A stretch of 64,000 bases of DNA from Artemia franciscana (taxonomy: Eukaryota; Arthropoda; Branchiopoda; Anostraca; Artemiidae), in the NCBI RefSeq assembly GCF_032884065.1, contig NC_088867.1, forward strand, positions 22,512,281 to 22,576,280. Reading direction: 5' to 3'. Below, in pieces: positions 1-64,000 of this stretch (position 1 is its first letter; every line of letters starts with the position of its first letter). The notes below the pieces were generated by a model. It was not told the DNA's origin and did no database searches. It saw only the letters and a list, made by a program, of their open reading frames with translations. The translations under genes and the position numbers were made by a program.

Positions 1-2060
1 TCTTGATCAAATTTGTTATCTGAGTTTTGGCCTGTTTCTTGTCGGGTCAATTTCTCTTTTTTCCACAATTTAGCTAGGAAGAAAATGAACACATCACTTG
101 GTGTCTTTTTTATGCTCTTCCCAATAACGATAATCACTTCAGGGGCAAATTCCTTTTTGAGCCCTTAAAGTAAAAGGTAGCTTATTTTTATTACAACACA
201 AAAAGTTTCCATCACTTGAAATGAATTTATAAGTGGTTAAAAATATATCATTTGTTTGTAAGTCAATTATTTAAAAGTAAGATATTACAAAGGCATTAAT
301 TTATAACAATTTAATTCCACAAAAATTCTATTTATAAGTATTATTTTAAAATGTTAAACATTTTCCTGAGGTGTGTTTAAAAGAGGGCATTGTCAGCTCT
401 ATAAACGTTTTTTCCGTTCGCTATTGTTATGTTAGGGGAAAGTTTATTGCACAGAAAACGTGCACTTATATACAGAAAAAACTTGGGATTTTAGAATAAC
501 TTTAGTAAATCTGAATGTTTACTGTATTAGATCTTATGCGTTTGGAATTAATCAATGCCTTTGGAATATTTTAGTTTTGAATAATGGATTTAATAATTGA
601 ATTGCAAGTTTTCCTGAAGCGATTATTATATTTGAAAAGAACAACTTGCTTCTTCCTAGCTCGCTAGTCGGAAGACAAGAAGTTGAGGAGACACTGACAC
701 AGAATTTTGTTTCGTGGGAGGGAGGGGGAGGTTCAAAAAACATACAGAAAGCAAAAACATACAGAAATCAGGTGTATTAAATGGAAAAGATAAAATACAA
801 GACGTATGAGTCTCTGAGTACCTAGGTCAGAGATATCTTTTTATCCAGTAAACCCTACAAGATTTATTCATGTGCCCATTATCTTGATTATTACCCCTTG
901 TTTGAATACCTAAAAGTCACTAAAAATCACTGGCAGATCAGGTGTTTTCTAGATGCCGCCCTGTTTTACGGTCACCTGTCCTCTACGGTGATTTTTCTCT
1001 TTTGGTTGATTTCCCTTGGCGCCTGTACTTCGTTACCCTGGAATAAATTGCAGGAATATTTTCATCGTGCTGGACTTTTGTAAGGATGTAAAATGATCCG
1101 TAAAAACGCTTTATCGGATGTGTTTGCTGGTTTGGTCTTCCACTCTATCAAGGACGCGCTGCAGTGCTTCTTTGATGGAGGCAGCACGAGACAATCTTAG
1201 CTGATTTTTTTACTATTGTCACAGACATTGGCAAGGATGTGTTTTGTAGGCAAAAGCTTAGCTAAAGAATGGGTATGTCAATCCTTAGTGATAAAATTGA
1301 GCCAGCAGATTGGACCCACCAACCACACTCCCTATTTAAAAGTCTTCAAATCAACCTAGAATCTATAGATTGACGTTTGCTGAGGCCCAAGATTGGATGC
1401 TTGGGGTTTTAGCTTATTCGCAGTCCTCCTCCCCTCTTTTTTAAACACTGATCGCGTTGCAGCACATTCTTTCAAATTAATCTTATTTTCTTGCTGCACG
1501 TCCGATTTTTAAATGAACGGACGTATTCAAAGCAAAACTTAATCTACAATGCAGAATTTGACCTTTAAAATAATTGGGAAGGGAATCTATAAAATCTTCA
1601 GAAGTCAATTTGTTGCCCAAGAAAACGCACTTCGTGCCTCTTTTTCCCTGCAACAAGTAACGTTTAATCCTTTTTTTTTGTGGCATATGAAAATAGTCTT
1701 ACGTTTGAATCTATGCGATAATGAAATCAGAGATTATTTTTAATAGGTAAGAGTCGAACAGAAAAAGGGATTATATTCAGCGGAAAATTAAAAAAAAAGA
1801 ATTTTACACAGAGGCTTGAATAATATTTGTAATATGTATTCAAAACAGTGTTAAAAGTAACGCTTCAAATTTATAATACGTTGGATGTTTTGCATCATAG
1901 TTTTTTTGTTGTTTTTTTGGCTAGCATTTTACACATTTAAAAGTGAAGTGAATTTTATAAATAAGTTCAAAAGAACAATTTAACGAATGATGTTGCTAAA
2001 ACCTGTGGATGCCTTGGCTACTAGTGTGGAAAACCTCTGCTGAATAACTTTGGAAAAAGG
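1..2060. other. 3' flank of the CLCA gene, no gene recognised
   Basis: AT-rich DNA with short stop-bounded frames only. I see no conserved protein motif, splice-bounded exon or RNA gene. The longest frames (about 60-67 codons near 552-743, 898-1083, 1483-1743) have no recognisable composition and overlap on opposite strands, as expected by chance. Confidence 0.6.
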
Positions 2061-2165
2061 GGTCTATTCCAAGTGAAAGTGTATGGGTAACTGACAAGAG
2101 TGGAAACTCGCGCTAATGCAAATAAAATACCAACGCCATCTAATGTCTAATGAAATTATATGGCT
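2061..2165. mobile_element. MITE fragment, family M1 (one arm only)
   Basis: Contains 'GTATGGGTAACTGACAAGAG' followed by 'TGGAAACTCGCGCTAA' and 'ACGCCATCTAATGTCT'. The same words occur, in the opposite orientation, in the right arm of the inverted-repeat element at 32661-32969 ('AGACATTAGATGGCGTT' and 'CCACTCTTATAAGTTACCCA'). Only one arm is present here, so this is a broken copy. Confidence 0.55.
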
Positions 2166-2699
2166 AGACCTAGTATATGTCTCATATGCAGTAAGTTAAC
2201 CTACCGTAAACAGCCAAATACTTACCTTTTTCGGCGTTTGAAATGTAAGTGAGGGTAAAGAGCCCAAAACTTTTTAACTAGTAGGCCTTATAACTAGGCC
2301 TATTTCTTTCAACCTGGATAGGCCTGTTGAGTTAAATTAGCTCTTGAAAGAAAACCAGTACAGATTATTTATTACTTACACAGAGACTTAACCTTTGAAT
2401 GCTATAGATACACAGATTGGACTAGGCTTACATCGTTATCATATCAATTATCTAGTTCCGTTTGAAATTTTCTACTTATTTAGAGACACTTTTAATGCTT
2501 TCGGGAGCCACTACTAGTAGTTTTCAATTTTTATCTTTCGATGTTAAATCGCGTAAGATCCGACTGTTATCAATTACCCATACTTTTTGGCAACATTTAT
2601 AACGAAAAATTTGAATAAAACAACCCTGGATAGCTGGGGGTTTGGGGGCAGTGTAACTTCTGGTGACTTCCAGTGTTTGCACGAGACGCATAAAGTGAT

Positions 2700-2960
2700 T
2701 AGAATGATCCCACGATCACAATTTCATAGTTGAAAAGGTTTGAAAGATTAGGAAGATAAGTGCGAACCAAGATTAGAATGCTGGAAGCTACAGTGGTCAA
2801 GTATGATTCAGAAACGGGGGTGCTCCAAAAGGCAGAAGGGGATTTGCTAGATGTTTCCCAACAGAATCTTCTACGAATTTGTTTTGAGTACCCGTCTGAC
2901 TGACCGTATTTAAAACCGCATGGTTCTATCACACTTAGAGTTTTTAAGCTGTGATCTTCA
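2700..2960 (+). pseudogene. LINE-A reverse-transcriptase fragment (thumb/C-terminal part)
   Basis: Forward-strand translation gives TKIRMLEATVV...KYDSETGVLQKAEGDLLDV...QNLLRICF, the stretch after the RT palm in many non-LTR retrotransposons (usual form: KTKIRI...LLYG.E.W...DLLDVFQR.CLR). It resembles the piece at 15715-15760 (MFSRGI/LDVFQRDCLRIV) and supplies a stretch missing there. Frameshifts and a stop after 'CFEYPSD' show it is dead. No RT catalytic motif is included. Confidence 0.6.
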
Positions 2961-3127
2961 AAAAGATCCAAACTCTAAAAACCAACACTCGTCCCCGAAC
3001 GAGAAGAAAATATCCCTATCCCTAATTCATTTCTTACTCCCTTGGTAGGTCTATTTTTGTAAACTAGGTATTTATTCCAGTAAAAAAAATCAAATGGATT
3101 AATTTATATACTAGCGTGAATTTTAAA

Positions 3128-3375
3128 TGCGAAAGTACATATGTGAAACTTTTTTTAATAAACGATATTTCTACAATATACAAAAAGGGGGACATAATTA
3201 GAAATTTATCTCTTCATTTATAGACATAAGGCTGTAGGAGGACTAAACTTCGAGAACACGAAAGTACATTAAAACTTTTTTAAATAAATGGCAATTCTAC
3301 AATAAAAAAGGTCATATTATTAGGAATTTATTTCTTCATTCATAGATGTGAGGCTGTAGGAGAGCTAAAGAGATT
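3128..3375. repeat. 122-bp tandem duplication covering the gene's last codons and 3' UTR
   Basis: Two diverged copies in direct orientation with a period of 122 bp, roughly 3128-3249 and 3250-3375. Shared blocks include 'GAAAGTACAT', 'TTTCTACAAT'/'ATTCTACAAT', 'TTTATCTCTTCATT'/'TTTATTTCTTCATT' and 'GGCTGTAGGAG'. The higher-coordinate copy holds the stop codon of the CLCA gene. The lower copy (3214-3246) preserves the same reading: LVLLQPYVYK-stop against LALLQPHIYE-stop in the gene, both 33 nt. Confidence 0.85.
3327..3332 (-). promoter_or_regulatory. candidate polyadenylation signal AATAAA
   Basis: AATAAA on the minus strand lies three bases after the TGA stop codon (3338-3336). If used, the 3' UTR would be only about 15-35 nt. 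The duplicated downstream copy has GATAAA at the same place. Further AT-rich hexamers lie downstream, so use is uncertain. Confidence 0.35.
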
Positions 3376-3668
3376 AATACAATAATATAAAAGTACGGAT
3401 CAAATTTTCCTCCAGAATTTTCTGGTTCTTCCGTTGGTGTTGGTTTTGTTGTTGTAACTATTGGCCTTAAAGTGTTAGTGACCGTGGTCTGAGGTACAGT
3501 TGTCTCTACTGTGCTAGTTTCTTCCGGGGTCGTCACTGTGGTTGTCGCTTCTGTGGTAGTGGACTGTGTTGTAGTAGTTTCAGGCGTAGTTGTCGTAGAT
3601 GTTGTGGTTTGAAGAACGGTTGGTGTTACCATCGTAGATACTATTGGCGAAGGTTGACCGTAAAATAT
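3336..3668 (-). CDS. CLCA: CLCA exon 16 (last): mucin-like stalk and C-terminal anchor
   Basis: Residues 944-1053 plus TGA. The acceptor is TTTTTACAG at 3669 onward; phase 0 entry. Residues 955-1022 are dominated by Thr with Pro and Glu, in runs such as TTTSTTTTPETTTT, typical of an O-glycosylated stalk. The sequence then changes to ENSGGKFDPY and a hydrophobic stretch YFYIIVLISLALL, ending PHIYE. With only five residues after the hydrophobic run and small residues (NSGG) just before it, a GPI-anchor signal is at least as likely as a transmembrane helix. Vertebrate CLCAs differ in this feature (some anchored, some shed). One small exon between 15 and 16 could have been missed, but phases join without it. 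Confidence 0.88.
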   Translation of the reverse strand: MFYGQPSPIVSTMVTPTVLQTTTSTTTTPETTTTQSTTTEATTTVTTPEETSTVETTVPQTTVTNTLRPIVTTTKPTPTEEPENSGGKFDPYFYIIVLISLALLQPHIYE

Positions 3669-5502
3669 CTGTAAAAAGCGGAATTATCTACCGAGTAACA
3701 GCAAAGAAAAAAAAAATGTGTCAACTTCAAAAGGCAAAATTTAAACTCTTTTTTTAGGCCTTTTAAAACACAATTTTTTTAAGCAAGAAATGGTTTATTA
3801 AAAAATATAAAAATACATGAAGCGAAGCTTCTTTAGGTAAATAATGACTCCGTTTCCTAAATATAAATTAACTTATGAAAGATGGCGACAACAAACCCCG
3901 AAATCAAAACAAAAGAACAAAAAAAAAAAAAAAAATAATAATAAAAACCATTCAATACCTCCCATCATAAATCCATCAAACCATAAAAATTCAATAATTT
4001 GATTAAGTTAGTTTAAAAGAAACCAGAATTATTTTTTCATATTGGACAGCTAAAATTACTAATTCAATAATTTGAGCAGTTGAACATCCCCTTGATGATA
4101 CCCTGGAAGTTTCAGATTTATACGGTGAGCCGTACAAAGACATTGCTGATACGCTCTTTTGACAATCTGTATGCACATAGTATGTTCCAATAAATGGTTT
4201 GCACACAGTATGTTCCAATATATGGTTTCCAATAATTTGAAAACAATTTGAGTCTTATAATATATATATTTTTTTTTCTGTAATCCCACATAAACTTTTA
4301 TTTGTGTAAGGAGCAGATTGTTAAAAATTTTGCTGAAAATATGTGCGAGATTTAAAAAAATACTATTTAACAATGCTACAAGAATCCATATTTCTCGTAT
4401 AAAATACAAGTTTTAGGTAGTACTAACCTTAACACGGGTGACAAATTTGAAATTTACTTGATAGTATGGACATAGGAAATTTCAAATATGACTGATTCTT
4501 AAAAAGGTGAGCTGTAAAGACAAGAAAGTACTTCTGAAAACCTACCAATTTTGAGTCATGATTTTGCACAGTAGCGAAAAAATCATCCGCAAATAAATTA
4601 GCAAAAATTAAAATCTGATGTGTTAGAAAGTAAAATCTGATTATAAAATAGAGTTAATAAAGTGAATTAGCAAAACGTAATTCAGATACATTTTTTTTTG
4701 TTTTAGAAAGTAAGGTGATACTTCAGAATTGAACTGCCAATCGACGCAATCATAGGAGACTCAGTAACTCCGTATATACCAAGTAATTCACCGCTGAAAA
4801 TTTAGTAACAGACCATTCTTAGCTAGAAATACTGTTTTGTGATAAACAAAAAACTCTGTTTTCTTGATAATCTGGTCAAGTTTATGCAAAACAAATATCG
4901 TGAATCAGCACATTGAGGTCTTTTCACCAAAAATTTGATTTCCGATTTCTTCTAATCTTTGATATGTTGCTGTGTAAGTTGCCACTTAACCAATTTAAAT
5001 ATGTTGTAATACATATTTTATAAATATGATGTAATACATATCCCAGAATCCAGCCCTATTTTTACAGTCCTTGGTGCCATTCACCGATAAGTCATGATGA
5101 GATAAAAGCAGCACAATACGTATGCTTTCAAACTATAAGCACTCCAAAATGACAGAGTATAACGTGTGTAACTCTAATAAACAAACATAAATTACTGTTT
5201 GGAGTTCGCAATATATATATATTCCTAAATAATTCACTTTAACAATTTCAGTAAACGTAAACACACGCAAATAGTACAAAGTACAGATTAATAGTACATT
5301 CGTATATGTTAATAAGCCGCTAGTAACTCAAAACAAAATGGTCTAGTGGCAGTTTCAAAGAATCATCAGCAAAGACTTCAACTATGTATCAAAAAGCAAT
5401 TTTACTATCAAAAATTCCCTGAGTTAGCTTTTATTTCTAACCAAAAATTAGCAAGGTAATCTCAATTCTATTGAGTTTTAAATTTGTAAGATTCGCACTT
5501 AC
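3669..5502. other. CLCA intron 15
   Basis: Intron of 1.8 kb with A-rich runs (around 3910-3945), AT-rich tracts and a short direct duplication near 4180-4225 ('CACAGTATGTTCCAATA'-like words twice). No coding motif or recognisable mobile element was seen. Confidence 0.7.
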
Positions 5503-5835
5503 TCTACTTGCATTCAGCGTTGACGCCATGACAAAGTAAAACACTTGAGACTCATTTGAATATCCATAAACTGTAAATTCCACCTGCCCAGGCACACCAC
5601 TTCCATTGTGGCCCAAACTGCCACTGACGATATCTTCTGGACGAACTTCTGTTTCCAAAAACGCAATTGATCCATCTGGTCGAATCAGATCCGCTCGGTT
5701 TGTGGAGTATCGAATGGCATAGCCACTTGGAGTCTCAGCACCGTCATATAAGTGTGGTTCAACGAAAGTCATTCGGACAATTGAAGGAGTATCACCTGCT
5801 TCGGCATTCAAAACCAAGACACGAGGCGGCAAAAG
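5503..5835 (-). CDS. CLCA: CLCA exon 15: fibronectin type III-like domain
   Basis: Residues 833-943, phase 0 at both ends; acceptor TCTTACAG, donor GTAAGT. Begins LLPPRVLVLNAEAG, matching the 'PP..I.DL.A' start of the CLCA C-terminal FnIII domain. It continues with VRMTFVEPHLYDGAETPSGY and IRYSTNRADL, equivalent to the family's 'L.WTAPGDD.D.G.A..Y.IR.S'. It ends with VFYFVMASTLNASR. Potential N-glycosylation sites: NGS, NES, NAS. The domain is probably extracellular, next to the membrane-proximal stalk. Confidence 0.93.
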
Positions 5836-6989
5836 CTGTAAGAGTAAATTATTAAAAGTAAGCTATTCCTATCAGGACTTATTAATACGTATTTATTTTT
5901 CCCAACTCCTACACATGTGAAGGATATAGAAGGTGGTTTACCCCTCCCGGAGATGGTCTGAAGAACCTCAACGATGACAATATTTCCCAATTTGTCCATC
6001 TCCCCCTATTATTAATAACACTTTGACCCCCCCCTTAAAGACTTCCTTAGGACCCTCCTTTACCGTATACTCCCTCACCAATAAAATTACTCGTCCTGAT
6101 TGATCCGACAAGAATATAGACATAAGGATAATTCCCATGGCCTATTCTATCACAGGATAATTACATGAGCATCACACAGAAAAAAGATTAATTTGGAAAA
6201 TCGATTGGTTTCTGTGCTGTTCTCTTATTTTTATTTCTTTAATTGAAAGACAAATAAAATGGGCCGAACAAAATGATTATGTTAAGGCTGCACATAATAG
6301 CCGCAATTACGGACAGGCTACATACATAGCGAGCACATTTAAATCAGACTGCCATTATTGTAACGCTATATAATCCTATGCACTAAAAATACTATCATAA
6401 CAATAATTTCTCGCACAGTCGCTAATTTAAATTGGTTGATATCGTTCAAGTACTGAGTAAATTATAAGTACTTTGATCCAAGTATATGCTGCAAGTTGTT
6501 TAAGGTAATGAGACCATTGATAGGATTACAAATTCCCTATATTGAGGCTATCTCAAGGTCATGCCAAGGGTTGGGGGGGGGTTAAATACCCTTTCCTTTC
6601 TATAAGTTCAAGCAATTTCATACAAATACAAGCTTAATACTCAAATGCAAAAGAAGAAGTGTGGGTATTCATTGGCTAAAACTCTTTGGATAGTTAGAGC
6701 AATAAAAACAAATAACTGTGTCACTAAAATAAGCATCGCCACTTTTGTCTTTTTTACTGAAGGCTTTTTTCGCCTAATGCAATAGCAAACAGTTGATTCC
6801 TTTACCAGTTTTAAATTACTCAAAGACAGCTTTGGAAGACAAAGAAATATTTGTGCCAAGACTATGAATAAAGCTTGGCTTGGAAAAAATGACAGATGCT
6901 TAGCCGGAGGAGTGGTTGCTAGGACCGATCTTACGAAGTAACTAAATAAAAAAGACAAAAAAAAAGTTGTTTCGATTAAAAGCAAGGAA

Positions 6990-7320
6990 CAACATTAAAA
7001 CTTAAAAACGAACAGAAATTGTTCTGTATATGAGGGGGCTGCCCCTTCCTCAATGCTCCCTCTTTACGCTAAAGTTTTGAAGTTCTTTAAAAATACTTCT
7101 CATTTAAAATAAGCGGCCACATTAAAAGGTCTCAACTGTCTCATTTAAAGAATCAGGTTAACAATTCAAACTGTAGCGATAAGAGTAAGGGGCAATCCCC
7201 CTCATACATAGAATAATTTTTGTTCGTTTAAAGTTTTAATGCTTCTCCTTACTTTTAGTTGAAAAAAACTTGTTTTTTATTTAATTTCTGACCGTTTTTC
7301 AGATTATCTCAGGCAATCCT
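6990..7320. repeat. Noncoding repeat family R1, copy 1
   Basis: Carries the family words 'AACGAACAGAAATTGTTCTG', 'TATGAGGGGGCTGCCCC', 'CTCTTTACGCTAAAGTTTTG' and 'GCTTCTCCTTACTTTTAG', shared with 44220-44460, 46020-46290, 52310-52400, 62190-62390 and 63160-63400. No open frame; A-rich and G/C-run rich. Confidence 0.75.
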
Positions 7321-7589
7321 CCCCCCCCCCCTCGTAAGAAAAGTCTACCTAAAAAATATCCATACATTTCCCAATAACAAATACTTTAAGCAAAGAATGG
7401 GCAAATTGTATAATTTGCAGCCCTTTCCCAATGTAGTATAGAGGTTCATGTCATCATAGAAGGCATAGTTATTAGACCCTTCAACTATAATGTGAGTCAT
7501 CGTTGACATCATAGTTGAATGATGTAATTTGATTTGCTGTATTTAATTGTATGATTTTCATTAGCATCGCTTGACTGTTTGGGAGTGTT

Positions 7590-7800
7590 CCACACTTTTA
7601 GAAAATCAGACAAATTTTTCTAGGCTCGTAGCTTTTGATGGGTAACATTAAACTTCATGCACTTTATAGATTTGGAATCGGCATAAAAAGCTAATTCTTT
7701 TGGTGCACTTATTATTACCGAAATTTAATATTTTATACTTTCGATCACTATTAGGCTGAATCGCTTCTTACTTACAGTTGATGAAATTTACACAAAAATT
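7590..7800 (-). repeat. Noncoding repeat family R1, copy 2 (hairpin-end module)
   Basis: Contains 'CTCGTAGCTTTTGATGGGTA', 'CTAATTCTTTTGGTGCAC' and 'ATTAGGCTGAATCGCTTCTT', which match 43645-43795 in the same orientation and 50910-51060 in the opposite one. Diverged but clearly colinear. Confidence 0.7.
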
Positions 7801-8568
7801 TCTGTTCGTTCACAAATTTTAACCTGTTAAATGGCACTACTGTAATCCTATATGGTAAAAGGTTGGGGTTGCATCATTTTTTTCAGAATTTTAAAACGCA
7901 AAAAAAGTTTATTTCTAACCATAGCTGCAACATATATACTGGATTATTATTCTGTCAAGAACAAAAAAAATTCAATTGAAGTTGCTGATTTGCCACCCCA
8001 TGACTTAAACTAAAGGATAACTCTATAATTATGCTAGTACATATTTTAGAGGATATGGTCATTATTGAATTTCCTAGCAAGGTAATTAAAGCAAACATAG
8101 TTACTGCGGATAAGCTGGAAAAGAAGTTCACATTAATCTGCGGTTACAAGGAAAACGATAGCGAGAATCACATATATACTAGCCTGCCACGTGCCAAGTA
8201 GCAGGGACCTAGTGAAGTTCGCTCTTCTGGTAATAAACGTAATATGAGTTTCTAGAAATGTTGAGGAGTTACAGCTGCTGGCAAATAAAGAAGCTTCAAA
8301 AGCTAATTTTCTTTCGAAATAATTAAAGAGAACAGCACCATTTTCGAAAATATGGGCAAAAATTTTTCCTTTTTCCAAAACCACAAAAAAACAAGGGTGC
8401 AAAATTCGATGATAGGGTACTCGACGGTGGCAACACTGCCGATGAGTCAATAAATCCTGACCTTCATTTTCAGCGATTAATAGTCGATGAAAGCGAGTTT
8501 ATAGAACTAAAAAATTAACTGCTAGGCTTATTACATCGCGCATCTGAAAATAAGCATAAAGTACTTAC

Positions 8569-8672
8569 TCGGAATGAAGAGAATTGAACATCTACTGATC
8601 TGTAGTAGGGATAGTATCTCTGAAAAAAGGCACTTCGAGCTCCAGTTGAACCAAACGGTGGATAAGGTGAGT
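8569..8672 (-). CDS. CLCA: CLCA exon 14: linker between beta-sandwich and FnIII
   Basis: Residues 798 (split codon) to 832. Entry phase 1, exit phase 0; acceptor TTTTTTAG, donor GTAAGT. Encodes PYPPFGSTGARSAFFQRYYP and VDVQFSSFR. It corresponds to the variable segment before the FnIII domain in CLCA proteins, where vertebrates have 'SSGGSF' (here STGARSAFF). Rich in Tyr, Pro and Phe. It is short and little conserved; support comes from matching phases and good splice sites. Confidence 0.82.
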
Positions 8673-9589
8673 CTAAAAAAAACAGCCTATTAAATTAATC
8701 GGGGCGAAATAACGATACAGATGATTTATATCTGTATACCTAGGAAAATAAAAAAAATATTAGCAAACGAATAAAAATTCTGCATATCCTGTGATTCACT
8801 GTGGGCACAATACAAATCCAATGGAAGGTAGATAAGATGTTTATTCCTAAAAAATTTCGATCACAAGCCCCGCAGGGCCGAATTGGAATTTCGGGGTCAA
8901 AAGACAACAAACAGGAAAAAACATCAAACAAAGCATGGTAAAGATTAAAATAATGGTATAACTAATTTAACTATATAAAAACTTACCTTAAAATTGAAAC
9001 AGATCATTGAAAAAACAAAACAAGGAAAACGAGTGAATATATACAAAAAAAGAAAAAAAAAGCAACACCGGTACAAGTAATAAAGAAAGAAAAACTATTG
9101 GGATGTTTTGTTAGTTTTTATAATTTTGGTCAGCAATAACCCGCGAGTGGTGAATCTGGGCGGGAATTGTCTTTTGAGAAAAATTTTTCCCGTGAGAGGG
9201 TTTGTTATTGCATTTTTTTTTGCAAAACATAGGTACAGTCCTATGTTTCCATCCATGGATACATAGGACAAGTAACCTTCCACCATGGACAAGTAATCGT
9301 ATTGTGACAAGTCGGTATGGGATTATCGACCCTAATGAAGCGATCATAGCCCAGATCGCCAGATATAGCTCTAATATTGTTACTCATCCTTGGGCAATTA
9401 TTTTTTTTTTGTAGTTACATATCCATTTGTTCTTTATTTTTCTTGTGTTTGTGTATTCTTTTGTAGTGTGTTTTTCGCTTTTTTATCTTATACTCCATCT
9501 GTTTCTTTTGATGGGAAATAATATACTACTGTACTTAAGCATTGTCCACCTAGATTTTATTTTACAACAAGAGAGTATAAAGCATTATC

Positions 9590-9960
9590 TTCTTTGAAAA
9601 TTTTTCAAAGGGCTCTTTTTTGGATGGGTTCAATTTTATCTGATTCTTCCCGGGAAATGCAAGGGTGCCAAACTGAACAAGTATATTCAATTTGAGGGCG
9701 GATAAAGGAAATCTGAATCCTTAAAAAATGGAAAGGGGGTGCCAAATTTATTTATGAGCTTAAGGAGGGAGATAGACGCATTAGCTCTATGGATAATATT
9801 CTTAACATGGATATCCTACTGTGAATTAGAAGATATTGTGACGCCAAATAATTTAAAGTAGGACTCAGAGTTTCAAGAGAGATAGTATTAAGAAAAAGGA
9901 CCGAGGAAAAGGGCGGACCAAGGAGAGTATCTTGGGAGTATTCCATTGTGGACAGAAAAG
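9590..9960 (-). pseudogene. LINE reverse-transcriptase fragment (post-palm region)
   Basis: Minus-strand translation gives RIQISFIRPQIEYTCSVWHP then ISREESDKIEPIQKRAL before a stop. This is the 'SFIRP.LEYACPVWHP.LS...S..IE..QKRAL' signature of Jockey/CR1-type non-LTR elements. Upstream (9752-9946) lies NYLASQYLLIHSRISMLRI and related words of the preceding region, in another frame. Frameshifted and truncated at both ends. Confidence 0.75.
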
Positions 9961-10162
9961 CGATCGGAATAATGATTGTCTAAAACCTATTCTCCTACCC
10001 TTCCTCCACCGTACCACCTTCGCAGGGATTTAACAAAGAGGATATTTTCAGGTATTGGCCCAAAAATCCCACGTTAAAAATAGTCTACCCAGTGAAATTT
10101 TTTTTTTCAAGTGTTTCCATCAGTCTTCTTTTTTCCATAATTAGAACAAAAGAGTGCTGTTT

Positions 10163-10235
10163 TTAACTATATAACTATAACAATAACATAACTATAACTA
10201 TAACTATAACATAACTTTAACTATATAACTATAAC
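10163..10235. repeat. Short tandem array of AACTAT-type units
   Basis: About 70 bp of 5- to 7-base units (AACTAT, AACATA, AACTTT). Units vary in length, so it is a degenerate microsatellite and not a clean telomere-type hexamer array. Confidence 0.8.
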
Positions 10236-10829
10236 AGATTCAAACGAATGTTAAGTTCTATAGCTTGTATATTGTTGCTCAGAGCCTAAGCTCTAACTAC
10301 AAATTTTCAAAGCATAACAAGGTAGTGTGCGATTAGGGTGGTAAAAATAAAATTATTTTAACGTAACTAACCATGACGCCCAAGGGATTTGCTCTTTATG
10401 TAACCGCATGATTCAGTACTGACATTTACGGATGAGTTTCTGCAATGAGGACACATTTTTTATTCTCTTAAGGGGGAGGGGGGGAGGAAACAGCAAAAGT
10501 AGGAAAAATACTTTCAAATTAGAAAAAATCACTGAGATAAATCATAAAAATCCTAAGATTTAGAGGAACCCATACCTGAAGTTGCTTCTGGCTGTTTTAG
10601 TGGCTATCACGTGTATGCTTAGTGCGAAGCTACATATTCAAATACAAGATTGAGGGTGCCCGCTAAATACTCGTACTAAATCTTTAAAAGATACGTATGG
10701 AATGAAAGATACGCTTGAAACTGCTGATTAAAAAAAAATAATCAGCTTTATTCTATAAAATTTACCTTACCTTGAATCACAGCTTGCAGAGATATGAAGA
10801 TTTTCCATCCAAGAAGAAAAAACTTTAGA

Positions 10830-10861
10830 CCCCCCCCCCCCCCCACACATACACACACACA
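10830..10861. repeat. Poly-C run followed by an ACAC tract
   Basis: About 15 consecutive C followed by (AC)n. Similar homopolymer G or C runs recur at 15343-15357, 34743-34757, 42945-42955 and 47109-47131. They often lie beside inverted-repeat elements, and assembly length at such runs is unreliable. Confidence 0.8.
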
Positions 10862-11758
10862 AATTCGAAATATTTTTGCTCTTCTTTGGTTTACACTTTT
10901 TACAATGTAAAATAAAGTTTTTACAATGAAACAATAAACAAGATATGGTGACAATACAGAAAAAAAACAAAAAAAAACAAAAAAAAAAACAAGAGAACCA
11001 AACTGCTAAACATTTACTGCTTTTAATCAAATGATTTGAATTCATTTATTTTCTGCTTAATACCTGACAGTAACGTTGATGGGTTGTTTGTTAAAGTATC
11101 GTCCTCTTAAAGTTGCAGTATCTTTTTTTCTTTTTGAAGGGAAGAAATTCTTTTTTATTTTACAGTATCCTTTTTCTTGTTTTTATTACTTCTTTTACAC
11201 TTTCTTATTGTATACGGACGGAGAAAAAATAGTATGTATTTCTACATAATCTGAATGGAAATAATTTGTTATGTTCTATTACAGCTTTCCATTCCACATA
11301 TTCTGGTTGCAAAAGCAACAAGATAAAACGACCATCAATGCTTCTACTCCTAATCAAAACACAAACACTATTAGTGTATCTTAGACCAGTCCTGTTTATT
11401 TTTCTTTTTTTTTGTTGGGTGGGGGGAGGTTCCTGCAGATTAAGTTACAGGAATGGTGAGAGAAATTAAGTTTTTTGGGAAAATATCGACAATATGAACA
11501 ATTCAGTGTCTCTACCATTAATTTTCAGAAGACTCTTTTATCACGATAGAAAACAAGCCTCTCTTATAGTCAGACTGAACTGGCAGAAGTATTTCTAGAT
11601 TCGGCGTCGTCAAATATTTTTTTTATTTTTTTCTTCAATATTTTGTTTTAATTGTTTTCTTCAATAGTATTTTTTTCTTCAATATTTTTTTCCAATAAAT
11701 ATTTTTTTTTTACTTTTCCTTACAATAGTTTTTTTATATTCCAAAGAAGAGAATCTAC

Positions 11759-11977
11759 CTTGATTTGGAAGTACAGCTTTTCCATGGACTTGCTGAACAA
11801 ACTGGATTTGCTGTTGCTGAACGAACTGTACTTCAAGAGACGCAGCAGAAGGTGTATTTGTAAACGAACACTCAGGGGGTTTTGGAGATAATGCTTCAAT
11901 GGAGATATGATGCATTCCCTTCTCAGTGGGACTGAATATATTAGAATATACACCATCGTTGTCTTCAATATCAATAT
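11759..11977 (-). CDS. CLCA: CLCA exon 13: end of beta-sandwich, 'NDGVYS' motif
   Basis: Residues 725 (split Asp) to 797, entry and exit phase 1. The acceptor is TCCTCTTTAG and the donor is the weak GTAGAT. The start reads DIDIEDNDGVYSNIFSPTEK, matching the family 'D...DDGVYSRYFT....G.Y'. It then gives HHISIEALS, followed by a Gln-rich insert QFVQQQQIQFVQQ absent from vertebrate CLCAs. I found this exon because the DGVYS block was missing between exons 12 and 14; phases close exactly when it is inserted. Confidence 0.9.
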
Positions 11978-13724
11978 CTAAAGAGGAAAGACGAATAAAA
12001 GTGAAGTATGTGCTTGTTTTATCAAAAAGAACACGAGAAATCTAAAAAAAGAAAGTAACTAAACTACGAAGTGAAATAATAAACAAAAGTATCTAAATTA
12101 ATGATAGCTAAAGCGGGAGCAAACAGAGATAGAAAAAGTGATGAAAGTAGAGCCAAAATTTATAAAGAACGAATTTCCACCTGTTCCAGCTTAGCAGAAT
12201 TTATTTCAAACGTAGATTATTTAAGTTGGATTAGCCTAGATCAAGTTCACGGTAATTTGAACAAGAATTGTTTCCTGGATATTCATTTGATAATGCAAGC
12301 GCTCTTAATGAGGTTCACTCAAAGCCCCACCTTTGGATTTTGAATAAATATAGTTCTTGCAGTTCAGCCCACAGATAATGCAAACCTAGAAGAATAGCGG
12401 CATCAGAGTAAGAAACCAGACCGGTGTATAATGTCTATAAACTATGTATTGCTTTTCTACTTTTTGAATTTTCAAAATAACCTCCTTTCGAAAATTTCAT
12501 GGAAAGAAATTGAAAAAAATTGTCCCCTCCAGGTTTTGAAAAATAGATTTTGTCCTTATTGACATTTTCGTGAATTGACGCCACTGTGTTAGAATTGCTA
12601 TTTTGGAATCTTATCATCTTCTGTTTTAAAGTATTTAGAATAAATAGTTAGAGATCTTAATGAGAAGCAAACTGGACTTAAATTTTCCTGCAATATTAAT
12701 ATCTAATGATCTTTTTTTTTTTACCCCAGATATTTCAGAGGTCTGACTAATCAAGTTCTTCTTGGCCTTTTTCATTTTCCCCTTCTGAAATGGCCACCAA
12801 TATTAAAGCGAGGTAATGTGAATCAAAATAAAAAAAAGATTAATTAGGTCAGTTTCATGTATTAGCATGCCATCTATTTTAACAGTAAAAACTGTCGATG
12901 TCGTATGCATAAAACTAATGAATCTGGTAGCTAAAAGACAACGAAAGGTTATATTCAGAATTTCCATAAGCAGTAAGAGCGTGTGGCTGTTTTTCCTTAA
13001 AAATTATCATTGTGCTGCTTTATGTAACGCATGTTTTATGAAACTAGGCATTAAAATCAGGTATTACTTGATTATAATAAAAATTAACTGTAACAAAATA
13101 ACGCCCCAAATTTGATAACTATTCGTTTAAAATTGGTTGGACTTGTTAAATAAATATATATATAGAAAAAGTCAGGCGAAAAATCTATAATATGATAATG
13201 TAAACGTAACTTTTTTAGGACCATAATGTTAAAAATAATAAATTTTTTTGCTAAACCATAATGAAAACATTACAAACACAATATCCTTGGTACATATGCA
13301 CAAGCTTATCTAGGATTTTTGTTCGGTGAGGGGAAGGAGTGCAAAAATAAATTAAAAATAACACATCAAACATTTGTTCATGTGCATTTTTGTTACGTTT
13401 TACGAATTGAACGAAAATTTAGGGGAGCAGGAGGTGGAGAGAGTTCAAAGTTTCAAACCCTGTTGCCCCCCTCCCTGGATGCGGCCTTGTCTACTGCAAC
13501 ACTGCCACTAGTTAAACTACACTCCAAGATTTCCTCTTTATATTATTCTGAGGTTTTTCAAGGATCTAATGCTCTTCAGCTTTCTAGTTCATTTGATTTG
13601 TCTCATTCCAATGGAAAATACCTTTCAGAACCCTTACACATAGCAAGAAAAGTTCTGTCTGAGTGTCGTAATTATAAAGGCAGTAGCTTGGTTTCGTAGG
13701 GAGCATATTACTTAGCATCATGAC
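11978..13724. other. CLCA intron 12, proximal part
   Basis: AT-rich intron DNA. Frames at 12101-12343 and 13319-13699 (forward) are open but show no recognisable family. The segment 13305-13500 ends in 'CCTCCCTGGATGCGGCC', resembling the inverted-repeat tip of the MITE at 15210-15405, so it may be a related element. No exon evidence. Confidence 0.5.
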
Positions 13725-13918
13725 AATTATTAAACTAAAAGATATGTAGATAAAGTTTCGAGAGAAGAACAGTGTGGTTTCAGGAAGTGGAGAGGATGTG
13801 AACAAACTTCTACTTATAGATTATTAATTAAGAAGTGCCTGTATCATAAGACTCTTTTAGTTCTCATTTTTATACGTTATGAACAGACATTTGATTCTGC
13901 TGATAGAAAAGTTTTAGC
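13725..13918 (+). pseudogene. LINE-A reverse transcriptase, 5' piece
   Basis: Across frames reads REEQCGF..WRGCEQT, then FIRYEQTFDSADRKVLA, matching the RT blocks 'REEQ.GFR.GR.C..Q' and 'F.DYE.AFDS.DR..L'. The reading breaks at 13918, where a second LINE begins, and resumes at 15030. The octamer GTTTTAGC occurs at both breakpoints (13911-13918 and 15022-15029). Confidence 0.75.
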
Positions 13919-15029
13919 GAAGGATATTGATGTTTTTAGTGAAGAGAGTGAAGTCAGGGAGATCTCATTATGTTTCGAATGCTGGTACTTCTTCCTCTAT
14001 TTTGCCTATATTGAAAGGTGTCCTAAAGGGCTCTGTGCTTGGGCCATTTTGTTTTTAATTTACATCAATGATCTTCCTGATGGTCTTCATCCCCATGTTC
14101 ACCCTGCTCTTTACCGTATGAGAGACGTACAGGAGCCAATCACCCTGACTTATGGGAACGATATTATACCACAACCTACTCTGGTGAAATTTCTTAGTAT
14201 GTTTCTTGAGTGTTTTCTTTCTTTGAAACCGCATGTAACTCACACCCGTTCCCTTATCCTTAACCAGTCTTCAATGTTGCACCGAGTTAACTCATTTCTT
14301 CCTCCAGATTTTATGCTTTCCCTTTATTATGCTTTTATTTTTCCTTAACTTTCTTATTGCTGTTCTGTCTGGGGTAGTATTAATAAATCTCTTCTCTTCT
14401 TACTTCAAAGAGCCGAAAACATTTCACGGACAGGCTCAGGTAGGTGCTCTACTTCTTTACGTAGTTCTTTTCGCAGATCTCCGGAAGTCCCTCTATTTCT
14501 TTCTGCAAAGGCAGTTTTTCGCTGGGTCTTTCCAGTTTAGTAATTTCTTTCTCTCTCCTTTGTTTTTATTTTTCCTGTTCTCTCTTTTCCTATTGTTTCT
14601 CCTTTTTGGAATTATTCCCCAACTGATCTCTCTCCTATTGTTTTTAAAATTGTTTTCAGGAATTTTCTTAACTTTAAAAATCTTTGTTTATTTTTTTTTC
14701 TGATGTTCTATTGTCAACTTGGTCGTTCCTTTTTCTCTGATTTCTTGGTTTCTATTTGTTTCTATTTATTATAATTACTACCAGATTTTTTTTCATACTG
14801 TATGAACGTTTAGTAGTGTAGTTTGTTTTAGTAGTGTAGTAGTGAAAGTTAAGTTTAGTACTGTAGTGTTTATTCTCCTTCATCTCTGTTTCATATGTAT
14901 TGTTTGATTTAGGGTATTATTTATGGTTCTTTTAGTGCTCTAGTATTGTGTTGTATGGCCATAATAAACAAAGCTTCTTGGGCCGAATAACTAAACGTAA
15001 CTTTTTTACTTTTGTAATAGTGTTTTAGC
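13919..15029 (+). mobile_element. LINE-B: decayed Jockey/CR1-type element nested in LINE-A
   Basis: Forward-strand readings include SNAGTSSSILPI, then KGSVLGP and IYINDLPDGLHPHVHPALY (RT palm, equivalent to 'GVPQGSVLGPLLF.IYINDLP'). Further on are LKPHVTHTRS and MLHRVNSFLPPDFMLSLYYA of the thumb region. The usual YADD lies in a frameshifted stretch. The rest is T-rich 3' sequence with 'GTAGTGTAGT' repeats. About 1.1 kb, 5'-truncated and full of frameshifts. Flanked by GTTTTAGC on both sides, likely a target-site duplication. Confidence 0.75.
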
Positions 15030-16095
15030 ATTAATAAAATGATTTGATTGAGATCCCATCCTTACGCAGTATACCAGATATCTACATTAACGTGATTAGT
15101 GCTGCGTATGAGAACAATATTGCTGCGGTCAAGGTAGGAAGTGGGGTTAGTAGCTGGTCTGGTTCTGGGTCAGGAGTTAAACATGGCTGTGTCGTATCCC
15201 CATTTAAAAGCCATATCCAGGGAGAGGAAATACGGGGTGTGAACCTCAGCCTCCCCCCTCAAAACATTGTCCGGCCCATATAAACGCAATAAAATACATT
15301 TAAGCAAATTTTTGATGCGTCTTTTTAAGTTTTTTTTTGTAGCCCCCCCCCCCCCCAACCGTATACGACTGTAAGGGGCCATATAAAAAAATCCTGAATA
15401 CGGCCCTGCCCATGTATATGGGTTATATTAATGAACTTTGTCCTAAAAAGCAGCAGGAAGGGCTATGGGAGAGCACCAGGTTAAATGGGAAGGTAAAATT
15501 CTGCTATACTTAAATTTGAAAATCATTTAACTGTCCTTGATAAAAATTGTTGGCGGAATGAATGAATTTTCGGAGGTTTCGAGAATTTAGAGTATGTTCA
15601 GAGAAAAATAGGTCTGAAAATTTATGTTAAGAAGACTACTTCACTTAGACAAGCAATAAATGGAAGTGAAGAGTTGACGCTGAGATCACTGGGGCCGAGG
15701 AAGATTTATTAAATGTTTTCCAGAGGGATTGACTACGGATAGTTAAATGTACCCATTCGACTGACCTTATGTCTAATAACAAGCAGTGCGAAACATGTGA
15801 TTCTATTCAACTTTCCAGGGGTATTGTAAAACAAAGGTCGGGACGGCTGGAATACGTTTATTGGATGGTAGTTTGCCAAATATTGTACGTTTGGAAATCC
15901 ATCAGGGCGCAACTGAAAAGCGGGCACCCCCAATGGGGTGGAAAGAGGTTATAAGGAAGTGTTTAAAGGAAATTGGAACTTCTTGAGAGGGAAAAAAGTG
16001 AATCTTCATATATATTGGTATAGAAGAGGAGTATGAACAGTTGCGTTCGCCTCAGAGGACTTCGTGCTGCAGTGAGCTGTTAGTAGTAGTTCTAT
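15030..16095 (+). pseudogene. LINE-A reverse transcriptase, 3' piece
   Basis: Continues LINE-A: IPDIYINVISAAYENNIAAV then SGVKHGCVVSPF (RT block 4). It is interrupted by the MITE at 15210-15405, then MGEHQVKWEGKILL and a decayed YADD position, then IGLKIYVKKTTSLRQAI, and after an internal deletion LDVFQRDCLRIV, DLMSNNK and RAQLKSGHPQW. The 3' end is near TAGTAGTAG at 16080-16090. Stops and frameshifts throughout; dead copy. Confidence 0.75.
15210..15405. mobile_element. MITE with GCCATATCCAGG-type ends, inside LINE-A
   Basis: Left end GCCATATCCAGGGAG; the reverse complement of the right end reads GGCCGTATTCAGGATT, giving an imperfect inverted repeat of about 13 bp. The interior is noncoding with a run of 15 C. 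It splits LINE-A directly after the SPF motif, so it is younger than LINE-A. Confidence 0.55.
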
Positions 16096-16702
16096 CAATA
16101 AATGGAGAAAAAAAGGCTACTTGGATACCAAATTAGGGCATTCTTTTAATAGTATAGAAGCCAAAAAAAATTTCCGTTGAAAATTACCTTACCCAGGAAT
16201 GGAAGGTATTATTACTTGGTCATACCAAATGAGAGATTTATTAGATTTTATTAATATTTATTGTTATTACTTAATATTGTATGACATAATTATATACTAC
16301 TAATGATATTATAACATCCATTATGTATTGTTATTAATTACTAACTAATAACAAGATTTTTTGGATTTTGGCAAAACCCAAGGGCGACAGAACAAAAAAA
16401 GAAAACCAGTATCGTATATACTTATATGAGAAGGGTAACTGTCTTGCCGCGCTCGCCTGAAAAAGGAAAATTGTCCCTAAAATATCAAATTCAAAAAAGA
16501 TACTCACTTCTGAGCATCGAACAGCCCACTGACTTTCATTAAAAAAAAGTGTATCGAGAAACCGTTACCCGTTCTATAGCATCACATGACTGTTTTGAGA
16601 TTAGCAATTTTCTAGGTGTTATGGATACTTAGCAATTATATAAGGTTACATTCTTATTAATTAAATGTATTAAACTGACTGCAGGTCAACAAAAACTATT
16701 AC
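16096..16702. other. CLCA intron 12, distal part
   Basis: AT-rich intron sequence, with TAAT-rich tracts at 16250-16350. No recognisable element or exon. Confidence 0.6.
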
Positions 16703-16888
16703 CATAATAAGTCAGAGGGCCAGACGGACGCTCATCATATAACTTGATGCGTGTCTGGGCTCCGTTCGGTTGTGTAATAGTCGCATACACATCTAGTCCT
16801 CTTACCACATTCAATCCGTTGAAAAAATAGGCGAAAATACCGAAAGGCCGATATGGTGTTGTGCTGACTGCAGCTACGTTATTCACAT
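16703..16888 (-). CDS. CLCA: CLCA exon 12: beta-sandwich region
   Basis: Residues 663 (split Asp) to 724, entry and exit phase 1; acceptor CCTTTTACAG, donor GTAATA. Encodes PFGIFAYFFNGLNVVRGLDV followed by ATITQPNGAQTRIKLYDERP. This matches the CLCA segment 'P..VYA.I..G..PI..A.VTA.I....G....L.L.DNG'. It lies between the exon ending CELWTSD and the exon starting DIEDNDGVYS, as in the family order. Confidence 0.92.
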
Positions 16889-17280
16889 CTGTAAAAGGCA
16901 AGTGAAACTAATTAGCAGATAAGCCTATAGAAATTAGGGTGATCTGAGCAAAAATCAAGCAAATCTACTTTTTACATGTTTTGCAATTTTAGCATATAAC
17001 TTCGTTTATAACGAAAAAAAAAACTTTTTTTATCAGCGAACGATGAGTTTCTTTGAAAAAAAGACAAGTTAACAAAGCTTGTTCTAAAATTATTTAAAGC
17101 ACTGCACATACTGAAAGTCAACTCGTATTCAAAGCAAACGCATTTTTTTTTTTTTTTTTTTGAAGCTAACATGGGCTAAAACTTTATCTCGGTTAATCGA
17201 AAATTTATGTAAGTTCGTTGTCTAGTAGGATCCCAGTGTAAAAAAGAAATTAAAAAAAAAAAGGTTTACCTAACAGCGCG
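16889..17280. other. CLCA intron 11, proximal part
   Basis: AT-rich with A and T runs (for example 17143-17161). No recognisable element. Confidence 0.6.
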
Positions 17281-17439
17281 GCCAAAAAGGGTCGCGAGCG
17301 GCTTGAAACTTACATCCGTAAGTCACTGGACCGAGAAGACCCTAATGCAAAAAAAGGTTGGAAGTGTTGGTCCCCTGAAAACAGGTCAAAATTTTTGGTT
17401 TCTTGACATTTTAAAACTTATATCAGGCCAAGGAGACTC

Positions 17440-17503
<64 letters not shown>

Positions 17504-18640
17504 GAAAAAATGGAAACTAATTAGGTTCGCCCAAAAATGGGCAAATTTCTAATCTTTAATTTTTGATTGATGCTCAATCAAACTAGAACAAAAGAGTTAC
17601 TGGCTTAGAAGGTTTTTGATCATCTAAGAGCAAACGACTGAAAGATTCATGCCGCATTGGAACGTAGATAGATATTTAAGTTTCCTTTCGGCTTGGAAAC
17701 TACATCTGTAAATAACTAGACAAAGAGGATTCCAATACAGAAAGAAAAATTGATTTTAGCTGTATGGATTTTCGACACCCCCAGAAAAGGCCTGTAATTT
17801 ATTTTTACCTCTTATTGAACTGAAACTTACGGGGCATGTCGGTTAAGACAAAAAATTTTGAAACAAATTTGGTGCATTGATTTGTGACGTCCCAAAATTG
17901 GCCGACAAATTTTATTTTCTCAGTTTAATGTAAGCTACAAAAAATACAGCCTGCTCTAAGGTGGTTCAAATTGGTCCTATGAATAAACACAGCAAATTTT
18001 GAGAAAAAATGGTTAGATTAATTGACAATGCAAAAGCATGTGCAAAAAATGACTTTTCTCCGAATGGCTTGAAACTTGTAGGATATGTAGAAAAGAAAAA
18101 GGTGACCTTAATGATGACAATGATGAGTCAAAGTCTGGTTGCATTGACTCTTGATGCCTGAAACAGACCAATTGTTTTTTTCTATGATCGGCTTGTAACT
18201 TAACGGGCATGTATACTGGGAAAAACAAACCAAAGAGGACAAACATTTTGAAAAAAGAAGGTTTTTGTTTTATTGTAACGCCCAAAAATGTGCAAAACGA
18301 ACAAGAACATTCGAACTTTGCCTGATATTCAAATTGTAATCCGACGTTTGTTTCTTAAGCATAAAATACTAAAAAAAAAAGCCTCAAATGTGCAAAACTG
18401 AATTTCTCCAATTAGCTTGAAACTTTCAGGGGGCCTAGTTTCGGCCTATAAAACTACAACGAGGAAAAGTAACTATGATAGAAAAATTAGTGATGTAACG
18501 CAATAATTATACTTTTTTCTCACTGATCACTGCAAAACCTCAACGGCACGTAGAGATGGCCAAGGGAAGGTCAATGAAGATACAAAATTTTCGGAACAAG
18601 TTTAGTTTTAAGGCATCAAAACAAACTCCATTTAGTAGAG
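17281..18640. repeat. Degenerate tandem array, about 125-bp period
   Basis: The word GGCTTGAAACTTAC or close variants recurs at 17299, 17689, 17817, 18065, 18189 and 18413. Spacings of 390, 128, 248, 124 and 224 fit roughly multiples of 125. It is often followed by a GGGCATGT-like word, and other positions repeat CGCCCAAAAATGTGCAAA-like words (17530, 17889, 18279, 18385). Units are strongly diverged, so this is an old satellite-like array within intron 11. An AT microsatellite interrupts it. Confidence 0.65.
17443..17499. repeat. (AT)n microsatellite
   Basis: About 57 bp of uninterrupted AT dinucleotides. Confidence 0.97.
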
Positions 18641-18914
18641 ACCTAGACATGTAATTATTCAAATACACTAATTGTCACAAGAAATAAGAACATGAAAAGA
18701 TGGTTTAACTGAATGGTAGATTAATTAACGTCTCTTTTCAAAGGTGTCTACCGACCCTCTTCCACCCCCAACCCAAGAATGAAAATATTATCGAAAACTT
18801 AGGGTTCGAAACTGCAGCTCACAATGTGAAATAACATTCGAACTGTGCCTGAAATTCAAATTGTAATCCAACGTTTGTTTCTTAAGCAGAAAATACAAAA
18901 AAAAAGCCTCACAA
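18306..18914. repeat. Direct repeat pair of about 85 bp
   Basis: 18306-18388 and 18833-18914 share 'ACATTCGAACT', 'ATTCAAATTGTAATCC', 'ACGTTTGTTTCTTAAGCA' and an A-rich tail before GCCTCA. They are about 90% identical by eye and separated by about 440 bp. The first copy lies within the 125-bp array. Confidence 0.8.
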
Positions 18915-19145
18915 ATATTCCCAAGACTAACCCGTAACAAAGCTATGTCAATTAAAAAACTAGCACAATTGGTTAAAAAGATTTCAAGTAAAAAAGCTGT
19001 TAAAAAAAGAAGCAGATAACAAAATAAACTTAAAAGAGTCTGCAAACAATCTTATTGTAATAGGGTATTCTGTTGGTACATACTGCTAATGAATAAAATA
19101 CCGGTTCACCTATAGCTACGATGTCAAAAAAGAAACGTCACTTAC

Positions 19146-19320
19146 CAGAAGTCCACAGCTCACACTCATGAATGGCACCTGATTTTGTAGGACCTCCTAA
19201 GCCCGGGGGATCTTCGTTTCTTAGATGGCGTGATAGAGCATGGACTTTAACCTCTTCTTGTCCAGCATTACGAATGCTGTAGCACCAGGAAGCTCTACTA
19301 ATCTCCATTTTTTCTAATTT
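19146..19320 (-). CDS. CLCA: CLCA exon 11: beta-sandwich region
   Basis: Residues 605-662 plus one base; entry phase 0, exit phase 1; acceptor TGTTTATAG, donor GTAAGT. Encodes KLEKMEISRASWCYSIRNAG and EEVKVHALSRHLRN, equivalent to the CLCA block 'I.....G.W.Y.L.......L..TV.SR'. Then AIHECELWTS leads into the next domain part. Two Cys (WCYS, ECEL) are within the exon. Confidence 0.9.
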
Positions 19321-19772
19321 CTATAAACAGACAATATCAAGTACAATTCATTTCGAAGAATTTAGAATACACTGAGCCACTATAAAAGCTTATTAGGCCT
19401 ATTTCCCGCCTGTTCCTCTAACAACATTTTTTTCTGTAAGTGGTGTAGCGAGGGCTTCGGGCCACCCGGTGAAGTAAAATTACCTGTCGTCCCTGGAAGA
19501 TAAATCAGACATGATAGTCTGACACAATTTTGTTCGCTAAAAATGAGTTTCACGGTAGCCACAGTCATATCTGCAGTGTACCCAAACCAGCAAAGAGGGA
19601 ATGCGACCCATTAGGAAATTAAACTTAAAATTCGGGTTTAGAAGAGATTGTACAAAGAGATTAATTAAAAATAAAATTCAGATTAAGATAAAGTCAAGGT
19701 TGTTGAACTGAACTGTTTACTTAGATCTTATTGGCAAGAAACATGATCTGCGTAATCCTGAGAGGAGGCCAG
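19321..19772. other. CLCA intron 10, first part
   Basis: No recognisable element beyond AT-rich DNA; the frame at 19380-19568 has no family signature. Confidence 0.6.
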
Positions 19773-20079
19773 AAAACTCCCCAAGTAGGGTCGGACTTGA
19801 ATATTAAGTTTACTATTGAATATGCCATATTCAATCCTAATCTTTATATGCCCAATTTTACACTCCAAAACCAAAAACAGCCAAAAAACATTTTTTCCCA
19901 GGAGTAACATCTCAATATAACCACTAAAACTCCCCAAGAAGGGTCGGACTTGAACATCAAGTTTCCTATTGAATATGCAATATTCAATCCTATTCTTTAT
20001 ATGTCATTTTTTACACTCCAAAACCAAAAACAGTCAAAAAACATTTTCCCCATGGTTAGCACCTCAATATAACCACTAA
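19773..20079. repeat. Tandem duplication, two units of about 153 bp
   Basis: 19773-19925 and 19926-20079 share AAAACTCCCCAAG, GGGTCGGACTTGAA, TTCAATCCTA and 'CACTCCAAAACCAAAAACAG' and the ending AATATAACCACTAAA. About 88-90% identical by eye. A second, shorter direct duplication ('TAGTAAACTTAATCATCAAG') follows at 20101 and about 20177. Confidence 0.9.
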
Positions 20080-20229
20080 ATCTTTCTTTCTCCCACATAT
20101 TAGTAAACTTAATCATCAAGTTCCATTATTCATGCTTTCTTTCATATTTCATATTTCTTATTCATTTCTCCATGATTAGTAAACTTAATCATCAAGTATC
20201 ATTATTCATGCAATATTCCTTATAGTACT

Positions 20230-20432
20230 TTATCTAAAAAAAAAAGGATAAAGATCCTCCTGATCTGTTGCAGCTGCATAAAGCGTCGAATTTACGTTTC
20301 AGTTGCTTGGCTTTTTTACATGAACAAGTAGTAAATTTGTCACCAATCCTTGGTGCAACAGGGATCGAACCTCGGGCCCCGTGTTCCTAAACACAGCATC
20401 AATAATCCACTGTGCTAAAACAAGGTTGCTCC
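20230..20432 (-). mobile_element. tRNA-derived SINE, family S2
   Basis: The minus strand begins CCTTGTTTTAGCACAGTGG (box A-like) with GAGGTTCGATCCC (box B-like) 45 nt later. A short anticodon-arm-like hairpin (TGTGT...ACACG) lies between, then CACCAAGG, which can pair with the 5' end. The arms pair imperfectly and a non-tRNA tail follows, so I call a SINE or tRNA pseudogene rather than a functional tRNA. Confidence 0.6.
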
Positions 20433-20640
20433 TTTATTTGATTCTTCATATCTCTAGACGACAAAAGGAGAGTGTCCAGTTTCATAGAGATTTTTCTAGA
20501 TATGATTGGGAGCTTAGGAAAAGACTTGTTGAAGAAGTGAAGCATAGAAGTGAGGCTGGTGAGACTGGTTTGGTTATTTGTGACTTGTTGATTGTTTCAA
20601 AAAACAATGTCCTGGGCACTTGACACCCACCCAAGGCTTC
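20433..20640 (+). pseudogene. LINE ORF1 C-terminal remnant
   Basis: The frame contains FHRDFSRYDWELRKRLVEEV then HRSEAGETGLVI. This resembles the 'DFS..DRELRKKL.EE.K...EAG...VI' segment common at the end of nucleic-acid-binding ORF1 proteins of non-LTR elements. No endonuclease follows before the RT at 20877, so the parent element has lost its middle or two insertions lie side by side. Confidence 0.45.
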
Positions 20641-20876
20641 CCAATACATGGGACAATAGCTTTGACTCCTGCTCTTGTAAATAGTTCAAAGTTTTTGAGT
20701 TCTAGTGTTGTTAGTGATGTAAGTTTATCTAGTTATTCATCCTGTGTTTCTCCTGATGATAAATGACTTTACAGTACATAGCGATGCAATGTTAAATATT
20801 CATTTTCGACTTGAAATATCGTCATTTTTTCCTTTTCTTAAATGTTCTTTTGATTAATACAGATCTTTATACGTAG
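20641..20876. other. Gap between ORF1 remnant and RT
   Basis: No endonuclease motif and no long open frame; probably decayed element DNA or older intron sequence. Confidence 0.4.
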
Positions 20877-22160
20877 GATGCCAGACATATATTCATATAT
20901 GAAAAGGTGATAGGATCCAGGCTAACTGATTACGTTGAAAATAATACAATTCTTATAAATACTCAATTTGGTTTTAGAAAAAAAATGTCCACAGAAATGG
21001 CAACCATTAAACTTGTTGACTGGGTAAATACGTCGTTTGAAGCGGGTCTGATTCCAGCTGCCTTATTCCTGGATTTGAAAAAGGCTTTTGATACGATTGA
21101 CCATAAACAGTTATTACTTGAGCTGGAAAAAATCGGTGCTACCGGAAAGAGTTTGTCTTGGTTTGAATCTTATTTAAGTGACCGAAAGCAGGTTGTGGTG
21201 AATGGGTGTTTTACTTCTGAAGCTAGTACGATAACTTGCGGAGTACCCCAGGGCTCTATACTAGGTCCTCTTTTATTTTTAATATTTATTGATCGGATTA
21301 AGTATTATTTGTCAGAGGCTGGTATAATCCTTTTTGCAGACGATACTCTTTTACTTGTAGCTGCTCCATCAGTTGATCTACTTTTTGATAAAATGATAAA
21401 GGCAATGACCGAGTTTATTGAGTGGGCAAATTTCAATCTTTTGACATTAAATTATAATAAAACTAACTACATTCTATTTTCTCGGATATCTAGTATTGAA
21501 ACTAATTTAGAATTAATAATAAACGGAAATCAAATAAAAAGAGTAAAGGTAACAAAGTATTTAGGTTTTATGATTGATGAAAATCTATCATGGAAAACAC
21601 ATTCAAATATTATAGCTTCAAAGTTGTCCAGATCTCTGGGTGTGCTTCGCCGAGTTAAAAACCTAGTGTCCTATAAAATTCTTCGGTTACTTTATTTTGC
21701 TATTTTTTACCCGTATATTTGCTATGGTTGCTCTTTATGGGCTAGTAATTTTGTATCATGTTATAAAAAAATCCAAAAAATCCAAAATAAAGCCGTTAAA
21801 CTTTTATCACCTAAAACTTTATTTACTCATAATATTAATGAACTTTATACTAAGAATCAACTTTTTGATATTTCAAAAACAAGAGACTACCAAGTTAGTA
21901 TTTTCACATATAAATTTATTAATAATATACTTCCCTCTTCTTTCGAAAATTTTTTCTCCATTAATAGTGATCTTCATAGCCACAATACACGAGGGGCATC
22001 AAATCTGGTACACCCATTTAGAAATACGGCTAGAGCTTCTTTCGTGATTAGAAATTTTGCCCCCTCTGTGTGGGATATTATTCCAATTGAAATAAGAAAT
22101 TCGAGTCATTTGGCTTCCTTCAAAGCTGTTGTTAAGAGATTCTTCCTTGCAAAAGCATAG
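20877..22160 (+). CDS. Non-LTR retrotransposon reverse transcriptase, 5'-truncated but open
   Basis: One uninterrupted frame of 428 codons from the preceding in-frame stop; 417 codons from the first usable start at 20907. RT blocks in order: TQFGFRKKMSTEMA, ALFLDLKKAFDTIDHKQLL, CGVPQGSILGPLLFLIFI, ILFADDTLL (the catalytic FADD), WANFNLLTLNYNKTNYILF, KYLGFMIDENLSWKTH, then the thumb region LLYFAIFYPYICYGCSLWAS. It ends SFKAVVKRFFLAKA before TAG. The N-terminal endonuclease and ORF1 are missing, as usual for 5'-truncated insertions. It lies in the sense orientation of the window and antisense to CLCA. The open frame implies a recent insertion. Likely CR1/Jockey superfamily; clade not decided. 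Confidence 0.88.
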   Translation, partial: DARHIFIYEKVIGSRLTDYVENNTILINTQFGFRKKMSTEMATIKLVDWVNTSFEAGLIPAALFLDLKKAFDTIDHKQLLLELEKIGATGKSLSWFESYLSDRKQVVVNGCFTSEASTITCGVPQGSILGPLLFLIFIDRIKYYLSEAGIILFADDTLLLVAAPSVDLLFDKMIKAMTEFIEWANFNLLTLNYNKTNYILFSRISSIETNLELIINGNQIKRVKVTKYLGFMIDENLSWKTHSNIIASKLSRSLGVLRRVKNLVSYKILRLLYFAIFYPYICYGCSLWASNFVSCYKKIQKIQNKAVKLLSPKTLFTHNINELYTKNQLFDISKTRDYQVSIFTYKFINNILPSSFENFFSINSDLHSHNTRGASNLVHPFRNTARASFVIRNFAPSVWDIIPIEIRNSSHLASFKAVVKRFFLAKA

Positions 22161-22352
22161 TATGGTAATGATGCAAAAGTATAGTAATAATACGTGAGTG
22201 TCATAAGTAGAATCTTTGTATGTAGTAATATGTAGAGTAGAGATGACTGCCACCTGCTGCCAACAAGCCCAAAGGGGCTTTCTTAGCAGGTGCAGCAAAA
22301 TGTTGTGTATACATGTTTTTGAAATAAATTAATCTAATCTAATCTAATCTAA
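22161..22352 (+). mobile_element. LINE 3' UTR and (TAATC)n tail
   Basis: It follows the RT stop codon, has a GCCCAAAGGGGCTTTC hairpin-like motif at about 22267-22282, and ends in a run of TAATC units at 22330-22355. A terminal hairpin plus short tandem repeat is the usual 3' end of several non-LTR clades. Confidence 0.75.
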
Positions 22353-23275
22353 TCTATTCCACAACGTCGTTATTATTCCAATATAGTTGAGTTTGTAAAA
22401 AGTCAGGGCCTTTTGCATTATGAACATTCTTAATAATGAAATGACTATTGAATCGAGCGCAGCGATCTCCTGTTAAGGAAGCCTTTTTTTTGTAAACATG
22501 AAACGTTTTGCCACTGTATTTTAAATTGCATGTTATAACTTATTTCTGTTTAACTAAATAAGACCAATAACCTACTTTTGGAAACGGAACTGTGGTTTCG
22601 CTTCTAAAAACTGTTTCTCTAATTGAAGGCCTTAATTCTATATTTTTTTTTTTTACTTTTTTTTTACACTTAGGCCTCTGTTCTCCGATCTCAATACAAA
22701 AACCCTAAATATCGGTTCTATTGAACATCATACACTTAAGATTACAAATGACATTCAAAAAAGAAATTAGGTTAGTATATATACAAACATATATCGATGG
22801 TATAACTCTTAATTTTCGGATCATCAAAAGATTGAATTTGATTTTAGCCAAAAATATCTGTTAATATCAGTTTGATTACGGAACAACATACCTTATCTGT
22901 GTTTATGGATTGCAAAAATTTAAATAAGACCCTTCCAGAGTCTTGATTTTCGTCAAAAAAATATTTGGACTTAGAAAAAGGAAAATTTGTGGAATCTAGA
23001 AAGTTATAGTTAGTGGGAAACAAAACGTTTTTGTCTACATCTTTTTTTTTCTCGCTTAGTTTGACTATCGTAGTTAAATTATTTTGCCCGCGTGTTAGAC
23101 TTGAAAAATTTTCATAGTATTACAATATTTCATGTGGATTTCGACCGACTTGTTTTTAATGTTTATATTTAATAAGCGAGATCATAATTCAACCATTTTT
23201 GCTTGTGATTAGTCGTTCTGAAATGAATCGTTCACTTAAAAAAAAGAAAAACAAGGAGAAATATTTACAACATAC
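22353..23275. other. CLCA intron 10, last part
   Basis: AT-rich DNA; no recognisable element or exon. Confidence 0.6.
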
Positions 23276-23497
23276 AGTTATATTCAAATAAAATCTGTCC
23301 CATTGATTTAAGTTCCAGGATGTGCCATCTACTTTTGAAACTAACATTGGTGACTCTGCTGGGGTGACTTCAATCTCTAAAGAGGATCCGGCTGGAGCAT
23401 AAAATTCAAAGTCCACATACGGCGTATCACTTATAAAAGTCTGAAATGTTGATTGCTCTAATCCTCCTGGAGGAATTAAAAATTCTTCATGACCAAC
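23276..23497 (-). CDS. CLCA: CLCA exon 10: start of beta-sandwich
   Basis: Residues 531-604, phase 0 at both ends; acceptor TATAATTTCAG, donor GTATGT. Encodes FLIPPGGLEQSTFQTFISDT, then VDFEFYAPAGSSLEIEVTPA. These align with the CLCA stretch '..G.V.VDSTVG.DT.F.I.W....P...L.DPSG'. The exon ends FYLNIT, a sequon whose Asn is completed by the next exon's Lys (NIT-K). A conserved position for the start of the domain after VWA. Confidence 0.92.
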
Positions 23498-23814
23498 CTG
23501 AAATTATATAGCACTTTTAGTCCCATCTAGGATTTGTTTTTACTCCATCCAAGAGTCTCATTTATTTCACTTATTATCATTTTTTTAATGATAGTGTTCT
23601 CCCCAGATTGTATTGCCATGCTCAAGGTCAACAGTGACAGTGGGTACATTTAATTATGTGAGTTATGTTTATAACACTTGATTTGAATGTTTTCCAGGTA
23701 TGAATCAAAATAGAATACTTATTTCAGTATGAAATAATATTACTACGCGTCCCTATTACCGTATAAAAGATAATCCCTCAAAACAGAAAAGCACAACTAG
23801 CGGATTGGTTGGCA
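23498..23814. other. CLCA intron 9, first part
   Basis: Nothing recognised. Confidence 0.6.
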
Positions 23815-24963
23815 TTATATGACTTAATAGAAGTCACAGCAACAGGAATAGATTGCGAGGTTGTAATGACCTTGGTTAAACTCTGTAACAAGTATGCAAT
23901 GGATTTTTAATTCCGTAATTCTTTTTACCAGCAAATAAAGGGCTTGCCAATGGGAACAACCCTTCTCCGGGTTACTGGCTAATATTCATGCAGAGCATAT
24001 TGAAAATTGGGCGTTAAATTCATATTTCTTGAAACATACCTTTTGGGGACATTACATGGATGACGCAATTTCACTTTGGAATTTTGGAGAAAATAAACTT
24101 AGGATTTTTTTTTTATCACCTTAATACATATGATAGAAATTCACAATTTACCTTAGAAATTCAAATTACAATTTCATTCCTAGATCTGGATATATGCATT
24201 TTAAATCAAACCACCCCCCACAAGTTAAACGAGCTGTCGTAATATCGCTTGTTGAATGTCCTTTAAATATTCGTTCTGATTCCCACATCAGAGCAGAACT
24301 AAAAGTTTATCAGGGAAATAGTCTTCGGAAACGGGTATCCTATCTTATCTGTAATTAATGCAATTAACCGTAGACTGAAAAGACACACCCGTAAAATCAA
24401 TGGTAGTTTACCATGTGAGAATCCTGATAAACCCTCAAAAATAATTTACCTCCCATAAGTCCCGAAAATCACTACGAATCTTAAAAAGTCTGCACACAAA
24501 ATAATATGTATGCAGTATTTACCAGTAATTTCGAAATCATAAATTTCCTAAATTCTGGAAAAGATACAACCACAGTTACTCGAAAAGGGGGGTCTGTCAA
24601 ATACCATGCGACTGTGGCAAATGTTATATAGGTAGAACTCACCAGAATCTAGAGAAATGCCTAAAACAGCATAAAGATGATATCACCAAAGCTCTAAATT
24701 CCAATGTTGCCATTTTTTCTTTTGATTCTGCTTTAAGCAGCCATCTTTATGAAAATTCTAGCCAAAAAATACTATTTGAAGAATGTAACCTTATTAGCAG
24801 TGACCTAGGCATTAAGCAGGTAGTTCAAGTAGCAATTGAAATCAGACTTAAGATTAATAATAATATTTCCTTCAATAGGGACTTGGGGGAATATTCACTA
24901 AAAACTCTATATGCAAATTTAATTAAAAATGATCTTACAAAATATTTCATGCTACTATCATAG
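23815..24963 (+). mobile_element. Penelope-like element fragment (RT plus GIY-YIG endonuclease)
   Basis: Forward-strand readings in shifting frames: LVKLCNKYAMDF, then QQIKGLPMGTTL, LLANIHAEHIENWAL, FWGHYMDDAISLWNFGENKL (RT catalytic YMDD) and FLDLDICI. These match Penelope RT ('KQ..GL.MGSPLSP.LANI.ME', 'YVDD'). The 3' part from about 24580 to the TAG at 24961 is one open frame: KRGVCQIPCDCGKCYIGRTH then KCLKQHKDDI, the GIY-YIG endonuclease typical of these elements. The GIY block reads GVC. The RT half has frameshifts, so it is inactive. It lies antisense to CLCA in intron 9. Confidence 0.85.
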
Positions 24964-25104
24964 TCGACTGCAGCTTACCAAGGTCGCTGAGCATGGTGAG
25001 CCATGGTAACTATTGGTGCATGAGTTGGGAAGGTGTATGGAAGCTTTCCATCTGCATAGCAATTCGCTTATCATTGTAGCCAAAATTCTCATGGCAACAA
25101 AAAT
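24964..25104. other. Spacer between Penelope fragment and SINE
   Basis: No assignment; may be the 3' part of either neighbour. Confidence 0.4.
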
Positions 25105-25452
25105 TCCGAAACGTGTCCATGTTTGGAGTAGAGAACATGGTAAAGAAAAAGATACGGCAATGGACTTTGCAGTCCCTACCGGTGGTGTTGATCTCCGTTT
25201 CATAGTTCATCAGCCAGGAAGTGCAATGGGGAGTTTGGGGGTCGGTCACCCTGTACTTTTACGCACCCTTCCTGTTTATCATCCACAGATTTCTTCCTGT
25301 ACCCATTTAGGACTGTGTCGTCTCTAGCCAAGCTTACAGTCACGCCACTGACCCCAGTTTCTAAGCAAGTAACGAGCACCACTAGGACTCGAACTCCTGT
25401 TTTACGGACAAAGGATTTTAAGTTCAGCTACGACAGCTCGGCTAGGACCTAT
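25105..25452 (-). mobile_element. tRNA-derived SINE, family S1, copy 1
   Basis: Read on the minus strand from 25452: GGTCCTAGCCGAGCTGTCG (box A-like), AATCCTTTGTCCG, then GGAGTTCGAGTCCTAGTGG (box B core GTTCGAGTCC). A body follows with GGGGTCAGTGGCGTGACTGT and 'AAATGGGTACAGGAAGAAAT'. The body is shared with 27890-28205. The promoter boxes and shared non-tRNA body define a SINE. Confidence 0.78.
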
Positions 25453-26253
25453 AATATATAATATTTGTAGTCTAGTTTAGACAATTAACGCTGCCTTCTT
25501 GTTCTAGAAACCATTGGCTAAATACTACCTACAAAATCAAATATGTGCACTCCTAGAGCTGAATATTAGTGGGTCGACCTTCAGTGTTGTAAATGTTAAT
25601 TCTGATCCTGGGTGGAACCAGTTATTTTTTTAATTAATATTTTACTTTATCACTTTCGGTAGAACATGCATTTGTCACTATATTATCTTCGGTCTTTTTT
25701 GTTTGGCGGTTGTAGCAGTAGCTGCACCCTAGCAAAGAGCAAACGTGGATCTTTGTAACTTGGATTTACGAAAACAAATTTTCAGCAAAACTGTCTCATT
25801 TTTGTTCATTTCAAGTTTCACCTTAGCTCTTTGATTGTATCAGAAAAACTGTTTTTTTAATTGATGAAAATTAGAGGTTACCATGGTTGCCAGTCATTTT
25901 CCCACTAGCATTTAGGTGTTCTAACCCTGAAACGCTACATGAATGCTAAGAAGAAAATTTTTTCTCAGGATTGAACGTTATTCTTCTATGGCGTCGTGGT
26001 AAAAATTCAATGTATTCATTTACGCTTGTCCTTTGATAGTTAGACTTAGAACAAGACAGCTCTGCTGTGTTTTAGCAGGGTTGTCAATTTGCCCAGAAAA
26101 TTTTTTGTCAGCTGTCAAAAATGCTGTCAAATACGACTCAAAAGAACATTTATTTATTATAAATGGTTAAATTTTAAACTTAATGAAATGTATAAAATAA
26201 ATCCATTAGTATACATCAAATTTAGTCAAAGTTTTAATTATTATTAAACTCAC
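25453..26253. other. CLCA intron 9, last part
   Basis: Nothing recognised beyond AT-rich DNA. Confidence 0.6.
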
Positions 26254-26403
26254 CTCAATTATGCGACTCAGCTCAAATGTTCGGTCCGTCACAATCCTTA
26301 AAACGTCATTAAGTAGGCTATCAAGCTCTGTGTTGAAGCTGTTTGAACTAGAGCCAACATATGCTTTGCCCATGGACCTACTGGCTAGGTTTGCAAAGTT
26401 CGC
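26254..26403 (-). CDS. CLCA: CLCA exon 9: end of VWA domain
   Basis: Residues 481-530, phase 0 both sides; acceptor ATTTTCAG, donor GTGAGT. Encodes ANFANLASRSMGKAYVGSSS, then DSLLNDVLRIVT. It matches the CLCA block 'ELEELS..TGG....S......GLIDAF..L', the last helix of the VWA domain. Exon boundaries are clean and the 50-codon length is in frame. Confidence 0.93.
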
Positions 26404-26719
26404 CTGAAAATTCCAAACTATCACTGAAATATTATAGCATATCTTGATTTATTGGCCGTTTTTTTTTTTCTAGGTGCCAAGTAAGCTGAATAAAATTTTG
26501 TAAAATGACTTTTCCCTTTTCTTTTTCAATGAAGAATTAGTTTGAATTCTTTTTCAGTTTATGTGTACATATTTTTTTATCTTACGTTTTCCAGTCATTC
26601 CCGCTGGAAAATTTCCGGATCCTATGAAAATTCCCGAAGTATTATGTGAATTTTTTTATATTTAAAGTCAAATCTATAATCGAATACTCAGCCACCAGAG
26701 GATATAAATTTTTATAGAG

Positions 26720-26800
26720 GTTTTTACCAGTAACCCCTGTCCTCACGGACAAGAGATTTAATTTCTAGCGTGCTAACCACACGACTAGGATGGGCGAAAA
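26720..26800 (-). mobile_element. Diverged S1-like SINE head
   Basis: The minus strand reads CCTAGTCGTGTGGTTAGCAC (box A-like), then AATCTCTTGTCCGTGAGGAC and GGGGTTACTGG at the box B position. This is the same order as the S1 copies. Box B is damaged and the body is not recognisable. Confidence 0.4.
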
Positions 26801-27137
26801 TAAGAGAGCCAGAATTAAAAATCATGTTTTTAAATGTACCCCAATTAGGTCAGGCTGCTCACGTCACCCCATTCAGCAGTAGCGTCTTTTTGGTGGGGGG
26901 AGGGCAAATAATTTTCAGAAAAATTACAGTTTTCCCCATAATAATTTAGAGAAAAATAATTAAATAACCCATGACTCTTGACTCTCCGGATCTAGACCCC
27001 TCTTGCTCCCCCCCCAATAAAACGCTGGAGCTTCCCTTGCCCTTCAGTAGTACGGTCTTTGGAAAAACAGAACAAGAGCAAAGACGGCTTAGAAATTTTC
27101 GATGCATTATGTATGAAAAGTATAACATTTATTTTTA

Positions 27138-27140
<3 letters not shown>

Positions 27141-27174
<34 letters not shown>
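27141..27174. repeat. (AT)n microsatellite
   Basis: 34 bp of AT dinucleotides. Confidence 0.95.
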
Positions 27175-27177
<3 letters not shown>

Positions 27178-27357
27178 CAAATTAATTATTAATTACCAAT
27201 TCTTAAAAATGACCAGTCCATGGGTATTTAAATGAATACCCAATACATAACTATTAAAATGAATTCACTAAATATACTTGTAAAATATTAAAAATAATAT
27301 ATTAAAATATGATTATTGAAAATAGTTACAAATCTTTAAAATTCATGAGACACTAAC

Positions 27358-27630
27358 CTGTTCTACACCAGAAAAACCATACTCAATCGAGAACAACTTT
27401 ACTTGTCGAGATGTTAGAATGTCTATAATAGGACCTTCTGGTAGTTCTGCTTTAACAGCATCATTGCTGGAAGTAAATTTTATCAAAAGGACAATAGAAC
27501 CTTGTTGCCACAGCCTGGATGTTAAAAATACAGCAGCATCTCCGATGGCTTTATCAAGAAGAATACCACCCAGTTTGTTCTGTTCCATGCTGTTAATGGC
27601 CGTCCCAAATTGACCAGACACAGCAGACAC
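27358..27630 (-). CDS. CLCA: CLCA exon 8: VWA core, metal-site loops degenerate
   Basis: Residues 390-480, phase 0 both sides; acceptor CTCCTTATAG, donor GTTAGT. Encodes FGTAINSMEQNKLGGILLDK, then WQQGSIVLLIKFTSSNDAVK and VKLFSIEYG. These align with CLCA 'GGT.I..GL..AF', 'GSEIVLLTDGED' and 'I.T.ALG'. The MIDAS Thr (GGT) is Ile412, and the Asp of the TDG loop is Lys440, so metal coordination is unlikely. The Rossmann-like strand/helix pattern is preserved. Confidence 0.93.
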
Positions 27631-27889
27631 CTATAAGGAGTAAATGTTACAGTTTTTTCTATCAAGAATCGTTAATGGAAAAATATTGATTCGTATTTTG
27701 CGTGATTCCAATTTTTTTCGGAAAAATTTCTGATCTTTCTTTTCTTTGTCTTTTGGTGACGATCCCCATTGAGAATTTGGTTGAAATACTTAAGTTGTCT
27801 ACATTAGCTCTCAATTAGTCTGGTCTAAGTTAGTTTTTTCTGGACTTAAAAAATATAAGACTACTTGAAAAAATTTCTGTTTTTTCTTT
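27631..27889. other. CLCA intron 7, first part
   Basis: Short AT-rich stretch; no feature recognised. Confidence 0.5.
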
Positions 27890-28205
27890 TCTTTGTCTTC
27901 TGATGATAAAAAAAGGTAAAGAATATTGGACTTTATAGTCACTACCGGCGGAGCTGATTTCCGTTTCTTGGCCCTTCAGCCAGGAATTGCAAAAATGGGG
28001 GCAAACCATCCTGTGCTTTCGCATACCCTTCCTGTTTACCTTCCCCATATTTCTCCAGGTACCCATTTAAAGCTGGGTTGACTCTGGCATAGCTTACAGA
28101 GTCATGCCACCGACCCCGTCCCAAACCAAACAATTCGGTCCACTAGGATTCGTGCCCTCGCCCTCTCGGACAAAGGATCCTGAATCCAGCGCGATTGTAA
28201 CTTGC
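27890..28205 (-). mobile_element. tRNA-derived SINE, family S1, copy 2
   Basis: Minus strand: AATCGCGCTGGATTCAGGAT, CCTTTGTCCGAGAGGGC, GGCACGAATCCTAGTGG (box B-like), then a body with GGGGTCGGTGGCATGACTCT and TAAATGGGTACCTGGAG that aligns with the copy at 25105-25452 throughout. About 75-80% identical by eye. Confidence 0.75.
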
Positions 28206-28219
28206 TTTAAAAGTAGGAA

Positions 28220-28410
28220 AATTGTCAATTTTTCATAGAGTTTATGAGGTATTTTCCAAGTTTACAACATATCTTACAAAAAGATACAAAGTTAACTTCA
28301 GAAACGTAATTCAGTAGACAGATGGAAGTGAATCGAAACTATTTCAGAAAATGGCTCAAATTGACCAGAGATAATGGACCCCTACAATAAATAAATACTG
28401 CTATTATAGA
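28220..28410. repeat. Dispersed repeat D1, copy 1
   Basis: Words 'ACAACATATCTTACAAAAAG', 'AATTCAGTAGACAGATGGAA' and GTGAATC match in order with 29885-30060 ('GCAACATATCCTTCCAAAAA', 'TTTGGTAGATGGATGAAACT', GAATCAC). Noncoding; type unknown. Confidence 0.6.
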
Positions 28411-28444
28411 TTTTCTTTCTCTCAAAAATTATTAATTACTTATT

Positions 28445-29410
28445 TTATTACCTTGGCGGGAAGTAGACGCTGCTCCACCTTGCCCAGCATCCATAATTTC
28501 CCCAACAGAAGTTTCCCACTCGGCCATGTGCAACGGCTTTGACACGGTGCAGCCAATCACTGTCCAAGAGCCGACCCAGGAGTCTCAACCCTCCAAGCAG
28601 CTCTACACTGTTTTCATCACTGACCACCAATCTTTCTTTTCGCCTCCAGGTAGACATTTCTAATTTTCAAGCGGATGTGCTTTAACAGCAGACGTCGAGA
28701 TGCATCGGCAATCTTTACGACCTAGACAATGGCCCAGCCAAACAAGCCGTCATCTCTTTGCAATTTCCGAGACTGGATACGCTTTCACAGTTCTCCTTGT
28801 TGGATACTAGTTCGAGGAGCTGGGCGCATAGAACACGACGAAGACAGTAGTGATCAAAGACATTTTATCAGTTGACTAGCAGTATGTTGTGACTTCCAGC
28901 TTACTACTATTTTGAGCTTCGGCAACCCATGTTTCGCTCCTATATAGGAGAGTGCCTCTGACGATTATTCTGTACACTCTAATTTTCTTAGTGAGGCTTA
29001 TGCTTCGACACTTCCATTGTGATCTATTGAGGTGAGAAAATTTCTTGATCAGATCCCTATTCTGAAACCACAAGGGATCCAAGGTCGACAAATTCTTTAA
29101 GGCTGTTTCCGTCTAAGGATATAGAAGGGGGAATCTGAGAATTGGCACACTTCACTTTGGTCTTCGTTGGGTTAATTCTTAATCTGACCATTGCAATTAG
29201 TACGCAATGAGGCTGATCATCATTTGGGGTTTCAGTGGGTCATCCTCAGCGTCGGCAATATCATCAGCATAGTCTAAGTCAGTTACCTGAACACCTTTTA
29301 CGACCGTTACTTCTTCGCATGTGCTGATAACTGTGTCTATAATCCAGTCTATTACATAATTGTAAAGGATGGGGGACAGAACATTGCCTGGTTTTACTCC
29401 AACCATTAAG
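28445..29410 (-). pseudogene. LINE-D reverse transcriptase, decayed
   Basis: On the minus strand in order: VGVKPGNVLSPILYNYVIDW (RT block 4), VTDLDYADDIADAED (catalytic YADD kept), then SLTKKIRVYRIIVRGTLLYR with SETW (thumb), and a C-terminal part around LVWLGHCLGR. Stops and frameshifts separate the pieces. The 5' RT blocks and endonuclease are absent. Same broad family as LINE-A. Confidence 0.78.
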
Positions 29411-29884
29411 TTAAAGTTTATGTTTTCTGTAAAACATACTATTTTGGTACATATCTACAGCTGTAACTTGCACCGAAAGGATACTGGTTGCATTCACCCA
29501 TCAATTATACTATTACTTAAACATTTCTTTAGAGAATCATTAAAATTTATTGAAATAGAATGCTTGCATTGTATCTTATAAAATAAAATCCGAAGCAAAT
29601 TTCAATACCGGATTCCAGATATTAAAGGATAGCAAAATAGTCTTCTTTTTTTGAAACTTTAAAACCAGCAGACAGCGGAAAGATAACAGCATTCAAAATC
29701 TGTTAATGATCGGAGTGAAACATGCAATTTTGTGGACCAAAAGAATTTCTGTTATTATAGTAGCTATGTAGCTAGATTCATTCTTTTCAGATCTATCGGT
29801 TCACTGAACCCAAAAGTATGATATAACTTAGACTTTCTTTTGGAAAATATTCAGAACTTACTTAAAAAATAAGAAATTTTCACA
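29411..29884. other. CLCA intron 7, middle gap
   Basis: AT-rich; no recognisable feature. The sequence just left of 29411 is the LINE RT edge. Confidence 0.5.
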
Positions 29885-30060
29885 GAAATTGTCGAATTTT
29901 CACAGGTTTCTAATGTATTTTAAAAGTATGCAACATATCCTTCCAAAAAGATACAAAAAATTTTCAACAGAATTTGGTAGATGGATGAAACTGAATCACA
30001 ACGTCGTCTTATGTTAAAACATTTAAATCGTTGAACTCTAAGAAAATAAATAACAAAACT
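29885..30060. repeat. Dispersed repeat D1, copy 2
   Basis: Colinear with 28220-28410 (see there). The two copies flank the LINE-D fragment by 35 and 475 bp. Confidence 0.6.
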
Positions 30061-30186
30061 AGCACAGGGATCATAACCATAATCAAATAAAATAACTCCT
30101 CGTCTCTAATTTGTTCATAATTATATGCTAGTTTTTAGTTTTGCCAGAGATTTTGAAAGAGTCTTAGCTGCAACAAGTACAATAAG

Positions 30187-32040
30187 CCAAATGGATAGAT
30201 AGACAGATGCATAGATTTATTTACACGAAAGCCCTATTGGGCCATGGTGACATACACAAAAAAAAAATACAACAGCAAATCGTAAACATAAAAACACGAA
30301 ACCGATTATTTAAGAAAATCAACACGATGCCTATCCATCTATCCACACAGAACAACTGTAAGAATAATCCATCAATCTTGCCCTTCCTAAATATTTCCTT
30401 CGTTCTCCAAGAGGCTTAAAATCCCCCATTACATATATTACCCATTTCAAATCTTCCCATTTTTAGATAAATTTCTTGGCCCCAGTTCTCCTTGACCCCC
30501 ACATATAGCCCCAGGGACGGCGAGGCGGCCTTTTCAGCTTGCCAAACCTATACATCCTGAGATTCTAACCTAGTAACAACTAGCCTAGATACAGTCCCTA
30601 CCATCCTTTCTCCCCCTTTCCCTCATTCCAAGAATAACCTAGCCCTACACGGTCCAATATATTCTTCACCTGATTTGGCCACGAATCTTTCCTCCTATCC
30701 TGAAGCATCATTAACAATGATTGTTTAACTAGCATATTATCTTCTATCAATGACAACCCTTCTCAATAGTTAACCATACTAATTAACCTAACTTGTCTCA
30801 TACACTTTATTTCTATATCCCCTCTCAACACTAGCCCATTAAACTTATTATCAAGGCCTAACATACGCTTTAAAAACCTCAACTGGATTTTGTCTATATT
30901 TACCTCCTTATCAAACCCCCAAAGTTCTACCCCATAATTCAAAGCCGATCCAGCCCTAGCCTTAAAAATATACTTTAGCAATCCTACATCCCTAATTTCT
31001 CTAATACTACTTTTACTTAATATTCCTAGTAGTCTATTTCCCTCACTTTCTACCTTTTTAAGATGCTTCTTCCACTTTCCATCTGACAATAGTCTACAAT
31101 CTAAGTACTGAAATTCATCTACATTGTCTAGTGTCCTACCTTCAAACGTAAACTGACACTGCAAATCTATCTGTTCTCCACTCTTCCTAAAATCCATAAC
31201 CACCGACTTCTTCACATTCAATACTAGTTTCTTATTCCAAAAATAAGAAGGTGCTAGATCTAGCAGTTGCTGGAAATGTTCGCAAAATGTATGTCATTCG
31301 CAAAAAGTAATTCGAGTACACTTGTACTTGAAAGCTTAATTATTGGGGCACCTCTACCTATCAAATGTTCTTCAAAATCATTAATACACAATAAAAATAG
31401 CCTTGGGAGATTGTACATCTCTGCTTAACACCAAGTCTACTTCTAATAACCCTAGAAAAATCATTACCTGCCAGTACTACAGTCTTAATTACATTATACA
31501 TAGATGCTAAAATCTTAACAAACACGCTCGGTAGCCCTAGTGCTAACAACAACTCTACCATTAAGCTTCTATCCACCCCATCAAACGCCCATTTTAAATA
31601 CAAAATACCACAAACAACCTGCGTTCTTTTCTCCTAACTTGTTTCCTAATCACCCCTAATAAAATATAAATCTGGTCTATAGGACTATGGCCTTTTCAGA
31701 ACCTTGTCTACGAATCTGAAAAAGTTCTGTTTTGGTCTATCTAACTATCTATCCTCGACACAATATCTTAGCAAAACCTTGCTAAGCACATTTACCTAGG
31801 CTTATCCTTCTATAATCCCCATGGTATGATACATCCCCCTTTTCAAATAACGGCACTAGAATGGACGTAGCCTAAGACAAGGGCCATTCTGTACTGTTCA
31901 ATATACCCGAAAATGTCCCTGCTATAACAGGTAGCAGCATCACCTGTCCCCACTTCCAAAGTGCGGCTGGTATTCTATCAATACCCGGAGCAGAGTCGCC
32001 TCTAATTCCTTTTATTAATCAGAAAATCCATGTCTCCCAA
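30187..32040 (-). mobile_element. LINE-C, RT-bearing element with intact 3' end
   Basis: On the minus strand from 32000: GIDRIPAALWKWGQVML, ATSILVPLFEKGDVSYHGDY (RT block 'PLFKKGD...NYRGISL'), LKWAFDGVDRSLMVELLLAL, VIRSRLGVKQRCTIS, then the 152-codon open tail VVMDFRKSGEQ, FEGRTLDNVDEFQYLDCRLL, LNYGVELWGF and FLKRMLGL. The 3' end has GGCCCAATAGGGCTTTCGTG and a run of ATCTRT units ending near 30187. The YADD region and part of the palm are lost. Stops present; dead copy. Confidence 0.82.
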
Positions 32041-32660
32041 AATTCCCTTACCTGGATGGGAGCAACCAAATCATAATTACATTCTTTTATTGGCCTATCT
32101 ACAACATCACTTATAACCGATTCAATTACGGTAGAAAAAAACAAACAATTAAAATAAGTGTTAATATAATCAAGCCAGTTGATCGTTTGAGAGACCAGCC
32201 GAAATAATAGTGAAGTCCAGACCAAAGAGTCAGTGAGGAAATCAATATTAAAGAGAGCTGAAATCAAGGTAAACCCCAACAAAATTGAAGTTGGTTCTTC
32301 AGCATCCAGTTGGGCCTCCTTGAATCTGAATATGGGGCTACAAGAAATATAATAATTGGATCTGAATATGGGTGATATGGAGCTAGTTTTGGTATACAAA
32401 AAAATTAATGGTATTTAAAAACTGGAATGCCAATTACTAGTTTTGATGCTCTGAAAATGAACAAGCTAATTGGAATAGAGTGAAAGTGCCTCCATTTGGA
32501 ATTACCTGCTGAAACAATTAAGCTAGGAACACAGAAGTTGTCAGTAAATATAGAAGACAATAAAAGATCCGTCTCAATTGATGTATTAGGTCCATGCCTC
32601 CCAACATGAACCAAAACAGTTGCAAGAATTAAATATTTACTTTGGTAATAAAGCACCTAT
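32041..32660. other. CLCA intron 7, segment 5' of LINE-C
   Basis: The minus-strand frame at 32019-32399 (126 codons) overlaps the element edge but has no recognisable motif; it could be upstream LINE sequence. Confidence 0.4.
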
Positions 32661-32969
32661 GGATAACCTGCAAAGAAAATGGGAACTTATATGAGTGGCA
32701 ACTGGTGCTAATGTGCTAATGGCGACAGCGTTTGGCAACACTTGATATTTTTTCAGCGTAAAAGTAAAAACAATTAATTTAATTAGTTTAATTGGTAAAA
32801 TTATGGTAGTAAATAGTGTCGGATCTCAGTTCTTGACAGAAAAATGACAACAAAGCTTGAACAAAATGCCAAGTGTCACCAGACATTAGATGGCGTTAAT
32901 AGTATTGTTTTTGTCAATGCTAGCGCCAGTTTCCACTCTTATAAGTTACCCATACTCTTTGGATAGTCT
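32661..32969. mobile_element. MITE, family M1, full copy
   Basis: About 309 bp with imperfect inverted ends of about 60 bp. The left end reads GGATAACCTGCAAAGAAAAT then GGGAACTTATATGAGTGGCA; the reverse complement of the right end reads AGACTATCCAAAGAGTATGG then GTAACTTATAAGAGTGGAAA. The interior is noncoding. Related to 2061-2165 and 36271-36556. Confidence 0.75.
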
Positions 32970-34029
32970 GCTCATTACACTAGATGTATTGTAATGCCAT
33001 CTATCTTATTAATTATTTTTCAGAGGGGAGGGTACGGGGAGCAGCATACTGCTTTCGCGACTTTAGATGCCTTTGAGTTCCAAATTAGCAAGGTGCTACC
33101 ACGAGTCTACATCCCATAGAGCACTGATCCGAGTACCGAAGACCCGAAGTTAGAAGCATTCTGTGAATTTAAGCAGTATGTTGATGCTGGAAGGACAAAC
33201 GGAACACCCTCCTCAGAATATTGGAAGACAATTATCTTTCTAATCATTGTCATGTAGCTGCAGTTGTTTGCTTAAATGATTTGAGTTATTTAACAGTTGT
33301 CATTTGTCCATTTTAAAATGTTTGCATAAATCAGCTCACAAAGAGTTGGAAACATTATAACATGTGCTGCTTACTCATGTAGCCAACTAAAGTATATACT
33401 TCCAACTGTCTTGTAAACAGCTATTGACGATAGATGACCTTTTCTTATTTAAAAGCATTTGATACACTAAGCCAGTGAAGAAGTCTCTGGTGAAATAAAC
33501 ATCGAAGAATCAAAGCTTCATCACTATCCTTCTCTGGTTGCGATTAATGAGTTGCGATTGTATTTTGTATTGTCTTGCACTTAATAATAAACTTTTCTCT
33601 CTCTCTCCGGTTGGCAACTATTAAAGAACACATTTGAGCCTTAGAGGCGAGATGAGAGGGAGGCGGAACCACGAATTCCAACTCCCTGTTACTCCTGGAA
33701 CATAATCTGATCAACTAGCAACTATAGTGACAAACAGATGCCACACTTTAACCCATAACAAGAAATAACAATTCAAATACAGTTTCAGAAGCCCAAGGAG
33801 TAGTATTGCAAGGTTTATCAAAACATTTCTTTACTATTTGAGGTAGATCTACACTACAAACCCAAAAATAGCTGAAAACAAGAACAAACAAGATAATTCG
33901 TAAAGTAGTTGATTGTAACAAGATTTTATCAGTACCACAAGGTTGGTATTCCATAATTTCTAAATTACAATCGCTTAATTAAAAATGAATAAAAATATTA
34001 CAACATTAGCAATTAAAAAGACTACATAC
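32970..34029. other. CLCA intron 7, last part
   Basis: Contains 'AATAATAAACTTTTCTCTC' with a CT microsatellite at about 33594-33608, which may be a LINE tail. No protein motif recognised. Confidence 0.5.
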
Positions 34030-34182
34030 CGGACCAGGACTTAGTATATTTGTCATGTATCTAAATGGCAGTCCGTTATCATAAGTCGAGTTTCCTCCAA
34101 ATTCACCCAGTCCAACGAGCACCGTTTTTGGCAAACTGCTTGACACCCAGTTTCTTAGTCTATCTTTCGTCGCCGCAAAAAC
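34030..34182 (-). CDS. CLCA: CLCA exon 7: VWA domain, first half
   Basis: Residues 339-389, phase 0 both sides; acceptor AATTTTAG, donor GTATGT. Encodes VFAATKDRLRNWVSSSLPKT then VLVGLGEFGGNSTYDNGLPF. It aligns with CLCA 'LF..Q.VE.GSWVGMV.FDS.A.....L' after the MIDAS loop. One N-glycosylation sequon (NST). Confidence 0.92.
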
Positions 34183-35099
34183 CTAAAATTGATACTTCTT
34201 GAAATATAAGAAATATCTTTGAAATCTCTTCTCTACTATAGCTCCCACCCCCATTCATATAGACCCACACACAGAAATGCTGACATAGACACACAAAGAA
34301 AAAGACACTTTCTTGCTGCTTTTCAGCAACAAAATCTTTCCTTGATCACATTTTACAGACAAAAACCTAACCTATCGCGATCTGAAACAACCCATTTCTA
34401 AATCGTTCCCTAAACTAGAGTACGCTCATCGCATTTGATCACCTAGAAACCATTTTAAATACTTTTTATACAGGTACTGTGTTCTATTTAAGACAGGCCC
34501 ACATTATCCGAGTCCTATAAGAGTGAAGGAAAAAAAGTACACAGTCCTTGCTATCTAGGGACAATATGGGTCTTCCTCATCTGTGTATTTGTGATATGGG
34601 GATAAGTGAACCGTAGTAAAATTTAGTGATAAGGTAGAACATCGTGGCATTTTTTAGCTGGCCGTAGAAAGCTACGGATTTTGAATAAGTTGGTACATTT
34701 ACAGTGTGAGTTTACAATCAAATAGTATCTAGAAGTTCTTGTGGGGGGGGGGGGGGGCTAGGGGGTAGAAGGCATGTGTTGTTAATATTAGTAACAAGTA
34801 TTTTCGGGTATCTACAAAAGTTCAAAATATTCAGTATAGTTCCAAATATTTTGAAGTTCGGAGTAATCTAAGACTCGTATTTGGTCATAGCTGTTGAGTT
34901 CGGCGTTTGTTGGTTCTCAACATTAAGTTAAATAGTTTGGTTTATTGGGTGATCTTTCGATAGTTACTGTTTCTTCCAGATGAATGAATTAAGTCTGAAT
35001 CGTATGACCATTTTCTCGATTAATTTATATTCCGTCGTGCACTTTGTTGTTTATACTGTATTTCTTGATGTGTAGTTTTTATTGACTAATGGCTATTAG
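34183..35099. other. CLCA intron 6, first part
   Basis: Includes a run of about 15 G at 34743-34757. No recognisable element. Confidence 0.6.
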
Positions 35100-35530
35100 A
35101 GCTTTCATTGTTCATAAATCCAATCTATGGAAACTATAATAGTTTTTTTTTTATGTTTTGCGATAAAAGTTTGACTTTCAAGTCGATTTTCGGAAATAAT
35201 CACAATTACAGTCGATTGTGAAAAAAGAAAAGAAAAAAAAGTGGCCTTGTTATTCATGATAACTCCTACGCAATTTACTTGCAATAACAATGAGCTTTCA
35301 TTGTTCATTGTTCATAAAGAGCTTTCTTCGTTCATAAGCCTCTTCTATGGAAACTATAATACTTTTCCTATATTTTGTGATCAAAGATTTACTTTTAAGT
35401 TGATTTTCGGAAATGACTACAATTACCTTCGATCACAAAAAAAAGCGAAAAAAGTGGCCTTGTTATTTATGATAGCTCCTGTGCAATTTGAATATAAATA
35501 CGTCAAATTTGAATACCGATATTGTCCTTA
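35100..35530. repeat. Tandem duplication, two units of about 220 bp
   Basis: 35101 and 35321 both begin GCTTTC..TGTTCATAA-type sequence. They continue with TCTATGGAAACTATAATA, GATTTTCGGAAAT and AAAGTGGCCTTGTTATT at matching offsets. About 80-85% identical by eye. The second unit is followed by diverged ends. Confidence 0.85.
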
Positions 35531-36270
35531 AGACGTCTACGAACACAAAAAGGCAAACTTAGGAGAATTGCTTTTACTTTCAACCAATTCCAGATGAGAT
35601 CCAACAAAAGCTTCATGTAGACATCCTGAAAAAAAGGACCATATCTGATCTTCCCCCACTCAGATGTCAGTTCTGATCCTCGAAAGGAAAACTTGCAACA
35701 CAAGCTCTTATTTCACACAATAATTCGGTTGAGATCAGACAGACTTTTTTGGCTCTTGTCCTTAGGACAAGAATGCCATATCCCCCTCCACCTAGATTCG
35801 GTCAAGTCTAGTTCTGGGCCACCTTTTATATACAAAGAATGTTTCAAAAAAGCTGATTCAGATCGAAAACTGCCAAAAACAAAAATTAAATTTCAAAGAA
35901 GAATTTTCCTTAAAAATTTCCTGAAAATTTAGAAGAAATGTAGAATTTTTTGTCTCTGGTTCTCGAAGAGGTGAAGAATTCCTTGTTTTACAATAGTCTG
36001 GAAAGAATTATCCAATTCAATAGTCTATACAATAGTCTGGAAAGAATGTTCTACAAGAATTATTGTTCTACAATAGCTGGTTTACTTCAAGAGCTAGGGC
36101 AGTTACTTTCACTTTTTGTTTATACTATTCAATATGCTAAGAAATAATATTATCTCTATTTTATGGTAAGTTACTTAGCAAACTTCATAATAACTTTTTC
36201 TTAGTTTCACAATCCTCACGTCATGACTTTTTTTTCTCAAAATTTACACGTTTTACCGTTTCAAAGCTAC
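35531..36270. other. CLCA intron 6, middle part
   Basis: Includes a short minisatellite at 35990-36085 built from 'CAATAGTCTGGAAAGAAT' and 'TTCTACAA' words. No coding motif. Confidence 0.6.
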
Positions 36271-36556
36271 GGACCCAAAGAATATGGGCAACTCACAAGA
36301 GTAGGAGTTTGCGGTAGTGACGACAAAAAAATCACCAACTGTTTGGCTTTTTTCAAGCTTCCCAATTGCGTTTCGTTCAGAAACTACGACAACACTTATC
36401 ACTACACTTATTTTTCAATTACACTAATATTGTCTTATTATTACTATGAAAAAATGAAAATAAACACCCAGCACTGGATGACGAGGATGATTTTTTTTTG
36501 TCGACAACCGTGCCAGTTCTCACTCTTATAAGCTATTCATTATCTTATAATGGACC
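36271..36556. mobile_element. MITE, family M1, copy 3
   Basis: Left end GGACCCAAAGAATATGGGCA then ACTCACAAGAGTAGGAGTTT and GACGACAAAAAAATC. The reverse complement of the right end reads GGTCCATTATAAGATAATGA then ATAGCTTATAAGAGTGAGAA and GTCGACAAAAAAAAATC. Inverted arms of about 65 bp; interior noncoding. Confidence 0.75.
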
Positions 36557-36853
36557 GTTGATCACGAAGGAAAGAATCACGTAAGCAGCATTGGTACTGC
36601 CACAAAACGACGACCTCCATGCAGCCTTGGAATTCTGGACTGGATACCACTGCTCTACATCATAAAAATACTATGGAATAAAAATCATCCTCAAATACCT
36701 CTTTTGAACACAAATTTAATACAACTTTTCTTACAAGGAATAAAATGACCAGTAAAGTTTTAGAACAAATACAAAACCTCCCGGAAGAATAAAAAATCCG
36801 GTTCATAATAGGAAAAACTAAAACTGAAAAAACAAAACTAACAGACTACTCAC
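36557..36853. other. CLCA intron 6, last part
   Basis: No recognisable feature. Confidence 0.5.
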
Positions 36854-37087
36854 ATTACTTGCTGCATTTTCTGAAGAAGTGTCGACCAATATATATACAA
36901 CCGGTGTCCGGAACGCGGGCTTAACAACACTGAACGTTGGATCTCCAGGGAATGAAAGTATCGGCGATCTTCCTCTATAGTCTGGATGGTTCTTTATCAT
37001 TTGCCAGGCGCTAAGTTCATTGCAAAAATAGTTATGACGATTTTTCGATGTTTTGTCATGAGTTTCATCGTCGCAAAAATGGTTGAC
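36854..37087 (-). CDS. CLCA: CLCA exon 6: Cys segment and start of VWA domain
   Basis: Residues 261-338, phase 0 both sides; acceptor TATTTAG, donor GTGAGT. Encodes VNHFCDDETHDKTSKNRHNY FCNELSAW, matching the CLCA 'V.FC....HN..APN.QN..C....W.VI' segment. Then PTFSVVKPAFRTPVVYILVD TSSE, the first VWA strand. The MIDAS motif DxSxS reads D329-T-S331-S-E333: the last Ser is Glu. With the losses in exon 8 the metal site is broken. Confidence 0.93.
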
Positions 37088-38233
37088 CTAAATAAATACA
37101 AATATAAAGTAACTTATTTTGGAAGTTGATAAAATAAGTTTTAAAAATTAACTCTGAATTTTTTATACTTGTTCGCAACTGTTGTTTAAAAACAAAGCTA
37201 TTATTAGACAAATTACAGAGTAATTTTGTTAGCTCTATTGGCCTTTTTCATCCTTCTTACACTAGGAGATAACAAGATATAGTTCCAGAAGAAAATCTTG
37301 CGCAAAAATTTAGTAAATTTTATTTTATGCCTGAAAAACATCTGTCTTTTCCATGTAATTAAAAATTTGGTGCTTTACATGATCCTTGGACTTCCCAACG
37401 AAGAAGTGCAGATACTAAGTCTAAAACCCCTACCCTCTCTGAGGGTTGTTCAGAAAGCTAAACGATAGTAATGTGTGTTCGCTGGGAAGGCGAAACTTCT
37501 CAGCCTTTACAACACCATGTTGAATTAAATATCTTCATAATAAACATTACTATTAGCTCTCAAATAGAATCTCATCGTCATTGGGGAGGAGAAAAGGGGT
37601 TGGGTACATAATTTACTTGATTAGCATATCAAACCAAGAAAAAAAAAGACAAACCAAAGCTTGCTTTGACTGAAAAACTCCAATATGAACTGAGATATTC
37701 GTATGGGTGACTTTAGTTATTACCCTCCCTCTATAGGAGATCAACGACACGATGGGGTTGCCAATTCTGTTCATTATACTAACAGATATTGGCAATGAAT
37801 CTATTCCATTTCATTCTGATCATCCAATGCAGGGAGGGAGGTGGGAAAAATCTTTCCATGAGATCCATCCCAATAAAAACTTATAAACAATAACGGTTCA
37901 AAATGCATTACGTCCTAATCTAACCACAACCTCAGGCCAGACTTGTTTGTATATATGATGTTAAATACATATGATGCATAAAACAATAAGTATTAATCTC
38001 AAAAACTATTTTGCGCTTTAAAATGATTTGTTTAGACTGAACATTGGTCTATAACAGTCTGAGTCCTTATCGTTGAATCTCATTAAGAAAAAGAATAGCT
38101 GAAAGGAGCATTTGAGGGAGGACTGAAATTGTCGCCGTCCAAACTTATAAACAATAATTATTTATAACTGACGTCAGTACACTCATATATTTAAAACACA
38201 CCAAAATGGAAAAAAATAATGAAATACACTTAC
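37088..38233. other. CLCA intron 5
   Basis: 1.1 kb, AT-rich; no element recognised. Confidence 0.6.
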
Positions 38234-38360
38234 ACTGTCAAGGTATGACAAATACAGAAGTGAAGTATTTGCCGATTGTATTTCATCAGGAAGAAAAGAG
38301 CAATAGTCGATGAAACTGAGGGAGCAACCTTCATTAAAAATTGGATTTCCGCTTAGGTCA
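38234..38360 (-). CDS. CLCA: CLCA exon 5: Cys-rich end of the N-terminal domain
   Basis: Residues 218 (split Tyr) to 260; entry phase 2, exit phase 0; acceptor CATTTTTTAG, donor GTAAGT. Encodes FNEGCSLSFIDYCSFLPDEI then ANTSLLYLSYLDS. It matches CLCA 'YEKGCEF........ASIMF.Q..DSV', the segment linking the protease-like domain to VWA. Cys222-type positions are kept, and there is one NTS sequon. Confidence 0.92.
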
Positions 38361-39782
38361 CTAAAAAATGAAAAATATGTTTAAATTTTTATTTCACGAG
38401 AAAAGTATAAATATATTATTCAAAAAAACTGTACTAGATTCTTGTGGAAATTTAGATTGCGTGGACATAATCTATTTTGAAGAAGGTACCACAACCCATA
38501 GCTGGACTATTTATTATGGTTCTATTTATAAATTTATATCAGATCGAGGAAAAAGAAGTAAATGTTGAGTATTTAAGGCTAAAATTAACTTAAAACAAAC
38601 TAAAATATTTTTTTTAAATTACTTTAAATATGAAAACATAAAAATCAAAATAGTATCCTTAATAGAAGTTGGTTCTATCCGGAGGGAAGAATTTGCTTTG
38701 CAAAAAAAAACAAAAAAAAACAGAACCCTGACTACCAGTAATTTTCCCCCGGTAGCGCTGCGCCTAGCTATCTTTGAAATTTTAGATGTTCCCTCTTCTG
38801 TTCAGAGTTACATGACAACCCTAGTGAAATGTAACTACGTATAATTAATTAAGTGTTCTGGTGTTCTGCTTATTTTACCCCTCAAGAAAATCAGTTTTTA
38901 AATGCACTTGACTGAATTTCTTATTTGAAATTATAAGTGAAGTAACCAGTAATCAGACACAACTTATTCTCTTGATATATTGCGGGATAATATGCAGAAC
39001 ATTTATAAAGTACAGCGTCTCTACCAATGGCTTGTCGAGTGGAGTCTCTCTAGTCTAGGGTGCGTTCCAGAAGTTCTAGTCTAAGTCTAAGGCACGTTTA
39101 AGTTTAAGGCACATTCCAATCTAAGGCACGTTTCAGAAGCCAATTATCTTTAGCAAACATTTTAGATTTGGTGTGGATTGCATTCTCACATGGTACGATT
39201 TTATTTGCGCTCATAATGATTACTTCTTTCCTAAAATTATAGCTCCTTCTAGGCTTGGAATATTAACAATATATCCAAATGTTTTATTACACAGTGTTTT
39301 GGAACGAAATTATAGAAACATTTAATCATTATTAATGTACACTTGCTGACGATTCTCGTCGATTCTTTGATAAGTACAAAATAGATGGTAGCATTGTATT
39401 ACCATTTACAGGCTACCTACTGAATTTCAGAGCTACCTACTAATTTTGTCTATATCCCACGAAACACGCTAGGTTTCTAGTGACGTTAGCATCTTTTGGA
39501 AAACGAACAGCTCATCGTGCATTCAAATTTTTTCTTTTTGACTTCGAGAAGAGCTTCATTTCAAATACTACAAAATTTGGTACTTGATTGATGTTTTAGG
39601 CTTCCAAGAGAAGAAGCTTCATCGCTTGCTTTACTTTTTGAGAACAGTTGGGTAGACCAGTTTAAATATAGCCTATAAAAGACACAAAAATTCCTACTTC
39701 AACGAACATGAAGATCAAGAATTCGGTACAATAGCACATCACGAATGAATTAGTTGAAAAAATTAAAATAAATTTTACTTAC
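38361..39782. other. CLCA intron 4
   Basis: Includes a short degenerate minisatellite at 39050-39140 ('TCTAAGGCACGTT' three times, with variants). Otherwise AT-rich with no recognised element. Confidence 0.6.
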
Positions 39783-39972
39783 TAATCATAGTATCCAAAT
39801 TTTCCTGTCATGGGTTTATCAGAGCACCCTGTAGCTTTCCATTCAGCAGTATTATCTGAGGTCGCTTCAATTGTAGGAAACCGTGAAAACGATTGGGTCC
39901 CATCCCTTACAATGCCATACTCTTCGAAAAGACCCCATCTATAGATAGACCACTCTTGCACGACAACCTTAC
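39783..39972 (-). CDS. CLCA: CLCA exon 4: zinc-protease motif region, motif degenerate
   Basis: Residues 155 (split Ser) to 217; entry phase 1, exit phase 2; acceptor CTATTTAG, donor GTAAGT. Encodes VVVQEWSIYRWGLFEEYG, equivalent to the CLCA signature 'FVHEWAHLRWGVFDEYN'. The zinc-binding HExxH is Q160-E161-W-S-I164, so both His ligands are missing. The third-ligand Asp (HExxHxxxGxxD) is Glu171. The surrounding RWG.F.EY frame is conserved, so this is not a misaligned exon. CLCA proteins normally self-cleave with this site; this one probably cannot. Confidence 0.94.
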
Positions 39973-40264
39973 CTAAATAGATAATTATTGTTAGGCACAT
40001 AGTAGCGGAACACAACCACAGTAGAAAAGCTTCCAAACTAACGTTTTACCTTGCTATCTCACGTAAATGCTTATCAATAGCCTTAGATGATAACTATGAA
40101 GTAAAATACGAGAAATCGACCATTCCTAGATATGAAATACAAGACTAAACATTAGCTGTGAAGGAAGATTGAAACAATCTAGTTCATATCCTATTCATTT
40201 GGGAGAAAAATAGAAAAGAAAAAAAGAAAATAGTAAAAAATGAGTGAAAGATTATAAAACTCAC
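39973..40264. other. CLCA intron 3
   Basis: Shortest intron, 292 bp, nothing within it recognised. Confidence 0.8.
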
Positions 40265-40416
40265 TTGGATTCTTCTGCTCTGTCCATCTGGAGATGTACT
40301 CTGGACTTAGGAAGATATACTGCCCCTGACTTCCACAGTAACTAACCTTCTGTGTGAATGGCGCAATATAGTCTTTGAATTCAAAAACTCGGATATCAGA
40401 AGAAGAAAAGCTTTCA
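40265..40416 (-). CDS. CLCA: CLCA exon 3: N-terminal domain
   Basis: Residues 104 (split Asp) to 154 plus one base; entry phase 2, exit phase 1; donor GTGAGT. Two AGs are near the acceptor. Only the second (TTTTGATTCTAG) keeps frame; the first would give an immediate stop. Encodes SDIRVFEFKDYIAPFTQKVS then YCGSQGQYIFLSPEYISRW, matching CLCA 'ADV.V......D.PYT.Q...CGE.GE.IHLTPDFI'. The conserved CG turn is present. Confidence 0.9.
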
Positions 40417-41002
40417 CTAGAATCAAAATATCCTGAATTATATTAATGTTTCAATTATTATTTTTATTCAGTCAATCTTCTTAATTCAAACTTCAAAGTT
40501 TACTCAGAACAAAGAGGCAGAAAATATGCATCGAATCAAAAAATTATTCGTCTCTTCAAGCCCAAAAAGATTTCAGGGATCTAGGAATAATATAGTTTTA
40601 AAAACACTGGTCTTATCCAAAGCCAAAATATTTTGACACCTATAAAGACTAAATCAAGCCCCCAAGCCCGCAAAATAAAAAAGACCGAGCATTGGCTATG
40701 TCTTTTGGTGATAGATCATGATCATTTTTCTTTGTGTTCGATGCAAAAACAGATAAAATGTTACTTCGTTTTCTTAAAAGTTTAGCTGCTCAAATTTTTG
40801 AGTTTTTTTGTCAGTGCTGGCAGCTCAGTGAAAATCACAAACATTTATTTAATACAAAGTTAAGGGCATATTTATTAAGGTGTATTTTTTTTTAATTTAA
40901 TTACTAATATTAGCAGCCAAGTTTCTAGTGAAGCAGGACTTAGTATTCCGCGGGGATGAAGAGAGCCATAACTCGAATCAGAACAAAATTTTTTTCGAGC
41001 TA
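40417..41002. other. CLCA intron 2, first part
   Basis: AT-rich DNA, no recognisable element. Confidence 0.6.
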
Positions 41003-41110
41003 CTTGAATTGATGGGAGAAATGGAATAAGATTCTATGACTTTTAAGGGGTGTTTCTCCCTATTTTCTAAAATAAGGCAAATTTTCTCAGGCTTGAATTG
41101 ATGGGAGAAA
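41003..41110. mobile_element. 70-bp insert between 19-bp direct repeats
   Basis: CTTGAATTGATGGGAGAAA occurs exactly at 41003-41021 and 41092-41110. Between them lie 70 bp that match the R1 repeat at 43583-43645 ('GATTCTATGACTTTTAAGG', 'TGTTTCTCCCTATTTTCTA', 'AATAAGGCAAATTTTCTCAG'). The layout is that of an inserted fragment with target-site duplication, or of a repair insertion. Confidence 0.85.
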
Positions 41111-41769
41111 ATCTTCAATATCGAGAGATATTTGGGAGGTATTAGATATAGAGAGACACTGTAGGAGGTATTAGAGAGATACTCTATATTTGTATTACTT
41201 TTAATAACCATAAAGTACCGTTCAACATCGACTATCAGAATTGCGTTCGATTAAACAAACTTAGTCAACTAAAAAGTCTACTTTTTTCACTTTTAGCGTT
41301 TAATTTGCCAGAAAGTGAACTAAGAAAGCTTACCAGGCTTTTGAAAACAGAACGGAAAGCTTGGCAGAAATTTCGAGTTTACTATAGCGTTATCCGTAAA
41401 AAAGTTAGGAATAGACCATCAGGCTCAGGAAGGTGAGGCCTGTAATAGTAAAAATAATGAAGAAGGTGGAAATCAATACTTTTTTGAAAAATTTACCCCT
41501 CTTATTTCCTTTTATAAGAGGAGAATTAAACTCCTAAATCAAAAATACAGTCTCTGAGTAAATGCTTTTAATAAACAGCTGGACTGTCCAATCTGGAAAA
41601 CCCTAAATGAATCATCATATTTTACAAGAGCCAAGATTTTTACCATAGAGGCAAGCATAAGCTGTCGAGTTCAAATTTATTGCCAGAGATTCCTTTAGAT
41701 ACCTAGCAACGAAGAATTCTTAATAGTAGCGTCATAGTCTACTTTTTAGTTCAGTAAGAATGCGTTTGT

Positions 41770-41770
<1 letters not shown>
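41111..41770. other. CLCA intron 2, middle part
   Basis: Short AG/TA-rich minisatellite at 41140-41195 ('GGTATTAGA' words); otherwise unrecognised. Confidence 0.5.

Positions 41771-41800
<30 letters not shown>
41771..41800. repeat. Poly-A run of 30
   Basis: Uninterrupted A30; may be the tail of a retroposed insert, but no body is recognisable upstream. Confidence 0.95.
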
Positions 41801-41803
<3 letters not shown>

Positions 41804-41887
41804 AAGTTAACTGAGAATTACAATAAAGACAGCAAAATCTAGTTATTAGTTAACTAATAAAATAAAACGAACGAGGCTCAAGGCATA

Positions 41888-42198
41888 TTCAGAAGCGTAA
41901 TTTTGTCAAAATGCTGAGGAGGGGGGGGGAGGCTGGAGCCAATTTTCCCAAATCAATTGAAAATGACTATGAAAACCAAAAATGAGCCATACATTACCAT
42001 AAAGGCTAAAATATACTAAAGAAAACTAACCTGTTTATCAGCATACTTCTGTTATGCATGCTTATCTTACTTCTGACAATATTTTTTGCAGAAACTAAAT
42101 TTCAGTTGAGGGGGGAGGGAAAGAGGCCCGGAAAGGCGCAAACTTGAGTCTGGAGGAGACAGTTGCCTTCCTGTCCCATTGCAAGTTACGCTCCTGAG
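41888..42198. mobile_element. MITE with TTCAGAAGCGTAATTT-type ends
   Basis: Left end TTCAGAAGCGTAATTT; the reverse complement of the right end reads CTCAGGAGCGTAACTT (13 of 16 match). Length 311 bp with G-rich tracts just inside both ends; noncoding. Confidence 0.6.
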
Positions 42199-42503
42199 TT
42201 GCTGGATAATGGAGCGAGCCAGTTCAGCTGGATCCATGGGACAAATATATCAGGTACCAGTTTTGAATCACCCTGGCTTAACTGTCTATATACTAAGGCC
42301 ACATCCACGGTTTTACTGGGAGGGGGGGCATTCTCGTTTAGGAGGTGGGGGTTAAAACAAACTTTGCAAGACGCGCCAAAAATTTGTGTATCTGTATTTT
42401 CTTTTTTTTAATTTTTAACTAGTCGGCGAAAAACTTTGAGAGGAGGGAGTTCAAACCAGGTCATCGTACTATAGATCCTGAATAAGACTAAAATGATACT
42501 TAC
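42199..42503. other. CLCA intron 2, last part
   Basis: G-rich tract at 42320-42330 and AT-rich DNA; nothing else recognised. Confidence 0.5.
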
Positions 42504-42640
42504 TCAATGGCATCAGAATAGTCATAGTCAGTGCCAGGAGCTCCTTGCCAGGTGCTTGGGATTAATATCTTCACATCTTTGAAATAAAAGTACCTGTCAG
42601 AAGCGTCGTATAGCGACCGTGAGGCACCAGAAATCAATTC
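42504..42640 (-). CDS. CLCA: CLCA exon 2: N-terminal domain
   Basis: Residues 59-103 plus two bases; entry phase 0, exit phase 2; acceptor CTATCTTTAG, donor GTAAGT. Encodes ELISGASRSLYDASDRYFYF then KDVKILIPSTW, a strong match to CLCA 'M...ASPYLFEATGKRFYFK NVSILIPETW'. The conserved RxFYFK and ILIP.TW blocks make this one of the clearest family signatures in the window. Confidence 0.95.
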
Positions 42641-42910
42641 CTAAAGATAGAAAAACCAATTTATGATTTTTCCCACAATAGATCAATTTATCGACATATT
42701 GTATTAAGCATGGATAGGTGTTATAATTAATTATTTAAAGAAATGAATTGAAACGGTCCAAAAATCATTTCAGATCTTCTGCTTTTCTACAATTAGCCAA
42801 ACACTTGCAAAACCACAGGTTTTATCACTATCTTAGCTCTATGACTATCTACCTTGGTTCTACTGCCCTAGGAATGGTGCAAGGATGATAAATAGACATA
42901 TCTATTAACT
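42641..42910. other. CLCA intron 1, 3'-most segment
   Basis: Resembles the sequence at 49610-49700 ('CATGACTATCTACCTTGGTT' against 'CATGACTATTTACCTTAGTT'), so it may be the outer part of the foldback element below or a related copy. Confidence 0.45.
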
Positions 42911-43261
42911 AATGAGCTAAAACATTTTTATACAATCCTAATAAGGGGGGGGGGGATTAATGCCAGGTTTGCTTCTCACTTGATGCCCACAACTACTTGA
43001 TTTTAATCCAAAAGTTTTAATTCGGCCTTGACCGATTCCGCTGATTTTTGAATTAAAATGGATTAGTTGTGGGCATCAAGCCATGGCTAATTGTGGAAAA
43101 AGTCAAGATAGATAGTAATTCTGAATTAAAATCAAATAGTTGTGGACATCAGGCCATGACTAATTGTTGAAAAGCCAAGACAGATAGTCCAATTGAGTGA
43201 GAAGCAAACCTGGCATTAATCCCACCTTACTATTATTGTATAAAAATGATGTTAGTTCATT
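42911..43261. mobile_element. Foldback/MITE element with long inverted arms
   Basis: Arms 42911-42980 and 43196-43261 are inverted copies with a perfect 27-bp core (42954-42980 against 43196-43222) containing TAATGCCAGGTTTGCTTCTC. The left arm carries an 11-G run. The interior has two direct copies of about 80 bp ('TAGTTGTGGGCATCAAGCCA' and 'TAGTTGTGGACATCAGGCCA'). A related but degraded copy lies at 49600-49850. Confidence 0.85.
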
Positions 43262-43560
43262 TGTCAGAAATGTTGGATTGATTTATCAGGTAGCATTTTG
43301 GTCTCGCGAGCTATAATACCAATAGTGAGTAATATACAATGGACTTTTAATTTCCGTTAGAATAAGCCCTCTTGTAACATTCTAGGACCCCTGGGTCGAT
43401 ATGATCACCCCTGGGAAAAAACAACAACAAAAACAAATGAACAAACAACCAAATAAAGACACATCCTTGATCTGTCTTCTGGCAAAAAATACGAAATTCC
43501 ACATTTTTGCAGATAGGAGCTTGAAACTTATACAGTAGTGTTTCTGATACGCTGAATCTA
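43262..43560. other. Intron 1 segment between foldback and R1 block
   Basis: The end (43440-43560) includes the R1-type words 'GATCTGTCTTCTGGCAAAAA' and 'ATAGGAGCTTGAAACTTATA', so R1 sequence probably starts here. Confidence 0.5.
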
Positions 43561-46500
43561 ATAGTGTGATTTTTGTTAAGATTCTATGACTTTTAAGGCG
43601 TGTTTCTCCCTATTTTCTAAAATAAGGCAAATTTTCTCAGGCTCGTAACTTTTGATGGGTAAGACTCAACTTGATGAAGCTTATATATTTAAAATCAGCA
43701 TTAAAATGCAACTCTTTTGGTGCAACTATTGGTATCAAAATTCCGTTTTTTAGAGTTTCGGTTACTATTGAGCCGGGTCGCTCCTTACTACAGTTAGTTA
43801 TCACGAACTGTTAGATTATACAAAAAAGCAGGTTTTTTCAACGGAAAATAAGGATTGAATTAAAACTTAAAATAAGAGAAAATTATTACGATATGGGGAG
43901 GATACCCCCTCCATAATACCTCGCTCTTCACGCTAACATTATGCTCAAAAAGCTATCTTATTCCAATTCAACGAACCCTGTGATTCATTTTTTGTTCGCA
44001 AAGAATTGGGATGCAAAATCATACTTTACCGTAAAACAGCAAATTATTTAAGAGGGTGCATCCCCCACAACCCGCCACTGAAGTTTTCTTTAGAGAAAAT
44101 TCGCCTCCCGAAAAATATCTGTTTACTTCTCAATAACAAATGTTAAGTGTAAGCGTTAGGCAATAGGCTTTTCTCTTTTGAATTCAATGAAAAAAAAACA
44201 AGCTTTTTAACTGAAAGTAAGGAACAACACTAAAACTTAAAACGAACAGAAACTATTCTGTATAAGAAAGGTGATGTTCCCTCCTCAATGCTTCGCTCTT
44301 GACACTAAAGTTTGACTCTTTGTCACCCTCTACTTTTTAAAACAAAAAAAACTTTTGCTTAAAGAGTTAGGCGTTGAGGAGGGGACAACCCCTTTTCATA
44401 CACAGAAATATTTCTGTTTCAAGTTTTAATGTTGCTCCTTACTTTCAGTTAATTTTTTTTTTTGTATTTAATTTCTAAACTTTTTTGAACTAATACAGGC
44501 TCGAATTTGGCTCACCGTACATGAAAAACTAAAACCAAATTTGCAGTTAATTTTGGAAGATTTATTACTATTATAAACTTTCCCCCCTCCTCATTGCCTT
44601 ACTTTTTACGCTAAAACTGTTGTCACTTTAAAAAAGTTCCCTATTCTAATTAAAAAAGCCCCCGTTTTTTAATAAACGCTCTTAAAAAATTGGGACAAAA
44701 GGTCAAACTTTAGCGTGAAGAGCAAGGTATTAAAGACACGGTTCATATATGGAGGGAGAAACCTTCCCTCACATGGAAATACCCTTCGGCGAAATTTCAT
44801 CCGACGTAAACCTTCCCCCCGTCAATTCCCTAAAGACAGTTCCATCCTCGCTGAAAATCCCCCTTCATGTAAAATTACTTGCGGACAACTCATCCTTAAA
44901 AATTCTCCTTAGCATTCTTTCATTTGAATAAGACTTTAATCTCTAATCGGTTTCTCGATCACTCCAGAAATAACCCCTTCCGTGGAAATTATTTCTCAGT
45001 AATCAAAACACGCGGAAAATAGCCCCTAGGGCCTAGATAATTCCATCGGAACATCTCCACATGAAAATTGGCAGAATCCGTAATACTTCCGGGCCGACAC
45101 TGATGTTTTCAATAATTTGGGATTTGTTATTAAAACATTTAATATTCAATTTTACTACTACTATTAACAACAACTCATCACAGCACCAAACTGCCTGAGG
45201 CCTTTGACAAATTTGGGCTATACATTTGCACATTAGAGAGGGGGGAGGGTAAAGTATAGCAAGTCTGCATGCTAAAGGTGTTAGGTACAATTATTCTGCA
45301 TATTATGAAGTAAGAATATTTTTCTGACTTCAAACTGTCCAAATACTTTAACACCCTCCCCCTCCCTATGCGCAAATATATAGCCCAAATCGTATATTTC
45401 CCATCTATTCTGTCACTTGTCTTTGTCTTGCCTCGCGCTAAGCTGAAAGAAACTAACGAAAACACGGGTTTGTTCTCGAGTTTTACACAGCGGAAACTTG
45501 AGCGAGTGGGGGATAATACACAAGTAACAAAATTCCTTCCCCCTGCGAAAAAAAACTCATATAGAATTCTCAAATTTGGAAAGGCTTATTTACCACGGGG
45601 GGAGGGGGTGCTTCCTGGGGGGTATTTTCAGCGGAGGTACTTTACTCGGGGGATATTTCCCGCGGGGGAGGGGGGGGGAACGCTTAGAACCATGAGGAGG
45701 ATATTCCCTCCAAAATAATTTGCGCTTCATGCTAAAGTTATTTAGAATTTTCAAAAAGCTTCTTATTCTAATTTAATGAACCTTGTGTTTCACTTGTTGT
45801 TCGTAAATTATTGGGATACAAAGTTATACACTAGCGTAAAGAGCGAAGTATTTGAGAGGGGTCATCCCCTACATCCCACCACTGAATATTCCCCCAGAGA
45901 AAATTCACCTTCCCGAAAAATGTCTGTTTACTTCCCAATAAAAATGCTATTCGTAAGCAAAAGGTAATAGGCTTTTCTTTTTTAACTAAAGAAAAAATTT
46001 TAGTTAAAAAAATTTAACTAAATTTTTTTTTAACTGAAAGTAAGGAGCAACACTAAAATTTAAAACGAACAGAAATTATTCCGTATATGAAAGGGGTTGT
46101 TTTCTCCCCAATGCCTTGCTCTTTACACTAAAGTTTGACTCTTTGTCATAATCTACTTTTCACAACAATGAAAACTTTAGCGTAGAGAGTGAGGCATTGA
46201 GGAGGGAACAGCCCCTTTTATATACGGAATAATATCTGTTCGTTTTAAGTTTTAATGCTGCTCCTTACTTTCAGTAAAAAAAAATGTTTTTTAATTAAAT
46301 TTCTGGACGTTTTTCAACTAATTCAGGTTCAAATTTGGCTCACTGTACACGAAAAATTAAAAGAAATTGCATATTAATTCTGGGAGATTTATTCCGTATA
46401 TGAAAGGTTGCCCCCTCCTTATTACCTTGTTCTTTACGTTAAATCTGTTAGCAATTTAAAAAAAAGGCTTCCTATTCTAATTAAATGGCCTTCGTGTTTC

Positions 46501-46980
46501 AGTAAACGCTCTTAAAAAATGATTCCGTCCATCTTCCACCTTCTCAAGTTTTCAACTCTCCAGTTTAGCATTCAAATGCTCCTGAAAAGTATTCAACTGT
46601 TCCTAAAAACCCTCTCCCGATCTTCTAGGACTATTGTTTCAATACTACCCCCCCCCCTAGAAAAAAACAAAACAAACAAAAAACACGCATTCGTGACCTA
46701 TCTTCGGGCAAAAATACCAAAATTCCACGTTTTTACAGATAGGGACAGGAAGCTTCTACAGTAGGGTTCTCTGGTACGCTGAATTTGATGGTCTAATTTT
46801 CATTAATATTCCTTGAATTTTAGGCGTATTCACCTCCCTCCTTATTTCAAAAATCGGGTAAACTTTCTTAGGCCCATAACTTTTGATGGGTAACACTATG
46901 AATCCTAAATAGCTGAAATCAGCAAAATAATTTGATTCTTCCTTTAGTTCAGGAATTGCAACTAATCGAATGAAATAGAG
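43561..46980. repeat. Large noncoding repeat block R1, left
   Basis: About 3.4 kb composed of several R1 modules: 43561-43815 (minus version of 50879-51130), 43830-44500, 44560-45010, 45690-46330 and 46360-46960. Typical words are 'ACTGAAAGTAAGGAGCAACA', 'CTTAAAACGAACAGAAA', 'CTTTAGCGTAAAGAGC' and 'TTTGGCTCACCGTACA'. No open frame has a recognisable family. A separate inverted-repeat element (45195-45445) is nested in it. Confidence 0.75.
45195..45445. mobile_element. MITE-like element, family M2
   Basis: Inverted pair: 'ATTTGGGCTATACATTTGCA' then GAGAGGGGGGAGGGTAAAGT at 45211-45255, against the reverse complement of 45355-45395, which reads ATTTGGGCTATATATTTGCG then AGGGAGGGGGAGGGTG. One side is repeated at 54005-54200 together with flanking words (AAGTGACAGAATAGATAG). 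Confidence 0.7.
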
Positions 46981-49030
46981 AAGGGAAAATCAGAATTTCT
47001 CGTCAATAAAACTAAAAGTAATGAAAATCTAATTTGCATGAGACTGGACTCTTATTACCTGAACGAGGTTGGATTAGCTTAAATACTTTTGGTTTTCTTT
47101 TTTTTATGGGAGGGGTAGGGGGGGGGGGGGGTCAATCGTTTTTTTTTATATTTTTTTTAAATGTTGTTTCAAGTTTTCTTATCTCTTCTTGTACTGTTCT
47201 TGTTGTTCCATTCTTCTGGCTTTGTATTGCTTTCGTTTTTATTCTTTTGTTGTACTAATATAAATGAATCTATATATCTTAAAACGAGTTCAGCTAAAAT
47301 TGAATTTGTAAATCAAGCTTAAAACGAACGAAAATATTTACTATTGTAGCATAAATGAAACCCAAAACGAACAGAAACTAAATAAACAATTATAGCAAAC
47401 AAACATACAACACATACTAACACAAATGAAAAAATTAACCTTAAAACGAATAAAGCTTTAATTAAATATGCGAATCAATATTGAAACGAGAAAAAATCAA
47501 TCAAAGAAGAGTATGGGTACTACCTCCTTGCCTAACTGTAAAAGTCTAAAACCTATTGCGTCATTGGAGCTCTACTGAAAATGGTGCTTTATTAAAAACA
47601 TGTTCTTACGTACTTGTTACAACATTAAAAATATAAATGAAATTAGAGTAAAATCAAATTTTGAACTGACTCGCGTTTCAGCAGATGACATCATTACATA
47701 CCAATTATTTAGTTTAACCTTATTTCTTCCCAATACTGTTCACGATACATTTAGTTTCACTACAAACAAGAATTTAGCTACTGTTCCTTTCCTAACTTTA
47801 AAAATCTAAAGCCTACTGCGTTATTGGCGCTTCACTGAAAGCGAATTATATTGCAAATATTCTCTTTTTCAGTTATCATAGCATTGGAATGAAAATACAT
47901 ATTGCACTAATCAAGTTTGACTTATTTCATTTTATTTATTATACAAAGAATTATATTTTTTCAATTTTATTTAATCAATTAGGATTAACCTTTAGCCTCC
48001 TTATAATATATTAAACGCTAAATGCGTATTAAATGCTTCAATACCTTGAGGCAATTAAATATTTCTTCTTGTACTAAAAAAAATATTACATTCAGATGCG
48101 TACTGGTACAGAAATTTTAGCTCAGTACGCCACTGCACTTGTTGGCTGTTCTAGCAGACAACAAGCTGACCATAATCGATGAAATCGGGTTCCAATCCGG
48201 GTTTTTAGCCTGTTGATCGTTGACTGTTGATGTTGTTGACTATGTTCTGACTGTAACAGAAACATGTTTAATCTAAATTTTCCAAAATGTTTATACAATA
48301 TTAAAATCTGACTTTAACCTTTATTTGAGATGTCATTCTTAATCGCAAATTGTTTCACAAGGGCTGCCAATTTATTTTGTTCAGTAGCAGCGATTTGACA
48401 TTCGGATTGATAAGAAAGTTCCAGGCGTTCATGAAACAAACGTAAACTTGAAGTTTACACTCATAATACAGAGATAGGGGAGGTGTTCATTGTTATGCTG
48501 ATTAATTGCAGAGGCATCAATTCGTGGAAATTAGAGGGTCGGGGGAAAACATAAATTTATCAACATCTTGGGAGCATTTTTTATTCAGAGGAAAAACCAA
48601 AAAAATAAATTGTCAATGAAAATACTAAAACGCGGACATTATGGTTCGATTCCAACCATAGGTTTCAATAAAAATTTAAGGCGACGGATAAGAAAAATTA
48701 CATACATTTTAAATACGTAACAACTAACAGCTGAGCTTGTGAGATGGCAGGCATAAAAAGAAGAACAAACTGTTGCGTAAAGTCAAAATTTCCTGAAAGT
48801 CAAAATTTGAACCACCAACTAATAAACAAAACAGGGTAGACATAACAAAATTAGGTCCTTTTAGGCAAAATTATTCTTACTGTCATTTTGGTTAAACCTA
48901 GGCCAACTGACAGTACTGTATAATGAGAAATGCCCTGTTGGTTTCAAATGGACTTAGTACGACAATACATGGTTGTTTTCAGAGCTGAAGATTAGTGATT
49001 GGCACGGAGTACAACATATGCAATTTTCAA
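46981..49030. other. Intron 1 segment between R1 blocks
   Basis: G-run of about 12 at 47118-47130. Two diverged copies of about 200 bp at 47525-47600 and 47780-47845 share 'CTAACTGTAAAAGTCTAAAA'/'CTAACTTTAAAAATCTAAAG' and GCCTACTGCG. A box B-like GGGTTCCAATCCGGG lies at 48188-48202 without a convincing tRNA around it. No coding motif. Confidence 0.5.
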
Positions 49031-52000
49031 AGAGTTCATGGTAACGAACTGTAAGTAAGGAGCAACTTGGCCCTGTAGCGGTTTAGTCTCATAATTTGGG
49101 GTGGCAAGATATACCAAGGTATATAATTTAATGAAGGAATTTAATGTCAGAAAAACTAGGGGGCAGTTCCCCTTCCCCTACCCCCGTCTAGAGCTGCGAT
49201 TAACTCGGCCTAATATTAACTGAAACTATAAAACACGGTATTTTAATAACAATTGATACATCAAAAGAATTGGATTTTTATTCCGATTCCAAATATGTAA
49301 AACTCATTAAGCTTAATGTTTTCCATCGAAAGCTAGGAGTATGAGGGAATTTACATTATTTTTGAGAAAGAGGAAAACGCCTCCAAAAACCAACAAGTCT
49401 TAACGTAAACAACGCCATCAGATTCAGCATATCAGAGAGCCTTGCTATAAAGGTTTCAAGCTCCAATATACAAATATATGGAATTTTGTTTTTTTTTGTC
49501 TTTTTTTTTGCCAGAAGAACGATCAAGGATGCGCCATAAATCTTTGGTAACCTTTTATTTGGGGTCTTCAATTGCCTTCAAATGGCTCAAAGAAACTCAC
49601 GGACTTTTTGAATCACCCTACCATTATTTCATGACTATTTACCTTAGTTCTGCCCGAAGATGGAGGGATGAATGATAGATTATCTATCAACAAGTGAAAT
49701 GACATCATTTTCATACATTTCTGAAAAGGGCCTAGGCCAGCTTTGCCTCTCACTCTCAGTATTCTTATTTTGCCTCTCACTATTTTTTTGCAGTTAGTAA
49801 TGGCTCTTAGCTTTTTTATCACAGTCCAACAACTTGATATTAATTCAACATCAATTTATCACAGGGTGATCGTATCGAACTAATGGCTCCATAAGATCAG
49901 GAGAGGGCTCATTCGAACAGAAATAAAAAAGTTCTAGCGCACTTGTTAAGTGAACAAAATAATTGGAGGGTAACTAGCCCCCTCACACACCACTCTTTTC
50001 CTCGGAGTCATACAATGAAAATTGTGAGATAGCCATGTTCAGCGTAGTTGAAAGGTAAAACAGTCATGCCTCAGGGGATGCCATGATCCCCCATAACCCT
50101 TGGGAAAGGGGCTGTAAGTTATGAAATTTGCCTATTGTTTACATGTAATATTTGATATTGCGAAGTAAACAGACATTTTTCGAGGAGTGGGAATTTCCTG
50201 GGGGACTTCCACGGGGATAATTTTACGTGGGGAGGGAAGCTTCTAGGGAAAAGCTTCTTAGGGAAATTTCACATGGGGGACTTTGCCAGAATTCCTATGC
50301 AAAATTCTTTTCATTTATCTTGCTTTCTCTTTGCCGATTCAATTTTACATGCGGAGGTGTTCCGGAGAAATTGTGCTGGGGAAATTTTCAAAGGGGTTGG
50401 AATTGTCTGGGATATTTTTCTGTGGGGGGATTTCCCGCAGGATATATTTTCCATATGATAATTTTCCCGTGGACAATTCTCTATGGCAGAATTTTCTACA
50501 GGAAAAATTCTTCACGGGGAAAATTTTCTGTGGGATAAACTTCCCTGAGGGGATTTCCAGGGGTAATTTTCCGCAAAGGAGGGACTTCCGGTATGATTTG
50601 AAAAACCGACTAGAAATCGATGAAAAAGAAGTCGTTTTTTTCATGCGACAGTAGGCTAAGGGGAATTTTCCAAAGGGAATTGTCCACCAGATATTATCTA
50701 GGGGGAATATTCAGCAAGGATGAAATTGTCGGCGGGAGGAACTCTCCCTGGAGGAGTTTTTGTGGAGGGGATATTCCAAAGAGGGGAGGTAGATTTCCCG
50801 GCAATATCTGAAAAACGTTCAGACAGTAATCAGAATAAACAAGTATTTTTTTCAACCGAAAGTAAGGAGCAATATCAAACAGTTCGTGGTAACGAACTGT
50901 AGTAAGGAGCAACCCGGCTCAATAGTAACCACAACTCTAAAAAATGGAATTTTGATACCAATAGCTACATCAAAAGAATCACATTCCAATGCTGATTTTA
51001 AATATATAAGTTTCATCAAGTTTAGTCTTATCCATCAAAAGTTACGAGCCTGAGAAAATTTGCCTTATTTTAGAAAATAGGGGGAAACACCCCCTAAAAG
51101 TCACAGAATCTTAACGATAATCACATCATCAGAAACAGCGTATCAGAGAACCCTATTGTAGAAGTTTCAAGCTCCTATCTACCAAAATGTGGGATTTCGT
51201 ATTTTTTGCCAGAAGGCAGATAACGGATGCGTGTTTATTTGTTTTTTTTCCAGGGGTGATCGTCTCGACCCAGTGGTCCTAGAATCTTGCAAGAAGGCTC
51301 ATTCTAACGGAAATGAAAAGTTCTAGTGCCCTTTTTAAGTGACCAAAAAAATTGGAGGACACCTAGGCCCCCTCCCAAGCTAATTGTTTTCCCAAAGTCA
51401 ACGGATCAAAATTCTGAGATAGCCATTTTATTCAGCGTAGTCGAAAAACCTTATAACTATGTCTTTGGGGACGACTTACTCCCCCACAGTCCCCATGGGA
51501 GGGGATACAAGTTACAAACTTTGACCAGTGCTTACATATAGTAATGCTTATTGGGAAGTGTACAGACGTTTTCAGGGGTATTTTTTTTGGTTTGGGAGGG
51601 AGAGTTGAGGTGGGGGAGGGGCTGGAAGGATCTTTCCATGGAAAAAATTCTCATGGGGGAAGAGACTTTCAATGAAGGGGGCGCAGGATTTTTTAGTATT
51701 ATTTAAAAAACAATGAAAAATAAATACGAAAAGTTTTTTTCTACTGAAAGTGAGGAGCAGCATTAAAACTTAAAACGAGCAGAAATTATTGCGCATACGA
51801 GGGGTTTACCTCCTCGTGATACCTCGCTCTTTACGCTAAAGTATTTTTAGTAATTTCAAATATTTATTCTACGGCCTTTGTGATTCAAGGGTCATTCTTA
51901 AGGAATTAGGACAGAATTTAAGCTTTAGTGTAAATAATGAGGGATCGACGAGGGGTGAACTCCCTCATATACGCATTAAAAACATACGAGTATAGAAGTT

Positions 52001-52440
52001 CGTTACGTAAGTTAATTCGTAAATTACGTATATTTTTTACTAATAAAATGTTCGTAAAAAAATCAAAAGTTCTAGTTGCCTTTTTAAGTAATCAAAAATT
52101 GGAGGGTAACTAGGCTTCCTCCCTCTCTCCTTTTTTCTCAAAATCTTCCAATTTAAAACTATGAGAAAGCCATTTAGCCAAAAAAAAACACATTAATATG
52201 CAAATTTCGTTTTAATTATTTATGTGCGGAGAGCCAAGATCAAAACATGCATTAATTAAAAAACGTCCAGAAATAAAAAAAAAACAAGTTTTTTAAAATG
52301 AAAGTAAGGAAACTTATTAAAACTTAAAACGAACAGAAATTACTCCGTATATGAAAGGGGCTTTTCCTCCTCAAAGTCACGCTCTTTACGCTAAAGTTTT
52401 TTATTGTTTTAAGAAGTAGAGTTAAGAGAAAGAGTCAAAC
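49031..52440. repeat. Large noncoding repeat block R1, right
   Basis: About 3.4 kb, largely the opposite orientation of 43.56-46.98 kb. It includes the hairpin module twice (49032-49060 and 50879-50910), the 'CCCGGCTCAATAGTAACC' module (50911-51130), 'GATCGTCTCGACCCAGTGGT' (51259), 'AGTTCTAGTGCCCTTTTTAA' (51329), and the GGGGAATTTTCC-type array (50150-50810). No protein family recognised. Confidence 0.75.
50150..50810. repeat. Degenerate array of GGGGAATTTTCC-like palindromes
   Basis: Words such as GGGGAAATTTTC, GGGGATTTCC, GGGGAAAATTTTC, GGAATTTTCC and GGGAATTGTCC recur every 20-40 bp, giving a purine/pyrimidine-symmetric array of imperfect palindromes. Similar but fewer words occur at 44760-44980 and 63440-63630. 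Confidence 0.7.
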
Positions 52441-52960
52441 TTTAGCGTAAAGAGCGGGGCTGATGTGATCTGTTGTCAAAGTGCAGCGCGCCACCACGCT
52501 GCTTATTCATTGAAAAGTGATTTTGGAACAGCGCTGGAATTCTGTGGCCACATATAAACTGTGTACCAAGAATGGTAACTGGGGGTTCTATATCACGTTT
52601 CTTTTTCATTACTTTTAGTTCATCAGGTGCGTTTTTTTCAGTTCTTCCGCTATTCCTGAATTTTTGGGGATTTCCCCGAAAGTCTAGCAAAATGGAGCGG
52701 CAAAAACGGCTGAGCCTAGAAGCAAAAATACACCCCTGTTTGTACGTCTCAACTATGTACCATTTATTCCTTCAAGTTTTTTCAGGGGGAAAACCTAGGC
52801 ATTTAGGTCAAGAATATGGGGACTATCATGATAATATCTAAGCAATACAGGAGAAAGGGCGAGTAAAATGTTACTCCAAGACGCGTCAGAGAGACCTGCT
52901 GTAAGAAACTTCGGAAATTAAAATGCCAACTATAGTGACACAAGTACTGCTATTTCGCAG

Positions 52961-52962
<2 letters not shown>
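52441..52962. other. Intron 1 segment next to AT arrays
   Basis: Frames on both strands near 52442-52841 have no recognisable motif. Possibly an older element. Confidence 0.4.
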
Positions 52963-53027
<65 letters not shown>

Positions 53028-53093
53028 ACTTATGCTTCCACACTAGCAAAGTTATTACCAGGGTCTATGATATTCCAAATTTACCGTTTCCGA

Positions 53094-53181
<88 letters not shown>

Positions 53182-53257
53182 TTTTTTTACTTATGCTTCC
53201 ACACTAGCAAAGTTATTACCAGGGTCTATGATATTCCAAATTTACCGTTTCCGAGGA
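52963..53257. repeat. Two (AT)n arrays with an exact 73-bp duplicated spacer
   Basis: (AT)n at 52963-53024 and 53097-53179. The 73 bp at 53024-53096 (starting TTTTACTTATGCTTCCACAC, ending GTTTCCGAGGA) are repeated without a mismatch at 53185-53257, offset 161. This is a very recent duplication or a local assembly artefact caused by the AT tract. Confidence 0.93.
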
Positions 53258-53664
53258 ATTTCACTTTCTGAGTTTCCTTGTTTCATAATTTTTAGGCCTG
53301 TAACATTCTCCAAATTCCGAACTGTCAACTCAGATGCAGGCACAACAAAAGAATCCAAGCTACTTAGATTCCTGTTAGAATTTCATGATGAACATCTTTG
53401 TCAAGGAAAAGCAGTGAAGCATAAACCAAATGATCGCATATGTGAAGCAGCAAATCTCACTGAAGAGATTTTGGCAGCAGTTTTTTCTGAGGAAACGTTG
53501 GTGAAATTTACAAGCATTCGTTAAATCCCCGCTTTTTTGTCATATCATTTATGCGGACTCTTTCAATAAATTTCACTTACCCTAGTTCTACTTTTTATGA
53601 GAAATATTAGAAAATAATTAACGAATTTTTTGAGAAATGCTAGAGGGTTTTTCAATACACTTAC
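53258..53664. other. CLCA intron 1, 5'-most segment
   Basis: A forward frame (53228-53524) with [20 protein letters not shown] and [17 protein letters not shown] reads like protein and could be an exon or transposon piece, but I do not recognise it. The donor of exon 1 (GTAAGT) ends this segment. Confidence 0.5.
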
Positions 53665-53838
53665 TTTTATTTTTTTGATAAATTCCTGTTCAGCCGCAAC
53701 ATCTGGGGGTAAGAAGCTATCACTTATAGCTACAACCAAATTTTCATACCCACCGGGTCCTGTAGGGGGTATGGTGACTGCACTGCATATAGACAATAAA
53801 GGAAGTAAAAGGATAGAGGATAACTTAAACAAGGACAT
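53665..53838 (-). CDS. CLCA: CLCA exon 1: start codon, signal peptide
   Basis: Residues 1-58, exit phase 0; donor GTAAGT. Starts MSLFKLSSILLLPLLS, a hydrophobic signal peptide with a likely cleavage after SICSA (residue 20). Then GGYENLVVAISDSFLPPDV and EQEFIKKIK follow, matching the CLCA mature start 'NGYE.VVVAI...VPED..LI..IK'. This ATG is the first in frame with a typical signal peptide. Upstream on the same strand lie CTATAAG (about 50 nt away) and CCTCTTTAG, so either a TATA-like element or an upstream non-coding exon is possible. Confidence 0.93.
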
Positions 53839-54004
53839 TTTTTATGAAAAAAAAAACTAAAGAGGGAAATCAATTTTTCACATTCTTATAGAACCGAAAG
53901 ATTAGTCTTATCTTTGAATCAAATGGAGATAAGGAATTTTCAAATGACGCACATCGTTTCCTGTCAATCCTTATAACTTCCCGTTTCAAATACTAATTTC
54001 GGTA
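53839..54004. other. Region just upstream of CLCA start codon
   Basis: AT-rich; candidate TATA-like word on the minus strand at about 53885-53891. No confident promoter call. Confidence 0.25.
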
Positions 54005-54200
54005 ATCCATGCAGAAGCAAAAAAAAAGCTTGGCGTGAGACAAAACAAAGAGAAGTGACAGAATAGATAGAAAATATATGATTTGGGCTATATATTTGCA
54101 CATTAGGGATGGTGTTGGGGGTAAAGTATTTGGACAGTGTGAAGTTAAAAAACAATTCTTACTTCATAATATAGAGAATAATTGTTTCTAACACATTAGG
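54005..54200. mobile_element. MITE-like element family M2, half copy
   Basis: AAGTGACAGAATAGATAG, 'GATTTGGGCTATATATTTGC' and TAAAGTATTTGGACAGTGTG match the reverse complement of 45300-45445 in order. Lies 170 bp upstream of the CLCA start codon. Confidence 0.7.
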
Positions 54201-55888
54201 AAGGCAGACCCTCTGTAATTTTTCATCAGAAAAAATTCGGGCATTACCCCAAATACTGCTTCTTCGAAGAGCAACTTCTTTGCAAAGTCGCTGAAGCTCC
54301 ATATCAAAGTAGGCACACGTATAAGAGAATGTGGTTAGAATTTTACCGAAAGTTTTTATATACCAGTCTTTTCAAGCTATATCAAAGAGTTTAACTTAAA
54401 GCAAATCTTCAAAATTTCTTTAAAAAGATACATAGTAAAAAGTGCATCTCAAATTTTCAGTTAATTCTAAGAAATATTTAAGAATCTCTCTTCGCATTTA
54501 ATAATAATTTACTATTTTGAATTCAGGTATTATAGCATTTTTCTCCTTTTCTAAAACATCTGGTCATCTTGAAAAAAATACATAAGTGCAAAAGTATTTT
54601 TCTCACAGAATGCATACACTTTCAAAATTCGAGGTGTACACCTGATGACAGCACAAAAACCTACATTTATGTATGGCTATATAAATTTGAAAAGTAACTT
54701 GGAACTCCTTGCTTTTCTGAAATTTTTATGCAGGCCCACATTGCAGGGTAAGGTCGGGCTTGCACTTCTTGCTTTTAGCATGTCCATTCTAGAATGTTAC
54801 TGACTTCAACTATGCAGAATTTGGGCACACTTTTTCATTATTCAAATTAATAGTGTTATTTTTTGCATAGGTTTATTTCTTTTTATTTTATGAGAATATT
54901 CAGAACTTGGCTACTTTACCACAGGTTTTAACGTGTCTATAGATATTCCATAACAGCTAATAGAAGAGGATACCAGGTCTTAAGAAAAAATTGATGAAAG
55001 TTCAGGGCAAGTGGGACCTTAGTGAAAGTAAGAAACAGTGTCCTGGCTGTGCTTTTCTCAAGTCCAGTGTTTTGAACAGCCAGGATGCATCTTTTGAGGG
55101 TTTTGAGTCCGATCTGTTAGCTTATAGAGCAATTACTACAATAAGTATGTGTCATACGAGCTTCCAGGTCTTTTTTCTTCTTTTTGTTAAGGTGCAGCTT
55201 TATATTTGTAAGCCGACCGTTTTAATGACGGTTTGTAACGATAGAAAATCGCCCAGGGAACCCACTGTGTGATAAAAGCAGAAAATTTGGTGATACAAAG
55301 ATTCGAAACAGCAATATTCTGTGTACGGTTACCCGTTCTATCCCTTTGTGCACAAAAATCTAATTTCTGGATTTGTAAGAGTTCTCAGGAAACATGAAAC
55401 AGTTTAAATAATGTTTCCCAGTAAGACCAAGCTGTATGTCTACTCTGCAACTATGATCCATGGTCACATTTCTAGCAACACTTCATTGGGCTTGCCAACT
55501 GAAGTCGACCTCATATATAAGATCAGTAGGAAGCAGCATAACATAGATCGAGATTTCAAAATTTGGCAATTTCCCAAACCTTAATTTTTGAAACTATTGA
55601 CCAACACAAAGAAAAATTAAATATGCATTCTAATTCTGCGATCCATTTTCGTAATATTATTGCTGTATAGTGATAAGAAACAACGCAAATTGTTTCCTTT
55701 TGAAAAAACCGTAATTATATTGGTTTAGTGAGCTAAATTAGCTTAAAAACATGATAACACTTATATTCTATACTGACTAATATTGTTGCATTTTGTATGT
55801 TGAAAGATTAATTATCCTGGTCGTTTCTCAGCCAGTAAGAGATATCTGGGTCAATCCTCAGTGTTGCGTTACTACTTGCGTCTATGGC
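54201..55888. other. CLCA 5' flank, no gene recognised
   Basis: AT-rich DNA. The forward frame 54991-55272 (93 codons) contains CPGCAFLKSSVLNSQD but no family I know. Confidence 0.5.
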
Positions 55889-57173
55889 TTTACTTCTTGA
55901 TGATTTACTGATCTACAGTGGTGGACAAGTAAGGATTAGCAGGATGATATAAACTTGCAAGTCAGAGGAAAGACCAGGCCCGGGCGAATAAAAGGACAAC
56001 ATCACCTTCATTAACAGCGGCGTCATTCCATAGCGCCTTTGGTTTTGTTGAGAGGGTAAGGGGCAAACCACTGAATTAAAATAATACATATGGATAATTC
56101 AACCCCCCTAAAAATAACATAAACACTAACGACATAAAAATTTACTTTTTTTTAAATTCCTGACTTTACCCTCTGGAATATCAAACTGGTCCCAAGTAGA
56201 GGTTAGAAAAGCATACATCTATAATTAAAATCGAACTATATTTTATAAGAAACTGAAAGTAGTCAAGGCTTTGTCACCGAGTCGGAATAATCAAAAGCGG
56301 AGTATGTCCCTGCTGGTACTCTCAAATATTCTCTTACCAAAAGAATTTGTCAAGGCTACTTATCATCATAACTGAGAGATTACTTCCCAATAAATGAGAT
56401 CTGAATGATAAGATGCTTATTTCCCCTCTTTTTTCCAAGGAAATTGTAGATAATTTGTAATTTTGGGTTTTGATTCCACACATTGTGCATCTTAGTCTGC
56501 CATCTGGGGCCAAACAACAAGCAGATTCTGTTTACTTCTTGATGATTTACTGATCTACAGTGGTGGACAAGTAAGGATTAGCAGGATGATGTAAACTTGC
56601 AAGTCAGAGGAAGGACCAGGCCCGGGCGAATAAAAGGACAACACCAGCTTCATTAACAGCGGCGTCATTCCATAGCGCCTTTGGTTTTGTTGAGAGGGTA
56701 AGGGGCAAACCACTCAATTAAAATAATACATATGGATAATTCAACCCCCCTAAAAATAACATAAACAGTAACGACATAAAAATTTACTTTTTTTTTAAAT
56801 TCCTGACTTTACCCTCTGGAATATCAAACTGGTCCCAAGTAGAGGTTAGAAAAGCATGCATCTATAATTAAAATCGAACTATATTTTATAAGAAACTGAA
56901 AGTAGTTAAGGGTTTGTCACCGTGTCGGAATAATCAAAAGCGGATTATGTCCCTGCTGGTACTCTCAAATATTCTCTTACCAAAAGAATTTGTCAAGGCT
57001 ACTTATCATCATAACTGAGAGATTACTTCCCAATAAATGAGATCTGAATAATAAGATGCTTATTTCCCCTCTTTTTTCCAAGGAAATTGTAGATAATTTG
57101 TAATTTTGGGTTTTGATTCCACACATTGTGCATCTTAGTCTGCCATCTGGGGCCAAACAACAAGCAGATTCTG
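55889..57173. repeat. Tandem duplication, two units of about 642 bp
   Basis: Unit 1 55889-56530, unit 2 56531-57173, both starting TTTACTTCTTGATGATTTAC and ending CAACAAGCAGATTCTG. Near-identical, with a handful of substitutions and a one-base T-run difference. Sequence is noncoding; within each unit, frames are open by chance only. Confidence 0.95.
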
Positions 57174-58859
57174 CCAAACAGGATGAGAAAAGACCATAAA
57201 CAGAGATACAAATAAATCAGGACTTTGTGGAAGGGGATAAAAAGTGAAGTTTGGTAGAGATTAGGACAGAGGAGCAGTGTGAACAGCTGGCACAGCGAGG
57301 AGTTGTTAGTGGTAATGGTATATTTTGACAAGATTGAATCAAACAAGTATGCGTAGGTACTGTCATAACATTGTCTAAACAGGGCTAAAAAAAATGACAG
57401 GGTCCATCTGTTTCTATTACCAGTCCGCTTATTTTTAGTTCAAATATGAGATAACTCTTTATCAAGGCAGGTAGAGGAGGGATTTTGTGTCTAGCTACCT
57501 GTCCCCTCGTCTTCCTGTCATAAGAAATCATAACTTCCTTAATTTTTGAATAAATCCATTATACTTTATATTCAACCCACAATACCGCTCCCCCTGTTTT
57601 CTACGTACATGCCCGTCTTTGCTGGAAAAAATATATTCAGTAGAACACAATATTTTTTTTGCAACGATATATCAACTATGATCTTAATGGTAGATCATGT
57701 TTTAAATCTCCCCTTGAGACTTGGGTGGGGTGTCTAATAAGCATTCCTTAAACAACGGAAAAAGAAGCTAAAGCGTTACAAGTTCAAAAAAGCTTCAAAG
57801 CCCAGTTACAAGTTCAAAGCCCAGTTACTTGTGTGACACAGCATAAACTATCCACATATTTTACCCTGATCTTCTTTTCGGGAAACCCAAGGTAAAAGGG
57901 AGGCTAATTTTGATATCCTGGCTATAATTGAATAAAATCAAGAACCTGAGATTCCCGGCAATTATCGATGGAATTTTTGCCAAGGAAACTAAATAATACT
58001 GTATATTATCAATCCGACTTTAATTTAAGGAGAATGAACTTGACGAAGAAATAAATAAAACAAAATTGATAGCAAAGTTGTAATAAGGTAATTACAAATT
58101 AATAGCTTAAAAAAACAAGTAGAAATACCCATGTAAATGCAACCTTGCTGGAAGAATGATGATGATCAGTCAGTTGATCACCTACAATGAAAACAGTTCC
58201 GTTAGAGAAGCTCTCAAAATGGTTTGCTTACCAAAATCAAAACCAAAAGAGGCACTCACGGTTTTAGTTCTTATATACCAGGGAGGGGGGAGGGAACGTG
58301 AACAAGAATTACAGTTTTGGTATTTTTTTAGTCGGTCAACTATCTTAATCGGAGTGTAATCTACCTCCATGGGATAGGAATGGAAACCTCATATCTGTTT
58401 ACGGACTCCCTGACATCGGTTTAAAACTTATAGAGCTTGTTGGCAAACTTTTTCTGCGGTACCTACCCATATCTGCTTGCCCACAACGCCCCTACTTGTT
58501 TGGAGCAATTTATTATTTTTTTTATTTTCCTTTTTTGATGTGTTCGTTTCTTTTCTTTTTGTTACTCTGCTCTCTGTTTTTTTTTGTGTGGGTGTGTTTT
58601 ACAATAATTGTAAATTATTATTATCATTAGTAGCATATTTTTATGCGTTTCCAAGTAGGACGGTAAAAATAAATAAGCAAAACTAATCAAAAAAAACTAG
58701 CAATAATTATTGTCACTAAAATATCAATCACCAACAATCTATTGATTCTCAAAGATAAATGCACCTTCAATTAAAAGCTAAACCTTATTGACACCTTATG
58801 TTTTAATGTTAAAGAGGCCTGCATAAAGAGGCCTTTTGATCGAAAAATAATATCCAATT
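57174..58859. other. 5' flank, mixed AT-rich DNA
   Basis: T-rich stretch at 58500-58600 reads FFLFSFFDVFVSFLFVTLLS, low complexity rather than a real membrane protein. No other signal. Confidence 0.5.
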
Positions 58860-59090
58860 TTTTAAATCACATATAGTTGTTTGTCCCCTTTGTAAAGATG
58901 ATGATGAAGACTTGGATCATTTTCTCCGGAAATGCCCGGTGCTCTTGGATTTACGGGAAATTTATTTGCATGGGATTAACTTGATGCTTCCGGGTATTCT
59001 ACAAAATAGTAACCCAACCACAATATTTCGAGTGGGAGTAAATATAGATAAATCTTTAATAAGAAGAAAAAGTTTTATATGATTAATTTC
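58860..59090 (+). pseudogene. LINE ORF2 C-terminal zinc-knuckle fragment
   Basis: Forward reading VVCPLCKDDDEDLDHFLRKC PVLLDLR, the CxxC...HxxxxC motif found near the C-terminus of ORF2 in several non-LTR elements, followed by LIRRKSF and a stop. The RT part is not present nearby on this strand. Confidence 0.72.
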
Positions 59091-59542
59091 TTTTGTAGTT
59101 AGATTAGGTACTTTTTGCGTTGAATTCGTTTTTTTGTGCGTGTTCATACTGTTGTTAATTTCCTTGCTTGTTTGTTATTTATTTATATTTTTGTGTATAT
59201 GGCCCACGGATTGAGCTACGGTTTTATTAGTTTCCACTACTTACCCTGATACTAACCACATCCTCTGGGTCTCATTGCATTTAGTCTCCATTATGTAAGA
59301 TTCAGTACCATCTCTGGTACACATTTTTCAAAGATACAAAGACAAAACCCTTAAATCCAGTACTGTCCGGGACGCGTGGTCATCTTTTATAAAACGCATG
59401 GCTACCCTAAGAATAGTACATTCTTCAATACTAAAACAGCCATAGTATTTCCATGCTAACTTATGCTAAAACATAATTTTTCCATCAGGGTCTGGTTCAA
59501 TTAGTGGGTCAAGTTCTGAAAACTCTCTAAAGAAATACTGTT
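59091..59542. other. 5' flank, LINE tail-like and AT-rich DNA
   Basis: T/G-rich sequence directly after the zinc-knuckle fragment could be the LINE 3' UTR. No further feature seen. Confidence 0.4.
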
Positions 59543-59580
59543 CCCATAATTTGGGAGCTTTTAAGCTCCCAAATTATGGG
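59543..59580. repeat. 38-nt near-perfect palindrome
   Basis: Left arm CCCATAATTTGGGAGCTT (18 bp), loop TT, right arm AAGCTCCCAAATTATGGG; no mismatch. Confidence 0.97.
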
Positions 59581-60585
59581 CTTTGGGCTTTTGTTTTTGT
59601 TTAGGTTTTGAATTTTCCGCAAAAGTCTTGGGCTGTTAATGATATTTTTAGAAAACGAACATTAGCTCTATGTTTCTCCAGTTCTTTCAAAAACGGCGTC
59701 TGGTGGATAAACAGAACTGATTTACAACACCAGCTCTGGGATGGCTGCAGCTTATCCAGATACTTAGCTAAAATTTGGCCTTGTTACAAGCCTTAACAGG
59801 TAAAGAATTCTAGAACCAGTACTTCATTTGGAATCCAGGTCATACTTCAATGCGAGTGAAAAACTTGCTTTTTTGTTTGTAATAGGGCGTGTGAAATAAG
59901 TGACGCATGCATACTCAAATTCAGACGAATTTCATCGTTGAAGACGGAACCGAATTCTAGAGAAACGCAAATGTTTTTTTTTTACAGTTGCGAGAAGATT
60001 ATCAATGCAGTACTAGTACTAGAGTATATCGACCTTATTCGGTTAAATGGTTAACCTTATTCGGTTACTGAAAACAAGCACGCAATCAATGTTAGACACT
60101 GCTGATACCGAGGGGTGTGTATGTGCAAAATCAGCAGATATGTGTAGAAGAGCACGTTTATTTGGAATCAGGCTAAGAAGCAGAGCCGTACGTACATTGT
60201 CACTTTTCCACAAGTCACATTGAAGATACTTCAACAGAACCAAATGGAAGTGCAAACATTTGCCCAATATTCTGCATGCTAGCAGAAACTTCGTTGCATA
60301 ACTTCCATCTCTATAGTCTATCAGTAGGTATATGTCCACAATGACAGTATTACCCACTTTCACTGCAGGGAAATTATCAGATTAGGTAATCAGCTTGGAG
60401 TTAGTATGTTTATCTATTTTTGTAGCAAGTCCACCTGAGGGAACCTTTGTTTTATGGGCTTTTTCGCATATACAAAGTGGAGCACCTGTGATGGCACAGG
60501 TGATCAACAGAGAGAAAATTTTCGTGTATACATTTAATTTCTTCAGTAAGGCTAAGTTGTTCTACGACAATTTTTTTTAATGAGA
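59581..60585. other. 5' flank, no gene recognised
   Basis: Short direct repeat around 60020-60066 ('CCTTATTCGGTTA' twice). Frames on both strands are short and unrecognised. Confidence 0.5.
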
Positions 60586-61540
60586 CTACCATTTAGGTTC
60601 CATGACACGAAGCGTTTCTTGATATGGGGCTAAACTTTTTCGAACAGATTGGATCTTGGGCTTAATAGTCTTGCTTGACGGGCAGTTAGCATGGTAGCAA
60701 GTGTGTTTGGTGCTTTGATGGTTCAAACAGCGGATCAGGTTCTGATACCGGCTTTCTTTGGTCGTACTGTGGTAAGTTTTGAGCGCAATGGCCACATTTC
60801 TTGGTATTTTTACACCGTGTCGACATGTAGCCGATTTCGTGAAAATTGAAGCAAAGTTTCAAGAGATAAACAAATTCTTGAAATCTCAATCGTTCTGAAG
60901 TCAATTATAATTGGTATTTTTGCGACAGTATCAAGAGCATCTCTACTGTGAAAATACAGCTTGAAGACACGTGATTTCACACATTGTACATCCTCCTAAC
61001 AACCGGCTATTAAACCTTGCATATCCTCCACATTAAGGGACTTGGGAATCCCTTTTATCTATACAAATATGTGTGGGAGTTTTCATTTTTACATTGTAAC
61101 CTAGATTTTGATTGTGAATTGCTAGCGCCAATTTCTCCACAGTAGCCTTTTGCAAAACAACTACCATTTTTTTTCCTGGTCTGAGTTCAACCTTAGAGGC
61201 ATCAAGGGATTCATCACACACATATTCTATAAGCGCTTTCCGCTCTAGTGGTGTTTTCAGCGGCGGAGGGTTTGTAACAACAAGAGAGTAAGCCAGCTTT
61301 GTGGAGGCGTTTTGTTAGATAGGGAGACTAGTTTAATTAGAAAACTGCAAGTCACCTTTCTTCAACCATTCCATGAAGCCTTCAAAAATATCACTATACA
61401 ACTGTGACGAGTTGAAGAGGTCGGCTCCAAGCATATCTTGAAATCTTTGATTGCGTTTTTTCGTAAGTTTAGCAACGGCTATAATAAGATCTGCCCTGCG
61501 CAGACATTTATTAACTTTGAATTGCATGTCAAAACTGGTC
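60586..61540 (-). pseudogene. LINE ORF1 (gag-like) with degenerate zinc knuckle
   Basis: Minus-strand pieces in order: IVAVAKLTKKR-type start (61333-61527: ADLIIAVAKLTKKRNQRF), KVELRPGKKMVVVLQKATVE, then LKLCFNFHEIGYMSTRCKN TKKCGHC. The last resembles CCHC knuckles (CxxCxxxxHxxxxC), but the second Cys is Phe and the His is Tyr in the first knuckle. Frames are broken between pieces. Typical of a decayed ORF1 that binds element RNA. Confidence 0.6.
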
Positions 61541-61830
61541 CAAAGTTAGGCTGATATTAAAAATATCATCAGCAGAAGTGACTAAGGGAGATATTGAGGC
61601 CAGAAATAATGCAAGACATCTTACACTGGTCCTGACCTTCGAGGATATATCGATTGAAATAACAAGGTGAGGCAATTGCACCTTGGCTGGTTCCTCTCTT
61701 AACTGGTACAGTTCTATCCAGCGTCCCTGCCAGTCCGTCTTCCGTAGGAGGCATTTTAATACAGACTCGTAGCTTAGCATATATATAACTTTGAGATCTG
61801 ATGATAGCCCGATTCACTCCTTTTATCACA
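61541..61830 (-). pseudogene. LINE RT fragment
   Basis: Minus-strand reading VKRGTSQGAIASPCYFN and, in another frame, SPLVTSADDIFNISLTLDQF, corresponding to RT 'RRGTKQG...SP.LFN' and 'YADDI'. The Tyr of YADD is Ser here. Directly 5' of the ORF1-like piece on the same strand, so the order is inverted relative to a normal element. This implies two insertions or rearrangement. Confidence 0.62.
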
Positions 61831-62169
61831 GCCCTTAAAAATATAAGGGATGGATCAGAGAGTCAAAGACGTGGCGGACATCATGGCTCAGCAAGACAAG
61901 TGAACTCTCTGTAGAAGAAGTATCAAGCAGATTTCTGGAGAGAAACTCTATTAATAACCAGTTTATGTTTTATTCCGACTAGAATTGCTCTCGAAACAAA
62001 ATTGAACACCGTATTCCAAACCATGTTTTCGTGTTCACCTTCTATATTCATTAAGTCAACGATTTTAAATTCAAAACTCAGCTTTTACAAGAATACAATT
62101 ACTTCAATCCAGCAAGTAGCTCAGATCCTCAAGGAAGTGAAAATGAAATATAATCCGACTAGTTGAAAA
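61831..62169. other. 5' flank
   Basis: Possibly upstream LINE sequence ('GGCGGACATCATGGCTCAG'); not recognisable. Confidence 0.3.
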
Positions 62170-62430
62170 CTAGCTCAGTACTGAGTAGTGATATATGAAA
62201 GAGGCTACCCCCTCCTCAACACCTCGCTCTTTACATTAAAGTTGGACTCTTTCTCATAGCTCTATTTTTTAAACTAATAAAAAATTTAGCATGAAGAGCG
62301 AGGTGTTGAGGAGGTGGGGCCCCTTTCACATATAGAATAATTTCTGTTTATTTTAAGCTTCAATATTGCTCCTTGTTTTCAGTAGAACAAATTTTTTTTA
62401 ATTTAATTTCTGGTCATTTTTCAAATAATG
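62170..62430. repeat. Noncoding repeat family R1, copy
   Basis: 'TATGAAAGAGGCTACCCCCT', 'CTCGCTCTTTACATTAAAGT', AGCGAGGTGTTGAGGAGG and 'TATTGCTCCTTGTTTTCAGT' match R1 copies. The two words GCTCTTTACATTAAAG and CATGAAGAGCGAGG form an inverted pair of about 100 bp. Confidence 0.75.
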
Positions 62431-63150
62431 CTGAGAAACCCATGAGAAACAAAATGGTGTTACAAGATTTTTTAAGGCTGTGTGGCAAAACTAATCCACC
62501 AAGATGTAATAAATAAAATTATTTTTCAATATGTTGATAATACAAATTAAATTTTTGTTCTTGGAATTTCCCAAATTTACTATGTACCTTTTGGCAGCTT
62601 TTTTCTTTCTTTTTTCACAGTTAAGGCCTGTAGTATTCTATAATATGACATATTTCTCATTATATGTTGACTGTTTGGTTACATAAACTGCTTTTAAATA
62701 TTCAATCAGGATTTGGTTAATGTTTCCACACAAAGGAGTGAAGGCAAAACATAGAGGAAGTGCATTCAAAATGTGTCAAAAACAATTTTTTTCCGAAATA
62801 AAAAGTAAGAATAATCTTCTTATTATGTCTCCTTCACAATAGCTCCAATTCTCACCTTATTGCAAAATAACTCCAATTCAGAAAAAAAGAAAATATAAAT
62901 ATATAGCCTTCAGGAATAATATAAACCTACTCTTTTGATACCAAAGTGCTTATTTCATATTTGTGATCTTTGTTCCAGATCCCAATTTTGTCTAAGGTAT
63001 AGCTGCATCTTTGAACAATAGCCTAGGTCTTGCTATTTACAGCACATAAAATTAAAGAAATATACCATTTATTTCCCAGCTTAATGTTCTTTTCAAACAA
63101 ACTAGGCCTAATCACTGCTAGTGCTAATATGGCCTATGTATATTTTTTAT
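62431..63150. other. 5' flank, AT-rich DNA
   Basis: No recognisable feature. Confidence 0.5.
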
Positions 63151-63700
63151 TTCATATATCAAAGGTGTTACCCCCTCACCAATTTTTCGCTCTTGGCGTT
63201 CTTTAAAATAACTTCTTATTCTAATTAAATGGCTCCTGCATTTCAGGGGGTTGTTTTTAAAGAATTGTGACGAAAGTCAAACTTTAGCGTAAAGAGAGGG
63301 GTATTGCAGAGAGAGCAATTCCCCCTAATATACCAAATAATTTTTGTTCATTTTGAGTTTTAAAGCTGCTCCTTATTTATGTTGAAAAAACTTGTTTTGT
63401 ATTTAACTCCTGATCATTTTTCGAGTAATGCTGGGAAATTGAGCTCCATGGAACATTCCCTCCCTCACAAAAAGTTTTTTAAAGTAAACCTTTTCTCACA
63501 TAAAATACCCCCCAACTACCTACATGGAGAATACCTCCCGGACAATTCCATCTCTGCTGAAAATCCTCTAAACAAATTTCTTGCAGACATTTCTAAATCA
63601 CGTCGAAAATCCCCTCCTCGGAAAATTTTTTGTGGAAATACTACCATCCCATGTATTATTTTACGTCAAAATTGAAGTCATATCTTTTCATTAAAAACAA
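63151..63700. repeat. Noncoding repeat family R1, copy
   Basis: 'GTTACCCCCTCACCAATTTT', CAAACTTTAGCGTAAAGAG, GCTGCTCCTTATTTATGTTG, then a GGAAA/TTTCC-rich part resembling 44755-45010. Confidence 0.7.
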
Positions 63701-63724
63701 AACAAAATTAACTAGTAACATCTC

Positions 63725-63775
63725 GATTTACAGGTGAATGCTCTACCACAGGGCTATAAGTTATACATAGCAATT
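63725..63775 (-). repeat. tRNA-like head (box A only)
   Basis: Minus-strand GCCCTGTGGTAGAGCATTC resembles a tRNA D-arm (TGGTAGAGCA), followed by CACCTGTAAATCGAGATG at the anticodon-arm position. No box B or acceptor stem, so this is a SINE or tRNA fragment. Confidence 0.4.
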
Positions 63776-64000
63776 GCAAATGCTATGTGAACAATGTGGG
63801 TAAATTATATAACGTTTAGCCCTTTTCCGAGGGTCTTTGGAGGGTCACTTGTTCCCCAAAGACATATTTATTGGACAAATATACAGCTATTCTATATTCA
63901 AAAAGCTATTCTGACCAAAGTGGCAATCTAAAAATTTTGATCAGGCAACTAAGGGTGAAGGGGGCTAGGGGGAGGAGGGATAACTGACCTCCAACCTTTT
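63776..64000. repeat. R1-related tail at window end
   Basis: 'GGGTCACTTGTTCCCCAAAG', ACATATTTATTGGACAAATA and GGGGGAGGAGGGATAACTGA resemble the R1 3' words; the copy runs off the window. Confidence 0.4.

Follow-up and report, generated by a model that had tools for sequence, protein, structure and literature searches.

Background

In the vertebrate CLCAs that have been studied, self-cleavage and a metal-dependent contact of the VWA domain link the protein to channels. Either of the substitutions H155A and E156Q stops cleavage of human CLCA4, whose effect on TMEM16B requires the VWA metal site; more generally CLCA1 and CLCA4 need this site for TMEM16A/B (PMC11231702). Avian CLCA1 E164Q is likewise uncleaved, whereas the equivalent EQ mutant of murine CLCA4a is merely impaired (PMC9007345). 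Cleavage of CLCA2 is intermolecular: the E165Q mutant is uncleaved when alone but still co-precipitates with the wild type, which on co-expression cuts 1.5 to 6% of it. Store-operated calcium entry was 0.12 with CLCA2 E165Q, compared to 0.25 with the vector and 0.44 with the wild type (PMC10669480). CLCA1 assembles into large complexes, and its uncleaved form can be secreted and can occur as a dimer (PMC6851300).

CLCAs with a substituted active site have been surveyed previously. Lenart et al. (2013) found HExxH in 72% of CLCA_N members and concluded that the proper site was most likely lost five times independently, in specific lineages (PMC3650047). In CLCA_N, H1 is frequently changed to Arg and H5 to Lys. 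Inactive members were expected to act as decoys or accessory proteins, with reference to the ADAMs, while the roles of inactive zincins were described as not well understood (PMC3650047). Dead ADAM proteins, as named in that survey, similarly carry a zincin domain with a broken motif and are thought to be decoys or accessory proteins; they belong to another family, however, and the analogy is functional only. A 2022 paper counts a single published study of the motif distribution, presumably the 2013 survey (PMC9007345). Among the matches listed by our literature searches, judged by title or abstract, no other article dealt with arthropod CLCA active sites; a search for CLCA pseudoproteases found none, and the match for CLCA MIDAS in invertebrates concerns calcium channels. 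The word MIDAS is absent from the main text of the survey (PMC3650047).

Results and discussion

A long CLCA-family gene on the minus strand

The window (the whole 64,000-nucleotide stretch of Artemia franciscana DNA analysed here) contains a CLCA-family gene that is read, from its sequence, as one long multi-exon gene running on the minus strand from approximately 53.8 kb down to approximately 3.3 kb; its introns reach 11 kb. When open stretches were examined for splice sites and phase, 13 candidate exons were obtained across 50 kb, all of them open with usable splice sites (Table 1). Their GC content lies between 0.378 and 0.459 in each exon, compared to 0.350 for the whole window.

Table 1. 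Candidate exons of the CLCA-family gene, in order of transcription (window positions)
Feature	Position	Strand	Observations
Exon 1	53665..53838	-	Start Met, start of CLCA domain, 58 aa, phase 0; donor ATAAAA|gtaagtg; N terminus signal-peptide-like by eye
Exon 2, CLCA domain	42504..42640	-	ORF alone matches PF08434 (E = 2.1e-8, 34.4 bits); acceptor and donor present
Exon 3, CLCA domain, CGSQGQYIFLSPEYI	40265..40416	-	ORF alone matches PF08434 (E = 2.2e-4, 21.2 bits, below the 25.6-bit cut-off)
Exon 4, QEWSI exon	39783..39972	-	ORF alone matches PF08434 (E = 2.5e-4, 21 bits, below the 25.6-bit cut-off)
Exon 5, later cysteine-bearing part of CLCA domain	38234..38360	-	Phase fits exons 4 and 6; within the PF08434 match
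Exon 6, end of CLCA domain and start of VWA	36854..37087	-	ORF alone matches PF08434 (E = 1.5e-6); DTSSE at 36883-36869
Exon 8 (probable), second half of VWA	27358..27630	-	VWA profile match together with exon 9
Exon 9 (probable last VWA exon)	26254..26403	-	Phase 0-0, open frame; same VWA profile match as exon 8
Probable exon after VWA, beta-rich region	23276..23497	-	Open frame and splice sites; suggested by order and phase; without family match
Probable exon, beta-rich region	16703..16888	-	Acceptor cttgccttttacag, donor gtaatag, phase fits next exon; own ORF without family match
Probable exon with DIEDNDGVYSNIF, 3' end uncertain	11759..11977	-	Acceptor present; sub-threshold match to NCBIfam choice_anch_X
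Probable fibronectin-III-like exon (LLPPRV...)	5503..5835	-	Suggested by open frame and splice sites
Probable last exon	3336..3668	-	Thr/Pro-rich stalk, C-terminal hydrophobic segment, stop; open frame and acceptor

The first six exons are consecutive and phase-compatible, and joined they encode 338 residues with no stop or frameshift. For exon 3 the acceptor at 40416 was preferred to that at 40432 by phase; exon 4 is bounded by an acceptor tatttag and a donor gtaagta whose phases fit the neighbouring exons. The joined protein matches the Pfam CLCA profile PF08434 over residues 29-303 (E = 8.4e-51, 173.4 bits), covering profile positions 6-265 of 266, and NCBIfam TIGR00868 over residues 11-331 (E = 4.3e-49, 167.1 bits). 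Taken singly, the open frames of exons 2, 3, 4 and 6 match PF08434 with E = 2.1e-8 to 2.5e-4, exons 3 and 4 falling below the curated cut-off when alone. The exon 1 frame has no Pfam match of its own; in the joined protein the PF08434 match begins at residue 29. A PDB search with the joined 338 residues returned no CLCA. Judged by these profile matches, the gene encodes a CLCA-family protein, and its N-terminal zincin domain is well conserved apart from the zinc motif treated below; the CLCA identity proposed by the sequence-only reading is borne out by the joined six-exon match.

The part of the gene downstream of the VWA domain is assigned tentatively by order, open frames and splice sites. 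The match to choice_anch_X was obtained with three joined queries (E = 1.2e-4 to 2.5e-5) and stays below the 25-bit cut-off. The fibronectin-III-like exon is not matched by Pfam fn3, even at E up to 1. The C-terminal hydrophobic segment of the last exon may serve as a membrane or lipid anchor. At least three exons were not located: one for the middle of the VWA domain (36.8-27.6 kb), one in the 23.3-16.9 kb gap and one in the 11.8-5.8 kb gap. Splice-compatible open frames of the 36.8-27.6 kb interval, scored by the human CLCA1 VWA domain, splice quality and strand signature, included no convincing candidate, and the other two gaps yielded nothing convincing. In CLCAs the self-cleavage site lies around residue 700; the assigned exons contain no ALY-type site, and loose matches were seen only in unassigned open frames or other frames.

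The protein shares with CLCA1, CLCA2 and CLCA4 a near-complete CLCA domain followed by the start of a VWA domain. Its beta-rich region, fibronectin-III-like exon and C-terminal hydrophobic tail would be further points of resemblance, judged by order and phase only. Unlike them it has no HExxH, and its VWA metal site has probably been lost.

Both zinc-ligand histidines are replaced

Exon 4 encodes KVVV-QEWSI-YRWGLFEEY on the minus strand. The zinc motif HExxHxxxGxxD is absent and the sequence reads QEWSIYRWGLFE. QEWSI occupies residues 160-164 (39958-39944), and Glu171 (39925-39923) stands at the position of the third ligand. These are the residue numbers of the sequence-only reading, which the six-exon join reproduces. 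The window has a single match to the pattern EW...RWG.F.EY, against no match in 100 shuffles. HExxH was not found in any of the six frames of all 64,000 bases. The claimed loss of both zinc-ligand histidines is upheld, as read from genomic DNA. An alternative exon with HExxH would need to lie outside the window or to have its motif split by an intron. When exons 2-6 and 8 were compared with the window by tblastn, no second copy appeared; the next best hit had E = 0.054 across 19 residues. The codons at the two ligand positions are CAA (Gln) and ATC (Ile). Since His to Gln takes at least one base change and His to Ile two, at least three changes are spread over two codons and a single base-call error cannot explain both losses.

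On its sequence the protein is therefore a substituted-site CLCA, its zinc ligands lost within an otherwise conserved CLCA domain, just as in the CLCAs of the 2013 survey (PMC3650047). The premise that CLCAs carry HExxHxxxGxxD describes what is typical and not what is universal, in view of the proportion of CLCA_N members with HExxH given by that survey. Because such substituted sites have already been surveyed, the Artemia protein is not special as a class; it is of a known kind, to which it adds a clear further example with H1 = Gln and H5 = Ile, in contrast to the frequent Arg and Lys (PMC3650047).

Motif positions in prokaryotic sequences

The constraint on the motif was examined with a DNA pattern that fixes, among others, Glu-Trp, Gly and Asp/Glu-Glu-Tyr/Phe/Ser and leaves both histidine positions free. 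A first, stricter pattern had no match in viral contigs or prokaryotic genome contigs. The histidine-free pattern identified 49 loci in prokaryotic genome contigs. Plasmids gave no match. The 36 loci with His-Glu were kept and the other 13 dropped. Ten of the dropped loci were scanned with Pfam (L017, L023 and L034, with open frames of 18-36 aa, were left out) and none is a CLCA: seven belong to unrelated families (pyruvate:ferredoxin oxidoreductases, galactokinases, a cellulase or a Cas9) and three are without family. Among the kept loci 15 of 36 reach PF08434 at 1e-3. In the alignment, four members reach Peptidase_M64 and one Reprolysin_2, so that some of these sequences may be CLCA_X or zincins of other kinds.

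The second histidine is present in all 36 kept loci. This is a free count, whereas that of the first histidine is not, because the 36 were selected by His-Glu. The third ligand position holds Asp in 34 and Glu in 2. Two contigs of Sumerlaeota/Sumerlaeia provide the Glu examples, both with HEWAH followed by GLYEEY (L009, 3501-3539, minus strand; L031, 5735-5773, plus strand), which indicates that an Asp-to-Glu change at the third ligand position can accompany an intact HExxH. Glu171, although present as claimed, is therefore a mild change and it is the two lost histidines that matter. The comparison is prokaryotic only and says nothing on arthropod CLCAs.

The VWA domain and its metal site

At the end of exon 6 the protein reads VVYILVDTSSENAASN where human CLCA1 (PDB 6PYO) has IVCLVLDKSGSMATGN. 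The DxSxS motif thus reads DTSSE, with Glu in place of its last Ser. TIGR00868 supports the register of exon 6 up to residue 332, one residue short of this Glu. For the remainder of the domain a VWA profile was built from 10 prokaryotic segments picked up by the human CLCA1 VWA domain at E 1e-3, the human sequence being the query and not a row. Exons 8 and 9 align with the second half of this profile (12.2 bits, E = 0.0049) and score above all 500 of 500 shuffles (best 6.3), while the exon 6 tail alone obtains -1.3 bits. In this alignment the MIDAS Thr is replaced by Ile (27564-27562) and the MIDAS Asp by Phe, or by Lys if shifted by one residue (27480-27475). Exon 8 had also been considered as the first half of the VWA domain; this assignment was dropped because the profile alignment places it in the second half.

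Several other comparisons speak against this reading. The open frame of exon 8 has no Pfam family match, with a weak unrelated hit only, and exons 8-10 joined match no Pfam or NCBIfam family at E up to 1 and nothing convincing in PDB. Pairwise comparison with the human CLCA1 VWA domain is no better than with shuffles, 193 of 2000 of which reach the score of the exon 6 tail, 705 of 2000 that of exons 8-9 and 248 of 2000 that of the joined segments. Adding the downstream exons raises the TIGR00868 score from 167.1 bits (exons 1-6) to 169.4 bits, far below the model cut-off of 900.85. As these exons hardly contribute to the family match and the pairwise scores do not exceed those of shuffles, it is the weak 12.2-bit alignment, with a VWA exon missing, that indicates that the VWA metal site has probably been lost (DTSSE; Thr to Ile; Asp to Phe or Lys).

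The sequence-only reading had suggested that the protein may regulate channels. This idea is weakened by the probable loss of the metal site: since CLCA1 and CLCA4 need that site for TMEM16A/B (PMC11231702), regulation of their type would be unlikely if it is lost.

Possible role of the protein and alternative explanations

The same reading described a pseudoprotease that would stay uncleaved. The first half of this description holds insofar as the motif needed for self-cleavage in the studied CLCAs has lost both histidines. Permanent non-cleavage does not follow from this, because wild-type CLCA2 cuts part of the protease-dead form in trans (PMC10669480) and the murine CLCA4a mutant is just impaired (PMC9007345). 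We favour the view that the gene encodes a CLCA with a dead protease site, its VWA metal site probably lost, which would be a secreted or surface-held binding partner of active CLCA paralogues; we would give this view an even chance of being correct. The protein would either leave the cell or remain at its surface, attached through the C-terminal stalk and hydrophobic tail. Unable to cut itself, it would work as a binding partner and might form complexes with active CLCA paralogues, by analogy with those formed by CLCA2 precursors and CLCA1 subunits. The active paralogues might then either cut it in trans or be damped by it, an effect that the protease-dead CLCA2 mutant may have. For the Artemia protein all of this is conjectural, from its expression and anchoring to complex formation, active partners and function, and the damping role in particular is borrowed from the human CLCA2 mutant, where trans cleavage amounts to a few per cent. 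A narrower proposal is that this CLCA is doubly dead, with neither the protease site nor the VWA metal site, and has been retained as a natural dominant-negative partner that sets the activity of active paralogues in trans; this appears unlikely. If true, the protein would correspond in nature to the laboratory CLCA2 E165Q mutant, and a natural member without both sites would help to separate the scaffold role of CLCAs from their protease role. As a single genomic case it is a pointer and not a result.

The loss could instead be old and common to the CLCAs of the lineage, the protein being an ordinary structural or adhesive extracellular protein without an active partner. We regard this as a real possibility, if a rather doubtful one. 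The approximately five losses in specific lineages and the roughly one quarter of CLCA_N members without HExxH (PMC3650047) are in line with it, and the probable degradation of the VWA metal site would be consistent with a long metal-free history; against it stands the good conservation of the CLCA domain (173.4 bits). If the gene were decaying or had recently died, the histidine losses would reflect early pseudogenisation without function; this would account for two metal sites that look broken, for the at least three exons not located and for a clear retrotransposon in an intron (one of the eight open frames scanned). We nevertheless consider it quite unlikely: the 13 candidate exons are open over 50 kb with usable splice sites, each is richer in GC than the window, the strong domain match contains no stop or frameshift, and the exons not located may merely be too diverged to be recognised.

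Two further explanations concern the motif itself. The site might still bind metal through Gln160, Glu161 and Glu171 and keep weak activity, which seems very improbable. The protein keeps the catalytic Glu as well as a carboxylate at the third ligand position, where Glu also occurs in 2 of the 36 prokaryotic HExxH sequences; however, the second ligand position is occupied by Ile, which cannot bind zinc. The murine CLCA4a protein with a mutated motif, which is just impaired (PMC9007345), speaks for residual activity, whereas in human CLCA4 the single substitution H155A suffices to stop cleavage (PMC11231702). An artefact of assembly or exon choice, the true transcript using another exon with HExxH, is hardly credible. 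The reading comes from genomic DNA only, but exon 4 fits the CLCA profile in the region of the motif, HExxH is absent from every frame of the window, tblastn gave no second copy of exons 2-6 or 8, and the two codons differ from those of histidine by at least three bases in total.

Other features of the window

The window contains no Rfam family at the gathering threshold and no tRNA. An open frame of 426 aa on the plus strand (20880-22160) matches reverse transcriptase (PF00078, E = 2.2e-26) and represents a retrotransposon located in an intron of the modelled CLCA gene. Four other stretches, at 31633-30766, 29454-29200 and 61862-61572 on the minus strand and 13734-14345 on the plus strand, resemble broken retroelements by eye; at 1e-3 Pfam gave no match for any of them. 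Two long AT dinucleotide runs lie in a 161-base unit repeated in 1.8 copies with 97% matches (52963-53257). Open frames at 45590-45772 and 50156-50918 encode the repetitive peptides GKYPPSKVPPLKIPP and GKLLGKSFLGKFHMGD and perhaps belong to one dispersed repeat family.
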